Positions 1-64,000 of a stretch of 64,000 bases of DNA are shown here, in pieces. Below the pieces are notes generated by a model. That model searched no databases, was not told where the DNA came from, and was given only the letters and a program-made list of their open reading frames with translations. The stretch spans positions 2,976,001 through 3,040,000 of the forward strand of contig NC_015172.1 in assembly GCF_000190635.1 (NCBI RefSeq). Direction: 5' to 3'. Every line of letters begins with the position of its first letter. Position 1 is the first letter of the stretch. Source of the DNA: Syntrophobotulus glycolicus DSM 8271 (GTDB lineage Bacteria > Bacillota > Desulfitobacteriia > Desulfitobacteriales > Syntrophobotulaceae). Position numbers and translations under genes: made by a program.

Positions 1-2000
1 CTGAGCGTTTTGCCTTCCTGATCAGCAATAGGCCAGCTCAGCCGCAGGTAATTTCCTGATGTGGTTAAAACCTTGTAGATAAGGTATTGCTCATCAAAGG
101 CCTGTGTCCTGGTATCCTTGGCCAGTTCAATCCCTGTCTTGCCCAAGACGGCCCGGTCCGGGTCGGACAAAATATTTTCTTTTATTATCGCTGAGGGGAA
201 TACGCCGTCATTGACCCCCAGTACATATAATGCCTTGATTTTGTGACTTTTGGAACGCTCGGGACTCCCCACCAGAACCTGATCTAATGAAGCAGGAATC
301 AAGCCAACCTTAAACTGAGCAAGACCTGTTTTGAGGATATCGGCAAACCTCTTCAGGCTCAGCTTTTCATCCCCCATAATTTCAACGATCTGATCAAAGA
401 CTTCCATCAGGATATTCCAAACCTGAGCATATTCGCTGGCCAGGTTCACTTCTCCGCTTTGACGAAATTCGGCGATGGATTGCTCCAGCTTGGCCGGAAC
501 CCCGATCCGGCAGAGAAAATCATAAACTGCCGTGCAGATTTCGGCGGTTTGCCGGCGCCCTTTGGTTTTTCCGCGAAATTCCTGAAGGGGCCCTGCCACC
601 TCCAGCCTGATGCGGTTAATCTCTTCGAGCTGCTCGCGATATTGTCCGGAGCTCTTTTCATCCGGCAGAAAATCAGGACTCATTGTCCACTCTTCCTGCT
701 TTGTCCAGCGGCTGCCCCTGATGCCGCAAGCTAAAACATAGTTTTCTAAACGATCAATTTTTTCCTGTTCAATTCCGCTTAAGCCTGTTTTCAAATAGCG
801 GAAAACCGCTTCATAGGACCAGTTTTCCCCAAAGATATCCAGCATGGCCAGCAAAAGGCGTACCAGGGGATGATTGGTGATCTCCACCTTGCGGTCAAGA
901 AAATAAGGAATTCCATATTCAGCGAAAATGATTTCAATAAAGCTCTGGTATTTGTCCAGGTTCCCGGCGACAACCGTGATATCCCTGAAGCGCATATTCT
1001 GATCACGGCATTGCCTGATGATATCCCTGGCCGCCGCCTCGATTTCCGAAAAAATATTTGCCGCTGAGAATAAGGCAATATCCTTTGTCTTTGAGTCGTA
1101 TGTCTGATATGGATATGTATTTAAATAGCGCTCTAAATGAGCAAGCTCACTGCTGTTTTTAAACCTGGGCAAATGCGCCGTCTCCAGCAGCAGCGGTTTT
1201 TCCATCTCCGTCCGGGAGGCCTGGGCAACTTTTACGAGCTTATGGTACGCTTCTTTGGTGGGCGCAAAGATATCTAACCCCCCGGCCGGTCCGATCCCGG
1301 GCCCATCCGCACAAAGACTGACACTGATCCTCCCGGCTTTGCCCAACAAGCTCTCAATGACAGAGTATTCCTGGACGGTAAACCCGTCAAAGCCGTCGAT
1401 CCATATCTCCGCTCCGTCATAGGTTCTCGTTTCCGGTATTTTTGCCGCTGCCAGGGTCAGATCATCATCGGAATCATGGTATCTCTCGCGAAGGGCTTCT
1501 TCAAACACGGCATAGATTGAACTGAGCTCCAACAGTTTATCTTTGAGAAAATTGTCGTCTTCGAATTCCCCGCTTACTTCTTCAAGACGGTGTGGGGAAA
1601 TATGATATTGTTTCAACTCTGTGATCAGCTCGGCTATGGTATTGACAAAACCCTGCCGGTCGGCGCTATTGGCAAATACCTTCAAACTGTCCTTCATTTT
1701 ATGGAGAATCCGGTAAAGGATCATACACTTCCCCGCCTGGTGAATGTGGGGATAGGTGATCCCCCCCGCTTCATTAAAAACACGGAAAGCCAGCCTGCGG
1801 AAGCTCAAAACCTCTGTCTGGAAAATCCCCCCGGTTCCCAGGACGGCGATAAGGTCTTTTTCCGCCTGAAAGGTATATTGTTCCGGGACAAGCATAACCA
1901 GAGGATGCTCTGCTCTCTCCGTAATTTTTGTTTTTATTTCCTGCAGGCACAAGTGCGTTTTTCCACTGCCCGCCCGGCCTAAAATCACCCTTAAGCTCAT
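1..2000 (-). CDS. addB: ATP-dependent nuclease subunit B (AddB), N-terminal part, cut by window edge
   Basis: One uninterrupted reading frame of about 666 codons starts at the ATG at 2000 and runs off the left edge. The protein opens with a Walker A P-loop, GRAGSGKT (about residues 8-15), directly after MSLRVIL, which is typical of AddB/RexB, the partner of AddA in the Firmicute enzyme that resects double-strand breaks (the RecBCD counterpart). A GGAG lies seven bases before the start. AddB proteins are about 1150 residues, so roughly the C-terminal 40 per cent, including the usual iron-sulfur nuclease domain, is outside the window. addA would be expected next, beyond the edge. The family call rests on the N-terminal P-loop, sequence character and open-frame length. 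Confidence 0.85.
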   Translation of the reverse strand, partial: MSLRVILGRAGSGKTHLCLQEIKTKITERAEHPLVMLVPEQYTFQAEKDLIAVLGTGGIFQTEVLSFRRLAFRVFNEAGGITYPHIHQAGKCMILYRILHKMKDSLKVFANSADRQGFVNTIAELITELKQYHISPHRLEEVSGEFEDDNFLKDKLLELSSIYAVFEEALRERYHDSDDDLTLAAAKIPETRTYDGAEIWIDGFDGFTVQEYSVIESLLGKAGRISVSLCADGPGIGPAGGLDIFAPTKEAYHKLVKVAQASRTEMEKPLLLETAHLPRFKNSSELAHLERYLNTYPYQTYDSKTKDIALFSAANIFSEIEAAARDIIRQCRDQNMRFRDITVVAGNLDKYQSFIEIIFAEYGIPYFLDRKVEITNHPLVRLLLAMLDIFGENWSYEAVFRYLKTGLSGIEQEKIDRLENYVLACGIRGSRWTKQEEWTMSPDFLPDEKSSGQYREQLEEINRIRLEVAGPLQEFRGKTKGRRQTAEICTAVYDFLCRIGVPAKLEQSIAEFRQSGEVNLASEYAQVWNILMEVFDQIVEIMGDEKLSLKRFADILKTGLAQFKVGLIPASLDQVLVGSPERSKSHKIKALYVLGVNDGVFPSAIIKENILSDPDRAVLGKTGIELAKDTRTQAFDEQYLIYKVLTTSGNYLRLSWPIADQEGKTL

Positions 2001-2057
2001 TGTCTTGCTCCCATATTCGTCCGTTTTTCCTCCTGTACCCAAGACCCGGCCGGCACT

Positions 2058-2399
2058 CTATCGATCAATGGTCTCATATTCATGGGCATAAGCCAATCCC
2101 CATTCACAGAGGGTACTAAGAATAGGCAGCAGGCTCCTTCCCGCCTTTGTCAGAGAATATTCCACTTTGGGCGGGATTTGGGTATATACCGTTCTCGTCA
2201 CCAGACCACTGCCTTCCAGTTCCCTGAGCTGCTGAGTAAGCATTTTTTGGGTTATTTTAGGAAGAGTCTTTCTTAATTCACTAAAACGCAGAGTTTTATC
2301 CTTGATCTGCCAAAGAATAAGGGCTTTCCATTTTCCTCCGATCAGGGCCAGGGTCAGTTCCATCGAACATTGATATTCATTATTTTTGAATTTGATCAT
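2058..2399 (-). CDS. HxlR-family winged-helix transcriptional regulator
   Basis: A 113-residue protein with the HxlR hallmarks: CSMELTLALIGGKWKALILW near the N-terminus, RFSELRKTLPKITQKML in the recognition region, then LTKAGRSLLPIL near the C-terminus. HxlR proteins are one-component dimeric regulators that often sense reactive electrophiles or oxidants and control a divergent reductase. That fits here, since the flavin reductase at 2597 is transcribed divergently across a gap that holds two palindromes. AAGGAG stands before the ATG at 2399. The conserved Cys near residue 11 (in YQCSMELT) is the one used for redox sensing in several family members. Its role here is inferred. Confidence 0.9.
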   Translation of the reverse strand: MIKFKNNEYQCSMELTLALIGGKWKALILWQIKDKTLRFSELRKTLPKITQKMLTQQLRELEGSGLVTRTVYTQIPPKVEYSLTKAGRSLLPILSTLCEWGLAYAHEYETIDR

Positions 2400-2497
2400 C
2401 TGTTATCTGTCTCCTTGCAGCTTTATCCCTTATCCTTTGATCCATGTCCTTGCCCACTTTATCGTGCCTTCCTGCAGCGTCAATGCCTTAAAAAAAC

Positions 2498-2538
2498 AGT
2501 ATCTTTTTAGATACTATATACCGAAAAAGTACGTACTT
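2498..2538. promoter_or_regulatory. Paired palindromes in the HxlR/reductase divergent region (candidate operator)
   Basis: The gap between the two divergent genes holds the inverted repeat AGTATCT-TTTT-AGATACT (2498-2515) and the perfect 12-bp palindrome AAGTACGTACTT (2527-2538). HxlR dimers commonly bind AT-rich palindromes with GTAC cores near their own promoter. Assignment as the operator is inferred from position and symmetry. Confidence 0.5.
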
Positions 2539-2596
2539 GCGATCGGCAGCCATATTCAATAGTATTATATCATAATTAATGAAGGAGTTGATGATC

Positions 2597-3178
2597 ATGA
2601 AGGTTGTTGCGTTCAACGGAAGCCCGCGGGTTCATGGCAATACTGCCCGCAGCCTCCGAATTGTGCTTGATGAGCTGGCTAAAGAAGGAATAGAAACCGA
2701 ATTGGTTCAGCTGGGAGGCCAAAAAGTGTATGGCTGTCTGGCCTGCGGCAAATGTAGCGAACTGAAAAATAACAGCTGTGTCCGCCAAGACGATGAGATG
2801 AACACGTTCATTCAAAAGGTCGGAGAGGCTGACGGGCTCCTTATTGGCTCTCCCACCTATTTCAGCAATGTCACCTCTGAGGTGAAGGCGTTTATTGATC
2901 GCTGCGGTTATGTAAACAAGGCCAACGGAGGCCATCTTCTGCGGGGGAAAGCTGGAGCGGCTGTCGTCTCGGTACGCAGGGCCGGTTCCAATTTTACTTA
3001 TTCGGCAATCAACTTTTTCTTTGGAATTGCTGAAATGGTTATTCCAACATCCAGCTATTGGAACATGACCTTGGCCCGGGACCCTGGAGATATTGAGCTG
3101 GATGAGGAAGGGATCAGAACCTTTCAAACCTTGGGCAAAAATATGGCTAAGCTTTTAAAACAGATCAATGGAAATTGA
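2597..3178 (+). CDS. NADPH-dependent FMN reductase / iron-sulfur flavoprotein-like
   Basis: A flavodoxin-fold protein of 193 residues. MKVVAFNGSPRVHGNT is the N-terminal FMN phosphate-binding loop (GSPR.xGNT), followed by a Cys-rich segment GCLACGKC...C (about residues 43-59) and GSPTYFSNVTSEVKAFIDR, the usual second flavin-contact region. The start at 2597 is chosen because AAGGAG sits nine bases ahead. An upstream in-frame ATG at 2579 lies before this ribosome site. Members reduce flavins or quinones with NAD(P)H; some carry a cluster on the Cys motif. The HxlR neighbour suggests induction by electrophile or redox stress. Confidence 0.85.
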   Translation: MKVVAFNGSPRVHGNTARSLRIVLDELAKEGIETELVQLGGQKVYGCLACGKCSELKNNSCVRQDDEMNTFIQKVGEADGLLIGSPTYFSNVTSEVKAFIDRCGYVNKANGGHLLRGKAGAAVVSVRRAGSNFTYSAINFFFGIAEMVIPTSSYWNMTLARDPGDIELDEEGIRTFQTLGKNMAKLLKQINGN

Positions 3179-3270
3179 ACCTCTTTGTCTGCTGATGATG
3201 ACTTCGCTCAGTTATGTTAAAATGATATCATAATATATTGTATCTTTTATCTTTTTAAGCGGGGATAACC

Positions 3271-4167
3271 ATGGCGATCTATTATATCGACAGAAAAACA
3301 GGGGAAACCAGGGAAGAAATTGTGGCTGGGGATCAGTTCCTGCAATGGCTTTATCGGACGGGATCAGGCTCTTTCTTTTTGGAAACGCTCATCAAACGCA
3401 AATTTTTTTCTGCTCTATACGGGAAGTACCAAGATACCGGACAAAGCCGAAAAAAAATCAAGGGCTTTGTCCAGAGTCTGGCCATTGATTTATCCGAGGC
3501 AAAAATTGAGGATATCGGCAAATATTCTACGTTCAACGAATTTTTTACCAGAGAATTAAAACCTTCCCGCCGTCCGCTCTGTAATCAGCCTGAGGCTTTG
3601 ATCTCCCCAGCCGACGGTCGGGTTTTTGCTTGGGAAAATATCGACATTGATCTGATGGTGCAGGTGAAAGGCCTTGCTTATACTCTTGCCGACCTGCTCC
3701 AGGATCAGGCTTTGGCCCTTGCTTATTCCGGGGGAACCTGTCTGGTCATCAGACTTTGCCCTGCCGACTATCACCGCTTTCACTTTCCGGACAGCGGTGT
3801 CCCCGGCCCGCCGCAGCAAATCAAAGGAAGCTATTATTCGGTTAATCCCCTGGCCCTGCATAAAATTATCCGGCTTTACTGCCGGAATAAAAGGGAACTG
3901 ACTGTTTTCAGGTCGGATCATTTTGGCGACATGCTGCTCCTTGAGGTGGGAGCGACCTGTGTCGGCTCAATCATTCAGACGTACTCGGCGAATCAGCATG
4001 TCGCCAAAGGATCTGAAAAGGGGTATTTTAAATTTGGCGGCTCGACTGTTATTGTCCTGTTCAAAAAAGACAGGGTGAAATTGGATGAGGATATTCTTGA
4101 TCATACCGTTTCCGGCTTTGAAACGAAGATATTAATGGGGGAACGGCTGGGCGTTAAACTGAAATAA
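3271..4167 (+). CDS. psd: Phosphatidylserine decarboxylase
   Basis: A 298-residue protein matching bacterial phosphatidylserine decarboxylase, which converts phosphatidylserine to phosphatidylethanolamine at the membrane. Visible family segments are FNEFFTRELKPSRRP, LISPADGRV, LCPADYHRFHFP and the C-terminal FKFGGSTVIVLF. The Gly-Ser-Thr of the last one is the self-cleavage site at which Ser becomes the pyruvoyl cofactor, giving a long beta and a short alpha chain. The start ATG at 3271 follows GGGGAT. No phosphatidylserine synthase (pssA) is adjacent. The gene is monocistronic and convergent with the cyclic-di-GMP gene at 4183. Confidence 0.93.
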   Translation: MAIYYIDRKTGETREEIVAGDQFLQWLYRTGSGSFFLETLIKRKFFSALYGKYQDTGQSRKKIKGFVQSLAIDLSEAKIEDIGKYSTFNEFFTRELKPSRRPLCNQPEALISPADGRVFAWENIDIDLMVQVKGLAYTLADLLQDQALALAYSGGTCLVIRLCPADYHRFHFPDSGVPGPPQQIKGSYYSVNPLALHKIIRLYCRNKRELTVFRSDHFGDMLLLEVGATCVGSIIQTYSANQHVAKGSEKGYFKFGGSTVIVLFKKDRVKLDEDILDHTVSGFETKILMGERLGVKLK

Positions 4168-4182
4168 GCGCAGAAAAGGATA

Positions 4183-6354
4183 TCATTCCGGAAAACTCTT
4201 TTCTTTCAAATCTCTTTTGATTAATTCTCCAATTAATTCTTCAGAGATCGGCTTGCTCGTAAAATGTCCCTGAATGAATCCGCACCTTGCTTTTTTTAAG
4301 TAATCATATTGTTCGGAGGTTTCAATTCCTTCGGCAATCACATCAATGTCCAGGTCCTGAGCAAGTGAAATGATTGAGCTGACAATTTTCTTGCCCTGGT
4401 ACCCCGGATTGATTTCTTCTACAAAGGATTTGTCTATCTTTAAAACATGAATGGGCAGCCGCCTGAGATATCCCAGAGAAGAATATCCCTTCCCAAAATT
4501 ATCCAAAGATATTTTTATGCCCATTTTTTTCAGTTCAATCATTTTGAGGATTGTCTCATCCAGGCAGTCCGCAAATGTATTCTCGGATATTTCAATCTCC
4601 AGGGAGGACGGGGAGAGCTCCGTTTCGGACAGAATATCCTTAATGGCTTTGACAATATCACCATTCCGGAGCTGTGTCGCCGAGATATTCACTGAGATCA
4701 TCCCTTGGAAATCATATTCACTTTTCCATTTTTTTGCGGTTTCGCAGGCTTTTTTGATCACCCATTCCCCAATGGGAATAATCAGGCCGGTTTCTTCGGC
4801 AACATTGATAAAATCCACGGGCTCCAAATGGCCTTTAAACGGATTATTCCATCTGAGCAAAGCTTCTACTCCCCTGATTCGGCCTGTCTCGATGTCATAC
4901 TGAGGTTGATAGATCAGCTCAAACTCTTCTTTTTCCAGTGCTTTGCGCAACCCTTTTTCCATATTAAATTTGAGAAGGACTTCCTCCGCAATCGCAAAGG
5001 AAAAAATCCGCACTGTATTTTTTCCGCTTTCCTTCGCTTTATACATCGCCATATCCGCATACTTCAGCAATTCCTCTTTTGTTACGCCATGATCGGGGAA
5101 AACCGAAATCCCTATACTGCAGCTGAGATGAACAACACTGTTTTTTCCGAGTACAAAAGGTTTCAGAAAGCAATCTTTCACCCTTTTCGTTAAAGCCAGG
5201 ATTTCTTCATTGCAGCTGGCATTCTGGAACGATAAAACAAATTCATCTCCGCCTAAGCGAGCCAATGTATCATAATCCCGAATGTTTGAGGAAATCCTAT
5301 GGGCAGATTGTCTGAGGATCTCATCCCCACAGTCATGGCCCATACTGTCATTGATTTTCTTAAAGTTGTCAATATCTAAAAACAATACCGCAACCTTCTC
5401 ATTTAATCTTTTCGCTTTTTTTAAAGTGATGTCCAGTCTGTCAAAAAACAACTTCCTGTTCGGAAGGCTGGTCAGACTGTCATGATAAGCAATATAAGCC
5501 AGTTGGTCCTCGTGTACTTTTAAATTGTTGATGTCAATATGCATGCCGGCCAATATCGACGGTTTCCCATTTTGATCCGAATATGATCTGCCGCTCGAAC
5601 GAATCCATTTATAGGAACCGTCCTCACTTCTGACCCTATACTCATCATAATAATCTTCGGTTTTTCCATTGAAGAATTCATTGAACAGTTTGCAGACATG
5701 TTCGCGGTCATCAGGATGAATCCGGTGTTCCCATTCCTCAATCGTAATATTCTCCGTTGAGCAGACATTGAGAAATCTGCCCGCAAGTTCTTTTTCCCCT
5801 GTATTTCGTTTAAGATACCACACCCTGTCACAACTGGATCTCATGATCAATTCCAATATCTTGTTTTTTTCATCCAGTCTGGCTTTTTGAACCTTGATTT
5901 GCTCATTTATTTTTTTCAGTTCTTCATTGTGAAAATTCAATTCTTCATGACTTTGAAACGGTTCGCTCAATTCTTTAAAAATCGCCACAAAATAGCCTGT
6001 TTCAGGGGAAAAGGCCCTGATTTTGTACCATTTATCCCCGAGATCCGCGTATTGCTCAAGTACTTCCCGGTTCCCCCTGGAAGCAATTTCCCCTAGAAAA
6101 CTGATTAAACCGGCAAAACTGCCGGGATCAGAATGGAGCTCTTTGAGTGTACTGCCGATCACATCCTTTTTCTTGCCGCCGATTATCCTTGCATACGCTG
6201 TATTCAGATATAAATGCTCGCAATCAACAGCAACACCATTGTTTTGAATGATCCTGCCATAAAGAACCGCATCCGATATATGTTCCAACGCAATCTCAAA
6301 GGATTGTTGACAAATTTCCAAGGATGATTCCCCTTTACAATGGACTTTTTCCAA
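4183..6354 (-). CDS. PAS-PAS-GGDEF-EAL cyclic-di-GMP signalling protein
   Basis: A 723-residue cytosolic protein with no obvious membrane segment. Two PAS-type sensory domains (about 1-130 and 170-285) are joined by a coiled coil, then a GGDEF domain with intact LARLGGDEF and an upstream RDYD that matches the RxxD inhibitory site five residues before it, then an EAL domain (about 460-715). The EAL domain keeps VEALLRW, ISEN, KIDKSFV and AEGIET, but the loop-6 motif is LDNFGKGYSSL where active phosphodiesterases have DDFGTGYS, so the second metal-binding Asp is Asn. The cyclase half looks active and feedback-inhibited. Phosphodiesterase activity is doubtful. The signal sensed is unknown. Confidence 0.92.
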   Translation of the reverse strand: MEKVHCKGESSLEICQQSFEIALEHISDAVLYGRIIQNNGVAVDCEHLYLNTAYARIIGGKKKDVIGSTLKELHSDPGSFAGLISFLGEIASRGNREVLEQYADLGDKWYKIRAFSPETGYFVAIFKELSEPFQSHEELNFHNEELKKINEQIKVQKARLDEKNKILELIMRSSCDRVWYLKRNTGEKELAGRFLNVCSTENITIEEWEHRIHPDDREHVCKLFNEFFNGKTEDYYDEYRVRSEDGSYKWIRSSGRSYSDQNGKPSILAGMHIDINNLKVHEDQLAYIAYHDSLTSLPNRKLFFDRLDITLKKAKRLNEKVAVLFLDIDNFKKINDSMGHDCGDEILRQSAHRISSNIRDYDTLARLGGDEFVLSFQNASCNEEILALTKRVKDCFLKPFVLGKNSVVHLSCSIGISVFPDHGVTKEELLKYADMAMYKAKESGKNTVRIFSFAIAEEVLLKFNMEKGLRKALEKEEFELIYQPQYDIETGRIRGVEALLRWNNPFKGHLEPVDFINVAEETGLIIPIGEWVIKKACETAKKWKSEYDFQGMISVNISATQLRNGDIVKAIKDILSETELSPSSLEIEISENTFADCLDETILKMIELKKMGIKISLDNFGKGYSSLGYLRRLPIHVLKIDKSFVEEINPGYQGKKIVSSIISLAQDLDIDVIAEGIETSEQYDYLKKARCGFIQGHFTSKPISEELIGELIKRDLKEKSFPE

Positions 6355-6529
6355 GCTGTTCTGGCCTGTTTTTCAGGGCAAGTATGCGCAATTTATCTTT
6401 GATCGGGGTTCCAGTATTTATAATTTTATCATGTATTATCTTGTTTTTGAATAAATCTTATCCAGATGTTTGGGTTATGATTTATAATAGAAATATATAA
6501 CCTTACTTTGCCCGGAAAAGGAGAAAAAA

Positions 6530-9500
6530 ATGATTAAACATTTTAATAAAGTATTAGTGGCCAACCGAGGGGAAATTGCGATAAGAGTCTTCAGGGCCTG
6601 CAAGGAACTGGGAATTCAAACGATTGCGATTTATTCCGAAGAAGACAAGTATGCTTTATTCAGGCTCAGAGCGGACGAATCCTATTTGATCGGCAAAAAG
6701 AAAAAGCCGATTGAGGTTTATCTGGGGATGGAAGAAATTATTGACCTCGCTGTGCGTAAAGGAGCAGATGCCATTCATCCCGGCTATGGTTTCTTATCGG
6801 AAAATCCGGAGTTTGCCCAAAAATGTTTTGAGGCAGGAATTGAGTTTATCGGTCCTTCGGTTCATTCCATGGTCAATATGGGGGATAAGATCAAATCCAA
6901 ACTCCTGGCCCACAAGGTCGGAGTACCTACCGTCCCGGGGATTGATAAACCGATGCAATCCGTCCGGGAAGCGATCCTTTTCGCTGAGGATTACGGGTAC
7001 CCTGTCATTCTGAAAGCGGCGGCAGGCGGCGGAGGCCGGGGCATGAGAGTGGTTTACAGTCAGAAAGACCTGGAACGCGAATTTTACAGTGCCCAAAATG
7101 AATCCCGTAAAGCTTTCGGCATTGACGAGATTTTCATTGAGAAATATCTGGATAGGCCCAAACATATCGAGGTCCAGATCCTTGCCGATAAACACGGTCA
7201 GATCGTTCATTTATATGAACGGGACTGTTCTATTCAAAGAAGGCATCAAAAAATTCTGGAATTTGCCCCCGCTATCGCGATATCCGCGGCATTGCGGGAA
7301 AGGCTGTGCAATGACGCCCTGAAAATCGCCCGGGCAGCGGAGTATATTAATGCCGGCACCATAGAGTTTTTGGTGGACAAAAACGAAAACCACTATTTTA
7401 TTGAAATGAACCCCCGCATCCAGGTCGAACATACCATTACGGAGATGATTACGGGTATTGACATTGTCCAAAGCCAGGTCTTAATTGCTCAAGGCTACCC
7501 GCTTGATTCCCCGGAAATCGGCATACCTTCCCAGGAATCGGTCGATCTCAGAGGCTACTCCATCCAGTGCCGCATAACAACAGAAGACCCTTTGGCAAAC
7601 TTTGCCCCCGATACAGGCAAAATAGAGACGTACCGGACAAGCTCAGGTTTTGGCATCCGGCTGGACGGCGGAAACGGCTACACAGGATCAACCATATCTC
7701 CCTATTACGACAGCCTGCTGGTAAAGATTATTTCCTGGTCCAGAACTTTTGAAAATGCGACGAGAAAAGCAATTCGTTCAATTAAGGAAATTAATATCAA
7801 GGGTGTAAAAACAAATGAAGCCTTTCTGATTAATGTTCTTAACCATGAAAGATTCCTGAGCGGGGAATGCGACACTCATTTTATTGATGATACGCCCGAG
7901 CTTTTTGACATCAAACCGAAAAAAGATTATGAAACCAAGATTCTCAGGTTCATCGGTGAAAAAATTGTCAATGAAGTCAGAAATACCAAAAAGGACTACA
8001 ATATCGCCCCTGTTCCCAAAATAACCGTGCCGGAAAATTTGACGGGCCTCAGACAAATTTTGCAGGAGAAAGGGGCCCGGGGATTTGCCGCCTGGGTAAA
8101 AAACCAGGAGAAGCTGCTTTTGACCGATACCTCTTATCGTGATGCCCACCAGTCTTTACTGGCGACCAAGGTCAGAACCAAGGACATGCTGAAGATCGCG
8201 GAGGCCACTTCTGTTCTGGCTAAGGATTTATTTTCCCTTGAAATGTGGGGAGGAGCTACCTTTGATGTTTCCTACAGGTTCTTAAGAGAGTCTCCCTGGA
8301 GAAGACTGCAGGCTTTGCGAAAGCTTATTCCCAATATTCCGTTTCAAATGCTTCTCAGGGGGTCCAATGCCGTTGGTTATACCAATTATCCCGATAACCT
8401 GATCAGAGCCTTTATCCAGGAATCGGCGGAACAGGGCATTGATATTTTCCGAATCTTTGACAGCCTGAACTGGCTTAAAGGGATGGAGATTGCTTTTGAT
8501 GAAGTCCTCAAGACCGGCAAGGTCGCCGAAGTGTGTTTTTGTTATACCGGCGATATATTGGATGAAAAACGGGATAAATTCTCTTTGCAGTATTATGTAA
8601 ACATCGCTAAGGAAATCGAACGAATGGGCGCTCATATCCTCGGGATCAAAGATATGGCCGGGCTGCTCAAGCCATATGCCGCCGCCAAGCTGATTCGGGC
8701 CCTCAAAGAAGAAATCTCTATTCCGATCCACCTTCATACTCATGATACCAGCGGCAATGGCGTGGCTACTCTGCTGATGGCTGCCGAAGAGGGCGTAGAT
8801 ATTGTGGATACTGCCTTTAACCCCCTAGCAGGCTTGACCAGCCAGCCGGCTTTGAACTCCATCGTCGCCGCTTTGGAAAACACCGAGCTTGATACAGGGA
8901 TCAATCTGATGGATATTCAAAAGATCTGCAGCTACTGGCGGGAAGCGCGAAGTGTGTACACCCAGTTTGAATCGGAATTAAAATCCGGGACGGCCGAGGT
9001 CTATAAATATGAAATCCCCGGCGGGCAGTATTCCAACCTTAAGCCCCAGGTTGAAAGCTTTGGTCTGGGCCATAAATTTCAAGAAATCAAGGAAATGTAC
9101 CGGGAGGTGAATGATCTTCTCGGAGATATCATCAAAGTGACCCCGACGTCCAAAGTGGTCGGAGACCTGGCCATATTTATGGTGCAAAACGGTCTGAACA
9201 GCGAGAACATTTTGGAAAAAGGGAGGAACCTCGCTTTTCCCGATTCTGTCGTCGACTATTTTCGCGGTATGATGGGCCAGCCGCTCGGCGGTTTTCCCGA
9301 AGATCTGCAAAGCATGGTTTTAAAGGGGGAAAAACCGATCACTTGCCGGCCCGGGGAAATCCTCAAGGATATCGATCTTGACCATATTACGGAGAAGCTC
9401 AACTCGGAGTTTATGTCCGAAGCCAACATCAGAAACGCCATAAGCTATGCTCTCTATCCCAAGGTATACAGTGATTATCTGCAGTCTTTATCAGAATACG

Positions 9501-9970
9501 GCCACCTTTATAACCTGGAGAGCCACGTCTTCTTCTATGGCCTGCGGGAGGGTGAAACCTGTGAGATTGACCTTGATGAAGGAAAAGTAATGATTCTCAA
9601 GCTTGTAGAGGTTCATGCCGTTGATGAGGAAGGCTATAAAAACGTCGTCTTTGAGGTCAATGGAAACAGGCGGGAAATGAAGATATTTGATAAGAATTTC
9701 GAAGAAAGCGAAAAAATCGATAAAACTCTTATGGCTGATCCGAATAATCCGTCTGAGGTCGGTTCTTCCATTTCCGGAAGCATAGCGAAAATATTTGTCA
9801 GTGAAGGAGAAAAGGTCACCAAGAAACAAAGCCTGATTATTATTGACGCCATGAAAATGGAAACCAATCTGATCGCGCCTGTTGACGGAGAAATTGAGAA
9901 GATCTTTATCTCCGAGGGCCAGCTGGTTAAGTCCGGCCAGCTTATCCTCAAAATAAAACAGGATTCCTGA
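6530..9970 (+). CDS. pyc: Pyruvate carboxylase
   Basis: A 1146-residue single-chain biotin enzyme making oxaloacetate from pyruvate, ATP and bicarbonate to refill the TCA/gluconeogenic pool. The domain order is standard: biotin carboxylase (about 1-450, with KVLVANRGEIAIRVFRA, GGGGRGMRV and EMNPRIQVEHT), carboxyltransferase (about 520-810, starting LLTDTSYRDAHQSLLATK and containing LGIKDMAGLLKP, whose Lys is the carbamylated metal ligand), the PC tetramerisation/OADA region, and a C-terminal biotinyl domain with DAMKMET, the Lys being biotinylated. Length is normal for the family. GGAG precedes the ATG, and a terminator follows, so the gene is monocistronic. Confidence 0.97.
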   Translation: MIKHFNKVLVANRGEIAIRVFRACKELGIQTIAIYSEEDKYALFRLRADESYLIGKKKKPIEVYLGMEEIIDLAVRKGADAIHPGYGFLSENPEFAQKCFEAGIEFIGPSVHSMVNMGDKIKSKLLAHKVGVPTVPGIDKPMQSVREAILFAEDYGYPVILKAAAGGGGRGMRVVYSQKDLEREFYSAQNESRKAFGIDEIFIEKYLDRPKHIEVQILADKHGQIVHLYERDCSIQRRHQKILEFAPAIAISAALRERLCNDALKIARAAEYINAGTIEFLVDKNENHYFIEMNPRIQVEHTITEMITGIDIVQSQVLIAQGYPLDSPEIGIPSQESVDLRGYSIQCRITTEDPLANFAPDTGKIETYRTSSGFGIRLDGGNGYTGSTISPYYDSLLVKIISWSRTFENATRKAIRSIKEINIKGVKTNEAFLINVLNHERFLSGECDTHFIDDTPELFDIKPKKDYETKILRFIGEKIVNEVRNTKKDYNIAPVPKITVPENLTGLRQILQEKGARGFAAWVKNQEKLLLTDTSYRDAHQSLLATKVRTKDMLKIAEATSVLAKDLFSLEMWGGATFDVSYRFLRESPWRRLQALRKLIPNIPFQMLLRGSNAVGYTNYPDNLIRAFIQESAEQGIDIFRIFDSLNWLKGMEIAFDEVLKTGKVAEVCFCYTGDILDEKRDKFSLQYYVNIAKEIERMGAHILGIKDMAGLLKPYAAAKLIRALKEEISIPIHLHTHDTSGNGVATLLMAAEEGVDIVDTAFNPLAGLTSQPALNSIVAALENTELDTGINLMDIQKICSYWREARSVYTQFESELKSGTAEVYKYEIPGGQYSNLKPQVESFGLGHKFQEIKEMYREVNDLLGDIIKVTPTSKVVGDLAIFMVQNGLNSENILEKGRNLAFPDSVVDYFRGMMGQPLGGFPEDLQSMVLKGEKPITCRPGEILKDIDLDHITEKLNSEFMSEANIRNAISYALYPKVYSDYLQSLSEYGHLYNLESHVFFYGLREGETCEIDLDEGKVMILKLVEVHAVDEEGYKNVVFEVNGNRREMKIFDKNFEESEKIDKTLMADPNNPSEVGSSISGSIAKIFVSEGEKVTKKQSLIIIDAMKMETNLIAPVDGEIEKIFISEGQLVKSGQLILKIKQDS

Positions 9971-9972
9971 AC

Positions 9973-10013
9973 AAAAGGGCATTTATTTTTTAGCAATAAA
10001 TAAATGTCCTTTT
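9973..10013 (+). terminator. Rho-independent terminator after pyc
   Basis: Right after the pyc stop codon, AAAAGGGCATTTATTT pairs with AAATAAATGTCCTTTT across a short loop and ends in four T. The stem is nearly symmetric, so it could work in both directions. It separates pyc from the ABC export operon. Confidence 0.85.
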
Positions 10014-10089
10014 CTCTTGACCGCCTGCCTACTTCGTCATACTATAAGGTTAATCTCAGATCAATTTCCCGGATAGCGGAGGTGAATCC

Positions 10090-10794
10090 ATGACGGTCCT
10101 GCTCGAGGGTAAAGACATCCGCAAGACCTATCAGACCGGCGAAGTAACGGTAGCTGTTTTAAAGGGACTTAACTTTCAAATTCTGCAGGGGGAGTTTATT
10201 GTCGTTCTCGGCCAAAGCGGCTCAGGCAAAACTACCCTGCTTAATATTTTGGGGGGCATGACCAAGGCCACCTCCGGCGAGCTTTTCTATAAAGGACATC
10301 CGCTTCATCAAGCCAGTGATAAAGAGCTGACTCTTTACCGCCGCAATGAAGTGGGTTTTGTTTTTCAGCACTATAATCTGATGTCTAACCTGACCGCTTA
10401 CGAAAATGTCAAGCTGGCTTGGGAAATTGCCGAAAATCCTTTGTCTATTGAGGAAATCTTAGGGGATGTGGGCCTTAAGGACTGGTCCGCCCATTTTCCT
10501 TCCCAGCTTTCCGGCGGGCAGCAGCAAAGGATTGCCATAGCCCGGGCCATTGTCAAAAATCCGGAGCTCCTTCTTTGTGATGAACCTACAGGGGCTTTGG
10601 ATATTCAGACGGGGATTCAGGTTCTCAAAGCTCTCCAAAAGCTGAATAGGGAATACCGCAAAACCGTACTGATCATTACTCATAATGCGGAAATCTCTAA
10701 GATGTCTAACCGGGTTTTTTATCTGAAAGACGGTCTCCTGGACCGGATTGTTGTCAATGAGCATCAGATTCAGCCTGAAGATATTACATGGTAA
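10090..10794 (+). CDS. ABC transporter ATP-binding protein (MacB/LolD type)
   Basis: A 234-residue ATPase with Walker [11 protein letters not shown]-loop FVFQHYNLM, signature [14 protein letters not shown] and Walker [13 protein letters not shown]. This combination is typical of the MacB/LolD/SalX subfamily, which drives peptide, lipoprotein or macrolide export with an FtsX-type permease. GGAGG stands before the ATG. It is the first gene of a three-gene operon with the permease and the membrane fusion protein. The substrate is not evident from sequence. Confidence 0.93.
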
Positions 10795-10845
10795 TCGGTA
10801 TGGTGCTGTTTTCATGTTGACCTGCATAGTTGCATTTCAATTTTT

Positions 10846-13242
10846 ATGATGAAATGGGGCCGCCTTATGGCTGTGCTGAACAGGAAAACGATCAGGGAAA
10901 TTAAGGAGAACAGAGGTGTGTATTTCGCCTGCATGGTCGTGATCGCCATTGGGCTGATCGCTTATGCCTCTATGTCTATTGTTCTGGAAAATCTCCAACG
11001 CGCCCAAAATGTTTTTTATACAGAGACTCACTTTGCTGACGGCTTTATTCAATTGACCGGCTATCCTGAGAATAAGGTAAGCGGTCTTTCCCATATTTCC
11101 GGAATCGATGTGATCGAAGGACGGATCGTGAAAGATGTCCGTATTTTTGAAGAAAAAACCGATTCCAACCGCTCCCTGCGTTTGGTTTCTTTGAATACAT
11201 CCGACCCTAAGCTTGATCTCGTTCACCTTTCCAGCGGCAGAATACCTGAGGATAATTCTGCCGAAATGCTTGTTGATCCAAAGTTTTTTGCGGCAGGCAA
11301 GTTTCATCTGGGTGATCCGCTTACTCTTATTTTGGAAGGCAAAAGGGCGACCTTCACCATTGTAGGCACTGCTCAGAATCCGGAGTTTATTTATGCTATG
11401 CGCAATGCTCAGGACATCTATCCCGATCCTTCATCCTTCGGTATTGCCTATGTTCCCACAGCTTCCCTCAAATCGCTTGTTAAAGAATCGGGGCAGGTCA
11501 ATGATCTGATTTTCTCCTTAAAGCCGGGAACTGATTTTACGGCCGTGAAAAATCAGCTGCAGACTGAACTGGCTCCTTACGGTGTGCAAAGTATCATCCC
11601 CCGTGAAGATCAAACAAGCCACTTTATCCTGAACAATGAATTGACCCAGTTGAAGGGAACAACGAAAACCCTGCCGGTGATTTTCCTGGGAGTAGCGGCC
11701 ATCATCCTCTATACCATGCTCAGAAGGCTGATTGAGCAGCAAAGAGTCGCCATCGGCACACTCAAGGCTTTTGGCCATACCAACAGGGAGATCATTTTCC
11801 ACTACCTCTCTTATCCCTTGCTGATCGGCTTTATCGGCGGGTTAATGGGCGGCCTGACCGGTATTGCTTTATCCTTCCCTCTGACTTCTCTGTATGAGGA
11901 GTTCTTTGCCCTCCCCGGCCTGCAAAGCTCCTTTTCCCTGAAATATCTTTTTTGGGGAATCGTTCTCTCCCTCTTTTTCAGTTTGATCAGCGGCATCAGG
12001 GCCTGCCTGGATATCCTGCGCCTGGAACCGGCTTCGGCGATGCGTCCTCCTGTCCCCACCGCAGCCCGCAAGACTCCCCTCGAAAAAGTATCTTTGATCT
12101 GGAACAGCTTTTCCGCCCAAACCCAGATGGGGGTGCGCAATACTTTCCGTTCTCCCGTCAGAAGCATGATTACTGTGCTTGCTCTGGCAGTTGTCTACAG
12201 CATGATGGCGGTATCCTGGTCCATCCAGAGCATGTCGGATAAGCTGACCACTTTTCAGTATGAACAGGTTCAGACTTATGATGTCAAAATCTCCATGCAA
12301 GCCCCTTCCGCCATGCGCGCGGTAAGAAATACCCTGGCCCGTGAACCGGGCGTTACTGAGGTTGATCCTGTCCTGGAAGCGCCGGCCACAATCAAAAATC
12401 AATGGCTGGAAAAAGAAGTCGTCATTATGGGGCTTCCCCGGGAAACCACGCTGTACAATATTCTTGATCAAAATGAAAACCGGGTAGAGGTCCCCGAAAG
12501 CGGAATTCTGCTCTCCGAACATCTGGCGGACCTTCTTCAGGTGAAAACCGGGGATTCCGTTATTGTGGAAAGTTCCCTGAATCGAGAACTTATTGCTGAT
12601 ACTCCCCGTACGATAGCTGTCCAGGGTATTGTTCCTCAATACATCGGCCTCAATGCTTTCATGGACATTGATTCCCTGCAGGATTTTCTCCGGCAGGGTG
12701 AAATCAGTACTTCCATGCTGATAAAAATAGATCCTGAACAGTTAAGCGCCTTAAAAAGCAAGTACCGCGACGCCGGCCAGGTTGCCACGTTAGAATCCAT
12801 TCAGGAAAATGCCGAGAAAATTAAGCAGATGATGGAATCCTACAACTTTACTACTTATTTTTTGGCGGTTATTGCCGGAATCGCCGGCTTTGCCCTGATT
12901 TATAATTCCAGTATCATTTCCCTTTCGGAAAGAAAAAGGGAATTGGCCTCTTTATCTGTTCTCGGTCTTACGCCCAGGGAAATATTGCAGGTGATTATCT
13001 CCGAACAGTGGACGCTCAGCCTGTCCGGAATTCTTTTGGGCATCCCTCTGGCTTATGCTCTGCTGGCCGGAATGGCCAAATCCTTAAGTACCGATCTCTA
13101 CAGTATTCCGGCCGATCTGCCGCCTTCTGCTTTATTGTGGGCTGCCGCGGGGACGGTCATTTTTGTTTGGATCGCTCAAAACCAGACCTTCCGCAGGATC
13201 AAGTCCCTTCCTTTTGTCGAAATCCTTGCGGTTCAAGAATAA
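10846..13242 (+). CDS. FtsX-type ABC transporter permease
   Basis: A 798-residue membrane protein with the double FtsX/MacB_PCD layout: an N-terminal helix (FACMVVIAIGLIAYA), a large extracytoplasmic domain, three helices (about 270-385), a second helix and extracytoplasmic domain (about 430-660), and three C-terminal helices around LAVIAGIAGFALIYNSS. It pairs with the ATPase encoded 51 bases upstream. No strong ribosome site precedes the ATG at 10846; the in-frame ATG at 10867 (MAVLNRKTIREI) is an equally good start. The mechanism would be mechanotransmission rather than classical translocation, as established for MacB-like pumps. Confidence 0.9.
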   Translation: MMKWGRLMAVLNRKTIREIKENRGVYFACMVVIAIGLIAYASMSIVLENLQRAQNVFYTETHFADGFIQLTGYPENKVSGLSHISGIDVIEGRIVKDVRIFEEKTDSNRSLRLVSLNTSDPKLDLVHLSSGRIPEDNSAEMLVDPKFFAAGKFHLGDPLTLILEGKRATFTIVGTAQNPEFIYAMRNAQDIYPDPSSFGIAYVPTASLKSLVKESGQVNDLIFSLKPGTDFTAVKNQLQTELAPYGVQSIIPREDQTSHFILNNELTQLKGTTKTLPVIFLGVAAIILYTMLRRLIEQQRVAIGTLKAFGHTNREIIFHYLSYPLLIGFIGGLMGGLTGIALSFPLTSLYEEFFALPGLQSSFSLKYLFWGIVLSLFFSLISGIRACLDILRLEPASAMRPPVPTAARKTPLEKVSLIWNSFSAQTQMGVRNTFRSPVRSMITVLALAVVYSMMAVSWSIQSMSDKLTTFQYEQVQTYDVKISMQAPSAMRAVRNTLAREPGVTEVDPVLEAPATIKNQWLEKEVVIMGLPRETTLYNILDQNENRVEVPESGILLSEHLADLLQVKTGDSVIVESSLNRELIADTPRTIAVQGIVPQYIGLNAFMDIDSLQDFLRQGEISTSMLIKIDPEQLSALKSKYRDAGQVATLESIQENAEKIKQMMESYNFTTYFLAVIAGIAGFALIYNSSIISLSERKRELASLSVLGLTPREILQVIISEQWTLSLSGILLGIPLAYALLAGMAKSLSTDLYSIPADLPPSALLWAAAGTVIFVWIAQNQTFRRIKSLPFVEILAVQE

Positions 13243-13324
13243 AATCGCCGCTTGAGCCAAACAATCCTGTTTATACTTTTTCCCGGTAAACGCAGTCTCA
13301 AATTTATTTTTAGGAGGACTGAAT

Positions 13325-14641
13325 ATGAGTGGAGAACAGTTGAACATTTCTCAGCGCAAATCCGGGGTATTTCAAGATTTTTTCTTGAAAAAATACTCTT
13401 TGTTCAAAAACCCGAAAAGAAAAAGATTGCTGATTTTCGTTTTTGTGCTCTGCCTTATTGTCCTTTTTAGCCTAGTCTACAGTTTCTTACCTCTGCAAGG
13501 AAGGCTGCTGACTGTCACTCCTCAAGAATTCAGCAAGGGATTTACGGAAGAGGCTCAGGTTCTCCCGTCCAATGAATTATTAATTTACAATCAGGTTGAT
13601 GGAAAAATAAAAACCATTTCTGTGCAAAACGGGGATCAGGTTAAGAAAGGCCAGGTCCTTCTGGAAATTGATACTGTTGATTTAAGCTATCAGCTGAGTG
13701 CCCTCACTGCCCAATTGGGCAGTATTGAGGGACAACGCCAGCAGACCGGCGGCGCATCCGCCGAAGCGAATATCAACCAACAAAGATTGCTGCTTGAACA
13801 AGCGGAAAAAGATGCTCTGGCCCAAGAGCAGTCCCTTAACCGTGCCAAAGCCCTCTATGGGACCGGTGCCATTTCCCTTGTTCAATTTGAGGAAGAGGAA
13901 CGCCTGAATGAAAAGGCCAGGAATAACCTGGCCCAGCAAAAAAATGCCTTGGAGCTGCTCAACCATAACAAATCAGGTTCGGAATTATATTTTGACAGTC
14001 AAAAAAATGCGCTAAGCGCTCAAATTTCCCAGTTAACAGAAAAAATCAAAAATGCCAGGATTTCAGCTCCCCAAGATGGCTATATTAAGGATCTGACCTT
14101 TAAAGAAGGTTCCATGATCTCTTTGGGGCAGTACCTGCTGAGTGTTTATCAAAACCAGGGCTACAAGCTGGAAAGCTACGTCCTGGCCAGTGATGTCCTG
14201 GGAATCCGATCCGGGGACCCTGTGGAGCTGGTTCAAGACACGGGCGACGGGAAAAAAACCTTAGCGGCTAAAATTGAACACATAGATTCTTCCGCTGTTG
14301 AGCGAATTTCCCCTCTCGGTCTGACAGAAAACCGGGTTAAGGTTACCCTGCTTCTCCAGAGTAATGCTCCTGTTGTTCTGGGAAGCAGCATGGATGCCCG
14401 ATTTACGACTGCTCAGGAATCCAATCAGCTTATTGTCCCAAAAACCGCGGTTTTTTCTTATCAGGACGGCTATGCGGTATGGACTGTCGAACAGGGAAAA
14501 GCAAAAATCCAACCCGTTACCAAAGGGTTGGAAAATGATCAGTCGGTGATTATTCAAGAAGGTCTGACTGCCGGAGCTCTGGTTTTGCTCGATACTGAAT
14601 TGACGGGGCTTAAGGAAGGAAAACGGATTAATGCCGGTTAA
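13325..14641 (+). CDS. HlyD/MacA-type membrane fusion protein
   Basis: A 438-residue protein with a cytoplasmic N-terminus, one membrane anchor (about 37-55, RLLIFVFVLCLIVLFSLVYS), a lipoyl/biotinyl half-motif (VDGKIKTISVQNGDQVKKGQ), a coiled-coil hairpin (about 120-240), the second lipoyl half (ISAPQDGYIKDLTFKEGS) and a beta-barrel domain. It completes the exporter with the two upstream genes and would span the wall side of the pump. AGGAGG precedes the ATG. It is the last gene of the operon; the prophage end begins 125 bases beyond its stop codon. Confidence 0.9.
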   Translation: MSGEQLNISQRKSGVFQDFFLKKYSLFKNPKRKRLLIFVFVLCLIVLFSLVYSFLPLQGRLLTVTPQEFSKGFTEEAQVLPSNELLIYNQVDGKIKTISVQNGDQVKKGQVLLEIDTVDLSYQLSALTAQLGSIEGQRQQTGGASAEANINQQRLLLEQAEKDALAQEQSLNRAKALYGTGAISLVQFEEEERLNEKARNNLAQQKNALELLNHNKSGSELYFDSQKNALSAQISQLTEKIKNARISAPQDGYIKDLTFKEGSMISLGQYLLSVYQNQGYKLESYVLASDVLGIRSGDPVELVQDTGDGKKTLAAKIEHIDSSAVERISPLGLTENRVKVTLLLQSNAPVVLGSSMDARFTTAQESNQLIVPKTAVFSYQDGYAVWTVEQGKAKIQPVTKGLENDQSVIIQEGLTAGALVLLDTELTGLKEGKRINAG

Positions 14642-14674
14642 CGCCTCTCAGATTTTGCTGAAGGCCTGGCAGGC

Positions 14675-14766
14675 TCATTCATAAGTCACGGCAATCTCGG
14701 CGATCATTTGCTCAAAATCATTGAGCTCATCAATAAATTGATTGATGACATTTTCATCGAATTGGG
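14675..14766 (-). pseudogene. 3' remnant of a host gene cut by the prophage end
   Basis: From the prophage terminus to a TGA at 14675, a 29-codon frame with normal coding character ends in FEQMIAEIAVTYE. It has no start of its own; its upstream part would lie where the prophage now is. At the other prophage end the flank carries a minus-strand promoter with a TetR-type operator pointing into the element but no coding sequence. The simplest reading is that a host gene, perhaps a TetR-like regulator convergent to the export operon, lost its body when the prophage inserted. The family of the remnant cannot be told from 29 residues. Confidence 0.45.
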
Positions 14767-14817
14767 TGTAGCCGGACAAAATTTTTGGCAAAAAGGGACA
14801 AGATTTTTGGCAAAAAT
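14767..14817 (+). repeat. Prophage late-end terminal repeat with two 22-bp transposase-site-like units
   Basis: The end starts TGTAGCCGGACAAAAT. Two 22-bp units (14774-14795 and 14796-14817) lie in tandem, differing at three positions, each of the form GGACAA-A/G-ATTTTTGGCAAAAA. The outermost 29 bp match the other terminus (48349-48377, minus strand) at about 21 positions. Mu ends carry repeated 22-bp MuA sites, so these are probable transposase-binding sites. Confidence 0.75.
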
Positions 14818-14918
14818 TACACCGTTTCTCAGAAGTATTTCCGAGGTATCGTTCGCTTGCATCGACCGCCCCGGAGGGGGTGATTCATGCAAAAGAGCGA
14901 GGCCATTTAAGACATCCG

Positions 14919-14951
14919 GGAGGGAGCAGCCGCGAGGCCGCCCCTCCTTTT
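14919..14951 (+). terminator. Plus-strand terminator just inside the prophage late end
   Basis: GGAGGG...GCC-GCGA-GGC...CCCTCC forms a strong hairpin followed by TTTT on the plus strand. It is antisense to the phage genes, so it would stop transcription that enters from the host ABC export operon upstream. On the minus strand no T-run follows, so it is a poor terminator for the phage late operon. Confidence 0.6.
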
Positions 14952-14972
14952 GTCTTGCCCGGTTTAAGCGGT

Positions 14973-15110
14973 CTATGCGCCTTCCACTTCAGCCGCCAGA
15001 TACTCAGCCACCGGGACGATGTACTCTTCAGGGAGGGACTCGATGTCCCTTTTCTCCCTCTTAATGAGTGCAGCGTATACGGGAATCATGTAATTCTTGA
15101 CTGCTGCCAT
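14973..15110 (-). CDS. Small phage protein, CD1375-family-like
   Basis: A 45-residue protein starting MAAVKNYMIPVYAALIKR. AAGGAGGC precedes the ATG at 15110, which overlaps the stop codon of the gene before it (TAATG), so the two are translationally coupled. It resembles the short CD1375-type proteins often found downstream of tail-fibre genes in Firmicute phages; its function is unknown. It is the last gene of the late operon. Confidence 0.65.
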   Translation of the reverse strand: MAAVKNYMIPVYAALIKREKRDIESLPEEYIVPVAEYLAAEVEGA

Positions 15111-15298
15111 TACTGCCCGCCTCCTTGTGTTAGTGTATTGACACGCTCTTCAAGCGCGGCAATCCTTGCATTTGCTTCAAGCAATTCCTCAAACAGTCCG
15201 GCCACGGCCTCATAGAGGTCGATATTTAGTTCTTGGGCCTTTTCTACCTTTTCCCTCTTGATTTCAGAGAGAGGCTTTGGATTTAACAATTCAGGCAT
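15110..15298 (-). CDS. Small coiled-coil phage protein
   Basis: A 62-residue protein with a predicted coiled coil over most of its length (ELLEANARIAALEERVNTL). Its ATG overlaps the stop of the retroelement target gene. GGAGGTG lies upstream inside that gene. Position behind a receptor-binding protein suggests a fibre accessory or chaperone, but no family is recognised. Confidence 0.6.
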   Translation of the reverse strand: MPELLNPKPLSEIKREKVEKAQELNIDLYEAVAGLFEELLEANARIAALEERVNTLTQGGGQ

Positions 15299-17166
15299 TA
15301 CTCAAACGCACCTCCAAATCCATTTATTGAGACTTCGCCTTCATATCCGGGGTTTTTGACAATATGGAAGCGGATGTTTACGCCCCATCTTGTCGCCGTT
15401 TTCTCCGCATTGATGAAGTTATAGACTCGGTTGATGAAGACCTGCGCTGTGATGTCTTCCCATGTCGGATTGTCGTCAAAAGCGTTATTACAAGCGTACA
15501 CGTAGGCCTCCGCGCCCTCGATGTGCCATGTTGGAGTGACAAGGACTTTGGTTGCCATCGCATCGGTCTCGAACGGAGTCGGGAACTCGAACAGGATTTC
15601 CGTCTCGTTCTTGCTGAAGTTGAAGACTCTAATCGACGTCGCAAAATTGGTGTCTACAGCCTCAATCTTGAGGGAGTGTGACCCGTTTGTCAGCATGAGC
15701 CACTTTTCCTCCGTGAGGGTGATTGTGGCCTCTGTGCCGAGCTCTGCGGTGTATGCTCGGATGACAGTATCGTCAATTTTTTCGGTGATAATCACCGCAT
15801 CGCCTTCGACGTCGTTCACAATGTAGGTCTTTGAGAAGGCTCCCGTCTGTTGACCGAGGTCTTCATCCACTCCCGAGATGCTCGGCGCGGCGTTTACGCG
15901 CTTGAAAGTGTATGTCCTGTACGCCGTGCCACCCTTGCCGTCGCTGACCTCAATCCGAGCCGTGTTGACCGAGTTGAGAGCTAAGCTGAAGAGCTTTTCG
16001 TTCGTGATTTCAAGCGTGAGCGTCTGTCCTTTCGGGGCGTTGTTTATCGTTCTGAGCGTTTCAGTATTGAGTTTCTCGACAACTGTCAGTGTGTCTCCGT
16101 CCGTGTCATTAACCGTGTACTCAATCTGAAAGCCGAGGTTTTTATCCCCGAGGTTTTGGTCACTTCCCGAGACGGTCGGAGCTGCGTTCACTCTTTGGAA
16201 CGTCCATACTCTTGTAGCCGTGCCGCCCTTGCCGTCATTGACCGTTACGGAGACGGTATGAGTGCCGAGGCTGAGGCTTGTGACCGGGACGTTGATGCTG
16301 TATGTTTGCCCCCGGACTGCATTCGTGAAGGTGTTTGTCTGCACGCCGTCGCGGTATTCCGTTACTGTGAGCACGTCGGACGCATCGGTGTCATTGACCG
16401 TGTAGGTGATTACAAAGTCCGCGTTTTTGTCCCCGAGATTTCGGTCTATGTCAGAAATCAATGGGGCAGTATTCAGTACTTCAAGGACGGGCCGCCAGCC
16501 GACGATGTCGGTGCGATTCGACTGCCCATTGTTGTTCCAATAGCGGGCCGAAATGTAGCCGCGAAGCGCACGGGTAGCGGTGTTGCCTGTGTAGGTCTCT
16601 TGACACCATGAATACATACCCGCCCAATGCCAAAAATCGCCATGAGTGCTCGTGTAGTCAGCCGTTGCAAGGGTAGAGTCAAGGTCTGCCGAAGTGGGAG
16701 CAGGGAGCCCTGTGATGACCTCCTCGCGGGTGACGAATCTGTCCCACTCGTTTGTAGCCGGAGAACCGCCGGAGTAGGCGTCCGTTCCGCTCCTGTAGTT
16801 GCTGCCGCCCGTCAGAGCTCTCAGCTTGTACTCGGCCCCGTCAATAGTGATGGTTTTGCCAAAAATACGATTGTCGCCGTTGAGGTCGTCCCACGACACA
16901 TTAGCCAGGATGACCCTGTCACAAATAAGAAGGGTCTTGTCTCCGTCCTTGATTTTGTGCCATTTGAGCTGATTCGCTTCAGTTCCCGGAGTGTTGCCGA
17001 TAGTCCAGCTTGACATCGTGGTCAAGGTGTTAAAGTCGGCAATGTCTCCGACTGTACTCTGACCTGTCGGCGCGGAGCTGATGCGCCACGGTTTAGTGGG
17101 GCGAGGTTGGATTACTCCGCTCTTGTACAGGCCGCCGAGATTGATTGTTCCGAGATATTCTGCCAA
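15298..17166 (-). CDS. DGR target: variable receptor-binding/tail-tip protein with C-type-lectin-like domain and three Ig-like repeats
   Basis: A 622-residue protein from the TTG at 17166, chosen because AAGGAGAG stands before it; the longer frame to 17250 has no ribosome site. Residues about 60-230 look like the C-type-lectin (formylglycine-enzyme-like) fold of retroelement targets, ending in the diversified segment RGYISARYWNNNGQSNR (residues 202-218) and GWRP. Three tandem repeats of about 95 residues follow, each opening NTAP/NAAP-x-S/I-x-G/D and containing YTVNDTD-like strands, then a C-terminal domain of about 110 residues. It should be exposed at the phage tail and bind the host surface. 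The variable segment is internal, not C-terminal. Its first 74 bases overlap the reverse transcriptase gene. Confidence 0.88.
   Translation of the reverse strand: MAEYLGTINLGGLYKSGVIQPRPTKPWRISSAPTGQSTVGDIADFNTLTTMSSWTIGNTPGTEANQLKWHKIKDGDKTLLICDRVILANVSWDDLNGDNRIFGKTITIDGAEYKLRALTGGSNYRSGTDAYSGGSPATNEWDRFVTREEVITGLPAPTSADLDSTLATADYTSTHGDFWHWAGMYSWCQETYTGNTATRALRGYISARYWNNNGQSNRTDIVGWRPVLEVLNTAPLISDIDRNLGDKNADFVITYTVNDTDASDVLTVTEYRDGVQTNTFTNAVRGQTYSINVPVTSLSLGTHTVSVTVNDGKGGTATRVWTFQRVNAAPTVSGSDQNLGDKNLGFQIEYTVNDTDGDTLTVVEKLNTETLRTINNAPKGQTLTLEITNEKLFSLALNSVNTARIEVSDGKGGTAYRTYTFKRVNAAPSISGVDEDLGQQTGAFSKTYIVNDVEGDAVIITEKIDDTVIRAYTAELGTEATITLTEEKWLMLTNGSHSLKIEAVDTNFATSIRVFNFSKNETEILFEFPTPFETDAMATKVLVTPTWHIEGAEAYVYACNNAFDDNPTWEDITAQVFINRVYNFINAEKTATRWGVNIRFHIVKNPGYEGEVSINGFGGAFE
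16488..16581 (-). repeat. DGR variable repeat (VR)
   Basis: The 94 bp match the template repeat at 18361-18454 except at 16505, 16511, 16553, 16566 and 16574. On the coding strand every difference is at an A of the template (two A to T, three A to C). The changes give Asn198Thr, Ile201Leu, Asn205Ile, Asn219Thr and Asn221Ile relative to the template-encoded sequence. The downstream end on the coding strand, GTCGGCTGGCGGCCCG, is unchanged and GC-rich, as expected of the initiation-of-mutagenic-homing region. Confidence 0.95.
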
Positions 17167-18211
17167 AATAAATCTCTCCTTCCACTTTGATATAGGGGTA
17201 TGGTGCGAAAATCTTCTTGCAGAGGTTGAAGCTGCATGACCAGCGTGCATATCCGAGCCATGAGCTCACGGCCTGAACGACTTCCTTCTTGGTCATTTCC
17301 CCGGCCTTTTGCTTTTCGTCCATACGCTTAATGCGTCGCTTCATCGCCTGTTTTGATTTATCCCTCAATAGGCGGTGAGTCGTCCAGATTTTGAAGCCAT
17401 AGGCATTGACGCCCTGCTCCAACGGGAAAATCTTGGTCTTTTGGTTAGTCTCAAGCCCGAGTCGCTCCTCAAGGAACGTCTTGATTTTTTTGAGGTACTC
17501 CTGGGCCTGTTCCTTCGTTGGCGTCACGATGCAAACATCGTCCATGTACCGGGTGTAATACTTCACCTTGAGGAACCTCACGCAATACTGGTCGAGCTTG
17601 TCGAGGTAGATGTTCGCCATGTCCTGCGAGGTCACGTTCCCGAGCGGTATTCCTTTTTCTCCTTCCGGGCTTGAGTCAATGATTTTGTTAAGGAGCCGGA
17701 GAAGTTTTTCGTCCTTGATTTTCTTTTGAAGGATTCTCTTCAGGATGTCCCTGTCGATAGAGTAAAAGAACTTTTTGACATCTATTTTGAGAATCCATCC
17801 TCCGCCGTGCTTCCATTTGCACAACCTCATGTTATGCTGAAGGTGTTCGACCGCCCTGTGATTCCCTTTGTCCTCTTGGCAAGCAAACGAGCCTTTGATA
17901 AATACCGGCTTATAGACTTCCTTGAGAACGCTGTGAACCGCGAATTGCACGGTCTTGTCCCGAATATGAGGAGCGGAGATATTTCTCTCTTTCGGCTCGA
18001 AAACCTTGAATCGAATGTACTTCCCGACCTCATATTCTTCATCCTTGAGGTCTCGCCACAAGTGGACGAGATTCCTCTCCCTGCACATATCGAAGATGAC
18101 GGCTTCCTTTTGGAATTTCCGCGCTCCTCGTTGTGTCTCACGGTATCCTTTCGCTATGTTGTCGTAGTCAACAACTGCGTCAAACAGCGGGCTTTTAGTA
18201 GTGTTCGTCAT
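17093..18211 (-). CDS. DGR reverse transcriptase
   Basis: A 372-residue protein from the ATG at 18211 (AAGGGATG upstream; an in-frame ATG at 18259 has no ribosome site). Reverse transcriptase motifs are visible in order: GWILKIDVKKFFYSID, IPLGNVTSQDMANIYLD and YTRYMDDVCIV with the catalytic YMDD. The I/LGxxxSQ form of motif 4, where other retroelements have QG, is the retroelement-family signature and is linked to low fidelity at adenines. The C-terminal thumb region runs to about residue 345. The gene lies 150 bp downstream of the template repeat and its 3' end overlaps the start of the target gene, so both sit in the late operon. Confidence 0.95.
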   Translation of the reverse strand: MTNTTKSPLFDAVVDYDNIAKGYRETQRGARKFQKEAVIFDMCRERNLVHLWRDLKDEEYEVGKYIRFKVFEPKERNISAPHIRDKTVQFAVHSVLKEVYKPVFIKGSFACQEDKGNHRAVEHLQHNMRLCKWKHGGGWILKIDVKKFFYSIDRDILKRILQKKIKDEKLLRLLNKIIDSSPEGEKGIPLGNVTSQDMANIYLDKLDQYCVRFLKVKYYTRYMDDVCIVTPTKEQAQEYLKKIKTFLEERLGLETNQKTKIFPLEQGVNAYGFKIWTTHRLLRDKSKQAMKRRIKRMDEKQKAGEMTKKEVVQAVSSWLGYARWSCSFNLCKKIFAPYPYIKVEGEIYFGRISRNNQSRRPVQERSNPTSPH

Positions 18212-18360
18212 AATGGCATCCCTTTCATGAAGCGGCTTGGCAGTTATGACATTGTTCATGTGTTTACACCGTTTCCACAGTGAAGGATTGCCCCTCCCTT
18301 GAAGTATAACAAGGACTCGCCGATGAAGCCGTGACCGCATCGGACGAAAGACTTACAGGG

Positions 18361-18454
18361 CGGGCCGCCAGCCGACGTTGTCGTTGCGATTCGACTGCCC
18401 ATTGTTGTTCCAATAGCGGGCCGAATTGTAGCCGCGAATCGCACGGTTAGCGGT
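18361..18454 (-). ncRNA. DGR template repeat (TR) and template RNA core
   Basis: This 94-bp copy lies between the avd-like gene and the reverse transcriptase and is not in an expressed frame. Read on the minus strand it encodes the undiversified version TANRAIRGYNSARYWNNN, continuing to GWRPAL and a stop. It is rich in AAC/AAT codons, the ones adenine mutagenesis spreads most widely. The template RNA presumably includes the spacer down to 18211, which is required for cDNA priming in the Bordetella phage system. Confidence 0.93.
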
Positions 18455-18457
18455 CAA

Positions 18458-18473
18458 ACAGGGACAACCCTGT
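18458..18473. other. Hairpin abutting the template repeat
   Basis: ACAGGG-ACAA-CCCTGT is a perfect 6-bp hairpin three bases outside the template repeat, between it and the avd-like stop codon. It could mark the 5' boundary of the template RNA or shield it from translating ribosomes; the role is inferred from position only. Confidence 0.55.
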
Positions 18474-18479
18474 GAGTAG

Positions 18480-18815
18480 TTACTTTTTCCCGTAGTGGGC
18501 CTTTATCAGACCCCCGCATATGCGCCCGAGCTCGGAGATTTTCTCTTGCAGCTCATAGGCTTTCTTTTGGGTGATGTACTTCTGATTCCTCGCCATCCCA
18601 AAATGAATGAGCAGGAGCTTCAGGTCTGCGTCCACCTCCCGGAGGTAATGGATGCGGTCATCCGTCTTGAGTGCGCTGTACATCATAGTGTTTCGGATGA
18701 CCCTGTAACATGCCTGTTTTATCTCTTGGCAGAGGCAAAACTTCTCGGACTGCGGGAAGTTCCTCAAAAGGGGATAAATCCTGTCAAGGAAGATTTCAGC
18801 TTTCTTCTGAAGCAT
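18480..18815 (-). CDS. avd: Avd-like DGR accessory protein (four-helix bundle)
   Basis: A 111-residue basic, all-helical protein (MLQKKAEIFLDRIYPLLRNF..., FCLCQEIKQACYRVIRN..., IHYLREVDADLKLLLIHF..., YELQEKISELGRICGGLIKAHYGKK). It has the length and four-helix pattern of Avd, the pentameric partner that binds the reverse transcriptase and template RNA in retroelements. GGAG stands six bases before the ATG at 18815; a GTG at 18827 is the alternative start. It overlaps the end of the preceding gene and lies directly before the template repeat, the usual place for avd. Confidence 0.88.
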   Translation of the reverse strand: MLQKKAEIFLDRIYPLLRNFPQSEKFCLCQEIKQACYRVIRNTMMYSALKTDDRIHYLREVDADLKLLLIHFGMARNQKYITQKKAYELQEKISELGRICGGLIKAHYGKK

Positions 18816-19065
18816 GGAAGGCTCCACGAATCAAACACCTCTTTTCCCGCAATCTCTCAAGTTCTTGGACGTCTCCGTAATACTCGCATCCGTAGTCGGT
18901 GAGCTTGATTGTCGCTTTCTTGTCTGTCCCTGTGATGATGCCGGAGATGATGAAGTCATCATCCTTGAGGCCGGAGCAATCACCGTCGCATAAAGGAACC
19001 AATTCACTGAACAAGTTCCCTATCATGCAGCTCAGCTCCCTCCTCGGGCACGCCACTTTATACAT
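18796..19065 (-). CDS. Hypothetical phage protein
   Basis: An 89-residue protein starting MYKVACPRRELSCMIGNLF, with ATG overlapping the stop of the previous gene (ATGTATAA). It contains five Cys (CP, SC, CDGDCSG, YGC, KRC) and a segment EYYGDVQELERLREKRCLI. No family is recognised. Location between fibre-region genes and avd suggests a tail-fibre or retroelement accessory, without direct evidence. Confidence 0.6.
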   Translation of the reverse strand: MYKVACPRRELSCMIGNLFSELVPLCDGDCSGLKDDDFIISGIITGTDKKATIKLTDYGCEYYGDVQELERLREKRCLIRGAFHASEES

Positions 19066-19372
19066 AGATTTTCCGCGCCACCGGGTCATAGATGCCGTTG
19101 CTGAGCTTGATGTTGCTGAGCGAGCTGAAGTTCTCAATAAACACGTTGTTGGTCATATTATTCAAGGTTGCATCCTTGACGACCTTGAGCTCAGCCTGAA
19201 GCTGTGCAATAGAGGCATCCTGAGTTATGGTCTGCGCGGTGACTGCCTGGATGCCGTCGTCCATATGACCGAGATTGTTCTCGCTCAGCGGCGTCCCGTT
19301 CTGGATGACTTCGCCCGTTTCCTCGTCGACGACATGGTCTTTCCATCCGACTTTGCTATAAGGATTCAACAC
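19058..19372 (-). CDS. Putative phage tail fibre/structural protein
   Basis: A protein of about 104 residues. The GTG at 19372 is preferred because GGAGG lies six bases ahead; the TTG at 19378 abuts that site. The N-terminal NPYSKVGWKDHVVDEETGEVIQNGTPLSENNLGHMDDGI is a pattern common in short fibre-linked phage proteins, and the middle is a coiled coil (ASIAQLQAELKVVKDATLNN). It overlaps both neighbours, indicating tight coupling in the late operon. Confidence 0.65.
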   Translation of the reverse strand: MLNPYSKVGWKDHVVDEETGEVIQNGTPLSENNLGHMDDGIQAVTAQTITQDASIAQLQAELKVVKDATLNNMTNNVFIENFSSLSNIKLSNGIYDPVARKIYV

Positions 19373-19685
19373 TTTCAACCTCCATTTCTGTAAAGCGGTA
19401 CTTAAAGGCTACATAGAGCCCCTTGCTTTGTGGTTTCGTAAAGACCCTGTCGGTCAGCGCGACCACATCGCCGTCATTGTCGACGAGCTGCACGTTTGAG
19501 ACGCTGCCGACAACCGCATCGTCAAAGTAGACGTAAATCTTCACGACGTCTCCTTCAACGATAGACTTGAAAATCGGCCTTGTCTGCGGAGCTCCGTTGA
19601 GGCTGTACGCCGCATGATGGATAGAGCTCGCGAACCTTTGGGCCTGTTTGTTTAGGCCGATGCCCGTCAATGTCTTCATGGTCAT
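19356..19685 (-). CDS. Hypothetical phage protein, probable baseplate/fibre-associated
   Basis: A 109-residue, mostly beta-patterned protein (VKIYVYFDDAVVGSVSNVQLVDNDGDVVALTD). Its ATG overlaps the stop codon of the gp48-like gene (ATGA). No family is recognised. Position directly after the last conserved baseplate gene suggests a fibre connector. Confidence 0.6.
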   Translation of the reverse strand: MTMKTLTGIGLNKQAQRFASSIHHAAYSLNGAPQTRPIFKSIVEGDVVKIYVYFDDAVVGSVSNVQLVDNDGDVVALTDRVFTKPQSKGLYVAFKYRFTEMEVESVESL

Positions 19686-20521
19686 TCATCTCCTTTCGTC
19701 ATGGTTTTCTCTGATGCGAGAGGATAAGTCACTTCACCATCGCGGGCCGAAGACTTGACCTCCGAGACGGAATCAAAGCCATAATAAAGCGAACAATTCT
19801 CCTCGTGGTATATCCTCCGCGATGTCATTGTCCGGCCTGTCAGAGGATAATCCTTGATAGCTCCGCCGCTTTGGGACTGAGCCACGCCCGCCGAGGCGAC
19901 CATATGGCCGACACACACCGCGATCGGGAAGACGCCGCACACGATAGTCCCGCAAAGGGGATAACGGGAAAATCCCGTCTGCTCCTTGGAACGGATTCCG
20001 ATGACGTTTCCGCTGTCCACACCGTAGTTAGGCTTTGCACTCGCTTCCTTGACCTTCATCACCTCGGCGTCTATGATGCGGATGTCATTGACGCCACTCG
20101 GATTCTTGCCCCGGAGGAAGATGATAAACTCAGCCCATCTCTCCGGGTCTGTCTTATAAAACGGCTCTATGTAGGATTGTTCATATCCGAGAGCCTTGAG
20201 GGCAAGGAGGACGCCCGGCCTTGTCCCGGCCTGCTCCGCGATAATGGCCTTCATGGAAAGCCGTGTCCTGTAGGCTTCGGCATCCTCGCCCTTGAGCCGG
20301 GGCATTTCCCGGTCTTTACCGTGTTCCGGGAGCATGACCTCGCTTGCGCTGATGACCATTGACTCGGCCCGCACCCGGAAGATGTCCCTCTTGGTGTCGT
20401 CAAACAGCTTCCCGACGACCTTGAAAAAGATATAGAACTGATTCGCTGCCTTTTTCCCTTTCCTCAGCGGAGTAAAGAGGAGGCTGAACATGTACTCGCC
20501 GAACCTCTCAAATCTCGCCAT
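19682..20521 (-). CDS. Baseplate/tail protein, Mu gp48 (P2 gpI)-like
   Basis: A 279-residue protein that occupies the gp48 position after the baseplate J protein. The N-terminal region LPEHGKDREMPRLKGEDAEAYRTRL and ARPGVLLALKALGYEQ are typical of phage tail proteins that measure disc position in the baseplate wedge. The C-terminal third has short repeats of Gly- and Val-rich strands (VCGVFPIAVCVGHMVASAGV) and could connect to fibres. Called from synteny plus these segments. Confidence 0.7.
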   Translation of the reverse strand: MARFERFGEYMFSLLFTPLRKGKKAANQFYIFFKVVGKLFDDTKRDIFRVRAESMVISASEVMLPEHGKDREMPRLKGEDAEAYRTRLSMKAIIAEQAGTRPGVLLALKALGYEQSYIEPFYKTDPERWAEFIIFLRGKNPSGVNDIRIIDAEVMKVKEASAKPNYGVDSGNVIGIRSKEQTGFSRYPLCGTIVCGVFPIAVCVGHMVASAGVAQSQSGGAIKDYPLTGRTMTSRRIYHEENCSLYYGFDSVSEVKSSARDGEVTYPLASEKTMTKGDE

Positions 20522-20525
20522 CGCC

Positions 20526-21662
20526 TCACGTCCTTTCCACTGTCACCGATACCTCACCGAGGATGATGACCTTGTCGCTGTCAAGGAAGACGTCCTCACT
20601 TGGAACCGTAACCTTGACATTGCGGACGGATGCGACCTTGCTTTTGACAGCGTGGACGATGTCGGCGTGAGTGAGCTCGTTGAGCTCCCGGTTTTTCCGT
20701 ATCTGAAGCAGCTCCGAGATAGCAGCCTTCACGCTGTCGGCGATGCCGTCATCCGAAACGGTGTCCGGGATGGTCACGGTTACGGAGACAGGCTGCTCTA
20801 TGGTCGTAGAGCTCTTCACGAGCACGTCGTCATAGTTGCCGATAATCTTGTCGACCTCGGCCCGCACCTGTGCAAGGAGGCCCTCCGTCGCTTCTCCCGC
20901 CGTCCCTGTGACGATGATGTCGACCGTTCCTTGACCTCTCGGGTGCATATCGTTCACCTTGACAAAGAGCACGCCCGGAACCTGTTCACAAGCGTTTTGA
21001 TACTTCTCGGCGATGGGCCTTGTGGCAAGCTCAGACCACGAGCGGAGGGTGCGCTCCCGGAGGCTCTCAACGTCCTCAATGTCGCTGCCTTCCCGGACTA
21101 TCCAGTCAGAACCATTGGAGACCGTGCAGCCGCCCTCTAAATGCGTCAGGGAGCGCGTTATCTGCCCGGGTGGTACATTGTACCTTGAGCCCTCCCGTTC
21201 GGCCTCCACGAGGACGCCGACCGTCTCCGCGCCCTTCTGAAGGACGGTATCCTTCAGGACAAAGAATCGGAGCTCCTCGCCGTTGACGTCCTTGATGGTC
21301 TTGAAGACGTGCCCTTTGGCAATGCGAACGGCCTCCGCGCCTTCTCCCCTTGTCACAGTGACATAGCCTTGCGTTTTGAGGGCTTCCTTTTGTTTCTTGC
21401 CGAAGTCCGCCGCTTTGAGCTTGAGCCATATCCCCTCAGCATGAGCGACAAACATGTTATTGAGCACACGGCGGAGGAGGTTGATGAGCTCGATGCGGAT
21501 GCGGAGGACTATCATCAAGAGGGTGTAAAAGATGCCGCCCGAGCTGAAGTTCGTTATTGAGAAGCCCTCGCTTTTAAGCTGCGCGACCGTCTCCTCCTTG
21601 AGCTTCTCGATGTCCGGGACGGGAAGAATCTCGTCAAGAACCTTTTCATCAATCAATTTCAA
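20526..21662 (-). CDS. Baseplate wedge protein J family (Mu gp47)
   Basis: A 378-residue baseplate J-like protein. Typical features are the N-terminal FSSGGIFYTLLMIVLRIRIELINLLRRVL helix, GIWLKLKAADFGKKQK, the V-T-VTRGEGAEAVRIAKGHVF beta region, and WIVREGSDIEDVESLRERTL-like text in the middle, which in this family recurs as a binding platform for fibres. It starts with TTG at 21662 behind GGAGG. J proteins join wedges into the baseplate ring of contractile tails. Confidence 0.9.
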   Translation of the reverse strand: MKLIDEKVLDEILPVPDIEKLKEETVAQLKSEGFSITNFSSGGIFYTLLMIVLRIRIELINLLRRVLNNMFVAHAEGIWLKLKAADFGKKQKEALKTQGYVTVTRGEGAEAVRIAKGHVFKTIKDVNGEELRFFVLKDTVLQKGAETVGVLVEAEREGSRYNVPPGQITRSLTHLEGGCTVSNGSDWIVREGSDIEDVESLRERTLRSWSELATRPIAEKYQNACEQVPGVLFVKVNDMHPRGQGTVDIIVTGTAGEATEGLLAQVRAEVDKIIGNYDDVLVKSSTTIEQPVSVTVTIPDTVSDDGIADSVKAAISELLQIRKNRELNELTHADIVHAVKSKVASVRNVKVTVPSEDVFLDSDKVIILGEVSVTVERT

Positions 21663-22062
21663 TCACCTCCACATTTACCCTGTCGACCGTGACGCTCACG
21701 CTGTAGGTCTGAGAATCCCCGATAAAGCAAAAGGTAGTGAACACCTTGAGCGCGTCATCCTCAAGCTTTACCTCGGTTGAGATGGTCTCAGAGTCGACGA
21801 TTTCTCTTCTTTCAAGCTTTTCTCTTATGCGCTCCCCGACCTCTATGATGGTGAGCTCGTCGTCCTCGCTCTGCACGAAGTCGAGAAGCGACCATCCCCA
21901 CTCAGTATCATAGAAGAGCTCGCCCGCCTGTGTCATAGCCTCAAGCCGGATGTCCTGCATGATGCAGTCGAACCCGGACACAAGAGGCGCGTCGCCAGTG
22001 GCCGCCTGGGTGAGCTGCCACGAGGGGTCAAGCTTAATGTCTGTGTCGTTTAACCCTGCCAT
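21649..22062 (-). CDS. Baseplate wedge protein, gp25/GP46-like
   Basis: A 137-residue protein from the ATG at 22062 (GGGGAGG upstream). Sequence DIRLEAMTQAGELFYDTEWGWSLLDF, then ELTIIEVGERIREKLERREIVDSETI, matches the small gp25-like wedge proteins (Mu gp46 position) that nucleate sheath polymerisation at the baseplate. Its end overlaps the J gene by 14 bp. Confidence 0.82.
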   Translation of the reverse strand: MAGLNDTDIKLDPSWQLTQAATGDAPLVSGFDCIMQDIRLEAMTQAGELFYDTEWGWSLLDFVQSEDDELTIIEVGERIREKLERREIVDSETISTEVKLEDDALKVFTTFCFIGDSQTYSVSVTVDRVNVEVIEID

Positions 22063-22346
22063 CAAACCACCTCCCCGATAATGCACGGATTGAGCTCACC
22101 GTACAGAAGGCCGACCGCGACGGTTTTCCCGAGCTCGACGTTTACCTTGGAAAGCACTCCGGGAATCTCCGGGAAGCGTTCGTCAATCTCGCCCGTTTTG
22201 TCAAGAATCTTGAGGCTGTATTCGTACCACTCGCCCGTGGACGCTGCTCTTGTGACCCTTGCACGCATAAGGCCGGGGAGCTGCAAGTGAGGGAAGTCGG
22301 CGGCGAGCTGCTTTGCTATTACACTTTTGACCATTTCCTCAAGCAT
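22062..22346 (-). CDS. Small baseplate protein at the Mu gp45 position
   Basis: A 94-residue protein from the ATG at 22346 behind GGAGGGAG; the longer frame to 22514 lies within the upstream gene. LMRARVTRAASTGEWYEYSLKILDKTGEIDERFPEIPGV followed by VAVGLLYGELNPCIIGEVV reads as a small beta-barrel, as in DUF2577-like phage proteins. Mu gp45 at this position is the spike; this protein is much shorter, so it may be only the OB-fold part or an unrelated hub protein. Confidence 0.6.
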   Translation of the reverse strand: MLEEMVKSVIAKQLAADFPHLQLPGLMRARVTRAASTGEWYEYSLKILDKTGEIDERFPEIPGVLSKVNVELGKTVAVGLLYGELNPCIIGEVV

Positions 22347-22363
22347 TGCTCTCCCTCCTTCGG

Positions 22364-23131
22364 TTAAAAATAGATGTAGGTGCGGATGAACCCCGCCTCG
22401 TTGGTAGTAAAGACGACCTTCTTGACCTCGAACTCGCCGGACACCTGCGGGTGTGAAACGCTTATTTTGTGCGAGTGCTTGATGAACGGTGCGGAGACCG
22501 TTTCGAGTTCCCACACGCCCCCCGGCCTGTTGAGGGTGATGATGTTCGTCCCGTACTCAAACGAGAAAACCTTTGTTTGTTCGGGCTTCTCTCCCCAATA
22601 GAAGACTCCGCCCGAAAAGAAAAACTTCTCAGCGATTCCCCATGCGGCGTGTATCTCGTTAATGACCGAGACCACGTTCTTTTGAAAGATGGGGATTCGC
22701 GCCTTTGCCGGATGTGCCGCCGCCGAAAGCTTCATCTTCTGAACCCCGGCCTTTGCGAGGCAAAAGGAGATAATCTCCTGCGGCGTCGCATCTAAAAACG
22801 TGTTGTTAATGGCCGTTTCCTCAAGGAGAATCATGTCGTCCTTGAGGAGGATTTCGTTCATGTAACCGCCGCTGTCATACGGCTTGGTGATATATCCTTC
22901 GAAGACATCGTCGAAAACCCCGTTGTAACCGAGCTGGATGAGGGCCTTTTCTTTGACGTCGAGAGTGAGCTTCTCTTTGAACTGCCGGGTAAACCTCACC
23001 TTCGCCCAATCAAAGTAACTGTCTTTGCTTGAATAAACCTCGATTTCTACGCCTTCCCTGAAGGTGTATTTCCCGAGCTCTACGCTGATTTCGGGATAGA
23101 ATAATTCAGCCGTTTCCACTCTTAGAATCAC
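22364..23131 (-). CDS. Baseplate hub protein, gp44/XkdQ-like
   Basis: A 255-residue protein at the Mu gpP/gp44 position. It has the hub pattern of beta strands with KVRFTRQFKEKLTLDVKEKALIQLGY, a middle FQKNVVSVINEIHAAWGIAEKFFFSGGVFYWGE and a closing beta region. Hub proteins close the tube end and bind the spike. The annotated GTG start abuts an AAGGAA, so the next GTG four codons later may be used. Confidence 0.72.
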   Translation of the reverse strand: MILRVETAELFYPEISVELGKYTFREGVEIEVYSSKDSYFDWAKVRFTRQFKEKLTLDVKEKALIQLGYNGVFDDVFEGYITKPYDSGGYMNEILLKDDMILLEETAINNTFLDATPQEIISFCLAKAGVQKMKLSAAAHPAKARIPIFQKNVVSVINEIHAAWGIAEKFFFSGGVFYWGEKPEQTKVFSFEYGTNIITLNRPGGVWELETVSAPFIKHSHKISVSHPQVSGEFEVKKVVFTTNEAGFIRTYIYF

Positions 23132-23135
23132 TTCC

Positions 23136-23729
23136 TTAGTACGGCATCATTGAGAGCCTGTTCGCATAGGCCGTCGTGCTTACGTCATCCACAGCGGGGG
23201 AGTTGTTGGTCTTGGGAGCCGTCCCCCGGCTGCCGCTCAAATAGCTTTGATATGCCGGGTCGAGCTTGCTTACCGCCGATGAGGTGCTCGTCTGCGAGCT
23301 GCCGCTCTTGGATTTTGTCGCCGTGATGGTCATTGGATTGTACGACCAGAACTCAAGGCTCACCGTGAGCTGCTCCTTTTTGCTTTCCTCCTTCGAGCTG
23401 AGGCTCTTGAAGATGACCTTCTTGACCCGGCGCGCTGCCGTGTGCTCGTTGATGATTTCATGAACGACAGGCTTCTCCTGTCCTGCCTTTTTGAAAAGGT
23501 TTTGTATCTTGTCGAGCTTCTCTTTCCTCGTGGCGTTGGGGCCGTCTTCTAGGATGAGCTCAATCGTCACCTTTGCGTCCTCGTACCCCTCTGCCTGTTT
23601 CGCCTTCGCGGAGCTCCCTTCGACTGTCTGCTCTTCGATGAGAGCGTCATCCCTGACCTCTATACTCTTGATGAGGCCGGGGAGGATAACCCCGCTCACT
23701 TTAATCGAACTGTCGTCGACAAATATCAA
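23136..23729 (-). CDS. Baseplate/tail protein at the Mu gpN (gp43) position
   Basis: A 197-residue protein starting with TTG at 23729 behind GGGGAGGGA. Residues 1-125 are a compact beta-rich domain (KVSGVILPGLIKSIEVRD, TIELILEDGP, VKKVIFKSLSSKEES, LTVSLEFWSYNP), then a Ser/Thr-rich linker and a short C-terminal tail. It resembles the XkdP-like link between tape measure and hub in Firmicute contractile tails. No LysM motif is visible. Confidence 0.6.
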   Translation of the reverse strand: MIFVDDSSIKVSGVILPGLIKSIEVRDDALIEEQTVEGSSAKAKQAEGYEDAKVTIELILEDGPNATRKEKLDKIQNLFKKAGQEKPVVHEIINEHTAARRVKKVIFKSLSSKEESKKEQLTVSLEFWSYNPMTITATKSKSGSSQTSTSSAVSKLDPAYQSYLSGSRGTAPKTNNSPAVDDVSTTAYANRLSMMPY

Positions 23730-23731
23730 GA

Positions 23732-26170
23732 TTATCCCTCCCCTTCAGCGACGAGCCCGTTGCTGTTGACGTAGTCCTCAATCTCCTTGAGGAGCTTGAG
23801 GAGCAGCGGGAGCTCTTTGATTTTGGAGAAGTCCACGTTTAGGAGCAGTTTCTCGATGATGATGCGCCTGTCTCTTTCCGTGGTCGTCTCCGATGTTTCT
23901 TTCTCCCGGGAGATTTCCTTGAGGTTGACCTTCTTGACAGGCTCCCGGCCTCCTGTCGTGTCAATTTTGCCGAGCCCCTTCTCCACGGCTTGAGCCGGGA
24001 GGTCTGCACCCTGTTCGATGCCCTGCGCCAGCGTGGACATTGTCCTGTGCCCCGAAAGCGTCAGCTCCGCGAGAGGCCCTTCCTTCGCATCCGAGAACGG
24101 AAGAAGCTTTCTAACCTTCTGGAAGATGCCTTTTACCGCCTCGACGGGCTTCATGGCCGCGCTCTTGATGCCTTCAACGAGGGTGTCGATGATTCTCGCG
24201 CCGCTTTCCCTGAAGAACGCCGGAACACCCATAAAGAATTCCTTGATTGCATTGATGCCGTTGACAAAGCCTTCCTTGATGCGGGTCCACATATTCGAGA
24301 AGAAGGCGACTATTGAGTCCCAATGCGTGATAATGAGCATCGGAATCCCTATGAACGGCAGGAATGCGGCGATTGCTATTTGCAGCCAGGTCGGCATCCC
24401 CGAGAAGAGATTCCGAATCCAGTCAAACCCGGCCTTTATGCCGTTGACGAAGCCGTTCCAAACGCCTTGTATCCACGAGACCACCGAGTCCCAATTCCGC
24501 CAGAGTAGAATAATCGCGGCCACTAAAGCGACGATGCCTATAATAATCCACGTGATAGGATTCGCGAGCAGGGCCGCCGTGAAGCTCCACACCGAGGCGA
24601 TAAGCTCGGGCATCGCTGTCACCGCCGTCGTGATTGCTTGCTTTGCCATCCCCACAAGGCCGAGGGCCATGTTCTTTAATGCCGTGACCCCGTTAATGGC
24701 TGCCGTCCTCGCCATGCTTGCGATATTGACGGCGACGTTTCTGATGCCAGTAACCGCCGACGAGGCAAAGGTCTTAACCGCGCTGAAGCCTCTCTTTAGA
24801 CCGTCCCCGGCATACAGGGCCTTTATTTGGATAGTTGTAAGCAGGTCGGGGATTCCCCGTATCGCCCGGTAAAAACCTGTCGCAAGTCCCGCCGTCTTGG
24901 TGAACACAAGCCCCACGCCGCCGACGACCGCGATTGTCGTCCCGGCCACCATCAGGAAGCCTCCCAGTGCGAGCACAATAATCATGATGACTTTGACGAG
25001 CTCCTGATTCTTCTCAATCCATGAGCCAACCTTTGTCAGGACTTCCTCGCCCCTGCCGAGCAGTTCGTTGACGGTGGGGAGGAGGCTGTTGCCGATGGAC
25101 TCCTTGACGTTCTGGATGCGTTGCTGTAACCGCTGGTACTTCTCGGGCTCCGTGTCGTTGATAGCCGACGCCATTTCCCGGGCGGCCCCGACTCCTTCGC
25201 CCATCGACGAGTAAAGGCCGAGGATGTTGTTCTGCAAGTCTCCCGTCTTGGAGTACATGAGGTCAATGAGGGCGACCGCCTCCGTATCACCGAAAGCTTT
25301 TTGCAGTTGCATTTTTTCGGCTGCGTCCATCGTCTCTCCGAACTTGCCCCGGAGTTTACCGAGGATTTCCGGCATAGAGAGGAGCTGGTTGTTCGCGTCC
25401 GTGAACTTGAGGCCGAGCTCCTCGCCGCCTTTGACAGCCGAGCGGAGGAAAGCTTTGTATTTCGTTCCCGCCTCGGCTCCGCTCATTGTGGCCTGAAGCA
25501 TACCCAATATAGAGAGCTGCTCCTCAAGGGGCACGTTGGCCGTCGTTGCCGAGGCCCCGAGGGTCTGAATCGCTTGTGCCATCCCTGAGCCCGTGGTCTT
25601 GAAGTTCTTGACCGAAGCCGCAATCCCCGCCGAGAACACTTCCCCGAACTCCATATCCGAAAGGTCGGAATAGAAGTTCTTGTATATGCCGTAACCCGTG
25701 GCGAAGAGGTTTGTCATCTCCGCGATGCTGGACTTTGTTCCCTTCGCGGTGATACCTGCAAGCTCCGTATACCCGGCGACGCCCGCATCCGTAAGGGAGG
25801 AGATGCCGCTCTTGATGTCATAGGCCGCCGTGATGAAGTCGGCTTTCGATGTCCCGGCCCACTGTTCGGAGAAGCTGCGCGCCGCATCCTCAAGGACGCC
25901 GAGGTCTTTGACGCCCACCGAGGCAAGCTCACCGAGAGCCCTTTTTGTCGCGAAGGTTGCCTCCACCGGGGCGAGAGCTGAGGCGGTTATCTGTGCGCCG
26001 ATACCCGCCATCGCCGCCCCGGTCTTGGTCATGTCGCCGAAGGTCTGCTCCATGCTCTGAAGCTTCGAGACAGAGCCGCCGACCGAAGACTGCACACGGC
26101 CCATCGGGCCTGTCAGGTGGTCGACCATGTTCATAATGAGGGACAGCTTGAAAACGGATTCTAAGCTCAC
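23732..26170 (-). CDS. Phage tail tape measure protein
   Basis: About 812 residues. The TP901-type tape measure core is clear (GMLQATMSGAEAGTKYKAFL, EMTNLFATGYGIYKNFYSDL), followed by four or more hydrophobic segments (about 400-440 and 540-640, for example VIMIIVLALGGFLMVAGTTI) that form the membrane-active part, and a repeated WIQGVWNGFVNGIKAGFDWI/WTRIKEGFVNGINAIKEFF motif. The protein sets tail length and is ejected into the host. The start is ambiguous: GTG at 26182 is too near AAGGGG, so the GTG at 26170 is preferred. Confidence 0.93.
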   Translation of the reverse strand: MSLESVFKLSLIMNMVDHLTGPMGRVQSSVGGSVSKLQSMEQTFGDMTKTGAAMAGIGAQITASALAPVEATFATKRALGELASVGVKDLGVLEDAARSFSEQWAGTSKADFITAAYDIKSGISSLTDAGVAGYTELAGITAKGTKSSIAEMTNLFATGYGIYKNFYSDLSDMEFGEVFSAGIAASVKNFKTTGSGMAQAIQTLGASATTANVPLEEQLSILGMLQATMSGAEAGTKYKAFLRSAVKGGEELGLKFTDANNQLLSMPEILGKLRGKFGETMDAAEKMQLQKAFGDTEAVALIDLMYSKTGDLQNNILGLYSSMGEGVGAAREMASAINDTEPEKYQRLQQRIQNVKESIGNSLLPTVNELLGRGEEVLTKVGSWIEKNQELVKVIMIIVLALGGFLMVAGTTIAVVGGVGLVFTKTAGLATGFYRAIRGIPDLLTTIQIKALYAGDGLKRGFSAVKTFASSAVTGIRNVAVNIASMARTAAINGVTALKNMALGLVGMAKQAITTAVTAMPELIASVWSFTAALLANPITWIIIGIVALVAAIILLWRNWDSVVSWIQGVWNGFVNGIKAGFDWIRNLFSGMPTWLQIAIAAFLPFIGIPMLIITHWDSIVAFFSNMWTRIKEGFVNGINAIKEFFMGVPAFFRESGARIIDTLVEGIKSAAMKPVEAVKGIFQKVRKLLPFSDAKEGPLAELTLSGHRTMSTLAQGIEQGADLPAQAVEKGLGKIDTTGGREPVKKVNLKEISREKETSETTTERDRRIIIEKLLLNVDFSKIKELPLLLKLLKEIEDYVNSNGLVAEGEG

Positions 26171-26194
26171 ACTATTCCTCACCCCTTTCGTATG

Positions 26195-26200
26195 GTATAA
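26195..26200 (+). promoter_or_regulatory. Extended -10 promoter of the moron gene
   Basis: TGGTATAAT on the plus strand forms a consensus extended -10 (TGnTATAAT) 22 bases before the ATG at 26222. No good -35 is seen at the right distance, which an extended -10 can tolerate. It lies at the start of the tape measure gene on the opposite strand. Confidence 0.65.
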
Positions 26201-26221
26201 TTAGGCAAAGGAGGGATTACC

Positions 26222-26461
26222 ATGACCTTGATAATCGTAATGCTCAAAGTTCTCATATTCGCCCTGTGCGCCGGAGCTGCCATCTCCGTCCTTGTATATG
26301 TTCCGCTTATGGTCTATACGATTCCCTATGCCTTATGGGTAGGCCATCAAAACACGATGGGAAGGCAGAAGGACAAGGACAAAGAGAGCATCTTCCAGGC
26401 CGGGAGGAACGCGACCAAACTATATAAAGCATGGATTACCAGACAAACACCGACCCTTTGA
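26222..26461 (+). CDS. Small membrane protein on the plus strand (moron)
   Basis: A 79-residue protein with a strong ribosome site (AAAGGAGGG) seven bases before the ATG. Residues 4-40 form two hydrophobic segments (LIIVMLKVLIFALCAGAAISVLVYVPLMVYTIPYALWV), then a charged cytoplasmic tail (RQKDKDKE). It is flanked by its own promoter and terminator and points against all neighbouring structural genes, the classic layout of a prophage moron that is expressed in the lysogen. A role in superinfection exclusion or host envelope change is possible but not shown by sequence. Confidence 0.8.
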   Translation: MTLIIVMLKVLIFALCAGAAISVLVYVPLMVYTIPYALWVGHQNTMGRQKDKDKESIFQAGRNATKLYKAWITRQTPTL

Positions 26462-26480
26462 TAAAGAGGTCGGTTTTTTA
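26449..26480 (+). terminator. Terminator of the moron gene
   Basis: ACCGACC (26449-26455) pairs with GGTCGGT (26468-26474) around a 12-base loop and is followed by TTTTT. The left arm overlaps the last codons and the TGA of the moron gene. On the opposite strand there is no T-run, so late transcription is not stopped. Confidence 0.88.
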
Positions 26481-26696
26481 TTCCGAGAACACCTTCGAGA
26501 TAGCTCTCGCAACAATGTCCTCCTCAACCTCTTCGATGTACCTTGCCCGGGCGAGGAGCGCAAGGAATTCATCAAAATGCAGCTCCCCGATATTATCCGG
26601 CAGAAGAGCAGGGGGGACGAACCTGTAAATCTCAAGCGTCGCCGCCTCAACAAAGTCCGTCCTCACCCTCCCGAGCTGCTCTTCTACAGCTTCATT
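26478..26696 (-). CDS. Frameshift extension of the tail assembly chaperone (GT-type part)
   Basis: A -1 frame open from the slippery site to the TAA at 26478 adds 72 residues (NEAVEEQLGRVRTDFVEAA... to ...VARAISKVFSE) to the upstream protein, giving a fusion of about 195 residues. In tailed phages the short form and the frameshifted long form coat the tape measure during tail assembly. A GTG inside the frame at 26666 could give a separate product, but it has no ribosome site. Confidence 0.85.
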   Translation of the reverse strand, partial: NEAVEEQLGRVRTDFVEAATLEIYRFVPPALLPDNIGELHFDEFLALLARARYIEEVEEDIVARAISKVFSE

Positions 26697-27064
26697 AAAT
26701 TTGCGGTCTTAGACAGCCCGAGCATGGAGAGCAGCTTTTCGCCCGCGCTCAAGGTAAGGGCCGGGTATTCCTCAAGGTCGGCCTCCAATCTGTCGCGGTG
26801 CTCAGGGATGATGTTGTCAAACATGAAGGTCTTGAGCGCCTTCGTCATTCCGTTGGCCGCCGTCTTAACATAACGGTCATAGCTCGCCGTGGTCGGCTTC
26901 TTGAAGATATAGGAGACCTCAATCTCCGTGTCATCGTCCGGGGTGAGGGTTAAATCAAGCTGATAAACCTTGCCGTGTTTTGTCTTGAGCTCCTCGGTGT
27001 TAAGTGCTCCAGACCCGCCTTTTTTAACCTCGGCCTCGTTGGTTTTGATGCTCTTGTCTTCCAT
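26684..27064 (-). CDS. Tail assembly chaperone (G-type part; Mu gp41 position)
   Basis: A 126-residue acidic protein from the ATG at 27064, chosen because AAAGGAGG lies just ahead; the ATG at 27085 is upstream of that site. It follows the tube gene and precedes the tape measure, the fixed place of chaperone pairs. The segment DLTLTPDDDTEIEVSYIFKKP and the helical C-terminus fit. It ends with TAG at 26684, but a slippery heptamer 10 bases earlier lets a fraction of ribosomes continue. Confidence 0.82.
   Translation of the reverse strand: MEDKSIKTNEAEVKKGGSGALNTEELKTKHGKVYQLDLTLTPDDDTEIEVSYIFKKPTTASYDRYVKTAANGMTKALKTFMFDNIIPEHRDRLEADLEEYPALTLSAGEKLLSMLGLSKTANLMKL
26696..26702 (-). other. Programmed -1 ribosomal frameshift site AAATTTA
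   Basis: Read on the minus strand in the frame of the chaperone gene, the codons GCA AAT TTA contain A-AAT-TTA, a perfect X-XXY-YYZ heptamer. A -1 slip puts AAT GAA GCT GTA in frame and leads into the 72-codon extension. Placement just before the zero-frame stop is exactly as in lambda gpG-GT and Mu gp41. Confidence 0.88.
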
Positions 27065-27098
27065 TGCATAATCCTCCTTTGACATTTATTTTGAGATA

Positions 27099-27536
27099 TT
27101 ACAGGGCTTTAACGCCGTCGCTCTCGATTCCGTCCACGATAAGCATGTCAAGGTCAACCTTGATGCTTTTGTCTCCCTGCGCCGCCTTGTTGCTGCGTTT
27201 GGTGAACGTGACGGTATTGAGCACATCGCTCCTTGTGCGGTCTCCCTCGTTGGCGTAGGAGACGACAATCTTCGGGATGACCAGCTTGAAGAGCGGTGTC
27301 CCTTTGCTTTTGCAGTAGTCAAGCAGCGCGTCATAATCGTCGCGGAGGAGGCTGACCTTGCCTTCGGCCTTGTAGTTGCCTTCTCCGTAGCCTCTCGGTT
27401 TCTGACCCTTGCCGTAGGCGAGCTCCTTTTCCAGCTCGTCGTCGTAGGAAATTTCCTGAAACTCAATCGTGAGACCCGGGAGCTTAATATCGACGTCGGC
27501 CCAATCGTATGTTTTGCCGTTTACTTTCAATGACAT
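27099..27536 (-). CDS. Phage tail tube protein
   Basis: A 145-residue protein from the ATG at 27536 (AAGGAGG upstream). SLKVNGKTYDWADVDIKLPGLTIEFQEISYDDELEKELAYGKGQKPRGYGEGNYKAEGKVS follows the typical beta-strand pattern of myovirus tube proteins, with TVTFTKRSNKAAQGDKSIKVDLDM as the second sheet. It lies directly after the sheath gene, as in Mu (gpM). It polymerises into the inner channel of the contractile tail. Confidence 0.85.
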   Translation of the reverse strand: MSLKVNGKTYDWADVDIKLPGLTIEFQEISYDDELEKELAYGKGQKPRGYGEGNYKAEGKVSLLRDDYDALLDYCKSKGTPLFKLVIPKIVVSYANEGDRTRSDVLNTVTFTKRSNKAAQGDKSIKVDLDMLIVDGIESDGVKAL

Positions 27537-27555
27537 CCTAATCAAGCCTCCTTTC

Positions 27556-28986
27556 TTAGCTTGCGCTCGGCTTCGTTCTGCCGAGGTCGACTTCGATTTC
27601 CCTGATGTATCCTCTGGACACATAGCGGATGGTGACGGGCATTTTCTCGGTCGTGATGATGTCCTGTCCTTCCGGGACTGTGATTGTGGCCGAGGAGATT
27701 TCCTTCAGCTTGACCATCTCGTCGAGAGGAGTCTGCATGAACTTCGCCCTTGTTTCGAGCTCGTTTTGCATATCTTCAAGGTCGATGTCGTCCTGCAAGA
27801 GCTGAAGGCCCTCTTTGCGGACTTCCTTGATGATTTTGTTCTTGACCCGGACATCCTCGGCATAACGGTAATCCGAGCCGTCCGGGGACATCACGCGAGC
27901 ATTGGTGACAAAGTAGTCCTCAAGCCCGTCGTATTCCCGGAAGGTGAGGTATTTTGCGGCATCAAGCAGCTCGATATATTCCTCAATCCCCGCGGGCCGG
28001 AGCTCTAGCATCTTGCTTTTAGAGATTCCCATGCCCGCCGTGTCCCGGGTCTTGCCGATACTCTGATGAACTTTGGTCTTGGAGTACAGGCCGCACACGA
28101 TTCCGGCGTTGTTGATTTCCCTTGTGATGCCGTCCATGCCGACATAGAGGGAGCGCGCTGCCACGACCTGAATGTCGGTGTTCTTGATGTCCTTCTTGTC
28201 GGCCTCAAGCCTCAAGGCGTAGTCGGCGACATCCTCCTCGTTGTCCGGGACGTATGCCTCAAGCACAAAGAGGAGGGGCTTGTGATAGGTTGCCGCGAGC
28301 TCCCGCTGCTGCTCCGATACCGCCGACCATAATGCTTTCTGCGATTCCCCGACGATATGAACCAATTCATAGGGCTCGTTGAAGTTCTTGAGCTTGTCAA
28401 TGGCCGCCAGCGCGTCGGCGTTGGTCATGGTGGGGGCCGTTGTCTTGAAACGGAAGACGTCGCCCACAAGGAAGGATGTCTCCTCATTCGGCTGCGCACC
28501 TTCCGTAAACGTCACAGTCAGGCCCGTCAGGGGGATTTCGAAGGCTCCCGTCAGCGGCACGGTGGACTCGTCGGAATAGCTGTACCCGCCATCAATCGAA
28601 TACACGAACAGGGCGGTATTTCTGCGGCCTTGCCCGGTGATTCTGACAATTACGTCAAAGGCATTGTAAGGACTCCCGTCAGCGGTTAGGGAACCCGAGC
28701 CCGTGCCTGTCTTTTCGACCATTCCCCGGCTTCCTGCCGTGGATGCCGAGACCGGGATGCAGTAAATCCGGTTGGAACCGTTCTCCACCGAATCCATGAC
28801 CTTGTCAGCAAGCGGGCTCAGGCCGAGGCGTTCCTTGATTTTCGCCGCCGTCATGTTGCCCGTAATGATGATAGGCGTGTCCGACGTAACGGGGGAGACA
28901 CCGATTTTCACATGGACACCCTCGCCCTTTTCGGTTGCCAGTCCGAGCAATCCGTCAGTAATGTTTGTTGTGACATCTCTAAGCAT
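27556..28986 (-). CDS. Phage tail sheath protein
   Basis: A 476-residue protein at the Mu gpL position. The N-terminal part contains GVSPVTSDTPIIITG and KIKERLGLSPLADKVMDSVENGS; the centre has FVLEAYVPDNEEDVADYALRL and the C-terminal third KNKIIKEVRKEGLQLLQDDI and EVDLGRTKPSAS, common in sheath subunits that contract to drive the tube through the envelope. AAGAAGGTG precedes the ATG. This gene makes the prophage a myovirus-type. Confidence 0.9.
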   Translation of the reverse strand: MLRDVTTNITDGLLGLATEKGEGVHVKIGVSPVTSDTPIIITGNMTAAKIKERLGLSPLADKVMDSVENGSNRIYCIPVSASTAGSRGMVEKTGTGSGSLTADGSPYNAFDVIVRITGQGRRNTALFVYSIDGGYSYSDESTVPLTGAFEIPLTGLTVTFTEGAQPNEETSFLVGDVFRFKTTAPTMTNADALAAIDKLKNFNEPYELVHIVGESQKALWSAVSEQQRELAATYHKPLLFVLEAYVPDNEEDVADYALRLEADKKDIKNTDIQVVAARSLYVGMDGITREINNAGIVCGLYSKTKVHQSIGKTRDTAGMGISKSKMLELRPAGIEEYIELLDAAKYLTFREYDGLEDYFVTNARVMSPDGSDYRYAEDVRVKNKIIKEVRKEGLQLLQDDIDLEDMQNELETRAKFMQTPLDEMVKLKEISSATITVPEGQDIITTEKMPVTIRYVSRGYIREIEVDLGRTKPSAS

Positions 28987-29205
28987 TTACTTCACCTTCT
29001 TTCCGATGGGACTGCCGGAGAATTTTCCGACCGCTGCGTCGAAGTCTTCCTCCGTGACCATCTTGCCCGGCTTCCATCCGAGGGCGGCACACATACCGCT
29101 GAAGATGGGGGCGGGCGTTTTTTTCTTGTCTTTGAGCTCCTCAATGCTAAATAGCTTCGGAGCTGCTGTGTCAGCCGTTTCCGGCTGTTGGTTTTTACTC
29201 GCCAT
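28987..29205 (-). CDS. Small phage protein before the sheath gene
   Basis: A 72-residue protein from the ATG at 29205 behind AAGGAG, overlapping the previous gene by 11 bp. PKLFSIEELKDKKKTPAPIFSGMCAALGWKPGKMVTEEDFDAAVGKF reads as a short helical domain of the type found next to sheath genes in Mu-like phages. Function unknown. Confidence 0.65.
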   Translation of the reverse strand: MASKNQQPETADTAAPKLFSIEELKDKKKTPAPIFSGMCAALGWKPGKMVTEEDFDAAVGKFSGSPIGKKVK

Positions 29206-29707
29206 CTTGAGTCTCCTTTCCCTTGATAACTGATTCGACTTCGACGTCCGTGAGCTTCGCGAAGTCTGTGTCCTTATAAACGCCGCCCATGAATTTGACT
29301 TTGACATTGACGGCGACTTTTGCCTTCAGGATGCTGTCATCCTCGTCAACCCATTCCGCCTCCACGACCTCAATCGGGGTATAGTTCCCGTCGATATAGA
29401 TGCCTTTGTCAAGGGCTCTGAGAAACGCTTCAAAGAACTCCTCCGTCTTCTTGGGGTCGGGGTCTCCGATTATCACGCTGAAGGTCGTCTCCCGGGAGAA
29501 AACCTTTCGCCTCTTGTGCTGCGCGCCTGTTTGGTCACTGTATAGTTTTTTTGCGCCGCTTCGGTCGAAGGTTTCCTCCTCGAAGAGCACGGCCCCGATA
29601 TGGGCCTCCTGTGATGCCCGGAGCTTTTTCATGCTTGTGTAGGGCTTCGAGCGGATTCCTGCTCCCTTCAGCTTTTCGATGAGGTGTTCCCTGCATTCCG
29701 TAAACAT
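29195..29707 (-). CDS. Putative tail terminator/neck protein
   Basis: A 170-residue protein with a mixed alpha/beta pattern (REHLIEKLKGAGIRSKPYTS, HIGAVLFEEETF, FSVIIGDPDPKKTEEFFEAFLRALDKGIYIDG). Length and position between the gpG-like and sheath genes match tail terminator or head-tail joining proteins of Mu-like phages. GGGAGG precedes the ATG. Confidence 0.6.
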   Translation of the reverse strand: MFTECREHLIEKLKGAGIRSKPYTSMKKLRASQEAHIGAVLFEEETFDRSGAKKLYSDQTGAQHKRRKVFSRETTFSVIIGDPDPKKTEEFFEAFLRALDKGIYIDGNYTPIEVVEAEWVDEDDSILKAKVAVNVKVKFMGGVYKDTDFAKLTDVEVESVIKGKETQDGE

Positions 29708-29709
29708 TT

Positions 29710-30210
29710 CTAATCCTCCCTGAAGTAATCCTCAAGAGTGCCCTTGATTTCCTGCATGTCGTCATCGCTGAGGCCGAGGAAGGGACGGGCCGGGATGTTG
29801 ATTCTGACGGTGACTTGCTTCTTCCGTATCCAGCGGCCATCCACTTGAAAGACAAGGCCCTTCGAGGTCTTGGCCCGGATGGTGATTCTCCTGTTCTTGG
29901 CCCCAAGCTGATGCGTCGATGCATATATTTTGTTCGTGCCGACCGCGAACCCGGAGGCGTCGGACGTAGTCTTGATGGAATTCTTAAGCCCTGCGCTTTT
30001 GACGAGCGTGACGCCGCCTTCCTGCGCCGCCCTGATGGATTGCTTCCATTTCTTCCCGTCCGGGCCTTTTTCCGTTCGGAACCGTTCGACGGTCGACTCG
30101 CGGATAGCCTCGGCAATGGAGGCGTTAATGCCTTTCTTGTCGATGTCCGCGAGCTGCCGGAGCCTTTTCATCAAGCTTCTTGTGTCGCCGTCAAGTCTGA
30201 TGCTGTACAT
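29710..30210 (-). CDS. Phage virion morphogenesis protein (Mu gpG-like)
   Basis: A 166-residue protein of the phage virion morphogenesis family: IRESTVERFRTEKGPDGKKWKQSI near the N-terminus, then HQLGAKNRRITIRA and IPARPFLGLSDDDMQEI, the latter being the family's most conserved block. In Mu and P2 the homologues act in tail completion and head-tail joining. In Mu gpG directly follows F; here it is displaced downstream of the capsid gene. Confidence 0.85.
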   Translation of the reverse strand: MYSIRLDGDTRSLMKRLRQLADIDKKGINASIAEAIRESTVERFRTEKGPDGKKWKQSIRAAQEGGVTLVKSAGLKNSIKTTSDASGFAVGTNKIYASTHQLGAKNRRITIRAKTSKGLVFQVDGRWIRKKQVTVRINIPARPFLGLSDDDMQEIKGTLEDYFRED

Positions 30211-30660
30211 TTACATCCCCTTCAGCTTGTCGCGGGAGAAGAGGCGCGGACTTGATGCGACCGAGAAGCCTGTTCGCGCTGCGGTGGTGGTGTCGACGGC
30301 TCCGATTTCGACCTTACCCTCCGCCAGCAGTTCAAAGAACCGAATCGCCGCCTTGTAGCGGTTTAAGTAGTTCTTTTCTCTGTCACTCTCGTCGATACCG
30401 ATGCGGGAATACAGGTTATAGACGGCGATGTCCTTTGCGAACTTATTGATAACCTGTGGGACAGGGGAGAGAGGGAGAGGGTATCTCTTAGCGAGGTATC
30501 CGTCAATCTCCGCCCCTGCGTCCGCGATTGCCCCTTCAATGATGGGGATGATTTTCGCCTCACGCTCGGCCTCGTCTTCTATGTAGTCGCTGCCGATGAT
30601 GGTGTTGAGGGCATCATCCTTAATCATGGAGCGGACTTCTGCGGTCTCACAATATGCCAC
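30211..30660 (-). CDS. DUF1320 head-tail adaptor (Mu gp36-like)
   Basis: A 149-residue protein starting GTG at 30660 behind AAAGGAG. MAYCETAEVRSMI, EGAIADAGAEIDGYLAKRYPLPLSPVPQVINKFAKDIAVYNLYSR and the C-terminal FSRDKLKGM match the DUF1320 family, present in Mu as gp36 between capsid and tail genes and thought to be a neck adaptor. Confidence 0.9.
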   Translation of the reverse strand: MAYCETAEVRSMIKDDALNTIIGSDYIEDEAEREAKIIPIIEGAIADAGAEIDGYLAKRYPLPLSPVPQVINKFAKDIAVYNLYSRIGIDESDREKNYLNRYKAAIRFFELLAEGKVEIGAVDTTTAARTGFSVASSPRLFSRDKLKGM

Positions 30661-30674
30661 GCCGACTCACTCCT

Positions 30675-31562
30675 TTACTGTGCTGTACCGTCGCTGCCGT
30701 AGGCCATTTGCCAGAAGGCATACCCGGAATTTCCGCGAGAGTCGGCTCCGTAGAGGAATTCTTTTCTCATGAAGACGTTCTCGTCGGTCTCGTTGGTCAG
30801 GCTCACAAACTTCGGCTTCTGTCTCTCTTGGTAAATGAGAGGCTTGATGGGCTTCTTGGTGCAAAGCAGGAACCACATCGAATCATTTCCGGCCAGGTCG
30901 GGAACAACCAGCGGCTCCGCCGTTCCCTTCAGGATGTTGGTTGTGCCGTCAATCTGGTCGGCGAGAAGAATCTTCCTCGCTTCGGTCTCTAAGGCCGGGC
31001 CAACGACGAGAAGGTCGGGGACAATCTTGAGAGGCTTGCCGTGTTCGTCCGTTACCGACATGATTGCCGCCCTCGCCGCTGCATAGGATTCCGGCGAAAG
31101 TTTGGCCGTTCCCTTGTTGCTGAAGGTCTTTTTGCCGACCTTGTGGGCGTCCGAGAAAAACGGCAGCCCATCATAGCATTTGTTTGTGAATCCGCCCGGG
31201 AGCAGTACGAAGACAAGCTCGTCGGGATGCAGGGCCGCGCTCTGACCGAGGGACTGAATCGCCGGAGTGTAGAGCCCGACACGGTCGTCCTCGATGTCGT
31301 TGCGGGGAACGCCGACCGTTACCTCGAAGTCCTTGTTCTTGATGGTGTAATCGGATGCCGTCAAACTTTTAATCTGACGGTCTCCAATCCATTCCCGCAT
31401 CATGGGGATAGTGCCGAGCCATTTGTAATTCTCTTCCCCTGTAACGGAAGGGACGACCGTCGCCACCCTGTCATAGAGGGGCTTTGTTTCGTCAAAGGCT
31501 TTGGCAAAGATGGTCTTGAACCCGGTAAAAATGCCCCGGAGTGCTTGCTGATTAACTATCAT
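30675..31562 (-). CDS. Major capsid protein (Mu gpT-like)
   Basis: A 295-residue protein matching the Mu-like major head subunit: FTGFKTIFAKAFDETKPLYDRVATVVPS near the N-terminus, WLGTIPMMREWIGDRQIKSLT, then DDRVGLYTPAIQSLGQSAALHPDELVF and DGLPFFSDAHKVG. It would assemble the icosahedral head with the I-derived scaffold. AAAGGAGG precedes the ATG. Confidence 0.92.
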   Translation of the reverse strand: MIVNQQALRGIFTGFKTIFAKAFDETKPLYDRVATVVPSVTGEENYKWLGTIPMMREWIGDRQIKSLTASDYTIKNKDFEVTVGVPRNDIEDDRVGLYTPAIQSLGQSAALHPDELVFVLLPGGFTNKCYDGLPFFSDAHKVGKKTFSNKGTAKLSPESYAAARAAIMSVTDEHGKPLKIVPDLLVVGPALETEARKILLADQIDGTTNILKGTAEPLVVPDLAGNDSMWFLLCTKKPIKPLIYQERQKPKFVSLTNETDENVFMRKEFLYGADSRGNSGYAFWQMAYGSDGTAQ

Positions 31563-31589
31563 AGTGCTTTAATCCTCCTTTTCTCCCTG

Positions 31590-32000
31590 TTATAGGGTTT
31601 CGACGGCGACGCCGTCGTCTGTTACTGCGATGACTTTTCCTGCCCGGGAGCTGCCTGTCGCCAATGCGGTCACGGTGCAGTCGTCGACGATATAGCAGTC
31701 CTTGAGGACGTGTTCGGCTTTTATTTTGTTGGCTGCTACCGTGGTATTGTCCCAAACGAAGACGCCTCTTCTGACCTTGACGGTCTTGTCTCCGGCTGCG
31801 CCTCCCGTGTTGTCGACGTATTCCTCGGCGCGGCCCGCTGCCGTAAGGCCCTCGGCCTTGACAGCGGCCTTTGCGTTGCCGCTCGCATCGAGCACGACAA
31901 GCCCGCCGTCATAAATGACCGCACCTGCCGCCACCGGGAGGACGACAATTCTCCCGCCTTCTGCAAGCTCCGGCGTGTTCCTTCCTGCTGTGAGTGCCAT
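31590..32000 (-). CDS. Capsid cement/decoration-like protein (DUF2190 type)
   Basis: A 136-residue protein, beta-rich with Gly and Val (GGRIVVLPVAAGAVIYDGGLVVLDASGNAKAAV, VKVRRGVFVWDN), located between protease/scaffold and major capsid genes. This is where small decoration proteins lie in many siphoviruses and Mu-like phages. It may bind the outside of the expanded head. Confidence 0.7.
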   Translation of the reverse strand: MALTAGRNTPELAEGGRIVVLPVAAGAVIYDGGLVVLDASGNAKAAVKAEGLTAAGRAEEYVDNTGGAAGDKTVKVRRGVFVWDNTTVAANKIKAEHVLKDCYIVDDCTVTALATGSSRAGKVIAVTDDGVAVETL

Positions 32001-32001
32001 G

Positions 32002-33057
32002 TTATCTCACATCCTTTCCGTACTTCTTGAGGTCGTCCTCGCTGACGCCAAGCTGCTTGCAAATGAGCAGCGTCGCCTCGTCGAAGGTTTCCTCTTTGTT
32101 CGCCTTGGTCTCGATGTCAAGCTCGCCCATCGGGACGCCCTGGGGGGCCTTCTCAACGAAGGACTTGAATCCCTCCGGGTCTTTGAGTGCGTACTGCGTC
32201 GCCCAATCCTTTTGAGCCGGAGTCAGTTTCCCGGCCTTCAGGGCCATGAGGACGGCGTCGTCTGCATCCCTGCGGGCGATTTTGTCCTTGAGCTCTTTGA
32301 ACTCCTTCTCAGAAACAGAGCCCTCCGGCTTCTTGTTTGTGAGCGCCACGATTGCGGCGGCCACGTCTTCGGTCTTGGCTCCGGCCTTCAGCCCGAGCAT
32401 CTCGCAAATCACCTTGTTTGAGACGACCTTGCCTTCATCCTCCGAACCGCCTTCAGGATTCTTGTTCTCTGTGCCCTCCTTGAACTTCTTGGCATCCGCG
32501 ACGGCTGCCTTGAGGGCTTCCGTGACCTGCTCTTCGGTTGCGTCCTCACCGAGTCCGAGCAGAGCCGCGAGCTTTTTAATGATGTCCATGTCGTTACCTC
32601 CTTCATAATCATCAAGTTTGATGGAATTGATTATCGGAAACATCCCGTCAATGGCGGGTGTGTTCGTCAATGCTGCCGAGTGTAGGACTATTGCCTTGCC
32701 GTCCGACTTGCGGACGAGGACAACGGGCGAGAGATAGCGGTATTCCCGGTTTTCGAGATACTTCTTTCCCTGCGGAGTCCATTCCACTTTAGCCACAATC
32801 GCTCCGTCCTCAATGGATAGGTCTTTAATCCATCCGCCCGCCGGAGCCTGTACATCTTTGAGCGTCTGATGCTCATAGTCAATCACGATGTCGTTACCCC
32901 GTTCGAGAAAAGTCTGCTTCATCAAACGGAAGCTTTCCTCATCGACGTCGAAGTCGCCCTTTTGACTCTTGACGTGTCCGAGGGGGAGGAGCTTCACCTT
33001 CTCGGGTGCTCCGTTTACTTCTGACTGACCGCCTCTACAGGCGAATAATTTTGCCAT
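32002..33057 (-). CDS. Mu gpI-like head maturation protease and scaffold
   Basis: A 351-residue protein of the Mu I family. The protease part (about 1-190) shows VKLLPLGHVKSQKGDFDVDEESF, DIVIDYEHQTL and SAALTNTPAIDGM; the last includes the Ser-Ala-Ala-Leu-Thr-Asn-Thr-Pro block expected at the active site. The C-terminal part is a charged helical scaffold (KFKEGTENKNPEGGSEDEGKVV, then SEKEFKELKDKIARRDADDAV). In Mu the Z scaffold lies inside I. Confidence 0.9.
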   Translation of the reverse strand: MAKLFACRGGQSEVNGAPEKVKLLPLGHVKSQKGDFDVDEESFRLMKQTFLERGNDIVIDYEHQTLKDVQAPAGGWIKDLSIEDGAIVAKVEWTPQGKKYLENREYRYLSPVVLVRKSDGKAIVLHSAALTNTPAIDGMFPIINSIKLDDYEGGNDMDIIKKLAALLGLGEDATEEQVTEALKAAVADAKKFKEGTENKNPEGGSEDEGKVVSNKVICEMLGLKAGAKTEDVAAAIVALTNKKPEGSVSEKEFKELKDKIARRDADDAVLMALKAGKLTPAQKDWATQYALKDPEGFKSFVEKAPQGVPMGELDIETKANKEETFDEATLLICKQLGVSEDDLKKYGKDVR

Positions 33058-33194
33058 TTGCTCACCTCGCTATCACCTTGCTTTTTAGAATCGCTTCTAA
33101 CCCCGTTAGCACGCGTTATAACGCCCGTTAGAATTCTTTTAGGTATATTTTGCCTTACTCGATGGATAAACTACTAAATTGGGCCTTTTAACGC
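33058..33194. other. Central intergenic gap with palindromes (candidate gyrase site)
   Basis: The longest gap in the late operon (137 bp) separates the F-like and I-like genes. It contains the perfect palindrome GCGTTATAACGC (33113-33124), flanked by direct copies of CCCGTTAG (33102-33109 and 33124-33131), and an AT-rich stretch. Mu has its strong gyrase site at the corresponding place, just before gene I and near the middle of the genome. The site here is 45 per cent of the way from the early end. No terminator with a T-run is evident. Confidence 0.45.
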
Positions 33195-33938
33195 TTATTG
33201 TTTGTCTTTGGCTTTCACGCTCCTCTCAAATGCCTTCTTCAAGGTTTCCGGGTATCCCTTGAGGTCGGGTGTAAACTGCACCTTCGCGGGATTCGTCGAG
33301 AAGCTCGGGTCGGGCAGGATGTTCACGAAGCGTCCGTCCCGGAGCTCTGCCGCCTTCGGATTCTCTGTCTCCACCTTGAGCCCCCGCTGCTCGACCTGTC
33401 TTTTGGAGAGCGAGCGCACGGTGCAGCGGCATCGGAAGCCGTTCGGCGGATACCATGTGTCCCATACCGGGGAATCTGCCGGGAAGACCCTTCCGTCCAT
33501 CGCAAGGTGTGAGGGACGGGTGCTCGTGTCGTTCACTGCGTCATATATCCAATAAGGCCGGAGCTTCAGGACATCCGGGTCGGTCATTTGCCTGTAGTGC
33601 CCGACTTGATACGCCGTTTGAATGTTCGTCCTGAAGATATTGTCCGCTTGGAAGTTCGTAATTCCTTCGTACCCTTGAGCCTCAAGGAACCCGTTCATTC
33701 TGTCCCGGAAGCTCCGCATCGTTTCTCCTTCCTCAATCGCCCGGAGGAGCTCGTCGTGAAACTTCTTGAGAACTTGAACCTTTGTATAGCCCGAGACGGT
33801 GAAGGCGAGGGACTGATACTCCGCCGCGATTTCCGAGAACTGCTTCGCTGTGACAGGGATTTTACCCCTGAAGTATTCGACCGCCTCCTCGAAGGTTATC
33901 TCCTTGTTCCGGGAGATAACGCTCTCAACTTCATTCAT
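33195..33938 (-). CDS. Head morphogenesis protein (Mu gpF-like)
   Basis: A 247-residue minor head protein of the SPP1 gp7/Mu F family. AIEEGETMRSFRDRMNGFLEAQGYEGITNFQADNIFRTNIQTAYQVGHYRQM is the conserved helical core and WDTWYPPNGFRCRCTVRSLSKRQVEQ the Cys-containing C-terminal signature. It overlaps the portal gene by 8 bp. The protein is packaged with the portal and helps DNA ejection or head assembly. Confidence 0.92.
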   Translation of the reverse strand: MNEVESVISRNKEITFEEAVEYFRGKIPVTAKQFSEIAAEYQSLAFTVSGYTKVQVLKKFHDELLRAIEEGETMRSFRDRMNGFLEAQGYEGITNFQADNIFRTNIQTAYQVGHYRQMTDPDVLKLRPYWIYDAVNDTSTRPSHLAMDGRVFPADSPVWDTWYPPNGFRCRCTVRSLSKRQVEQRGLKVETENPKAAELRDGRFVNILPDPSFSTNPAKVQFTPDLKGYPETLKKAFERSVKAKDKQ

Positions 33939-35544
33939 CCCGTATCACCCGCCCCTCAAGGTCTGCATATAGCATCGCCTTTTGAAGGAGCTCCTCAATG
34001 TCTTTGACATCCATTTCCCCGGCAAGCCGCTCGACGAGCTCCTCGTTTTCAAAGAGTTTCTTGACAGCGTCGAGGTCTTCGGTGTTGTCAAGCATCTTGA
34101 GAACGGGAGCGAAAAGCTTCTTGAACAGGCCCGAGCTCTGTTTGATTGCCGCTGCCGTGAGGCCGTCGATGCGCTGCTGCGTTCCCGGCTCTCCGGCTGC
34201 CTGTCCCTTGAGTTCGACCTTTTCGGCTCCGGCTGCCGTTGCTTCATTGGTGACGACCTCCGCCGTTTGCTCCTTCATCGGGATGGGTAGGGCGGAGCCT
34301 TTGCTCGGAGCTGCCACTTCCTCACCGTTTTCCGGCTTCGGGATGGAGAACTTCTTATATAGGTGAGAGGTCGGGACTTTGAGCCCAATACTGCAAATCA
34401 GTTTCTCATAGATGTCGACCGTTTCCTTGAGGTCTCCGGCCTCCTCGCAATCGTAACGGATGTACGGAATGCGCCTGTCCTCGCCAAAATTGAAGAGGAC
34501 GAGGGGTCGGATAAGGTCACGGCGGAGCGTCGCGGCAAGAGCCTTGCAGTCTGCGACCGTGAGGTCGTGACGGACTTCGTTGTGCGTCTTGCTTTGTGCG
34601 TAGCTGCCGCCCCCGGAGTCGCTGGTGAGCGTCTGTCCAAGGATAGCTTTTGACATCTGCTCGTCACAGTACCGGGCGAGCCGTTCGTATATGTCGAGGC
34701 TTGATGTCTTGCTGGACTCCTTGAACTCGATTTCCGTCCCGTCCGGGATGATGCCCGCCGCATCGGAGCCGATCTGAACGAGGGCTCGCATGAGAGCGGC
34801 CTTGTCTTCCTCGCTTGCGCCCTGGGCGTACTTGCCGAGGCGAAGGGGCATCCCGAAGACCTCGCAAAAGCTGACCCAATCCTTCAGGTCGTAGTTTTTG
34901 AAGAGGTACATCCACGCGACGACCCTCAGAACGCCCGCCCTTGACGGGTGTCCGCTGCGGGCCTTGTAGCGGTGGATTATAAACTTGTTCTCAGGGACAA
35001 TGATGCCGCTCGGGTATTCCTTGGTGACGACTTTGAAGTTGTCCTCCGCATCCCAAAAGAAACGCTTCTGATGTCTGTTCTTGATTTCCTTGACAACGAC
35101 TCGGCCATCGTCATAGTCCCATATGATTTCAGAGACCGCGATGCCTTTGCCGATTGCGTCAAGCAAGTCCATCGCCATGTCCTCGAAGTTTTCGAGGCTC
35201 TCGATTTCCTGCGCCACGAACTCGGCGATTTCCTTGTCCCGCTCGTCATCCGCATCAAAGGGGATAACTTCAAAGTCGAGGCCCGTGACGGCGTTCTTGC
35301 GGGTCTGAAGCTGCGAGAAGAGATGCGGGTCTTTTTCCTCCATCTCCTCGAAGAGCTCCATCTGCCGGAGGACATCCCCGGCGTCCGCTTCCTTGAAGAT
35401 GGTTGCCAGCTTGACGGGCGTGAGGCCGTTGCTCGGGTAGTCCGAATATTTGTCCTGTACCTGTGCGACCGCGATTTCCGTGAGGTCGGGCCTTCTCAGG
35501 GCCGGAGCTTTCGTCTGCTGCTGCCTTTGTTTCTTTTTGCTCAA
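33931..35544 (-). CDS. Portal protein (Mu gp29, DUF935)
   Basis: A 537-residue portal starting at the TTG at 35544 behind AAGGAGGTGA. Family text: FEEMEEKDPHLFSQLQTRKNAVTGLDFEVIP, KRFFWDAEDNFKVV, HPSRAGVLRVVAWMYLFKNY and SKAILGQTLTSDSGGGSYAQSKTHNEVR. The dodecameric portal forms the DNA entry channel and the docking point for terminase. An acidic C-terminal domain of about 140 residues follows the core. Confidence 0.95.
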   Translation of the reverse strand: MSKKKQRQQQTKAPALRRPDLTEIAVAQVQDKYSDYPSNGLTPVKLATIFKEADAGDVLRQMELFEEMEEKDPHLFSQLQTRKNAVTGLDFEVIPFDADDERDKEIAEFVAQEIESLENFEDMAMDLLDAIGKGIAVSEIIWDYDDGRVVVKEIKNRHQKRFFWDAEDNFKVVTKEYPSGIIVPENKFIIHRYKARSGHPSRAGVLRVVAWMYLFKNYDLKDWVSFCEVFGMPLRLGKYAQGASEEDKAALMRALVQIGSDAAGIIPDGTEIEFKESSKTSSLDIYERLARYCDEQMSKAILGQTLTSDSGGGSYAQSKTHNEVRHDLTVADCKALAATLRRDLIRPLVLFNFGEDRRIPYIRYDCEEAGDLKETVDIYEKLICSIGLKVPTSHLYKKFSIPKPENGEEVAAPSKGSALPIPMKEQTAEVVTNEATAAGAEKVELKGQAAGEPGTQQRIDGLTAAAIKQSSGLFKKLFAPVLKMLDNTEDLDAVKKLFENEELVERLAGEMDVKDIEELLQKAMLYADLEGRVIRDE

Positions 35545-35558
35545 TCCGTCTCACCTCC

Positions 35559-37319
35559 TTAATACGAGCCGTTTCTGAATTTGAGAGCCCGGCTGATGAC
35601 GGACTTGTAATCGACCTTTGTCCCGACCTTCAGCTCAAGGGCGGCCCTCACGGCCATCTCAAGAGCGTCCGGCCCGTCGTCGTTCTTGCCCATCGGGTAT
35701 TCCTTCATCTGCTGAAGGAGGGTCTTGTGCTTCTCGTTGAATTTGATGTACCCGTTCTTGACGAACGGCTGCAAGGACTGAATTCTCAAGTCCTTGTTTT
35801 GGATGCTGTTGACCTCCTCAATCGGGAGGTACTCTCCGGCCTCCGCGCTGCGCTGCGCCATGACGTCCTTGAAAAAGTGCTGAAACTGCACCGTCTCGAC
35901 CCGGAACTTGGCAAAGGGCTTTTTGTAGTCACGCCGGAGCCGCTTTGAGGTCTCGATTGCGTCTTCGATGATGACATCCGGCTTGCGCTTCTCAATAGAG
36001 GCGACGACCACATACATATAGCCCGTGCGGGTGTCCTTCGCGAGGCCGATGATTGCCGACGTGTCGCTCTTCTTGTTCTTGCCGAGGGATGGGTCATTCG
36101 CCCCCACAAAGAGGAAGCGGCCATCCGAGAAGTCGACCTCGTCGTCTTTGTAATAACTGAACCATTCCTCGTTGAATGCACAGCTTTCGGGGTCGATAGG
36201 GTCGTTCTGGATTTCACTGTTGAAGCTGCTCTCGCCTTCAGATACCCGGATAACCATGAGGTCGTAATAAGAGAGCTTGGCTTCCCACAAAACCTCCGTC
36301 CCTTCGAGCATCTCCTCGCGATTCGCCTCAAAGAACGCCTTCGCGTCTTCCTGCCTGTCGTCATTGTTTAGGTCGGTATAAATTGCCTCCCATGCCGACC
36401 AGAGCTTTTCATTCTTTGCAAAACTGATGACGCCCCTATACTTGACCGTCTTGTACTGCGGATTCTTCGCAACATTGGCGAGCAGCGCGTCGAAGTGGAG
36501 GAGCGTCCCGATATATACAATGTCGGTGTAGGTGTCGCCCGCCTTCGACACGGCCTTATAAAACCAATTGCGGAGCTTTTTCCGTTGCTCCGGGGTGTTG
36601 ACGTTCTCGTCGTTTTCGAGGTCGTCGCAAAGGATAAGGTCAGGACGCCATTGCTTGTGACGCCGTCCACGGATTTTCTTGCCGCTGCCGATAGCCTCAA
36701 TCTTCACGCCGTTTGAAAGCAGGATGACTCCGGCCTTCCAAACCTTGCCCTGCATATCCCCGAAGTCTTCCCGGAGAGCTGCGTTTTCCTCATACTCCGT
36801 CTTGATGTCGGTGAGGAACCCCTCGGCCTGTTCGGAGCTGTCCGAGAGGATGATGATGTAATGCTTGTAACCGTAGGCCGAAGCGTGGACGGTGTCCTTG
36901 AAGGTGAACGTCGTCGACTTGGCGTGACCACGGGGAGCCTCAATCGCTCTCCGGCATCCTTCCGCCCGGGAGATTTCTTTCGCGTCCCGGATTGCGTTCT
37001 TGCCCTTCATCACGCCATCCTCCCAAATGTCGTCAAGCTCCCCGTGAAACTTCGGGGACTCCCTGACAAAATAGTGGGGGAGGTATGCCCGGCCAAAATA
37101 TTCAAGGTCGAAGGCCCCGAGGCGTTTCCTCAGTCCCTTCTCACCTGTGAGCTCGGCTCCGTCTTGGTACTCCTTGAAGAGCTGCGCCCGTTCCTTTTGG
37201 TGTTTGCCTTCCCGTGTCGCGTATGTCTCGAAAAGCTCCCGCTGATATTGCCTATTGGCGACCTCCTCGCGGTCTTCCGGCTCTTCAAGTTTTTCGATGT
37301 ATTCCTTGAGGTTAATCAT
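35559..37319 (-). CDS. Terminase large subunit (Mu gp28-like)
   Basis: A 586-residue packaging motor. The ATPase part has the P-loop-like APRGHAKSTTFTFKD, a Walker B-like RPDLILCDDLENDENV and the coupling region WFYKAVSKAGDTYTDIVYIGTLLH. The nuclease part has FVGANDPSLGKNKKSDTSAIIGLAKD and a late PMGKNDDGPDALEMAV, giving the metal-binding acidic residues. It overlaps the small subunit by 8 bp. Mu-like phages package from the integrated copy by headful, so host flanks are expected on virion DNA. Confidence 0.95.
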   Translation of the reverse strand: MINLKEYIEKLEEPEDREEVANRQYQRELFETYATREGKHQKERAQLFKEYQDGAELTGEKGLRKRLGAFDLEYFGRAYLPHYFVRESPKFHGELDDIWEDGVMKGKNAIRDAKEISRAEGCRRAIEAPRGHAKSTTFTFKDTVHASAYGYKHYIIILSDSSEQAEGFLTDIKTEYEENAALREDFGDMQGKVWKAGVILLSNGVKIEAIGSGKKIRGRRHKQWRPDLILCDDLENDENVNTPEQRKKLRNWFYKAVSKAGDTYTDIVYIGTLLHFDALLANVAKNPQYKTVKYRGVISFAKNEKLWSAWEAIYTDLNNDDRQEDAKAFFEANREEMLEGTEVLWEAKLSYYDLMVIRVSEGESSFNSEIQNDPIDPESCAFNEEWFSYYKDDEVDFSDGRFLFVGANDPSLGKNKKSDTSAIIGLAKDTRTGYMYVVVASIEKRKPDVIIEDAIETSKRLRRDYKKPFAKFRVETVQFQHFFKDVMAQRSAEAGEYLPIEEVNSIQNKDLRIQSLQPFVKNGYIKFNEKHKTLLQQMKEYPMGKNDDGPDALEMAVRAALELKVGTKVDYKSVISRALKFRNGSY

Positions 37320-37872
37320 CTGTCAGTATCTTCTCACGGGCCTTTTGGAGGACTGCGTGCAGCTCTCGGGTGAGCTGCGGGTCTGACTTGATTGCCTTTG
37401 TCAGGTCGTCCTCAAGGGCCTCGAAAGCAAGCTCCATCTTAGTTTTATAATCCCGTTTGACCTTCTGCTCATAAACTCCCACACGGGAAAGGGAGGCGAT
37501 GAGCCGCCCGGCCTTGTCAAGCGGCATCTCCGCGAAGTCATCCTCCGCCGTTGACACCCTCTGCATCAAGCCGTCCATCAAGACCATCCTCGACGCCTTT
37601 GTGAAGTCGAGGTCGGGATTTTTCTCGACGGCTGCGGCGATTGCTTTTGTCCGTTCAAGGGTCTCGGCGACACGCTGCGCCGCCTGATTCGCACGGATAG
37701 CATACCGCCCGACCGCGCTTTTGCTGACGTTGTAACCCTCCGACTTGAGCCATGCTGCAATCTCTTCGTAGGTGTTGGACGTGTCGAGGAGCTGCGCGTC
37801 GAGCTGCTCCTTGATGTCGTCCGGGAGCTGTGTGATTTTTGAGCTGACCCTTGTCCGTCTTCTCTCGGCCAT
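37312..37872 (-). CDS. Terminase small subunit (Mu gp27-like, DUF3486)
   Basis: A 186-residue DUF3486 protein: RRRTRVSSKITQLPDDIKEQLDAQLLDT, then a helix-turn-helix-like YEEIAAWLKSEGYNVSKSAVGRYA and a helical C-terminus. In Mu-like phages it recognises the packaging site near the left end and stimulates the large subunit. The ATG overlaps the preceding stop (TAATG). Confidence 0.9.
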   Translation of the reverse strand: MAERRRTRVSSKITQLPDDIKEQLDAQLLDTSNTYEEIAAWLKSEGYNVSKSAVGRYAIRANQAAQRVAETLERTKAIAAAVEKNPDLDFTKASRMVLMDGLMQRVSTAEDDFAEMPLDKAGRLIASLSRVGVYEQKVKRDYKTKMELAFEALEDDLTKAIKSDPQLTRELHAVLQKAREKILTDD

Positions 37873-38186
37873 TACACATCAACTCCCGGGTCGTCGATTG
37901 TCCCTTCGACGAGGTCAACTCCTTTTTTCGTGAGTTTGATGACCGCATCCTTGCGGTATGCGTTGTACGCATTAACCGACCTGTCGACAAAAGCGATGTA
38001 TTCGCCCTCCTTCAGATAATCGAGATGCTTGCTGATGTCCGGGGAGACAATCATTCCGTCCGCGACGAGTGCGTTCGTTATCTGCCGGAGGAGCAGCGTG
38101 TTTTGATGACCCTTGACGAGGCTCCTGATGATATAGCCGCGAATCGCCTTATTGCGGCTAACCTCAAGCTCATTCATCTCATCCAT
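37872..38186 (-). CDS. Winged-helix-like phage protein at the Mu gp26 position
   Basis: A 104-residue protein, AGGAGGGG before the ATG. RGYIIRSLVKGHQNTLLLRQITNALVADGMIVSPDISKHLDYLKEGEYIAFVD reads as a winged-helix DNA-binding domain, ending ALKLTKKGVDLVEGT-like. In Mu this position is gp26, whose function is unknown; similar small proteins occur in most Mu-like phages of Firmicutes. Confidence 0.7.
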   Translation of the reverse strand: MDEMNELEVSRNKAIRGYIIRSLVKGHQNTLLLRQITNALVADGMIVSPDISKHLDYLKEGEYIAFVDRSVNAYNAYRKDAVIKLTKKGVDLVEGTIDDPGVDV

Positions 38187-38190
38187 GTTG

Positions 38191-38487
38191 TCACCCCTCC
38201 TTTGTTACTTTGTAGTGCAGTATCTTATCAAGCTTTGCGTTCATGTCGCCCATCTGCTTGTCGACGTTGTTGAGCGTTCGGATGAAGTCCTCCCTTAAGA
38301 CATAGACAAGAGGGAGGTCACTCTTCAGCTCGGAAAGCTCGGTCTTGACCTTCTCAATGTCATCCGAGTTTTTCTTGATTGCGTCCTTCATGTCACCGAT
38401 TGCGGTCTTGACCGCCCAACCAATGAGCGCGATGACAAGCGTCGTGATGGTCTGAAGCGCGAACATGAAAATTTGACTTGCTTCCAT
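38191..38487 (-). CDS. Membrane-anchored coiled-coil protein (Mu gp25-like)
   Basis: A 98-residue protein with one N-terminal membrane helix (FMFALQTITTLVIALIGWAV) and a coiled coil (MKDAIKKNSDDIEKVKTELSELKSDL). Comparable DUF2730-like proteins lie here in Mu relatives and are proposed lysis helpers; direct evidence is lacking. Confidence 0.68.
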   Translation of the reverse strand: MEASQIFMFALQTITTLVIALIGWAVKTAIGDMKDAIKKNSDDIEKVKTELSELKSDLPLVYVLREDFIRTLNNVDKQMGDMNAKLDKILHYKVTKEG

Positions 38488-38499
38488 GCCCTCACTCCT

Positions 38500-38934
38500 T
38501 TATTGCGTCATCGCCTTCAGTTCGAGCACCTTCTCCTCAATGAGCTTGGAGAGATAGTCCTTGAAGCTGCCGAGGTTTTCCTCGATGATTTTTTGAGCCT
38601 CCGGCTTTAATGCCGCCGAGATTTCTTCCGCCGCCTGTTTTGACAGGGCGACAAGCTCGGAACGGTCGACCTTGCCGTCTTTGACGGCTTCCCTGAGACT
38701 CTTTGCCGTGGTCTGCTCAATGGCGGCCACGGTGACGGTCGTCAGCTCTTCGACATCCTGAAGGGCGTTGTTGAGCAGGCGGCGCGCTTCCTCGTCTTTG
38801 AGCTGCGCGGTTTGCGCCTTCACCTTTTCGGTCAGCTTTCGGATGCCGTATGTAGCATACGCCGCAAGAAGACCGATGAGGGCGAGGACGAGGGTGACGA
38901 CGACATCGCTTGCCATTGTCTGAATGGTTTCCAT
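38500..38934 (-). CDS. Holin-like protein (LL-H superfamily)
   Basis: A 144-residue protein with one membrane segment (VVVTLVLALIGLLAAYATYGI) and a long charged helical tail that includes LNNALQDVEELTTVTVAAIEQTTAKSL, the pattern of LL-H-type phage holins. Its place next to a gp25-like protein and near the endolysin supports a lysis role. AAAGGAGGAG precedes the ATG at 38934. It is the first gene after the Mor-linked terminator, so probably the first late gene. Confidence 0.78.
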   Translation of the reverse strand: METIQTMASDVVVTLVLALIGLLAAYATYGIRKLTEKVKAQTAQLKDEEARRLLNNALQDVEELTTVTVAAIEQTTAKSLREAVKDGKVDRSELVALSKQAAEEISAALKPEAQKIIEENLGSFKDYLSKLIEEKVLELKAMTQ

Positions 38935-38968
38935 CTTGACTCCTCCTTTGCAATTTTGGGAATAAAAT

Positions 38969-38995
38969 AACCATAGGAGCGAAGCTCCTATGGTT
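38969..38995 (-). terminator. Hairpin between mor and the late operon
   Basis: AACCATAGGAGC pairs perfectly with GCTCCTATGGTT around a three-base loop and on the minus strand is followed by ATTTTATT. It would end early/middle transcripts that pass the Mor gene. Because it lies between the candidate late promoter and the holin gene it might also act on late transcripts. Confidence 0.72.
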
Positions 38996-39019
38996 AATGT
39001 TACCTTATGCCTTGTGAAG

Positions 39020-39052
39020 TTTATATGTGTAGCACTTCTGAGAATTGATTCT
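39020..39052 (-). promoter_or_regulatory. Candidate activator-dependent late promoter
   Basis: Directly downstream of the Mor gene a dyad, AGAATCAATTCT (39041-39052 on the minus strand), stands about 16 bases before TATAAA (39025-39020). Mor/C proteins of Mu bind dyads in the -35 to -50 zone of promoters that lack a -35 box, which is also missing here. Assignment is by analogy. Confidence 0.42.
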
Positions 39053-39054
39053 TA

Positions 39055-39384
39055 TTACACGGCCTTTTCATCCCCCGGGCCGGGCAAATCAAAGAGGGAA
39101 AGCTGACCTTCGGCGTGGCCGTCGCCGCATAACTGTCGTACCCATCGCTCGGTTACATCGTACTTCTTGGCGAGCTCCATGTGATTGTACCCGTTGAACT
39201 CCTCTCTAATCCTCGCGTCTCTGACCGGGCGGACGACACTTTCAGTCTTCGGCAGGTATATCGTTGAACCGCCGACGAGCTGTGTGAGCTTGACGAGATT
39301 CTCGACGCCGATTGCTTCCGCTATTTCCCTGTAAAGGCCCTCGGGAATCTGTTCGAGCGTGAGCTCTTTTGCTAATGCGTCCAT
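39055..39384 (-). CDS. mor: Mor-family transcription activator
   Basis: A 109-residue protein of the Mor/C family: an N-terminal dimerisation part (LTLEQIPEGLYREIAEAIGVENLVKLTQLVGGSTIYLPK) and a C-terminal helix-turn-helix (IREEFNGYNHMELAKKYDVTERWVRQLC). In Mu, Mor turns on the middle promoter and C the late ones; only one such gene is present here, so it probably activates the late operon directly. AGGAGGTC precedes the ATG. Confidence 0.92.
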   Translation of the reverse strand: MDALAKELTLEQIPEGLYREIAEAIGVENLVKLTQLVGGSTIYLPKTESVVRPVRDARIREEFNGYNHMELAKKYDVTERWVRQLCGDGHAEGQLSLFDLPGPGDEKAV

Positions 39385-39402
39385 ACCGCGACCTCCTGAA
39401 TC

Positions 39403-40893
39403 TTATTTACACATTTTGCCGAGTATCCCGAAGACCTCCCCGATTGTGATTGTGTCCCCGAGCTTGGCCGACCAGTATTCCGGGCTACTGATGACGCCCG
39501 CCGCGACCAGCTTGTCAAAGCCGTCGCGCTGCCACCGGGGAACGCTTGACTCCTCCTGCGGCGTTTCTTGGGGAGGAGGGAGGACAACGGGCTCCTTCAA
39601 TATGGCATTGAGTATCTTGATGATGTCGGCTCCGTAGCCGTTGCCCGGATACGCCCATCCGGCCCCGTTGGGATTGTCTCCGGCTCCCAGCCACTCAATA
39701 TATATTGCGGAGCCTCTCTTGACTAAACCGAAGCGAGGGTCGACGCACGCCTGTTTTAACGCTTCTGTGCTGGCATACGCCTTCAGGTGTTGTATTTGTG
39801 CCCTGGCTCCGAGTCTCGGGCTCTCAAAGCTTGCGGCCTGTCCTTGGCTGTTTCCGTTTAAGGCTCCGATACCTGCGTAATTGTTTTGCTCAGGAAGGAC
39901 GATGCCGCCATATTTGAAGCACCCTGTCTCCTTGAGGGACTGAGCCCAAGCAACATCCGCCCTCACACCTTCAACTTCTGCCTCCTCGACGAATATCTTC
40001 GCCAGCTCCTCAATAGTGCAGGAGGGAAGGAGAGGTTTTGGATTTACCTTCAGCGCGTAGGCTGCCATCTGCGCCGCCGTCGCCTCCGTCTTGCCCATGA
40101 TGAGCGTCCCCTGTTCCTTTGGCTCTTCCTTCGGCGGCTGCGGTACAGAGGAGGAAAGAGGATAAACCTTTTGGCCCTTCTCATCAAACACGCTGTACCC
40201 CGGATTCTTGTCGCATTCCACCTTTGCATTCTCAAGGATTCTGTACGCTCCAACCTGAGACTTTGCATCCTCCCAAGTTTTCCGCACCCTGTAGAGCTGC
40301 TCTGCGGGAACTGCGCCCTTTTCAATGTACGTCACGCCGAGGAGCTCGCAAATGACCTTTACTTGAGCCTCAGCCATGCTTTCAAGGTTAGCGTCCACCT
40401 TCAGGAACGCCTCGTCCACTGCGTTGTCGTGGAACCCGTTTTCAATCAGGAATACGTGCGGCACGCCAGCAGCCACGGCGGAACGGATAACTCCGTAATA
40501 ATCATATCCTTTGGTTGTCTCCGATTCTCTTGTCTTGGCTCCCCGGTCATTATTCCCCATGACCTTTGAGACCGCTGCCGAAAGTTTTCCGGCCCAAGCC
40601 TTGTCTTGGGCGATGCGGACTGAATAGAAGCACTCTACTCCACGGGCTTGACCATTGGCGGCGTTGGAGTGTTCGCTGATGAAGACGTCGCTCCCTTTGG
40701 CACGCTTGCCGCGCTCATCAAGACTCGGGTCTTCGTTTTCCGACCTTGTCAGACTGGCATCAATCCCGCACCTGATGAGGGCGTTTCTGAGGAAGTTTGA
40801 GAGCTTCCACATCCCGGCATATTCATAATACCCGGTAGGGCCTTTATTCACATTCCCCGGAGCGTGGCCGGGGTCGATGGTTACTTTTTTCAT
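39403..40893 (-). CDS. Endolysin: N-acetylmuramoyl-L-alanine amidase with glucosaminidase-like C-terminus
   Basis: A 496-residue two-headed lysin without a signal peptide. The N-terminal amidase_3 domain (about 1-190) has DPGHAPG, SEHSNAA and FLIENGFHDN, giving the zinc His and Glu residues. A linker of about 85 residues with a poorly defined repeat region (YRVRKTWEDAKSQVGAYRILENAK, an SPOR-like pattern) follows. The C-terminal domain (about 275-450) reads IFVEEAEVEGVRADVAWAQSLKETGCFKYGG and NNYAGIGALNG, as in glucosaminidases that cleave the glycan chain. It overlaps no neighbour; release would need the nearby holin. Confidence 0.92.
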   Translation of the reverse strand: MKKVTIDPGHAPGNVNKGPTGYYEYAGMWKLSNFLRNALIRCGIDASLTRSENEDPSLDERGKRAKGSDVFISEHSNAANGQARGVECFYSVRIAQDKAWAGKLSAAVSKVMGNNDRGAKTRESETTKGYDYYGVIRSAVAAGVPHVFLIENGFHDNAVDEAFLKVDANLESMAEAQVKVICELLGVTYIEKGAVPAEQLYRVRKTWEDAKSQVGAYRILENAKVECDKNPGYSVFDEKGQKVYPLSSSVPQPPKEEPKEQGTLIMGKTEATAAQMAAYALKVNPKPLLPSCTIEELAKIFVEEAEVEGVRADVAWAQSLKETGCFKYGGIVLPEQNNYAGIGALNGNSQGQAASFESPRLGARAQIQHLKAYASTEALKQACVDPRFGLVKRGSAIYIEWLGAGDNPNGAGWAYPGNGYGADIIKILNAILKEPVVLPPPQETPQEESSVPRWQRDGFDKLVAAGVISSPEYWSAKLGDTITIGEVFGILGKMCK

Positions 40894-40905
40894 ACCGATT
40901 CCTCC

Positions 40906-41292
40906 TTATAATCTCATAATTGGAGCAAATACCTTATCGACATACTCTCCGATGGTGTATTGTGCGCGACCCTCCGCTTTGAGGGCCTCCGTGAACTTCC
41001 TTGTCTCAAGCGCAATCTTGAGGGCCTTGAGGACTCCGACCTGCTCCGGCGTGACCTCTCGCATGTCCTTGCCGACCATGTTGAAGACGGCCTGGTAAAG
41101 GTAGAATGCGAGGTCTGCTTTTTCTTCGGCGGCCTCCCACTCTGTGAGGATTTCCTTTGCAAACTTCTTGCGGTTGAGCTTTGGCTTGTCGGGAGGGATG
41201 ACGCCCTTTTCCTGAAGTCTCTTTTTAGCCTCAGCCCGGGCCGCCTTCTCGCGTGCGGTCATTTTCTTAGGTTTCTTTGTTTTCCCCGGCAT
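40906..41292 (-). CDS. Hypothetical early phage protein
   Basis: A 128-residue protein from the ATG at 41292, inside the end of gemA. A very basic N-terminus (KTKKPKKMTAREKAARAEAKKRLQEK) is followed by a helical domain ending EYVDKVFAPIMRL. The basic tail suggests nucleic-acid contact. No family recognised. Confidence 0.65.
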   Translation of the reverse strand: MPGKTKKPKKMTAREKAARAEAKKRLQEKGVIPPDKPKLNRKKFAKEILTEWEAAEEKADLAFYLYQAVFNMVGKDMREVTPEQVGVLKALKIALETRKFTEALKAEGRAQYTIGEYVDKVFAPIMRL

Positions 41293-41737
41293 CGCCTTCC
41301 TCCTTCCTGTCGACCATCTTCTTGAGGGCCTCAATGAGCTTGTGGCTCTGCGGAACTGTCAGCCATTCGATGCGGTCGACCTTGAACATCTTTTTGACAA
41401 AGCCGTTGATTCGGTCATTGTTGTTGTTCCATCCGAGCTCCCCGGTGAGGGCGTAAATCTTGCGGCGGAGCTTCTCGGTCTGAGGATTGCCGCCCTCGTC
41501 CGTCCGCTTGCCGCGCTCAGCCCGGTTGACATCGTCCTTCATGTTGGAGAGTACCCGGCACACCTTGTCGACTTCGCCCTGCGTCAGCTTCCTCATGCTG
41601 TCCTTGCCCGTCTCCCGCCCGATGATGCCGTACAGGTCTTCATCGTCAAGGGAGAGCTCCGGGGACTTCGCGAGCCCCCAAATGGTGCGGATAGAATAGC
41701 GGGGGCGATTGCGCCCCCCATATGCTTTCCCTGCCAT
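41267..41737 (-). CDS. gemA: GemA/gp16-like regulatory protein (DUF1018)
   Basis: A 156-residue protein of the gp16 family: IRTIWGLAKSPELSLDDEDLYGIIGRETGKDSMRKLTQGEVDKVCRVL near the N-terminus and LGWNNNNDRINGFVKKMFKVDRIEWLTVPQSHKLIEALKKM at the C-terminus. In Mu, gemA products affect host gene expression and DNA supercoiling. It sits between Gam and the lysis region, as in Mu. Confidence 0.9.
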   Translation of the reverse strand: MAGKAYGGRNRPRYSIRTIWGLAKSPELSLDDEDLYGIIGRETGKDSMRKLTQGEVDKVCRVLSNMKDDVNRAERGKRTDEGGNPQTEKLRRKIYALTGELGWNNNNDRINGFVKKMFKVDRIEWLTVPQSHKLIEALKKMVDRKEEGDAGENKET

Positions 41738-41748
41738 AACACCGCCTC

Positions 41749-42261
41749 CTAACGCTGTAAAGCTTGCAGCTTCTCCCGGTCGGTCTCATACCAAAAGGTG
41801 TCTTCTTTTTTCAGCGACGCTCCGACCCGGAGGATTTCGTCCTCGGTGTACTTCTTGAGTATGTCCTTGTTGATGGTCTCGGTAACAACGATGCAGTCGT
41901 TCATCTTGCGGGACTTGAGGCTCTTGATGATTGCCGCGAGCTTTTCCTTCGCCTTCGGGAGTATAACCTTCGTGCTCATGCGGAAGCCCGTCTTTCCGAA
42001 GTTCAGCGTCTTTGTCTTGCCGTCGAGCTCTCCCCGGTGCTCCTCAACAAACGCCTTGATGTCCTTGCCGATAGCGGCGATGCGGTCTTGAATAGGTTTC
42101 GCCTCCTGCGCCGCCGTGAGCTTAATGCCTTGAATCTGCTTGTTCATTTCGCCCTCTATGTCCACGAGGTCAAGCTCAGCCTCGGCGATTTCCTTGAGGG
42201 CGGCGTCGACCTCTTCCCATGTCTTATAGACCGGGGCCTCCTTGATTCTTGTCCTTGCCAT
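41749..42261 (-). CDS. gam: Host-nuclease inhibitor Gam
   Basis: A 170-residue Gam-family protein: an N-terminal coiled coil (KEIAEAELDLVDIEGEMNKQIQGI...AIGKDIKAFVEEH), the beta hairpin KTKTLNFGKTGFRMSTKVILP, and the C-terminal helix. Gam is a Ku-like dimer that coats DNA ends and protects incoming phage DNA from RecBCD/AddAB. It would counter enzymes such as the AddB encoded at the start of this window. The ATG overlaps the previous stop (TAATG). Confidence 0.93.
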   Translation of the reverse strand: MARTRIKEAPVYKTWEEVDAALKEIAEAELDLVDIEGEMNKQIQGIKLTAAQEAKPIQDRIAAIGKDIKAFVEEHRGELDGKTKTLNFGKTGFRMSTKVILPKAKEKLAAIIKSLKSRKMNDCIVVTETINKDILKKYTEDEILRVGASLKKEDTFWYETDREKLQALQR

Positions 42262-42569
42262 TACTTTTCACCTCTTTCGATGTCTGATAGTGTGACGGTT
42301 GCGAGTTTGCCTTCCGGGGTAGTGAAGCTCACCCCGACGACCTTCCCGGCCCGAACCTCGAACCCGAGGCCGAGCTGCCTGTGAAACAGTTCAAAGACTT
42401 CGACCGGGAGCTCCTCAACGGACTGAGCCTCCCTGATGGGGAGGCAGTTCATCGAGACCGCTGTGAGAATGTTCTGCTTGACCGTCGCCTTGCTGTCGAG
42501 CCCTTGTTCGAGGCAGGTGAGGCCGACCGTTACGGCCTCGTCGATTTTTAATGCCGCTGTGCTTCTCAT
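42261..42569 (-). CDS. Hypothetical early phage protein
   Basis: A 102-residue protein (AAGGAGG before the ATG). DEAVTVGLTCLEQGLDSKATVKQNILTAVSMNCLPIREAQSVEELPVEVF is helical, followed by short strands. It lies in the conserved space between MuB and Gam. No function is assigned. Confidence 0.68.
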   Translation of the reverse strand: MRSTAALKIDEAVTVGLTCLEQGLDSKATVKQNILTAVSMNCLPIREAQSVEELPVEVFELFHRQLGLGFEVRAGKVVGVSFTTPEGKLATVTLSDIERGEK

Positions 42570-42589
42570 TGTTTATCCTCCTTCCGTCC

Positions 42590-43564
42590 TTAAAGCATCA
42601 TCATGTTAGATGCTTGATTGATGATGGTCAGCGTGATTCTGGACTCCCCGCGCTCCTTCATGATGCGGAAAACGTTGTTGAGCGTGCGGTCGAGGAGTCG
42701 GAAGCAGCCTGTTTGATGGTTGCACGCCCGGGACTTCAGCTCCGCAAGGGCGTCCTCCTCGACTTCGTAACCTTCGAGGAAGTTATCGACCTCCTTGCCG
42801 GAGAGCCCCTTGAGGCTTGCGTAAAAGTCGACGCGATTCGCGAAGCGGGTGAGGTAGGACTTTATCTGCGCTTCGAGCTTCGGCTCGCCCGCGATGACCA
42901 TGCCGACATCGGACTGGTCGAATATGGCCCGGAGAATTTCCATCTTCTTTTGTGTGTACTTGGAGATGAGCTTGTCCGCCTCGTCGATAATAAGCAGATA
43001 ACCGCGATTGACGTTGAAGAACTCCCTGATTCCGTTAACGCGCTTCCATATCGTCCCGTAGGTGGTAGGGATGCCGAGAGCCCTTTCGATGGACTCCACG
43101 AGGTCTCTTGAGCTCATGGTGTCGTCGCATTCGATATAGGCGACCCGGGGCATCTTGGAGTAATACTTGAGGGCGTGGGTCTTGCCGAAGCCAGACTTTC
43201 CGACCACGATGCCGAGCCCGATGTACTCCTGACAGGAATTGCATACGCCGATGATGTTCTGCGCGTCCCGGCTCTCAAAGAAGCTCTTCCGCTTTGTGAA
43301 ATTGACGACCTTCGCTCTTTCGGCAGTTGCGGCAACGAGCTCCTCACCCGTTACCTCCGCGAGGAAGGCGGTGAGCTTCGCTTCAAGCTCCGTCGCGTCG
43401 CTGTCGTATTTCCCGGAAAGATACCGGGAGACCGTCGTCCGTGAATAGTTGATGGTGCTCGCGAGGTCTGTGATGGTCTTGCCTTCGCGTTTAATGTACT
43501 CGTTGACCTTGTCTGCAAGAGTTTTAATTTCGCCTGTGTAGGCTTTTGCTGCCGTTGCTTCCAT
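42590..43564 (-). CDS. MuB-like transposition target protein (AAA ATPase)
   Basis: A 324-residue protein from the ATG at 43564 (AAAGGGG eight bases ahead). An N-terminal helix-turn-helix (TITDLASTINYSRTTVSRYLSGK) precedes an AAA domain with Walker A VVGKSGFGKTHALK and Walker B YLLIIDEADKL, then a C-terminal helical domain. MuB forms ATP-dependent filaments on DNA, delivers target sites to the transposase and provides target immunity. The gene is 17 bp downstream of the transposase gene, as in Mu. Confidence 0.93.
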   Translation of the reverse strand: MEATAAKAYTGEIKTLADKVNEYIKREGKTITDLASTINYSRTTVSRYLSGKYDSDATELEAKLTAFLAEVTGEELVAATAERAKVVNFTKRKSFFESRDAQNIIGVCNSCQEYIGLGIVVGKSGFGKTHALKYYSKMPRVAYIECDDTMSSRDLVESIERALGIPTTYGTIWKRVNGIREFFNVNRGYLLIIDEADKLISKYTQKKMEILRAIFDQSDVGMVIAGEPKLEAQIKSYLTRFANRVDFYASLKGLSGKEVDNFLEGYEVEEDALAELKSRACNHQTGCFRLLDRTLNNVFRIMKERGESRITLTIINQASNMMML

Positions 43565-43581
43565 TTTGTTATCCCCTTTCA

Positions 43582-45666
43582 TTATCCGAGTGCTCTCAGT
43601 CTCTCAAGGACTGATTGAGCCTTTTGATTGAAGAACTCGTCATCGGAGTCCTTGTGCTGCTTTTGCTTCTTAGAAACACTTCCGGCCTTGAGCTCCTCAC
43701 GGAACTCCTTATCGTCCGGGAGCTGGATAAGGTTGTCGTTCCTCTTAGCCCTGACCGCGAGGTCTAAACCGCCGACCACGGCGGGAGTGCCTTGTCCGTC
43801 CTGCACCCGGAGCTCGTATGGTGTTTGATACCACTCAAGGTCTTCTTTCGTCTCGCGAATCTGCCGCTTTTGCTTCTTGAGGTGCTCTTCGAGCGTGGCC
43901 TGTGACATGCGGGGCGCGAACTGTAGTAGTTCAGCCGAGACAGCCTCGCAAATCTTCTTGCCGTTCTTGTCAAAGACATAGAGCTTGGTGACGTCATCGA
44001 TGTCCCATTTGATGTTGACGGTCTGCCCGATGTAGTGGCAGAGCTCATAATCCGTGTAGAGCGTGCCGAACTTGATAATCCCTTGATTGCGGACGAGGGC
44101 GGTGTCGGCCTTCATTAGGAGCATCGCTGCATATTCCCTCAGAGGAGCTGCTTTGACGTACCGCTCGGCGTTCTCAAAGAGCTCAATCGGAGTGACCCAT
44201 TTCTCGCGAGCATCTTTAAGGCCCCGGTGTTCCCGGACGTGGTACTTCTCGTTCTTCCACTTTGTCCAGAGTGCGTAAAACTCTTCCATTGTGAGGAGCT
44301 CACCGCGCTCAAGCATTCCGGGGATGTCCTTCTTCCGCTTACCCGAAGTTTTCGACCCGGTGAGTGTGCCGACATAGGAGGCCATCCATTTTGTGAACAT
44401 ACTGCACACCGTCCCGAAGAAACGCTCCATTTGCGCCTTGCCCCACGGCTCATAAGGGAGAGACCTTGACCAGTCTTCAATCCCTATGGAGCGGTAGAAG
44501 CCTTTTGTTTCGCTGTCGAAGTCAAGTTCCTGCATCTTGCGCTCCTTGCGGTTTTGCCCTGTGTTGGTCTCCGCTGTGTAGTCCTTGCCGTTGTCAATGT
44601 GCAGGTGTTTCGGCACGCCGCCCGGATTGGAGTAGAGCATCTTGACGAGGCTTTCCTTGAGTATCTGCGAGTTGGCGTCGACACACATCACATCGCCCAT
44701 GATGCAGCGGCTCCGTGTGTCAACCCATGCAACAAGCTTCGGTCGGATTGCCTTGATTTTCCCGTTCGGGCTTGTGTACTGCACCCAGCAGTCGAAGGTG
44801 TGGCCGTCGCCCTGTACGAACTCCATGACCGCGAGGGCCGAAGCGTCACGCTTACCCTTGAGCATCCGGGCATTTTTGAACTCTCTCATTCCGTTGGCGG
44901 CGAGATAGTGGGCGTTGCGTCCCCGGAGCTCGTCCATGATGTACTTGATATACCGGGCCACTGTCTTGATGGAGGGATAGCCTTCCCATCCGCTCTCCTT
45001 GGCGACCTCCTCGAATTTCGTGTAAAGCATCTCAATCGTGCCCTGATTCTGTGCGAAGTCCTTATTAAACCAAATGTTCTCAATAATAGCCTTCTGCTTG
45101 TCCGTCAAGCTTGGAAAGGTGTACGACTGCTTCGGTTTCCGGCATAGGGTGAGCACCTTGAAGAAGTCGAAATTCCGGCCCTCTTCCTTTTCAAGCTTCA
45201 GAGCCCACGCGCTCGCTTCGAGGTATCCCTCGGCGTAGCGGTAGAGCGTCCGCTGACTGACTCCAAGCCTTGCGGCGAACTCCTCGGCGAAAGCCGTGCG
45301 CTCACCTTCTCCATAAGCGACGAACTCCTGAATCTGCTTTGAGAGCTCGACCGCCTCATAATATTCCCGCTTGTGACTCTCTATGTACCAATTGAGGTCG
45401 ATATCGAGATACCACGGGGCCTCTTGTGCCTTCTGTTCGATAACAACATCCCTCCCGTCTACTTTTTTTGCTGCCTTGTGGGCCTTCCTTGCTTTGGTGG
45501 AGAGGGAGGACAGGGCGACCGTTACCCGGTCTTTGCCGCCGTTCTCTCCCGGCTCCGTTAATGTCTTGAACGCTTTTGGATTGCGCTTGATTCTTTGGAC
45601 TAATGTGTTGTACTTGATTCCTTCAAGCTCTGCCGCTGTTTCCAGTGTGACGAATGTTTCCGGCAA
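43582..45666 (-). CDS. MuA-like DDE transposase
   Basis: A 694-residue transposase that starts at the TTG at 45666 behind AAAGGAGGG. N-terminal helix-turn-helix domains for end binding (AELEGIKYNTLVQRIKRNPKAF; LGVSQRTLYRYAEGYLEAS), then the RNase H-like catalytic domain with the DDE residues in EFVQGDGHTFDCWV, LHIDNGKDY and AQMERFFGTVCSMF. The mu-type C-terminal beta-barrel and the helical tail that contacts MuB follow. It performs integration and replicative transposition. A plus-strand promoter reads away from the transposase immediately upstream. Confidence 0.95.
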   Translation of the reverse strand: MPETFVTLETAAELEGIKYNTLVQRIKRNPKAFKTLTEPGENGGKDRVTVALSSLSTKARKAHKAAKKVDGRDVVIEQKAQEAPWYLDIDLNWYIESHKREYYEAVELSKQIQEFVAYGEGERTAFAEEFAARLGVSQRTLYRYAEGYLEASAWALKLEKEEGRNFDFFKVLTLCRKPKQSYTFPSLTDKQKAIIENIWFNKDFAQNQGTIEMLYTKFEEVAKESGWEGYPSIKTVARYIKYIMDELRGRNAHYLAANGMREFKNARMLKGKRDASALAVMEFVQGDGHTFDCWVQYTSPNGKIKAIRPKLVAWVDTRSRCIMGDVMCVDANSQILKESLVKMLYSNPGGVPKHLHIDNGKDYTAETNTGQNRKERKMQELDFDSETKGFYRSIGIEDWSRSLPYEPWGKAQMERFFGTVCSMFTKWMASYVGTLTGSKTSGKRKKDIPGMLERGELLTMEEFYALWTKWKNEKYHVREHRGLKDAREKWVTPIELFENAERYVKAAPLREYAAMLLMKADTALVRNQGIIKFGTLYTDYELCHYIGQTVNIKWDIDDVTKLYVFDKNGKKICEAVSAELLQFAPRMSQATLEEHLKKQKRQIRETKEDLEWYQTPYELRVQDGQGTPAVVGGLDLAVRAKRNDNLIQLPDDKEFREELKAGSVSKKQKQHKDSDDEFFNQKAQSVLERLRALG

Positions 45667-45687
45667 ACCCCTCTCCCTCCTTTCACA

Positions 45688-45716
45688 TTGAACCGTGTCC
45701 GCTGCCGTGGTATAAT
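45688..45716 (+). promoter_or_regulatory. Strong plus-strand sigma-A promoter in the transposase leader
   Basis: TTGAAC (45688-45693), 17-base spacer and consensus TATAAT (45711-45716), with TGG just before the -10 giving an extended form. It points away from the transposase start codon 22 bases behind. There is no start codon with a ribosome site downstream, so the product should be non-coding. Confidence 0.78.
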
Positions 45717-45722
45717 GGCAGG

Positions 45723-45793
45723 AGAAGATTTTTCGTGAGTCTTCTGGTAAGAGAGCCTGTTCGAGTGGTGTCGGTATGGCTCTCTTTCCTTTT
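45723..45793 (+). ncRNA. Candidate antisense RNA over the transposase 5' leader
   Basis: From the promoter at 45711 a transcript of about 70 nt would fold into two hairpins: AGAAGA/TCTTCT (45723-45745) and AAGAGAGCC/GGCTCTCTT (45749-45786) with a 20-base loop, then TCCTTTTG as a terminator tail. It is fully complementary to the leader between the small gene at 45825 and the transposase. The loop is large enough to pair in trans. Function as a transposition control RNA is inferred. Confidence 0.6.
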
Positions 45794-45824
45794 GACCTGA
45801 TTCCTCATGATGCCATCCCCCCGG

Positions 45825-46136
45825 TCACGCACTTTTTGTCACCTTTGCCGACTTGATTTTGCCGATGTGCTCCTCAACCTTCCTGAGCTCCTCATGAAGA
45901 TAGGTGTTTATGTCGCTCAAGGTTTCGATGTTTGCCTGTTTTAAGCTGATGCAATCGAACAAGTCCTCAATATCCTTCTGGATTTCCTTTTGAACCTGCT
46001 CGGCTTGCCGCTTGAGCTCGTTCTGCTTCCTTTCCAGAATGATGAGCTTGGTCTCATCGGTGAGCGTCTTACCGCTCATCCCCATCCCGGCCTTGAGACT
46101 TTCCAGCTCAAAAAGAAATTCATTGACATTCTTCAA
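45825..46136 (-). CDS. Coiled-coil early phage protein
   Basis: A 103-residue protein, almost all coiled coil (IILERKQNELKRQAEQVQKEIQKDIEDL, then EELRKVEEHIGKIKSAKV). AAGGAGGAA precedes the ATG. It lies between the Ner-like regulator and the transposase. No family recognised. Confidence 0.68.
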   Translation of the reverse strand: MKNVNEFLFELESLKAGMGMSGKTLTDETKLIILERKQNELKRQAEQVQKEIQKDIEDLFDCISLKQANIETLSDINTYLHEELRKVEEHIGKIKSAKVTKSA

Positions 46137-46149
46137 AGTTATTCCTCCT

Positions 46150-46368
46150 TCATGCTATTTTTTTAAACGATTCCGGGTCTAAATCAAGCACCCTCGCGAT
46201 ACCTTGGAGGTACTTATCCCCCGACCTGTCTCCGTATAGGATGAGATTGAGGTACTTGTTGCTTGTTCCGACCTCTTGTGCGAGCTGCACCTGTGTCATG
46301 CCTTTTTCTATGAGCGTTTTCTTAACCAACACGCCGAAGGCGGTCAGTTGTCTCTTGTTGCGCTGCAT
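46150..46368 (-). CDS. Helix-turn-helix early regulator (Ner position)
   Basis: A 72-residue XRE-type protein: FGVLVKKTLIEKGMTQVQLAQEVGTSNKYLNLILYGDRSG is the DNA-binding domain, followed by a helix ending in DPESFKKIA. AAGGAGG stands before the ATG at 46368. In Mu, Ner sits at this place and turns down early transcription after infection. Two copies of TTACTTCC (46399 and 46436 area) in the adjacent upstream gap could be its sites. Confidence 0.82.
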   Translation of the reverse strand: MQRNKRQLTAFGVLVKKTLIEKGMTQVQLAQEVGTSNKYLNLILYGDRSGDKYLQGIARVLDLDPESFKKIA

Positions 46369-46498
46369 CAAGCATCCTCCTTCCTGCGCTCTTAGAATTA
46401 CTTCCGTTTCAAAGTTTGTGAAGTGTTTCGAGTAGTTACTTCCACCTTTTGGCTCTATAATGAGATTGCGGCCATATCATAGAGAGGGGGTGGTAATA

Positions 46499-46681
46499 AT
46501 GGATGCTAAAGCTTTTGCTCGTGAATTGGTTGCCGACTTCAAAAAGATGTACCCTGAATACTTCAAGGAAGAAAATGAGTTAATTCCTCAAATGGTCGGC
46601 GCAATTTCGCTTATCGCATCTCTGGCGATTGAGAAACATGAGCGGGAGAGTCACCCAAAACATAATTCTCAATCTCTTTGA
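46499..46681 (+). CDS. Small plus-strand early-region protein
   Basis: A 60-residue protein with AGAGGGGGTGG before the ATG and TATAAT (46456-46461) about 40 bases upstream. The N-terminal part (AKAFARELVADFKKMYPEYFKEENELIPQMVGAISLIASLAIEK) is a regular amphipathic pattern; the tail is less convincing. It runs against the early operon and its last 71 bp overlap the convergent gene at 46611. It may be expressed in the lysogen. No family recognised. Confidence 0.55.
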   Translation: MDAKAFARELVADFKKMYPEYFKEENELIPQMVGAISLIASLAIEKHERESHPKHNSQSL

Positions 46682-46931
46682 GAAACTTCAACAACTTCGC
46701 GCCGTCTTTTTCGAAAGGGCAATCGCAAGGAGACGTCTGTTCCGAAGGCGTCTCTTTTACTTGCACCAATGCGATGAGCTCCTCGACAATCTCGCAGTCT
46801 CTGACCGCCTCGGCGAACTCCTTCTCATAGCCTTCCTTCGGGGTATCCATGCCATAGGTCTTGGAATAACAAAGGCGGTTATGCCATGCCATATCTTTCT
46901 GTTCTTTGAGGTACTGAAGGATTGTTTTCAT
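46611..46931 (-). CDS. Hypothetical early phage protein
   Basis: A 106-residue protein (AAAGGAGGAAAC before the ATG at 46931). MKTILQYLKEQKDMAWHNRL and YEKEFAEAVRDCEIVEELIALVQ are helical, followed by a Cys-containing loop (SPCDCPFEKDGAKLL). Its 5' end overlaps the DUF6906-like gene by 53 bp. No function is assigned. Confidence 0.65.
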   Translation of the reverse strand: MKTILQYLKEQKDMAWHNRLCYSKTYGMDTPKEGYEKEFAEAVRDCEIVEELIALVQVKETPSEQTSPCDCPFEKDGAKLLKFLKEIENYVLGDSPAHVSQSPEMR

Positions 46932-47121
46932 TCCGTTTCCTCCTTTCGCCGCCGCTCTGTTTTCCGAGCGTTGCGGGGATTGTTCTTGTCTTACCCGAGT
47001 ATTTGTGTACCACTTCGAGCCCTTCGGTCGTCGCCTTCACGACGAGCCAGTTCTCATAATTCAGTCCGGCCTCTTTAAGGCGTATCTTCTGAGCCCGTGT
47101 CGGACGCTTTCCGTGTTTCAA
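46879..47121 (-). CDS. DUF6906-like small early protein, TTG start
   Basis: An 80-residue protein. The TTG at 47121 follows AAGGAGGT at ideal spacing and gives MKHGKRPTRAQKIRLKEAGLN followed by NYENWLVVKATTEGLEVVHKYSGKTRTI, the layout of DUF6906-type small phage proteins. It is the first gene of the early operon, about 90 bases from the early promoter. Function unknown. Confidence 0.75.
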   Translation of the reverse strand: MKHGKRPTRAQKIRLKEAGLNYENWLVVKATTEGLEVVHKYSGKTRTIPATLGKQSGGERRKRNENNPSVPQRTERYGMA

Positions 47122-47182
47122 AATTTTACCTCCTTCCTGTTCAATTTTCTTTAATCTTCCTCTCAGGTGTGGTATGATTTCC

Positions 47183-47257
47183 TTGATATATTTCTCTATC
47201 AGTCTTATTTTATACAACAACTGAGAGGAAGTCAAGCATAAATCTCTCACTTGTTGT
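47183..47257. promoter_or_regulatory. Face-to-face early and repressor promoters with repressor operators
   Basis: On the minus strand TTGACT (47235-47230), a 17-base spacer and TAAAAT (47212-47207) form the early promoter. On the plus strand TTGATA (47183-47188), 17 bases and TATTTT (47206-47211) drive the repressor. A 15-bp element, ACAACAACTGAGAGG (47214-47228), fills the spacer of the early promoter, and an inverted copy, ACAACAAGTGAGAGA, lies at 47257-47243. Repressor bound to both would shut the early promoter and adjust its own. Confidence 0.72.
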
Positions 47258-47275
47258 AAGAAGGGAGGATAAACG

Positions 47276-47710
47276 ATGATAGAAATTGAAAAGGTAGGGG
47301 AAAGGATAGCGGCCCGTCTCGCAGAGCTCAATCAAATACAGGCCGACCTTTGCCGAGCAACTGGAATGTCTAACAACGCTATCAGTCAGTACGTCACAGG
47401 AAAGCGCACGCCTGACACGCTCTCGCTTTATAAAATTGCTTCTTCTTTGGGTGTTTCGATGGAATGGATTCTAACAGGTGAGAACAAACAAGGGAGGGTT
47501 AATACAACAAATGAGAGGGCGGGCTTAATGGAACTAACCAAAAAGGAGGCCGACCTTATTGCTATGTTTCGCGCGCTGGACGACCGCGACAAGGAGTATG
47601 TTAATAGCACTATTGAGATGCTTTACAGTAAAGCAGTTAAAAAGGGAACGTTATCCGGCTCGATGAGTGGAGGAACAGGGGAAGAGGCAGCCGCAAGTGA
47701 AGCTGTTTAA
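47276..47710 (+). CDS. Prophage repressor (XRE-type, Mu c analogue)
   Basis: A 144-residue protein: helix-turn-helix at residues 8-65 (RIAARLAELNQIQADLCRATGMSNNAISQYVTGKRTPD, SLYKIASSLGVSMEWILTGE), then a short helical oligomerisation region (KKEADLIAMFRALDDRDKEYVNSTIEML) and a Gly/Ser tail. No peptidase domain, so induction is not by RecA-stimulated cleavage. AAGGGAGG precedes the ATG. It is divergent from the early operon and close to the left end, the standard place for the lysogeny repressor. Confidence 0.9.
   Translation: MIEIEKVGERIAARLAELNQIQADLCRATGMSNNAISQYVTGKRTPDTLSLYKIASSLGVSMEWILTGENKQGRVNTTNERAGLMELTKKEADLIAMFRALDDRDKEYVNSTIEMLYSKAVKKGTLSGSMSGGTGEEAAASEAV
47504..47518 (+). promoter_or_regulatory. 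Third operator-like copy inside the repressor gene
   Basis: ACAACAAATGAGAGG matches the two intergenic operator copies at 14 of 15 positions and the consensus ACAACAANTGAGAG fully. It lies about 260 bp inside the repressor gene. It could support looping or block the repressor's own transcription at high levels. Confidence 0.5.
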
Positions 47711-47747
47711 TTTTTGTGCTTCTTTGATAGATTTATCTATCTGTTTT

Positions 47748-47827
47748 TGTCACATTGAAAATCGCCTTTGACGCGCCGATGTAAGTGCCGAAAACCCTTG
47801 ATATTACGGCAATGTGACAGCTTTTTT
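47748..47827 (+). terminator. Probable terminator after the repressor gene
   Basis: TGTCACATTG (47748-47757) and CAATGTGACA (47810-47819) are a perfect 10-bp inverted repeat closing a structured loop with an inner TGCCG/CGGCA stem, followed by C and six T. A smaller hairpin GATAGA-TTTA-TCTATC precedes it (about 47726-47741). It probably ends the repressor transcript; the large loop makes it unusual. Confidence 0.55.
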
Positions 47828-48348
47828 GCGATTACATAGCTTTGTCACTTTGAATGAGCCGCCTTTTTGCCTCTTTTTGAGGGTTATCCGCACGGGCGCG
47901 CACGGGGAAAGTAACGCGCTGACACCTGAGAAATGCCGTATTTTCGCACTTCTTCGCACGCCCCGCCGCTGCATTTAACACTCACTAACGCTCCGTTAGC
48001 ACGCCGACCGTCTCGACTTCATTGTCCTTTGATGTTATAATGCAAATATGAGCCGCGATGATGTCCTTTATCCCCCTTGCTGCTGGGGCTTCCGGGACTA
48101 TCTGAGTGGCTCACACTTTGTAAAAATGCTTATTTTATGCGGTTTTCCGGCCTCGTTGATTAGTTGATAATTGACGCGATGCCCGACAACTCCACGACCA
48201 CCACGCCCCCTCAAGGCATAAAAAAGACGACATCAATTCACTCGATGCCGTTCTCAATATTTCTGTCACGGATTTCCTTCCATATCCCTCACAAACCCGC
48301 ATAAATACTGTCTTTTCTCGGTGTCTCCCGACACATCCCGTCTTATCC
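47828..48348. other. Gene-poor left end of the prophage
   Basis: About 520 bp without a convincing gene. It contains the inverted repeat CTAACG-CT-CCGTTAG (about 47985-47999), whose CCGTTAGCACGC (47993-48004) also occurs in the central gap at 33103-33114. It also holds a degenerate terminal-site-like stretch near 48270. A 38-codon TTG frame on the minus strand (48098-48214) is doubtful. Packaging and transposase sub-terminal sites are expected in this region in Mu-like phages. Confidence 0.4.
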
Positions 48349-48377
48349 CGTTTTGTCAATTATCTTGTCTGAGTACA
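48349..48377 (-). repeat. Prophage early-end terminal inverted repeat
   Basis: Reading inward on the minus strand the end is TGTACTCAGACAAGAT followed by AATTGACAAAACG. It matches the other end at about 21 of 29 positions including TGTA, GACAA and CAAAA. The flanks outside the two ends (TTGGG and TTTAT on the plus strand) are not the 5-bp duplication that a clean Mu-type insertion would leave. Confidence 0.75.
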
Positions 48378-48387
48378 TTTATCTTCA

Positions 48388-48449
48388 GACCGACCGGTCA
48401 GTCAGCTTGAACTTCCTCTATTTTACTTCTTTCTCTCTGGGGGAGTCAA
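48388..48449 (-). promoter_or_regulatory. Host promoter with TetR-type operator, pointing into the prophage end
   Basis: On the minus strand TTGACT (48449-48444), an 18-base spacer and TAAAAT (48425-48420) form a promoter. About 17 bases downstream lies GACTGACCGGTCGGTC (48403-48388), a near-palindrome of the type bound by TetR-family regulators. Eleven bases later the prophage begins, so no host gene follows. The gene once served by this promoter appears lost or separated. Confidence 0.6.
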
Positions 48450-48586
48450 TCCCTTCATCGACCGGATTTGGATTTTTTTCTCTCTTTTTTCTCTCTTTTG
48501 GAACCCTTTTCTCCTGTCCGCATATAGTGTTAAGGACAAGCCGCTGAAGGCGAGTCAAAAATTTCAGAAAGATGAGGAGAAAGATT

Positions 48587-48811
48587 ATGGCAGTATTATC
48601 CGCCCCGCTTGATTCGGTTTTAACTGTTCGCTACCAGACCGGGACATCGGCCGGTGGCTCCCCAGTGATCAGACAAAAAAACATCGGCGGCATTAAATCC
48701 GGCGCCGCCGATCAAGATCTCTATGAGATCGCCCAGGCTTTATTCAGCCTGGTGGACTACCCCCCTGTAGAAATCCGCCGCAACCACCAATCCAATTTAA
48801 TCGATCAATAA
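48587..48811 (+). CDS. DUF1659-like small protein
   Basis: A 74-residue protein from the ATG at 48587 (GAGGAG upstream). VLTVRYQTGTSAGGSPVIRQKNIGGIKSGAADQDLYEIAQALFSLVDYP fits the DUF1659 family of Firmicutes, usually paired with a DUF2922 gene. The function is unknown. Here it is directly followed by the partner. Confidence 0.8.
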   Translation: MAVLSAPLDSVLTVRYQTGTSAGGSPVIRQKNIGGIKSGAADQDLYEIAQALFSLVDYPPVEIRRNHQSNLIDQ

Positions 48812-48844
48812 TTCCCGCACCATCGAATGGAAAGGAGCATCCAA

Positions 48845-49072
48845 ATGTCTATAAGCTCAACCAGAATTCTCCGCCTGGCTTTTACCAACGCTGGGGGAAC
48901 AACCTTCAGCCTCACCCTTCCCCAGCCCAGAGCAGACCTGACGGCTGAAGAAATCGAAGTAGTCATGAACCAGATCATTGCCAAAAATATGTTCAGCACC
49001 AAAGGGGGCGACCTGGTGGAGATCAATGATATCAAGATCATTGATACGACCACCGACGACCTGTTCGATTGA
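48845..49072 (+). CDS. DUF2922-like small protein
   Basis: A 75-residue protein from the ATG at 48845 (GGAAAGGAG upstream). ILRLAFTNAGGTTFSLTLPQPRADLTAEEIEVVMNQIIAKNMF and a C-terminal VEINDIKIIDTTTDDLF match DUF2922. It is the second member of a pair conserved in spore-forming Firmicutes, with no known role. A strong hairpin follows 48 bp after the stop. Confidence 0.82.
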   Translation: MSISSTRILRLAFTNAGGTTFSLTLPQPRADLTAEEIEVVMNQIIAKNMFSTKGGDLVEINDIKIIDTTTDDLFD

Positions 49073-49119
49073 CCGGAGTCCGGTCAAGGGTCTGTCCGCT
49101 GAACCCAGCGCTGAAACCA

Positions 49120-49152
49120 GCAGGGATAACCGCCATGGGCGGTTATCCCTGC
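49120..49152. terminator. Strong hairpin between convergent genes
   Basis: GCAGGGATAACCGCC and GGCGGTTATCCCTGC form a perfect 15-bp stem around ATG. It lies between the DUF2922 gene and the oppositely oriented ABC permease and is symmetric, so it probably ends both transcripts. No long T-run follows on either strand. Confidence 0.65.
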
Positions 49153-49178
49153 CATTATCCCCCAAACAGCATGTTTGA

Positions 49179-50363
49179 CTACAGGCTGTTTTCCATTTTA
49201 AGCGTATTCTGACTGCTGTACCTGGACCCCTGCAGCTTGACCAGCAGACCCGATACCGGGATGAGCACCGCCGCGATAGCCGCGAGCACCAAAATACTGG
49301 GGCAGACCTCTTCCAGACCGATCCCCATCAGGGCGATATCCCGGACATCGTTGACCAGGTAAGTCAGCGGAAGAATCCGGTTCAGCACCCAGGCCAGCCC
49401 GTGCATCGAGCTGAGCGGCCAGGTAAAACCGGAAAACAAAAAGGACGGTACGGCGACCAGCATCGCGTATTGGGTGGCTTCAAGCTCGCCTTTGCAGATC
49501 AGGGAAAGGAGAATCCCCAGTCCTGAAACGGCCAGAATGAACGCCCCGAATAACAGCTCCAGAGCCAGCAGGCTTCCCCGGAAGGGAATCTTGTAAAATA
49601 AAATACACATGCTGAGAACCAGGTTCATGCTGAACATATTGATCAGGAGATAGGATATGACCTTGGCGGCGATGATTTGCACGACACTGTATTGTTCCAG
49701 AAGCGCGGGGAAAAGCTTCTGTTCCTTTTCCCGGCAGAAAGAGATCGCCACGTACATGAAGACCATCTGTTGAATTGCCGTCCCCATTAAGCCCAGGAGA
49801 AGAAAATTCGCATAATTGTAGGTGGGATTGTACAAAATTTTTGTTCTGAAGCTTAGCGGGATTGCCTCGCCCCGGACCGCGTCCTGGGCTGCGCCCTGCA
49901 CCGCCCCCAAGGTCTTCATGCTTATCCCCGCTGAGATGGTCGCCACTATCTCATTGGCTGAGGAAACCACGGAATTGCTGTACATCATGTTTGTTCCGTT
50001 GACCATGATCAGGACCTCAGAGCCCTGTCTCTTCTTGAGGCTCTGGTCCAGATCCTCCGGGATCACCACTCCCGCCACGGCCTGCCGGGAATCGATCATC
50101 TCTTGCACTTCCTGTTCAGTGCCGACCTCGGCGATAATTTTGAACCGGTCCGTATCCTGGAAGCCCTGAACGATCGTCCTGCTGGTCTCGGTCTGGGCAA
50201 AGTCCAGGATTACCGTGGGAATCTGATTGACGACATGAGGAGAATACATATAGCCGAAAAGGAAAAGATAGAGCAGCGGCATAAAACACATGACCAAAAA
50301 AATTTTTTTATTTCTCCTGATATACCCGAACTCTCTGAGCGCTAAGGAGGCGATCGTTTTCAT
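49179..50363 (-). CDS. ABC-2-type transporter permease
   Basis: A 394-residue permease: N-terminal helix (IFLVMCFMPLLYLFLFGYMY), a large extracytoplasmic loop (about 45-175) and five C-terminal helices (about 180-385) including FLLLGLMGTAIQQMVFMYVAISF and SGLGILLSLICKGELEATQYAML. This is the YbhR/DrrB-like layout used for multidrug or lipid export. It lies 13 bp downstream of the membrane fusion gene. No ATPase gene is adjacent in this operon, which is unusual. Confidence 0.88.
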   Translation of the reverse strand: MKTIASLALREFGYIRRNKKIFLVMCFMPLLYLFLFGYMYSPHVVNQIPTVILDFAQTETSRTIVQGFQDTDRFKIIAEVGTEQEVQEMIDSRQAVAGVVIPEDLDQSLKKRQGSEVLIMVNGTNMMYSNSVVSSANEIVATISAGISMKTLGAVQGAAQDAVRGEAIPLSFRTKILYNPTYNYANFLLLGLMGTAIQQMVFMYVAISFCREKEQKLFPALLEQYSVVQIIAAKVISYLLINMFSMNLVLSMCILFYKIPFRGSLLALELLFGAFILAVSGLGILLSLICKGELEATQYAMLVAVPSFLFSGFTWPLSSMHGLAWVLNRILPLTYLVNDVRDIALMGIGLEEVCPSILVLAAIAAVLIPVSGLLVKLQGSRYSSQNTLKMENSL

Positions 50364-50376
50364 CCTGCTTCTCCTC

Positions 50377-51396
50377 CTAGAATTTTACGGAGACATTCAT
50401 CCCCGGCTTCAGCTCCGCGGAATCAGTCCGTATTTTCACATTGTAAGAGATAATGTCCTTTTCTCCCCGGTCATTGGTGGCTCGCGCCGTGGCAAACTCC
50501 GGCTTGCTGCTGATGTCCTCTATCGTTCCCTTGATGGTCTTCCCTTCTTCACCGGGCAGGTAAACCTCCAGCGGGTTTCCCACCGCCAGCTGCCCGAGCA
50601 GATTCTGCGGAACCTTGAGATTGACCCAGTTCTCCTGATAATCCGTGACCGACATCAGGGCAAAGCCGCTGGAGACCAGCTCCTTCTCTTCGATATTGAC
50701 CGCTGTGATGACACCGTCACAGGGGGCCTTGATCACCGTCTCCTTCAGATTGTTCCTGACGATCTGCAGATCGGCTTGGCTCTTGTCCAGTGCCGCCTGC
50801 GCGCTCCGGGCGTCGGCCCGGTAAAGGTCAACCTGAGTCTGAGCGGCTCCTGCTGTAGCTAAGTCCCCTTCAGCGGCCGCGACCCCGGCCTGAGCGGCGT
50901 CATAATCATGCTTGGCCTTATCCAGGTCCATTTGGGAAATCGCCCCGCTTTTCCACAGCTCCTCCAGGCGCTGATAAGTTTTTTCCGCCAGGACCTCATC
51001 GGCCTGAGCCTTAGCCAGACCGGCCCGGGCCTTCTCCAGCGCCGCCCCGGACGAAGCTTCGGCGTAATCCACGGCGGCCCCGGCTTTGGCGATACTTCCC
51101 TCGGCGGCCGCAATCCCGGCCAGCACCTGCTGTTCATTTCCCTTCAGGTCGCTGTCGTCAATCTGAGCCAGGACATCCCCCGCTTTGACGGTCTGGCCTT
51201 CCTTCACCTTGATTTGGATCACCCGGCCCGGGATCTTGGTGCTGACCTCAACTGTTTTTGCTTCCGCCTTACCTGTAAGCTCCCGGCTGCCGTCACTGCT
51301 GTGCACAACCCCGCTGAGCAGGAATACCATGGCAACGGCCGCCCCTACTACTCCCAGCCCGATGAAAACCTTGTAGCTCCTCTTGATTGCCGACAT
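50377..51396 (-). CDS. HlyD/EmrA-type membrane fusion protein
   Basis: A 339-residue protein from the ATG at 51396 (GGAGGG upstream; a GTG at 51411 is the alternative). A membrane anchor (about 9-30), lipoyl half (VSTKIPGRVIQIKVKEGQTVKAGD), a long alanine-rich coiled-coil hairpin, the second lipoyl half (IKAPCDGVITAVNIEEKELVS) and a beta-barrel. It pairs with the ABC-2 permease and follows its TetR regulator in the same operon. Confidence 0.9.
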   Translation of the reverse strand: MSAIKRSYKVFIGLGVVGAAVAMVFLLSGVVHSSDGSRELTGKAEAKTVEVSTKIPGRVIQIKVKEGQTVKAGDVLAQIDDSDLKGNEQQVLAGIAAAEGSIAKAGAAVDYAEASSGAALEKARAGLAKAQADEVLAEKTYQRLEELWKSGAISQMDLDKAKHDYDAAQAGVAAAEGDLATAGAAQTQVDLYRADARSAQAALDKSQADLQIVRNNLKETVIKAPCDGVITAVNIEEKELVSSGFALMSVTDYQENWVNLKVPQNLLGQLAVGNPLEVYLPGEEGKTIKGTIEDISSKPEFATARATNDRGEKDIISYNVKIRTDSAELKPGMNVSVKF

Positions 51397-51426
51397 CTGC
51401 TTTCCCTCCACTCTGTACTGCTCTGT

Positions 51427-52068
51427 CTACATTATTCCGTTAAACACAAAATCAATAATATGTTCCAGCCGTTTGTCCATCATTTCTTCCTGACTGATCC
51501 CGCAGTCCGCTATCCGTCTGAAGGTTTCATTATGGGTAAAATAAATCAGGCATAAGGCATCAATACTCAATAAGGTCTGGGCGATATCCAGATCGGGCTT
51601 AATGAGGCCTTCCTCAATCCCGGCCCGCAGAATATCATTGATCTGCTCCTCATACCTGTTGCGCACCTCATAAAGCAGGGTATCCTTGTATCTGCCCCGG
51701 TTTAAGGCTTCCCAGCCGATCAGCCTGACAAATTGTTCATTGCCGGCCAAAAAATGAAAGTAATTGCTGACCGCCTTTCTGATATTTTCCCGGGGACCTG
51801 CCGCGGCGTCAAAGTCCAGGGAGCTGACATAACCGACCTTACTGAGATTTGACCTGAGAACCTCCACATAGAGGTCCTCCTTATTGCCGAAATAATGATA
51901 GATCATCCGTTTGTTGATTTCTGCCGTTTCCGCTATCTCATCAATTCTGGCCCCGTCCAGTCCTTTCTCCGAGAAAATATCGGTGGCAGCCTTGAGGATA
52001 CGGACTTTGCTTTCTTCGGCCCGGCATTGATCGGTTGGCACACTGTTTTTCTTTTTGATTATTCTCAA
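51427..52068 (-). CDS. TetR-family transcriptional regulator
   Basis: A 213-residue regulator. The N-terminal helix-turn-helix is SKVRILKAATDIFSEKGLDGARIDEIAETAEINKRMIYHYFGNKEDLYVEVL. The C-terminal ligand domain (about 75-210) is of the TetR_C type common in regulators of drug exporters. It heads the operon with the membrane fusion protein and permease, and a 38-bp palindrome lies 26 bp before it. Repression of its own operon until a toxic compound binds is the expected mode. Confidence 0.92.
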   Translation of the reverse strand: MRIIKKKNSVPTDQCRAEESKVRILKAATDIFSEKGLDGARIDEIAETAEINKRMIYHYFGNKEDLYVEVLRSNLSKVGYVSSLDFDAAAGPRENIRKAVSNYFHFLAGNEQFVRLIGWEALNRGRYKDTLLYEVRNRYEEQINDILRAGIEEGLIKPDLDIAQTLLSIDALCLIYFTHNETFRRIADCGISQEEMMDKRLEHIIDFVFNGIM

Positions 52069-52093
52069 CCCTTCACCTCTGACCTGATTCCCT

Positions 52094-52131
52094 AATAAAG
52101 GTAAGTAACTATGTAGTTACTTACCTTTATT
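52094..52131. promoter_or_regulatory. 38-bp perfect palindrome, TetR operator
   Basis: AATAAAGGTAAGTAACTA (52094-52111) is followed by TG and its exact reverse complement (52114-52131). The arms are 18 bp with no mismatch. It lies just upstream of the TetR gene and can bind two dimers, as is common in this family. A GTAAGTAACT core in each arm is the likely contact. Confidence 0.8.
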
Positions 52132-52211
52132 ATTTTAATCCAACTTTTTTCAATGTCAACCGATCCTAGAAATATTTTCTATGTATCCCGCTGTAATCAA
52201 CTAGATGAAGC

Positions 52212-52255
52212 GGACTGCGGCACAATGAACTTTTTAGTCCATTGTGCCGCAGTCC
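52212..52255. other. Long inverted repeat downstream of the FnIII/CWB2 gene
   Basis: GGACTGCGGCACAATG (52212-52227) and CATTGTGCCGCAGTCC (52240-52255) form a perfect 16-bp stem with a 12-base loop. It lies 41 bp after the stop of the FnIII/CWB2 gene and could be its terminator, but no T-run follows the stem. It might instead be a mobile small hairpin element. Confidence 0.5.
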
Positions 52256-52295
52256 CGTTGAGGCGATATCCTGAAACTATTTCTGTCTTACCGTT

Positions 52296-54467
52296 TTAAT
52301 ACTCGTCCGTGGCGGCAGAAGCCCTGTTGGAATAATCACTTGTACCGCGACTGTTGTACGCTTTTACCTTATAATAATAGGTCTCATCAGCATCCAGATC
52401 GTCATCCACATAATAAGTTTCGTCAATGATCCCGATATTGGTATAGGTACCGGCCGCCGATGTCGACCTGTAGATATAATATAAATCGGCATTCTTAACT
52501 TTATCCCAGCTCAGCTCGATCTCGCTGGAGCTTACGGCTTCAGCTTCCAGATCGTCCGGGACTGACGGGATCCCCTCCGAACCAGTGTCTATATCTTCGT
52601 CCTCATCCTGATCCTGATCTTGATCCTGAAAACTTCCCAATACCGCGTCGGATACTGCGCCGGTCCCGCCGAAGGCGATAATCTGCTGCGGTTCTTTGCT
52701 CTTAATATAGTCCAATGTCGCGGTATTGACAGTAGAACCGACCAGGAAAATCGGCTCGCTTTTTAGCGAGGCCAAGGCCACACCAGCCAATACGTCGGGG
52801 TAATCCTGACCGGTCGCCAGATAGCAGGCGTCAAACTTCAGATCGGTCTGAAAGGCTTTAATCACCGCAAGATTTGTTGTATAGGGGTCGGTACCGGTCA
52901 GGCGGTCAGGCGACGGGAGCTGGTCAAAAACAGCGGCGCTTACAGAATCGGTAGTCCCCACCAGCGTGGTACTGGAGAAATTTTCATTGAGGTATATTTT
53001 TATCTCTTCCCTGAGACTGTCTTTTGGGGTCAACAGAATGGGATAGCCCTTAATCGCCGCAATAGAAGCAATGGATAAAGCATCGGGAAAATCCAGACCA
53101 GTGGCAACGACCGCATGCCTGTTTGGATTTGTTTCGGCTCTGTATTGGCTGATCACTTTTGCTACTTTTAAAGAGGTATCATAGCGATCCGCTCCGGCGA
53201 TCCGTGTTGCCGCGATTCCCATATCCCTGATGGTTTGCTCGACATCATAAGAAATGACCCCGGTCCCCCCGATAATATAGACACTTTTGACCTTTAACTT
53301 CAGCAACTGGGCCCGGGTCTGGCTTTCCAGGCTGTTTTTAGACGTCAAAAGAATCGGTGCATTATATTGATAAGCCAGAGGAGCGCTGCATAAAGCATCG
53401 GGATATTGCTCCCCGCTAACGATAACAGCGTAGTAGGAGGTTGTCCAGCCTGTCTCCGCCACTTTGGCCGCCGTATCATACCTGTTTCCACCGGCAATAC
53501 GCCTCGCATCTCCGACCGTACCCGATGCCGAGTCACTGTCAGACGCCGTCGTGGCATGGGCAGCATTGGAATAAGTGCTGGTCTCAGAAGAACCGTTTTT
53601 TACCTGAACCTTATAATAGTAAGTCGTGCCGGCAGAAAGAGAACTGTCGGTATAGGAAGTACTGCTCACTGTGGTAATTTTGCTGTAGGTGCCGGAGGAG
53701 GAAAGAGCCCTGTACACATAATAAACGTCCGCGTCATCGACCTCATCCCAGGTCAGCTTGATCTGAGAGGCACTTTTGCTCTCCGCCTTGAGATTCTCCG
53801 GAGCGTCGGCGCCTCCGTTCTTATCCGTAGTCGCGTAAACCTTGTCGGAATAAGCACTGGTACCGGCACTGCTATGGGCCCGTACTTTATAGTAATACTT
53901 TTTACCGGGGTCCAGATCCTCATCATCGGTATAAGATGTTCCCTTGATTGAACCGATCTTGGAGTAAGTGCCGTTGGATGATATGGAACGATAAACATAA
54001 TAAGAGGTCGCATCATCGACCTTTTCCCAGGTCAGTTTGATTTGAGCGGAACCTTTGGCTGTCGCTTTGAGATCGTCCGGCGCGTCCAAGTCGCTCTCTT
54101 CCTCTGTCTTGACATAAGCGATAGAAGAATAACCGCTGGTGCCAGCGCTGTTATGAGCCCGTACCTTGTAATAATATTTTTTACCAGCATCCAAATCCTC
54201 ATCATCAAGATAGGATGTTTCATCCGTGGAGCCGATTTTGGAATAAGTACCGTTGGATGATACGGAACGGTAGATATAATAAGAGGTTGCATCATCAGCT
54301 TCTTCCCAGGTCAGATAAATCTCACTTGCACTATAGACGTCAGCTTTAAGTCCATCCGGAGTATCCGGGGTACTAAGTGCAAAACTGCTTTGCGGAAAGA
54401 TCCCAGCAATTAAGAAAAAAGTAACAAAGACTGAAATTTCAAGCATTTTTTTCTTGACTAAGCTCAA
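52296..54467 (-). CDS. Secreted fibronectin-III / CWB2 surface protein
   Basis: A 723-residue protein from the TTG at 54467 (GGGAGGGG upstream; longer frame lacks a site). A signal peptide (VKKKMLEISVFVTFFLIAGIF) is followed by three FnIII domains of about 93 residues (LKADVYSASEIYLTWEEADDA; LKATAKGSAQIKLTWEKVDDA; LKAESKSASQIKLTWDEVDDA), three CWB2 modules (starting RIAGGNRYDTA, with AVIVSGEQYPDAL and TRIAGADRYDT), an acidic linker of repeated Asp-Gln/Asp-Glu, and one more FnIII domain. CWB2 anchors proteins to wall polymers in Clostridia; FnIII modules space them or bind partners. Confidence 0.9.
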   Translation of the reverse strand: MSLVKKKMLEISVFVTFFLIAGIFPQSSFALSTPDTPDGLKADVYSASEIYLTWEEADDATSYYIYRSVSSNGTYSKIGSTDETSYLDDEDLDAGKKYYYKVRAHNSAGTSGYSSIAYVKTEEESDLDAPDDLKATAKGSAQIKLTWEKVDDATSYYVYRSISSNGTYSKIGSIKGTSYTDDEDLDPGKKYYYKVRAHSSAGTSAYSDKVYATTDKNGGADAPENLKAESKSASQIKLTWDEVDDADVYYVYRALSSSGTYSKITTVSSTSYTDSSLSAGTTYYYKVQVKNGSSETSTYSNAAHATTASDSDSASGTVGDARRIAGGNRYDTAAKVAETGWTTSYYAVIVSGEQYPDALCSAPLAYQYNAPILLTSKNSLESQTRAQLLKLKVKSVYIIGGTGVISYDVEQTIRDMGIAATRIAGADRYDTSLKVAKVISQYRAETNPNRHAVVATGLDFPDALSIASIAAIKGYPILLTPKDSLREEIKIYLNENFSSTTLVGTTDSVSAAVFDQLPSPDRLTGTDPYTTNLAVIKAFQTDLKFDACYLATGQDYPDVLAGVALASLKSEPIFLVGSTVNTATLDYIKSKEPQQIIAFGGTGAVSDAVLGSFQDQDQDQDEDEDIDTGSEGIPSVPDDLEAEAVSSSEIELSWDKVKNADLYYIYRSTSAAGTYTNIGIIDETYYVDDDLDADETYYYKVKAYNSRGTSDYSNRASAATDEY

Positions 54468-54623
54468 AATTACCCCTCCCAATTAAAATAACAGTAGTCA
54501 AATACTTTAAGTGGCTTTAACGTATAGCTGTTTATTCTTATGAATTTTTGAAATCACCGTTATTATTTTACCATATAATAGGTATTTATCCAACAAGTTA
54601 ACACGACTTTATCTTTGAAACGG

Positions 54624-54660
54624 AAAAACAAGCTGTTGGCCCAAAAGCAACCAGCTTGTT
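54624..54660 (-). terminator. Terminator after the TolC-like gene
   Basis: On the minus strand AACAAGCTG...CAGCTTGTT forms a stem closed by TTG/CAA pairs and is followed by five T. It lies about 48 bp after the stop at 54708. Confidence 0.75.
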
Positions 54661-54707
54661 TATCACGGCTCCCAGCACCTTATTGCGTTTCCATTATCCT
54701 TATCAGA

Positions 54708-55850
54708 CTATTCACCGGTAGCGGAGGAAGAAGGAGAACTTACGATTAAGCCTCTTTTGGCCCATTCATAATTACGATAGGCTTGATAAACTGTGTCTTC
54801 GGCCAATTTTACCACAATCTTCTGATTATAGTAGCCATTTTCTTCTGTTTTAAATTGAAGATCAGATATCATTCCCAAAATGTGTTTCTGTTTTGCAATC
54901 TCATAATCTGTTTCTACAGTTTTCAATTTAGTATTTTCTAATTCTAACGTATCCTGTTTATCCAGCATGGTCTGGTAGGCGCTGTAAAAACCGTGCCGAA
55001 AGTTACGAATCGCATCGGCTTCTGTTTCCGAATCTTCATCCTCATTCAACACAACATTGTAGCTGTCTTCCCAAGCGTGTTTATAATCGTACTCCACGTC
55101 GGTTGTAACAATAAGCGAGCGCATCACCCCGGGTACTTCTCCAATCTCCAAAGGTCTATCAAACTCATAGGAAAGTGTCAAGTTAAACTGTTCTTTCAAG
55201 GTTTGGCGGCTCCGTTCCAATTGCTTGATGGAGTTCTCCAAAGCCCGGATTTCATTTTTGGTCTTGTTCACTACCACTTCTGCCACCATCCCTAGATCCT
55301 GCTGCTTCACCAATGCACTTAACTGAGCATCAGCCAAATCTTTCTGTACGTTCAGAAGTTCAAGTTGGCGGCCCAGAGAATTATAAGAAATATAAACAGT
55401 TTCCAGGCTTGATGTCACGATATCAATAGCCATGTCCCGTTGAATTTCCAGCTTATCTACATCTATTACCGACAAAGATCTTCTTTGCTGATTAAGAGAC
55501 TGCTTTTGTCCGGTTAACAGCGCATAGAGAATATCATCATGCGTCGGAGTCGCATTCGGGTAAAGCGTAAAATCTGTAAGTATTAATGTCGAACTAAGCA
55601 AATCTAATTGCAGGATCGCATTATCAATAGCATTAAGTCCATCCTGCTTAGCTTCTTCACTGTCCTCTATACTATCGGCAGCCTCATTCGCCGTAAGATT
55701 ATGAATTTCCACCAAGGGTCCGATCTCCGAAAATTCTACTTTTAGAATATCTTCTTCATTTTTAGCGTCCGCCCAGAGACAAGAAGGAAATACCAATAAT
55801 CCAGCAAGAGCCAGGCAAAATATCGTCCTTGTCCTATGTAATTTTTTCAC
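54708..55850 (-). CDS. Exported TolC-like helical protein
   Basis: A 380-residue protein with a signal peptide (IFCLALAGLLVFPSCLWA) and a mature part dominated by long coiled-coil helices (QLELLNVQKDLADAQLSALVKQQDLGMVAEVVVNKTKNEIRALENSIKQLERSRQTLKEQFNLTL). This hairpin pattern resembles one repeat pair of TolC-family outer membrane factors, including the KQQ.LGM...VNKTKNE region. In a single-membrane Firmicute there is no outer membrane, so its role may be in the wall. The family call is from the helical pattern and TolC-like text. It sits between two CWB2/surface genes. Confidence 0.65.
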   Translation of the reverse strand: MKKLHRTRTIFCLALAGLLVFPSCLWADAKNEEDILKVEFSEIGPLVEIHNLTANEAADSIEDSEEAKQDGLNAIDNAILQLDLLSSTLILTDFTLYPNATPTHDDILYALLTGQKQSLNQQRRSLSVIDVDKLEIQRDMAIDIVTSSLETVYISYNSLGRQLELLNVQKDLADAQLSALVKQQDLGMVAEVVVNKTKNEIRALENSIKQLERSRQTLKEQFNLTLSYEFDRPLEIGEVPGVMRSLIVTTDVEYDYKHAWEDSYNVVLNEDEDSETEADAIRNFRHGFYSAYQTMLDKQDTLELENTKLKTVETDYEIAKQKHILGMISDLQFKTEENGYYNQKIVVKLAEDTVYQAYRNYEWAKRGLIVSSPSSSATGE

Positions 55851-55963
55851 CAGTTATACCCTCTTTCCACTACTCTCCTCTTCCGGCTGAACAGCCGGCT
55901 CTGCTATATCTTACTTCTATATCTATATTTCGTCAAGGCATTTCTCCGCGGTAACATCCGCTT

Positions 55964-56359
55964 CTATCGCCCTCCGGTATCACTCTTTACAAGAGATTTC
56001 CCATCCGCTACAACTTGAATATTGATCCTCTGTTCCGGGTATTTTTCTTGCAGCACCTTTAGGTATTTGTCCACCAAAGACTTCCCTTCTGCCTCACTTG
56101 TCCCGGCCTCCATAGTTACGGCTACCACGATTACTCCGCCTGTCTCAGATACCTTGGCACCAAGGACATGGGCCTCCTTCTGGATTAAGCTGCTGACAGC
56201 GGTATCGACCTTATCCGCGGTTTCGTCTGTCTTATTTCCGGTCTGGGTCTGGTTTTGACCAGCAGGCGGCTCCTTATCTTCCACCGCCTGTCGAGAACAC
56301 CCGACTGCAATTGCAAAAAGCAGGGAAACTACTAAGAAAAGGGATATTGATTTTTTCAT
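55964..56359 (-). CDS. YhcN/YlaJ-like sporulation lipoprotein
   Basis: A 131-residue lipoprotein from the ATG at 56359 (GGAGG upstream). Signal MKKSISLFLVVSLLFAIAVGC with lipobox AVGC is followed by an Asn/Gln/Thr-rich linker and a domain KVDTAVSSLIQKEAHVLGAKV to KYLKVLQEKYPEQRINIQVV that fits the YhcN/YlaJ family. Relatives are located in the spore membrane of Bacillus. It suggests the host sporulates. Confidence 0.8.
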   Translation of the reverse strand: MKKSISLFLVVSLLFAIAVGCSRQAVEDKEPPAGQNQTQTGNKTDETADKVDTAVSSLIQKEAHVLGAKVSETGGVIVVAVTMEAGTSEAEGKSLVDKYLKVLQEKYPEQRINIQVVADGKSLVKSDTGGR

Positions 56360-56816
56360 AATAACCTCCATTTCGCCACTACTGCTGGCGACACAAATAG
56401 TAATAAAAGATCAGAGTGGTCTTAGATACACCACCAGAAATACTGGGAACAAAACAAATTATTAAACTACAAAATTTATAATTTTGTATAGATCAATAAA
56501 AAGCTTATCGCGTTCACGTTCCTTTTCAACTCACTCTAATTATTTTTACGCTGTTACTTTCACCTTTAAATATATTCGGCATAGGAGGAAATTATCCTTT
56601 TGGTAAATTTTACGTTTTGTCGGTATTACGATAGTCACGTATGAAATTAGCATACTCCTGTACTAAAATTTCTGCTCACTTCTGAAATTCAACGCAGCTT
56701 TGACGCTGCTGTTACGAGGTTACTTCCCGAATTTTATAGATCTCCCCAAGTAAGATCCTTATTTTTCTATCCGCGTTTATCCACTCTTCTACCACCATAG
56801 CCCTTAGCAGGGAGCG
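56360..56816. other. Gene-free region before the S-layer-like gene terminator
   Basis: About 460 AT-rich bp without a plausible gene. It holds the upstream region of the lipoprotein gene. A GCAGC-TTTGAC-GCTGC hairpin near 56694-56709 is the only clear structure. Nothing else is recognised. Confidence 0.5.
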
Positions 56817-56849
56817 CAAAAGGAGACAACCGCCGAAGCGGTTGTCTCC
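56817..56849 (-). terminator. Terminator of the S-layer-like gene
   Basis: On the minus strand GGAGACAACCGC-TTCG-GCGGTTGTCTCC forms a perfect 12-bp stem with a stable UUCG loop and is followed by TTTT. It lies 33 bp after the stop at 56883. Confidence 0.9.
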
Positions 56850-56882
56850 TTTGTTAGCCCGTTCAGTACTATCTGTTAAGCT

Positions 56883-59800
56883 TTAATCAAGGTTACTGGT
56901 TCCATCACTCGCCTTGAGTGTCAACGTTGTCGTAGAGCTGTCTCCTACAGCATTGGTCAACGTGACTGTCACGACAACACTAGAACTTCCGTTATTATCA
57001 CCAATATTAACGCTAGCAACACCACCGGTTACAGTTGCTGTAGCTGGCGTAGTAGCCGCACCTGTTACCGTAATAGTGGTTACATTATCAGCCAAATTGG
57101 TAAATACAAGGGTATCATTTGAAGTGGTAGCATTGTCTGTAAAGAGCACTTTACCTTTCGTCAAGGATAGTAATGTGCCGGAAAGTACATCACTATTGCT
57201 GCCCAGAGCATCAGGAACCGTAGGTGCAACAATGTTAGTTACCGGGTATTCGACCTTCAACTTCAGGGTGGAAGTAACATTTCCTTCGGCGTCGTAGATA
57301 AATCCGATATCAATCGTATCATTTTTATCTACTTTGGAAGTAGCAGTCTTCGCACCTTCGAAAACTGTTAATGTTACTGTGTTACCCGAAGTAGAAACAT
57401 TATTTACAACAAATTTGTCGCTGTTTCTCTTAACTACAAAGTTACCCACAGTTCCAGCATCAACTGGTTCGTCAAACAGAATGTGAATCAAGCTTCCGCC
57501 GTTACCGCTATCAAGCGTAGAGTCATATTCAGCCCATACACTTGCGATATCGTCGCTCTTATTGTTGGTTCCATTCTTTTCTGAACCGGTATACTCAGCA
57601 TTTCTGTCGATGTTATCCAATTTCTTTACACTAGGATTGATTTCATCCGTCACGGAAATAGCATCATAGGCACTGGTATCATACGGAGAAGTACTCGAAT
57701 CAATACCTAGATTTGGTTGTAATTTAACACCATAGGAATTTTCTGATTTTGTTGAGCCTACCGTCCCAACCTTGATTTCTCCGCCGGATACTTCAGGATT
57801 AGCAGGTAATTTTGTATCATCATCCAGCGTAATCAAAATCTTATCGGCGCTTTTCTTTTCAATGTCCTCTACGGTGTAAACCGTAGTTTCACCAGATTGT
57901 TTTCTGTCGTTACCATCTGTATCTTTCCAAACAATGAAATCACTCTTGTTATACTTGTCAAGGTTTCCGTCGAATTCCACTTCGATCGTCGTCTTGCTCT
58001 TGGCAACCGCACTCAAGATGCTTACAGTTCTGCTGGCTTTATCCTCTATGGAATAGCCGCCACTAGCAGGCATCTGCGCAGTTGTAGTGTAATTGCCATC
58101 GACATCAGCGATGCGCCCAACGATTTGGATTTTGTTCACTGCGGTAAGCGCGCCGGCATTCGTAACGAAAGGATAATCCGTGGTAATTCTTACCGTCTGG
58201 CCATTGTCGATGAGGTCAATCTTAGCATAGATATTGTCATCTTCTTCTTCATCACCCAGATTTACAAAGTGTGAACCACTATCGGTAGAAACCTCATACT
58301 TGTAAAGATCAGTCACAGAGTAATTACCGCTTGTGGCCAATTTGTCGTCGAACTCCAAATAAATGCGATATCTGGATCCGGAAATGTCATAGTAAGCTTT
58401 TCCACCTTTAAGAACAGGAGCATCTGTATCGTCAACTACAACATCCTTGGTCACTTTTTCAATTTCATTACCAGCCTGATCTTCGACATCCTCAATCGTC
58501 AGCTTATAAGTGCCGTCATCGGGAGTCGAACGAAGTGTAAGATCAACCTTTTTGGATGTAGTACTCAGGTCAGCACTGGTAATACCTACATTATCGCCGT
58601 CTTCATCAACCAGCGTGTAGTTGTCAGTATCTTCCGCGGTACTTTCATCCACTTTTTCGGAGAAGGTCACTGTAATCTTTGAGTCTTTATATTCGACCTT
58701 CTTCACTACAGGTTTAACATCGTCTACGTCAATCTGAACCTGCACTTTAATTGAGTTGTTTTCGTTATCCCACAGGTCAGAGACCGCACCGGATTTGATA
58801 TAGACATAAGCTGTACCATCCGGCAATTCATTTTCAGAAAAATCCAAGGTCAGTTCGTTGCCGTCAATATCATCATCACTGATGCTGGAAACTTCATTAC
58901 TGGAATTTGTATGATAGAAATCTTCTTCTTCATCGCTTTCCAATTGAATGTCCTCATTGAAAATCAACGTTACTTCCTTAGCTTTGGCACTCTTGTAGCC
59001 AACCACTTCCGGAGCTTGTGTGTCTTCAACAACATCCACATCGAAAGTTTGGGGAATGATATTGAATCCAGCATAGTCCTCCAGACCATTGCCTACTTCT
59101 ACCTTAAGACTACCTTCTTTAAAGCTAGTATATACTTTAACATTTGCTTCAAAGCCGTTTTTAACCGGAACTACTTCCTTAACACCGTAAGTTTTGCCAT
59201 CCAAATCGAAATCAAACTCATCGGATGTATCTTTTAAGCTTGAAATCGGTTCACTGAAAACAAACTTAACGGTGTCTTTGCCAATTACTTTAACATCTTT
59301 TATTGTTGGAATATCATGGTCAGAGAATTTGATGTTATCAAACGCCACTTCTTCTCCAGTGATGATATCATCAACCGTCAATGTTCCTACTGACTCATTT
59401 TTAACAGGTTCAATTAAGGTTAAGGTCAGGGTTTTTCCTTCTACCTCAGCTTTCGCAACTTCAATATTGGAAGCATCTTTATCGTCTTTAGCGACAGCTT
59501 CCACATCATAATTGTCGACATCTGTTAAATCGTCTTCGTCGTAATCAGTATTACTAAGTGTCACTTGGAGCTGAATGAGGTTCGGAGCGGTAACGGATTT
59601 AATGGTGAATTCGCCACTGTCTTCTGTATCAAATATAGAATTTTTGACAGTGTCCGAAACCACGGAAGGTCCGCCGAGCGCGATCGCTTTCGTAGCGGAA
59701 GTGATCTTACCGGCAAGGCCGTCAGCCGCTTCCACACCGTTATTGTCGGCAAGAGCAACAAATGAATTGGTTTGAGCGGCGAACGGAGCGACCGACAGAG

Positions 59801-60551
59801 CGTCGACCAGTGATACACCGTTAGCGACAAAAACTTTTCCATAATCATAGGTTAAGGTTTTGGCTACTTCATTGTTGGTTTCATAACGGTTTTGACCGTA
59901 AATACGGGTAGCGCCTGAAATGTCACCGACAAGGGTAGGTCCGCCAAGAATATAGGAAGTTCCGGCTACGCTTTGGCCTTCCGGAACAGCACCGTTTACT
60001 CCGGCAAGAATAATCTGGTACTTGTTCTTCGCAGCATAGGAAGCTGCGGAAAGCGCGTCAGGGATCGCATTGTAACCAACAACGAAGGTCCCGTTCGGGC
60101 TGGAAAGTTTCGCGTTGACCAGGCTGGTGGTTTCCCAGCGGTCGGCGCCTTTGAGCACTTCTACAGTTACGTCGCTGATTCCAGCTACTTCATTTTTCAC
60201 TGCATCGGTAAGCGCACCGACCAGGATGACCTTTTTCGCTTTTAAATCAACAATCTTAGCTTTTACACTGGCATCAAGAGCATCAACCGGTGTTAAAAGG
60301 ATAGGTGCGTTTTCCTGACCTGCCAATGGGGCGACCGCCAAAGCATCAACGAGATTGTTATTGGCAGAAGGAGCAAGAATCACAGTATCGGCAGTAGTCC
60401 AGCCTGCTTCGCTAATTTTAATCGCTGTTTCCACACGATCTTTGCCGTAGATTCTGTCTGTGTCGTCATCAGCGGCAAACACCTGAACAGGCAACATCAT
60501 GAGAACCATAGCGATGATAGCAAGAACGGCTATCTTCTTAGTTCTAATCAT
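56883..60551 (-). CDS. S-layer-like surface protein with three CWB2 modules
   Basis: A 1222-residue secreted protein. Signal peptide (IAVLAIIAMVLMMLPVQVFA) then three CWB2 modules (about 32-315; RIYGKDRVETAIKISEAGW, VLKGADRWETT, RIYGQNRYETNNEVA). The remaining 900 residues are beta-rich Ig-like repeats with acidic loops (about 10 copies of strands such as VKKVEYKDSKITVTFSEKVDEST and PEVVGYKSAKAKEVTLIFNEDI), typical of S-layer proteins that bind calcium. GAGGAG precedes the ATG. CWB2 at the N-terminus with a long ectodomain matches clostridial S-layer and Cwp proteins. Leader of 588 bp with RNA structure. Confidence 0.9.
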   Translation of the reverse strand: MIRTKKIAVLAIIAMVLMMLPVQVFAADDDTDRIYGKDRVETAIKISEAGWTTADTVILAPSANNNLVDALAVAPLAGQENAPILLTPVDALDASVKAKIVDLKAKKVILVGALTDAVKNEVAGISDVTVEVLKGADRWETTSLVNAKLSSPNGTFVVGYNAIPDALSAASYAAKNKYQIILAGVNGAVPEGQSVAGTSYILGGPTLVGDISGATRIYGQNRYETNNEVAKTLTYDYGKVFVANGVSLVDALSVAPFAAQTNSFVALADNNGVEAADGLAGKITSATKAIALGGPSVVSDTVKNSIFDTEDSGEFTIKSVTAPNLIQLQVTLSNTDYDEDDLTDVDNYDVEAVAKDDKDASNIEVAKAEVEGKTLTLTLIEPVKNESVGTLTVDDIITGEEVAFDNIKFSDHDIPTIKDVKVIGKDTVKFVFSEPISSLKDTSDEFDFDLDGKTYGVKEVVPVKNGFEANVKVYTSFKEGSLKVEVGNGLEDYAGFNIIPQTFDVDVVEDTQAPEVVGYKSAKAKEVTLIFNEDIQLESDEEEDFYHTNSSNEVSSISDDDIDGNELTLDFSENELPDGTAYVYIKSGAVSDLWDNENNSIKVQVQIDVDDVKPVVKKVEYKDSKITVTFSEKVDESTAEDTDNYTLVDEDGDNVGITSADLSTTSKKVDLTLRSTPDDGTYKLTIEDVEDQAGNEIEKVTKDVVVDDTDAPVLKGGKAYYDISGSRYRIYLEFDDKLATSGNYSVTDLYKYEVSTDSGSHFVNLGDEEEDDNIYAKIDLIDNGQTVRITTDYPFVTNAGALTAVNKIQIVGRIADVDGNYTTTAQMPASGGYSIEDKASRTVSILSAVAKSKTTIEVEFDGNLDKYNKSDFIVWKDTDGNDRKQSGETTVYTVEDIEKKSADKILITLDDDTKLPANPEVSGGEIKVGTVGSTKSENSYGVKLQPNLGIDSSTSPYDTSAYDAISVTDEINPSVKKLDNIDRNAEYTGSEKNGTNNKSDDIASVWAEYDSTLDSGNGGSLIHILFDEPVDAGTVGNFVVKRNSDKFVVNNVSTSGNTVTLTVFEGAKTATSKVDKNDTIDIGFIYDAEGNVTSTLKLKVEYPVTNIVAPTVPDALGSNSDVLSGTLLSLTKGKVLFTDNATTSNDTLVFTNLADNVTTITVTGAATTPATATVTGGVASVNIGDNNGSSSVVVTVTLTNAVGDSSTTTLTLKASDGTSNLD

Positions 60552-60713
60552 TTAGTTAAATCTCCTCTCTTTCTCCTGGTAAAGCTTTACTTCTATTAAG
60601 CAAAGCTCCTTGTGTCACTGAAAACAGATTTGAAAAGCTTGTGAATTTTTTAATCTGCTTTCATTACTTCAACGCCGTTTAGGTCTCACCCCCTTAACAT
60701 GATCACAAATTAT

Positions 60714-60802
60714 CCTTAGACATTGCGCAATATCTAAAGGCACCACCCTAGCGGAGGCGTCCCCCCTCTGGCCTCGTTCCCAGGGGCGGCTATCCCTTTA
60801 GA
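60714..60802 (-). promoter_or_regulatory. Structured leader with two mutually exclusive helices (candidate riboswitch)
   Basis: In the S-layer-like gene's leader RNA (minus strand) UCUAAAGG (60802-60795) can pair with CCUUUAGA (60740-60733), enclosing a GC-rich stem CCCCUGG/CCA-GA-GGGG. The same CCUUUAGA can instead start a hairpin with the following UCUAAGG (60720-60714 side) through CCUUUAGAUAUUGC/GCAAUGUCUAAGG. Such competing helices are typical of switching leaders. No known riboswitch class is recognised. It lies about 160-250 bases before the ATG. Confidence 0.5.
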
Positions 60803-61139
60803 CTGCCTATATGGTAAAAGAGCATAACATGCCCCTGTACCTCCATATAAATATTCGGGAAAAAGCTGATTATTCCTGCATCTCATACAAAATTTTTAGT
60901 GCCAATATCCAGAAAACCTGTAATTTTTCAACAAAAAGCCTTTTTCAGAATAACCTATACAGCCGTTATAAAATAAATATGTATTATTCTACAATAAGAT
61001 ACAGAAATATTCCAGTGTTTTCTATCAAATTATCATTTTTTTTCCTGTTCCCCTCCCGGGATTTTACGCCCTTATTTTATATTATAGCAGAGATCATCGC
61101 ATTATTGCCTGTCCCTGTTTTTTTCCTGTTGCGGCACAT

Positions 61140-63782
61140 CTATTTTAAGAGGGTTCCGATTTCTTGCAAAATGTTCTCAGAGATGACTCCCGCTCCGCCC
61201 AGGGCCACACATTTTTTTTGGCTTAAGGCGCTGAGGACTGTGATCTGGCTTGGGGAAAGCTCACCGGGCGGCAGGAGCAGGATATTGGACATCCCTGCCG
61301 CGGCCAGGACCCCTCCGGTCAGGGCATCGGGGAAATCGGCTCCGGTGGCGGCGTACAGGACCCGCCCCTGCGGCGGGTAGGCCTGCAAGAGGCGGGCCGA
61401 GGTCTCATACCTGTCGGCCCCGCCGATCCGCCGCGGAGCGGGCAGATCGCGCTCTACCCGGGAGGAAACCGCCCCCTCCCCTCCGATCACTTCTGTTTCG
61501 GTCACGGATAATTTCCTCAGGGTTTGCCTGGTCGTACTGTTCAGAGAAAAGCTGCCGGTCAGCAGGATGGGCCGGCCGGAGATTGCGGCATGTGCCGCCG
61601 CGGCGACGGCATCGGGATAATTGGAACCGCTGACAATCACGGCCTGTCCGGTATTGCCCAACTTTTCGGCGATGGCCGCCGCTGTCCCGAAGCGGTCGCT
61701 TCCCGCTATCCTCTCGGTAGCGGCCAGCCTCTGCAGGCTGTTTTCCACAGAGCCGGACACCGCCCCCGTCCCGCCCAGAACGATTATCTTACCGGGAGCG
61801 AGCCGTTTCACCGCCTCCTCCACTTCCCGGGGCAGGGTATCGGGATCGGTGAGCAGGATCGGAGCGTGGTATTGGTAGGCCAGAGGAGCCCCGGCCAGAG
61901 CGTCCGGGTAATCATCGGCCCGGGCGACGATCACGGTGTCACAGCCCGTCGGATAAGCCTCTTCGGCGATTTCTACCGCTGTCTGAACGCGGTCGCTCCC
62001 GGAAATACGGGGTTCGGACGGTTCGTCCGTATAGCCGATCATATAAATGCCGGGCTCATTGACCGGCACTTCCAGACTCTGGCCCTCCGCAAACGGGATT
62101 CCCCCGCCGATGCGCAGCCATCTGGCGGAAGACCATAGATATAGGCAGGCCAGCTTGCCGGTCCGCTCTGCCGGCTCCTGAGCCCCCTCATTTTCAGGCT
62201 GCCCGGTTTCCCCCACGGGCCGGGTCATGCTTAGGGAGAGGTTCAGGGGCTTATGGGTCTCCTGCCCTTCCCAGCTGATCTGATAGGCTTTTCCGCCGGG
62301 GAGGATTCCCTGCGGCAGGCTGCCGGGGAGAGCAGCCTCGCCGACAGAGACCTGCAAAGAGGCGTCATTATTGCGCTCGTCAAGCCCCGCCTTAAATGCT
62401 CCGGCCGGTACGGTCAGGACGGCTTCCCCGGCAGACGAGCCGATTTTCCCGCCTTCCCAGGAAACCGCGGCCGGAGAGGAAAGCTGTTTCAGCCCCTGCG
62501 CTAATTTCAAGGCCCGGTAGCAATCTACTTTACCGTAGCCGTAATCATCATCCCGGCCTGTCGTCCCCAGGTCGGCGGCGGAATTCAGCAGGAGCTGCCG
62601 CACCTCCTGAGCCGCAAGGGCCGGATAGCGGCTCCAGATCAGGGCCGCCGCTCCGGAAACTATGGGGGCCGCGATAGAGGTCCCAGTGGCATAGGCTTCG
62701 CCTGACGTATCCTGAGACCAGTAATCGGTGAGAATCCTTTTCCCGGGGGCCGCCAGCTCGATTTCCGGACCGACCCGGGAAAAATCCGTGATCAGATTGC
62801 TGCTGTCTATGGCCGAAACGGCCAGAATACCGGGATAAGCACCGGGATAGGCCACTCCGCTGAGATGGGTTACAGCGTCGGTGTTTCCGGAGGCCGCCAC
62901 TACCAGGCAGCCTTTATCCAGGGCATAGTCCAGGGCTTCGTCAAACACTGCCGTCTGCCTCTCGGCGCCCATACTCAGGTTGATGATCTTTGCCCCGTGA
63001 TCGACGGCCCAGACAATCCCGTCGGCAATCACATCGTTCTCCCCGCTTCCTTTGCTGTCCATTGCCTTCACCGGCATAATCCGGGCTCCGTAAGCAACCC
63101 CCAGGATACCGATTCCATTTTTGCCCGCCGCGATAGCCCCGGCCACAGAGGTGCCGTGTCCGTTATCATCCCGGGCCGCCCCCGCAGCCGTACTGCCGGT
63201 TATGGCATTGTAGCCCGGGACAAGCTGTCCTTTCAGGTCGGGATGATCCAGATCCACCCCTGTATCAATCACTGCCACCACGATCCCCTGGCCTGTGGCC
63301 CCTTCATCCCAGACCTTGTCGGCCCGGATATTTTGGATCGCCCATTGCAGGGGATAGCGGGGCTCGGTCAGCTCTCCGTCCGGGTCCGTTTCGGAGCCGG
63401 ACAGCTTCGTTCCGAGGCTGTCTATGGTCCCGGGGCTGTCTATGGTACAGGCATTGCTCCATTCCGCATGAAGGACCCCGCCGGCCTGCAGGACTTTTTC
63501 CCTGATTTGTTCCGGGGAAAGAGAAGCGCCGTCATATTCCAGGGTCGCGTAATCAAGGGCGCTTTTGCGGACCAGCCTCCCTCCCGTTTCCCGGGCAATG
63601 GTCTCAATCCTGGTCTCCGGAGTGATTTTCACAACCAGGCGGGGGTTTTGCCGGCCGGACGCCTCGGCCCGGATGGGAATGATCCCCCCCGCCAAGATCA
63701 GGGCCGCCAGAAAAAAAGCAAAGACTTGTTTTCCTTTGACCTTTGGATGAGGCTTTATGTTAGAGTTAACTTGTTTTTGCAT
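61140..63782 (-). CDS. Subtilisin-like serine protease with C-terminal CWB2 modules
   Basis: An 880-residue protein from the ATG at 63782, chosen because GAAGAGG stands eight bases ahead. Signal/anchor (VFAFFLAALILAGGIIPI), an I9-like propeptide region, then peptidase S8 with VVAVIDTGVDLDHPD (Asp), DDNGHGTSVAGAIA (His), ASGNTDAVTHL (oxyanion Asn) and ATGTSIAAPIVSG (Ser). After a beta linker come three CWB2 modules (RISGSDRVQTA, RIAGSDRFGTA, RIGGADRYETS). It is a wall-anchored protease, perhaps processing the neighbouring S-layer-like protein. Confidence 0.93.
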   Translation of the reverse strand: MQKQVNSNIKPHPKVKGKQVFAFFLAALILAGGIIPIRAEASGRQNPRLVVKITPETRIETIARETGGRLVRKSALDYATLEYDGASLSPEQIREKVLQAGGVLHAEWSNACTIDSPGTIDSLGTKLSGSETDPDGELTEPRYPLQWAIQNIRADKVWDEGATGQGIVVAVIDTGVDLDHPDLKGQLVPGYNAITGSTAAGAARDDNGHGTSVAGAIAAGKNGIGILGVAYGARIMPVKAMDSKGSGENDVIADGIVWAVDHGAKIINLSMGAERQTAVFDEALDYALDKGCLVVAASGNTDAVTHLSGVAYPGAYPGILAVSAIDSSNLITDFSRVGPEIELAAPGKRILTDYWSQDTSGEAYATGTSIAAPIVSGAAALIWSRYPALAAQEVRQLLLNSAADLGTTGRDDDYGYGKVDCYRALKLAQGLKQLSSPAAVSWEGGKIGSSAGEAVLTVPAGAFKAGLDERNNDASLQVSVGEAALPGSLPQGILPGGKAYQISWEGQETHKPLNLSLSMTRPVGETGQPENEGAQEPAERTGKLACLYLWSSARWLRIGGGIPFAEGQSLEVPVNEPGIYMIGYTDEPSEPRISGSDRVQTAVEIAEEAYPTGCDTVIVARADDYPDALAGAPLAYQYHAPILLTDPDTLPREVEEAVKRLAPGKIIVLGGTGAVSGSVENSLQRLAATERIAGSDRFGTAAAIAEKLGNTGQAVIVSGSNYPDAVAAAAHAAISGRPILLTGSFSLNSTTRQTLRKLSVTETEVIGGEGAVSSRVERDLPAPRRIGGADRYETSARLLQAYPPQGRVLYAATGADFPDALTGGVLAAAGMSNILLLPPGELSPSQITVLSALSQKKCVALGGAGVISENILQEIGTLLK

Positions 63783-63966
63783 CGGCATATCCTCTTCATT
63801 TCGCATTGGATTTTCGCACGGTTTACTATTTCGCCATATTTTTTGCCTTTTCCTGTTAATTTTTCATTTTGACAGGATTTTATTTATGAAGATCGAATTA
63901 ATTCAATTAACCCTGAATTCCCGTGTTTCCTGATCACAGAGAATAAAATTGAGGAGAGATCTGAGT

Positions 63967-64000
63967 ATGTTTAATCTTTTTCGGTCCCGCCACGTCAGGG
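63967..64000 (+). CDS. Start of an unknown gene, cut by the window edge
   Basis: An ATG at 63967 follows GAGGAG at good spacing and reads MFNLFRSRHVR before the sequence ends. It is divergent from the protease gene. Too short to identify. Confidence 0.5.
   Translation, partial: MFNLFRSRHVR

Follow-up and report, generated by a model that had tools for sequence, protein, structure and literature searches.

A diversity-generating retroelement with an internal variable repeat in a Mu-like prophage of Syntrophobotulus glycolicus

Does the tail end of a Mu-like prophage in Syntrophobotulus glycolicus DSM 8271 carry a genuine diversity-generating retroelement (DGR), and how does this element compare with those already described? 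We addressed these questions in a window of 64,000 nucleotides (contig NC_015172.1, positions 2,976,001 to 3,040,000), for which an original prediction had placed a complete DGR at 15298-18815. The element is indeed complete, and it is slightly longer than proposed because avd reaches 18827. It occupies 15298-18827 of the minus strand, on which its parts given below and the prophage lie, and consists of avd, a template repeat (TR), a structured 139-nt spacer, a DGR-type reverse transcriptase (RT), and a target gene that contains a 94-bp variable repeat (VR). We are highly confident that it is an authentic DGR, belonging to a Mushu-like transposable prophage, and that it is probably functional.

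The predicted Avd-like gene (avd, 18480-18827, 115 aa) matched Pfam bAvd with an E value of 6.6e-28 and the PHROG 'Avd protein of DGR' with an E value of 6.6e-26. The RT (17093-18211, 372 aa from the ATG at 18211 within an open frame extending up to 18340) matched RVT_1 (E 2.7e-22), and its translation contains the YMDD and LGNVTSQ motifs, in agreement with the prediction of an RT with catalytic motifs. Its best PDB match was 8ub7_A, 'Reverse transcriptase' (E 7.9e-52), which we take to be the BPP-1 bRT. The target gene (15298-17166) likely starts at the TTG at 17166, giving a protein of 622 aa.

A general repeat search that did not assume a DGR recovered the TR (18361-18454, followed by IMH* at about 18351-18367) and the VR (16488-16581, codons 196-226 of the target), and the two were then aligned. 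They differ at five of 94 positions, and all five differences fall on adenines of the TR coding strand (P = 4.8e-4, given 22 A among the 94 positions). From TR to VR, the changes are A to C at 16574, 16566, and 16511 and A to T at 16553 and 16505. The two A-to-T and three A-to-C differences originally described were thus confirmed, while the homology itself extends some 10 bp past the 94, where the C-to-T and GT-to-TG differences of the family (the IMH/IMH* distinction) occur. All five VR changes are non-synonymous (N198T, I201L, N205I, N219T, and N221I). A whole-genome search for a second VR elsewhere returned only four VRs and four TRs.

We then compared this pair with relatives gathered by searches with both the RT and the target. 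The 27 TR/VR pairs compared, among which L068 and L079 represent one pair, show changes at 311 of 589 TR adenines as against 6 of 1910 other bases, a ratio that is somewhat flattered because the segments were picked with a score tolerating changes at A. The 5 of 22 TR adenines changed in our element lie at the low end of this family. A comparison free of that selection bias is offered by prophages L086 and L087: outside the VR their identity is 97%, and all 14 of their VR differences fall on TR adenines; similarly, L016 and L023 show 0.22 differences per site within the VR versus 0.05 outside. These data bear out the proposed hallmark of adenine-specific mutagenic retrohoming. As a separate observation, the VR and TR of L023 (7760-7870), a Lutispora thermophila prophage, differ in length by 3 bp near the 3' end, unlike those of other members.

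The TR-RT spacer (18212-18350), 139 nt long here versus 144 nt in BPP-1, has a conserved RNA structure with hairpins at 18318-18346 and 18267-18282. Its consensus contains 12 pairs with compensatory change, and the covariation score of 0.331 was reached by none of 500 shuffles (0.189 in shuffles), while slid-partner controls gave at most 0.101. This agrees with the published role of the folded spacer, which recruits RT-Avd (PMC12875486).

The target protein consists of a lectin-like domain at about residues 1-230 followed by a chain of Ig-like domains that continues to the C-terminus. It matched Big_9 in Pfam, PHROG 36643 (E 1.6e-286), and the Hoc-like PHROG 10993; a Pfam search of the lectin-like domain returned no named family. 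Since the VR fell at pLDDT <50 in the full-length model, the variable domain was modelled separately from a deeper alignment, which gave an AF2 model with a mean pLDDT of 95. The nearest PDB structures in a fold search were PvdO, the Treponema variable protein TvpA, and formylglycine-generating enzymes (FGE), all weak matches below conventional significance (best E 0.011). The VR is thus predicted to sit in a domain with the C-type lectin fold, as had been anticipated for this target. By its architecture, an N-terminal C-type-lectin-like domain and then Ig-like domains, and its identity of about 66% to the tentaclin of Faecalibacterium phage FP_Mushu, the target is a tentaclin. Apart from a weak match to the Ig region, the target was found in no other genome in a set of 100 covering relatives of the host. 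We also observed in the host itself a 1893-aa ORF with a domain (C1:3104716-3105111) that is 45% identical to parts of target residues 75-236 and has no TR/VR match at the DNA level; this lectin-like domain is possibly, judging from the protein comparison, a cellular relative of the target domain.

Unlike the VR of BPP-1, which is C-terminal, the VR here is internal. Its last codon is number 226 of 622, and its position is similarly internal in relatives with complete targets. Hairpins or cruciforms 3' of the VR are common in phage DGRs, where they help efficiency and are not strictly required. In BPP-1, a GC-rich hairpin just 3' of the VR is needed for full homing efficiency (PMC3240598, PMC12875486), and such cis elements have been suggested as the reason that VRs sit at gene ends (Roux et al., PMC8144416). 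A scan for post-VR stems of at least 6 bp found none in 25 of 26 family members; the same scan detected the hairpins of BPP-1 and phage ACA1 and missed an imperfect one in BalMu-1, so imperfect stems may escape it. DNA folding of the post-VR segment of our element likewise revealed nothing comparable to BPP-1 (z of -1.65 here vs -3.88). The family does share its repeat ends, with CCCGCCYTGT at the TR end versus CCCGTCCTTG at the VR end and a single exception, the L069 VR, which retains C. This difference matches the IMH*/IMH distinction of BPP-1 (PMC3240598).

Beyond the end of the repeat, a nucleotide-conserved element straddles the VR end (codons 226-238, 16453-16491; IMH and beyond), where synonymous codon conservation peaks. 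In target pairs below 80% identity, residues that are identical use the same codon at a frequency of 0.86 at codons 227-233, as compared with 0.41 gene-wide. Fixed and free third positions alternate: leucine is invariably encoded by CTT at codon 228 and by CTG at 231, whereas variation is seen at codons 230, 235, and 237. These observations suggest that codons 226-238 may be a retrohoming signal written into the coding sequence, replacing the BPP-1 hairpin. On this basis we put forward, as a proposal with about even chances of being correct, that the VR of tentaclin DGRs could shift to mid-gene where a coding element just after the VR (consensus CCCGTCCTTGARRTNCTGAAYNCTGCYCCNCTGATNTCTGAY), read by its sequence and not its structure, replaced the hairpin landmark of the BPP-1 type. 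We found no description of a coding-embedded homing signal in the literature searched, which is not proof of novelty.

The DGR lies at the late (tail) end of a 33.6-kb Mu-like prophage (14767-48377) with TG...CA ends, and at each of these ends the identity to the three other copies breaks off sharply. Mu transposase, MuB-like, Gam, Mu portal, protease I, gpT, gpF, and baseplate genes, together with the dispersed copies, substantiate the Mu-like assignment. No resolvase or invertase gene was found in the prophage at 14767-48377, consistent with the suggestion that it does without an invertible system of the Mu type. The four copies in the 3.4-Mb genome have their RTs at 550393, 2638569, 2993096 (the window copy), and 3167316, and their DGR genes are all open and identical. 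Five private SNPs, all transitions, were detected among the four (26830, 27859, 29319, 33084, and 47008), and the window copy carries none of these alleles. No 5-bp target duplication was found at the two ends of any of the four copies (14762-14766 and 48378-48382 in the window); the 5-bp end sequences instead pair across copies in a four-cycle (ATTTA, TTTAT, TTGGG, and GCCTG), and when the paired ends are rejoined, open frames 526, 459 (hemA-like), and 362 aa long reappear. The flanks of the four copies have been exchanged, through either recombination between copies or misassembly.

The four copies share one TR sequence and one VR sequence. As the VRs are identical despite five SNPs elsewhere, no mutagenic homing has been recorded since the copies spread, and the DGR could be off in the lysogen or dead, or else variation could be hidden by consensus assembly. 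In Mushu, VR variation is seen in virion reads (PMC5883640), and in a second study the VR peak was absent from the initial bacterial sequencing sample (PMC11792537). Because the VR of this relative varies in virions without such a peak in the initial bacterial sample, we favor quiescence in the lysogen as the likelier reading. A DGR that is intact in sequence but silent, recently inactivated and with a VR recording one old homing event, would fit both the four identical VRs, maintained while five private SNPs arose elsewhere, and the small number of adenines changed. Against this, the genes are all open and identical in four copies, the TR, spacer RNA, and IMH hold the conservation of the family, and in published relatives the DGR is silent in lysogens although the virions show variation (PMC5883640, PMC11792537), making inactivation improbable. 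We also considered a repeat that arose by chance next to an RT of the group II intron or retron type, given that the RT also matches group II intron RTs. This candidate was refuted by the Avd match, the adenine bias of TR and VR, the conservation across the family, and the IMH/IMH* pair, and its probability is negligible.

Two further alternatives concern what the DGR diversifies and how it finds its VR. The lectin-type domain foreseen for the target stands, whereas the role of a tail receptor-binding protein that accompanied it is not established, since close homologues have been described either way: one is annotated as Hoc-like capsid decoration (PMC5883640), and tentaclins have been proposed as receptor-binding proteins (PMC10743442). 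Were the target a capsid decoration and not a tail receptor-binding protein, the DGR would alter particle adhesion and not host range. The Hoc-like PHROG match to residues 453-649 of the target open frame, the annotation in Mushu, and the Ig-like chain in models and fold matches all fit such a protein. On the other hand, the target gene is found past the genes for baseplate J and P2 I-like proteins, where Mu has its tail fibre genes; the sole PDB match of the target profile is to a tail fibre protein (31he) and covers the Ig part; and T4 Hoc is without a lectin domain (PMC10743442). We judge capsid decoration to be a serious contender whose chances fall somewhat short of even. The synonymous peak after the VR could similarly have a cause other than homing, such as recombination between phages, codon bias, or an overlapping signal, particularly as one family only was analysed and the segment is linked to homing through its sequence. 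Nevertheless, fixed and free codons alternate, which makes codon bias or block transfer unfit as an explanation, the amino-acid-corrected codon excess at 228-238 lies above all 100,000 random draws, and the peak coincides exactly with the point where TR/VR homology ends. A non-homing cause is accordingly rather doubtful, and a coding-embedded homing signal remains our preferred interpretation of the peak.

By analogy with BPP-1, an RNA covering the end of avd, the TR, and the structured spacer would be copied by an RT-Avd complex that makes errors at adenines. The resulting cDNA would replace the VR within the target gene, steered by the IMH at the VR 3' end, and the TR would be spared by its differing IMH*. 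The N-terminal lectin-like domain of the tentaclin, a virion protein that would be held out on its Ig-like domains, would thereby acquire a diversified patch. The activity of this copy, its timing, and the place of its target in the virion are what we infer from the analysis.

How much of this is already known? DGRs in transposable phages have been published for Mushu (PMC5883640, PMC11792537, PMC10805732) and for hankyphage (PMC6199706, PMC12135933), and Toussaint 2013, which deals with Mu-like phages of Firmicutes, names such DGRs in its title, so the novelty that the original prediction implied for such an association does not hold. The internal position of the VR, the fourfold occurrence of the prophage, and the identity of the four VRs were not part of that prediction. 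The observation is real, was described correctly, and is mostly known already; the DGR belongs to a described group. Its closest named relative is FP_Mushu (Mushuvirus mushu), a Mu-like phage with a published DGR that has the same avd-TR-RT-target order at the tail end, an internal VR, an RT 49-53% identical to ours, an Avd 61% identical, and the related target noted above; it differs in host lineage and is a separate phage species. The VRs of Faecalibacterium phages were stated to lie at the 3' end of genes (PMC5883640), contrary to the internal VR of the Mushu target in our analysis. We also observed that the annotated start of the Hoc-like gene of Mushu (L065, 7343-9199), at 7475, leaves out some 44 conserved residues at the N-terminus; the start shared by the family is at 7343. 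The described tentaclins, the Mushu target included, share the N-terminal C-type-lectin domain with the VR and the Ig-like domains that follow (PMC10743442). With BPP-1, our element shares the avd-TR-spacer-RT block, a spacer of similar length, adenine-only changes, and IMH/IMH*; it differs in that the target lies downstream of the RT, no GC-rich hairpin follows the VR, and an Ig-bearing target stands in place of Mtd. The hankyphage of Bacteroides likewise has its DGR in a Mu-like phage (PMC6199706, PMC12135933), but it is of another lineage and its described target is a tail fibre. Bacillus phage BalMu-1, also a transposable phage with a DGR, differs in that its target precedes avd and its VR lies at the 3' end of the gene.

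Together, these results add to the transposable-phage group one well-supported DGR that does not come from a gut Faecalibacterium phage. The presence of four identical copies on a single chromosome points to a DGR that is probably quiet in the lysogen, while published relatives vary the VR in virions. The family further offers a naturally occurring example of an internal VR that lacks the downstream hairpin, and the putative coding-embedded element beside this VR is a feature worth experiment.

Follow-up and report, generated by a model that had tools for sequence, protein, structure and literature searches.

A predicted antisense RNA opposite the leader of a MuA-like transposase gene in Syntrophobotulus glycolicus, and its conservation among related elements

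The window, by which is meant the whole 64,000-nt stretch of Syntrophobotulus glycolicus DSM 8271 analysed here, carries a group of Mu-like phage genes on the minus strand. An HTH gene of the early operon (46150–46371, from gene calls and Pfam) is followed by a ~100-aa gene with no Pfam family (45825–46136), the MuA-like transposase gene A (43582–45666, with a TTG start at 45666–45664; Pfam Mu-transpos_C and DDE_2), a gene for a MuB-like ATPase (42590–43582), and a Gam gene (41749–42261). A candidate early-operon promoter on the same strand (TTGACT-17-TAAAAT, 47207–47235) would read through to A. Between A and the ~100-aa gene lies a gap of 158 nt (45667–45824) to which no gene was assigned, and it is this gap that holds the antisense unit considered here, with A as its presumed target. 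The 3.4-Mb genome containing the window (G000) has four copies of the antisense-unit stretch, with no difference among them in the 261 bases tested, as well as one diverged Mu-like element (L025) whose A is ~50–52% identical and which has an antisense unit of its own. Elsewhere in the window, a minus-strand match to the Rfam RT-9 RNA (RF03080) at 18250–18345 scores 90.5 bits (gathering score 46.1).

The sequence-only reading had proposed a plus-strand promoter 22 bp from the start of A, and this is present at 45688–45716: TTGAAC (45688–45693), a 17-bp spacer, and TATAAT (45711–45716) preceded by TG, with 10 of 12 matches. Taken alone it is unremarkable, since three such promoters were found in 3 kb with 1.9 expected by chance. 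The predicted RNA, counted from the predicted start to the end of a T-rich tract, is ~71 nt long (45723–45793, plus strand). It begins with a hairpin at its predicted 5′ end (hairpin 1, 45723–45745) and finishes with a second that forms the terminator (hairpin 2, stem-loop 45749–45786, T-rich tract to 45793), with a 9-bp stem and a 20-nt loop; the terminator scan omits the latter because of its loop limit of 8. These coordinates agree with the 70-base, two-hairpin product, ending in a terminator with a 20-base loop, that had been read from the sequence. Its supposed lack of a translatable frame also holds up, the sole ATG lying ~15–18 nt from the 3′ end and having, by eye, no Shine-Dalgarno (SD) sequence. 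The RNA is predicted to be far more stable than its own shuffles (z −6.2; none of 100 as stable). We infer that it is transcribed from the predicted promoter. It does not, as had been claimed, cover the transposase leader completely: it occupies 45723–45793 of the 158-nt gap, and ends 41 nt before the SD of A (45676–45682, minus strand). A direct block of the ribosome site of A is thus impossible for the predicted RNA, which must work by way of the leader: a switch of structure, translation of the leader ORF, decay of the RNA, and interference are the candidate routes.

Searches of genome contigs, viral contigs, and whole genomes supplied the relatives of A, two of these searches giving the best 80 of 256 and the best 80 of 229 matches. 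Whole genomes with a match to A numbered one in a set of 61, one in a set of 82, and three in a set of 398, the window's own genome being counted. Of the resulting 207 loci, 192 had a start, and from these came 82 upstream stretches that differed from one another and measured 200 nt or more, copies of the window (L001–L004, L021–L024) having been removed ahead of this count. Upstream of A, 42 of the 82 have a promoter followed by a terminator in antisense orientation and none has one in sense orientation, with 3.2 expected from dinucleotide shuffles; conservation in related prophages had been suggested as a check on the sequence-only reading. Among 2641 ordinary windows from the same loci, such a unit was present in 115 on the strand opposite to A and in 59 on the strand of A itself. 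With a strict geometry the figures were 30 of the 82 upstream stretches, as against six and one of the 2641 ordinary windows on the opposite strand and A's strand, respectively. Two loci of odd geometry (L061, L082) were removed from the 42, leaving 40 for later counts. In these the −10 ends 39–54 nt from the start of A and the terminator stem mostly begins 30–36 nt past the −10. In many loci part of the −35 coincides with the complement of A's SD, and promoter scores may be inflated as a result, but the conservation of the −10 and of the terminator is not explained by this overlap. The promoter-terminator rule missed a unit visible by eye in L160; by eye the unit is absent from L060, although L060 and L065 have closely related A proteins. 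Absence by the rule from 40 of the 82 relatives implies that the unit is nonessential for Mu-like growth. Two individual loci are of interest: L056 has a unit of strict geometry ~600 bp upstream of A, and a relative from Lutispora thermophila (L007:4001–6082) has an A gene with an in-frame stop at codon 85 and retains the antisense unit.

The structure of the RNA appears to be kept while its sequence changes. Most of the 40 antisense RNAs are predicted by folding to form a 5′ hairpin and then a terminator hairpin. In 31 of the 40 the first hairpin has 4 bp or more and begins no later than nt 4, with 18 different arm sequences among them. Overall the unit persists down to ~41% A identity, with the stems rewritten through compensatory change. 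Two MAFFT alignments misplace hairpin 1 and were excluded from pair counts, for which a nine-row alignment (A8) was used alone. In it, 96.5% of cells pair; three cells have two-sided changes and eight one-sided, and all eight of the latter are G-U on the antisense strand. Since they would be A·C on the other strand, the antisense strand is favored. Strand choice through folding energy was dropped: the antisense strand is the more stable in 39 of 40 loci, but this is mostly composition, and the two strands have similar z-scores (−4.34 and −3.85). Visual inspection also picked out apparent YUNR loop motifs.

A covariance model (R1) was built from the nine rows of A8, with the window excluded. 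Its sole match in the window is at 45724–45796 (E 0.003). Across 398 genomes it gave two strong matches, both adjoining A, in the two genomes other than the window's that hold A. At none of the loci of nine weaker genome matches was there an A homologue, and the two that were inspected resemble ordinary terminators. With four matches over the 32 sources given to it, and most distant relatives missed, the model measures the near family only. Rfam 15 had no match at the unit in the window at the gathering score, in 45600–45900 at E values up to 1, or in 15 relatives, and a known RNA family was therefore set aside.

On a tree of 80 A proteins, with the unit in 39 rows, its distribution needs six changes, compared to a mean of 27 when shuffled (0 of 500 shuffles as low). 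The tree is unrooted and came from a quick search, and two loci with a short A (L007, L078) were excluded from it. The unit is found in deep branches and is missing from two clades, one of them that of Faecalibacterium phage FP_Mushu. In the unit-less relatives inspected (L026, L012, L049, and kin) an HTH gene lies directly beside A, in the place that the ~100-aa gene and the unit occupy in others. The simplest reading of this unrooted, quick tree would be an ancestral unit with a few losses.

As is characteristic of cis-encoded antisense RNAs, the unit is equipped with a separate promoter and terminator, both opposite in strand to its target. The window's unit alone could be due to chance, but the comparison across relatives argues for a real and old RNA, and as far as sequence comparison can tell the locus very probably encodes one, a cis-antisense RNA of ~71 nt. 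The earlier suggestion that an antisense RNA aimed at the transposase leader best explains the block would accordingly stand, in that the unit is conserved, tied to A, and marked by compensatory stem changes. Repression of A by this RNA is likely. For how this might come about, the leader of the A mRNA has to be considered.

This leader has a common order: element A with an SD-like sequence, the antisense target (the complement of hairpins 2 and 1), element B, a further ~25–30 nt, and the SD of A. In the window, all on the minus strand, the element A region lies upstream of the antisense target at 45796–45826, and both it and the leader SD are weak; element B, a segment able to form pairs with either element A or the ribosome site of A, is at 45717–45725, overlapping the predicted RNA 5′ end by ~3 nt; and element C, the ribosome-binding region of A, is at 45667–45690. 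Across loci, B is a segment of 9–10 nt, pyrimidine-rich in most, between the antisense −10 and start, and so mostly outside the RNA. The energy of a duplex between B and A's ribosome site peaks at B's offset (−8.79). B pairs better with its own C than with swapped partners (P 0.025; P 0.043 with one row per group), and B and element A covary (own −8.45, swapped −6.56; 0 of 5000 permutations), which holds with one row for each of 26 groups. A possible leader ORF of 41 aa crosses the target in the window (45683–45808), with a weak SD (GGGGGG, 45817–45822). Its SD does not satisfy the strict test, which 23 of 40 relatives pass with leader ORFs open across the target (3.9 expected; 18 of 29, with 2.7 expected, when the SD is held fixed). 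An upstream gene extends through the target in seven further loci (L011, L085, L025, L054, L055, L068, L051). The sequence and frame of the leader ORF are not conserved among relatives, and some leader ORFs stop ahead of B.

A switch between these elements can be proposed. In the free leader mRNA, element A would hold B, which acts as an anti-SD, or ribosomes on the leader ORF would sweep over it, and A's ribosome site would be open. With the antisense RNA bound, the stretch between element A and B would become a stiff duplex, parting the two and halting leader ribosomes, so that both A:B pairing and leader translation would fail. The freed B would then pair with the SD of A, and translation of A would stop. 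Not all of the folding evidence points this way. A shuffled B sequesters A's SD as well as the real one does (0.333 against 0.340 free, P 0.45), so that, as far as this test reaches, the B:C effect is one of composition. When folding is restricted to the sequence from B to the start, 29 of 40 loci have a less free SD than with the full leader, and again a shuffled B behaves likewise. Leader folds constrained by masking the target gave mixed results, masking being a poor model of a stiff duplex. Several relatives (e.g., L025, L054, L055, L051, L085, L072) have little anti-SD. With one folding control failing to support it, repression specifically by way of the A/B/C leader switch has a somewhat less than even chance of being right. 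The fuller reading from which it comes, that the RNA pairs with the A mRNA leader and lowers A synthesis post-transcriptionally, in cis and in trans, through such a switch, is put forward as the probable one.

The leader ORFs suggest another possibility, that the antisense RNA is real but blocks leader-ORF translation to which that of A is coupled, as with tap, without any exchange of A:B for B:C pairing. The excess of leader ORFs with SDs running through the target is what this would predict, as are the seven loci where an upstream gene crosses it. The window's own leader ORF, however, has no good SD, some leader ORFs finish before B is reached, and covariation of A with B would be superfluous for coupling; on balance this explanation seems rather unlikely, if the most serious of the alternatives. 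Cleavage by RNase III or decay is common for cis-antisense RNAs, and the full complementarity over ~71 nt expected of two transcripts from the same locus would suit pairing followed by such a fate for the A mRNA, the leader elements then being of no importance. The conserved position of B and the A:B covariation, both outside the RNA, point instead to a leader switch, and decay as the main route is improbable. The antisense promoter might also act by transcription interference with the early operon, which it faces as a strong-looking promoter, the RNA being a by-product; this is very unlikely, as interference needs neither a terminator conserved within ~71 nt nor compensatory stem changes. Reading the block as a gene for a small protein on the minus strand, or its promoter and hairpins as products of chance, is scarcely credible despite the 41-aa frame in the window, a similar frame in the near relative L007, and a promoter that alone is within chance, because the unit is far above chance in both the shuffled and the ordinary-window comparisons, and frame and peptide differ among relatives while the stems are kept, by which the protein gene was ruled out.

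If an antisense RNA does act on the A leader, it may have effects beyond its own copy. Mu-type phages replicate by transposition, so the supply of transposase sets the number of copies made, and the unit probably brakes the phage's copying of itself into the host genome. The same RNA would come from all four identical prophages, which should share one pool of it, and from this multicopy inhibition and an RNA layer of immunity are expected. The diverged copy in the same genome carries its own RNA, which does not match that of the four; the window RNA is predicted to bind its own target at −141 kcal/mol and that of L025 at −31. More broadly, and tentatively, there may be a large lineage of MuA-type phages, mostly of Firmicutes by their named hosts, with an old antisense controller between early operon and transposase: a three-element translational switch with an RNA trigger, giving copy control and immunity in trans, with divergence leading to compatibility groups. 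The known controls of Mu are proteins, the repressor and Ner. If the proposal is true, an RNA-based control of replicative transposition would be added to these, kept across A proteins only ~41% identical, and plasmid-style copy-number logic would enter phage biology. It makes testable both the mutual silencing of identical prophages in one genome and compatibility groups defined by divergence.

Several known systems can be compared. In IS10, RNA-OUT pairs over the ribosome site of the transposase mRNA. The resemblance is that of an antisense RNA, here a predicted one, limiting a transposase; the transposase family is different, and the overlap with the ribosome site is lacking, the RNA stopping 41 nt short of the SD. 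In pT181 and pIP501, antisense binding frees a leader segment that forms a repressive stem, a transcription terminator. A freed segment forming a repressive stem is likewise proposed here, but its partner would be A's SD, and promoter-plus-terminator units on the sense strand were found in none of the 82 stretches. In the literature searched, mostly titles and the beginnings of abstracts with few subscription journals, no published antisense RNA to a Mu-type transposase was found, nor is one mentioned in the available portions of two transposable-phage studies (PMC12135933, PMC9936078). For the insertion element ISPpu9 of Pseudomonas putida, the accessible text describes a small RNA, Asr9, upstream of the transposase gene, with mRNA leader structure involved (PMC8450116); both features recall the present case, the two being set side by side by description. 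CopA of plasmid R1, from a partial text, prevents translation of tap, a short leader ORF upstream of repA (PMC12779154), and is similar as an antisense RNA whose target is a leader containing a short ORF. It differs in that the leader ORF here is unconserved in sequence and frame and weak in the window, and in that the target is a transposase. A close description, from an excerpt of its source, is that of RNAI of pSK41, a staphylococcal RepA_N plasmid: an antisense RNA of ~83 nt with two stem-loops, whose leader target lies far upstream of the ribosome site and which is proposed to induce a leader stem that hides this site (PMC5703833). Both the two stem-loops and the leader target away from the ribosome site are found here. 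The likeness is one of description, not sequence, the pSK41 gene being a plasmid rep gene and this one a phage transposase, and a leader ORF and element A are present here that are not part of the pSK41 description so far as that excerpt goes. The best reading is that the RNA would repress A translation by leader-structure switching, as proposed for pSK41 RNAI.
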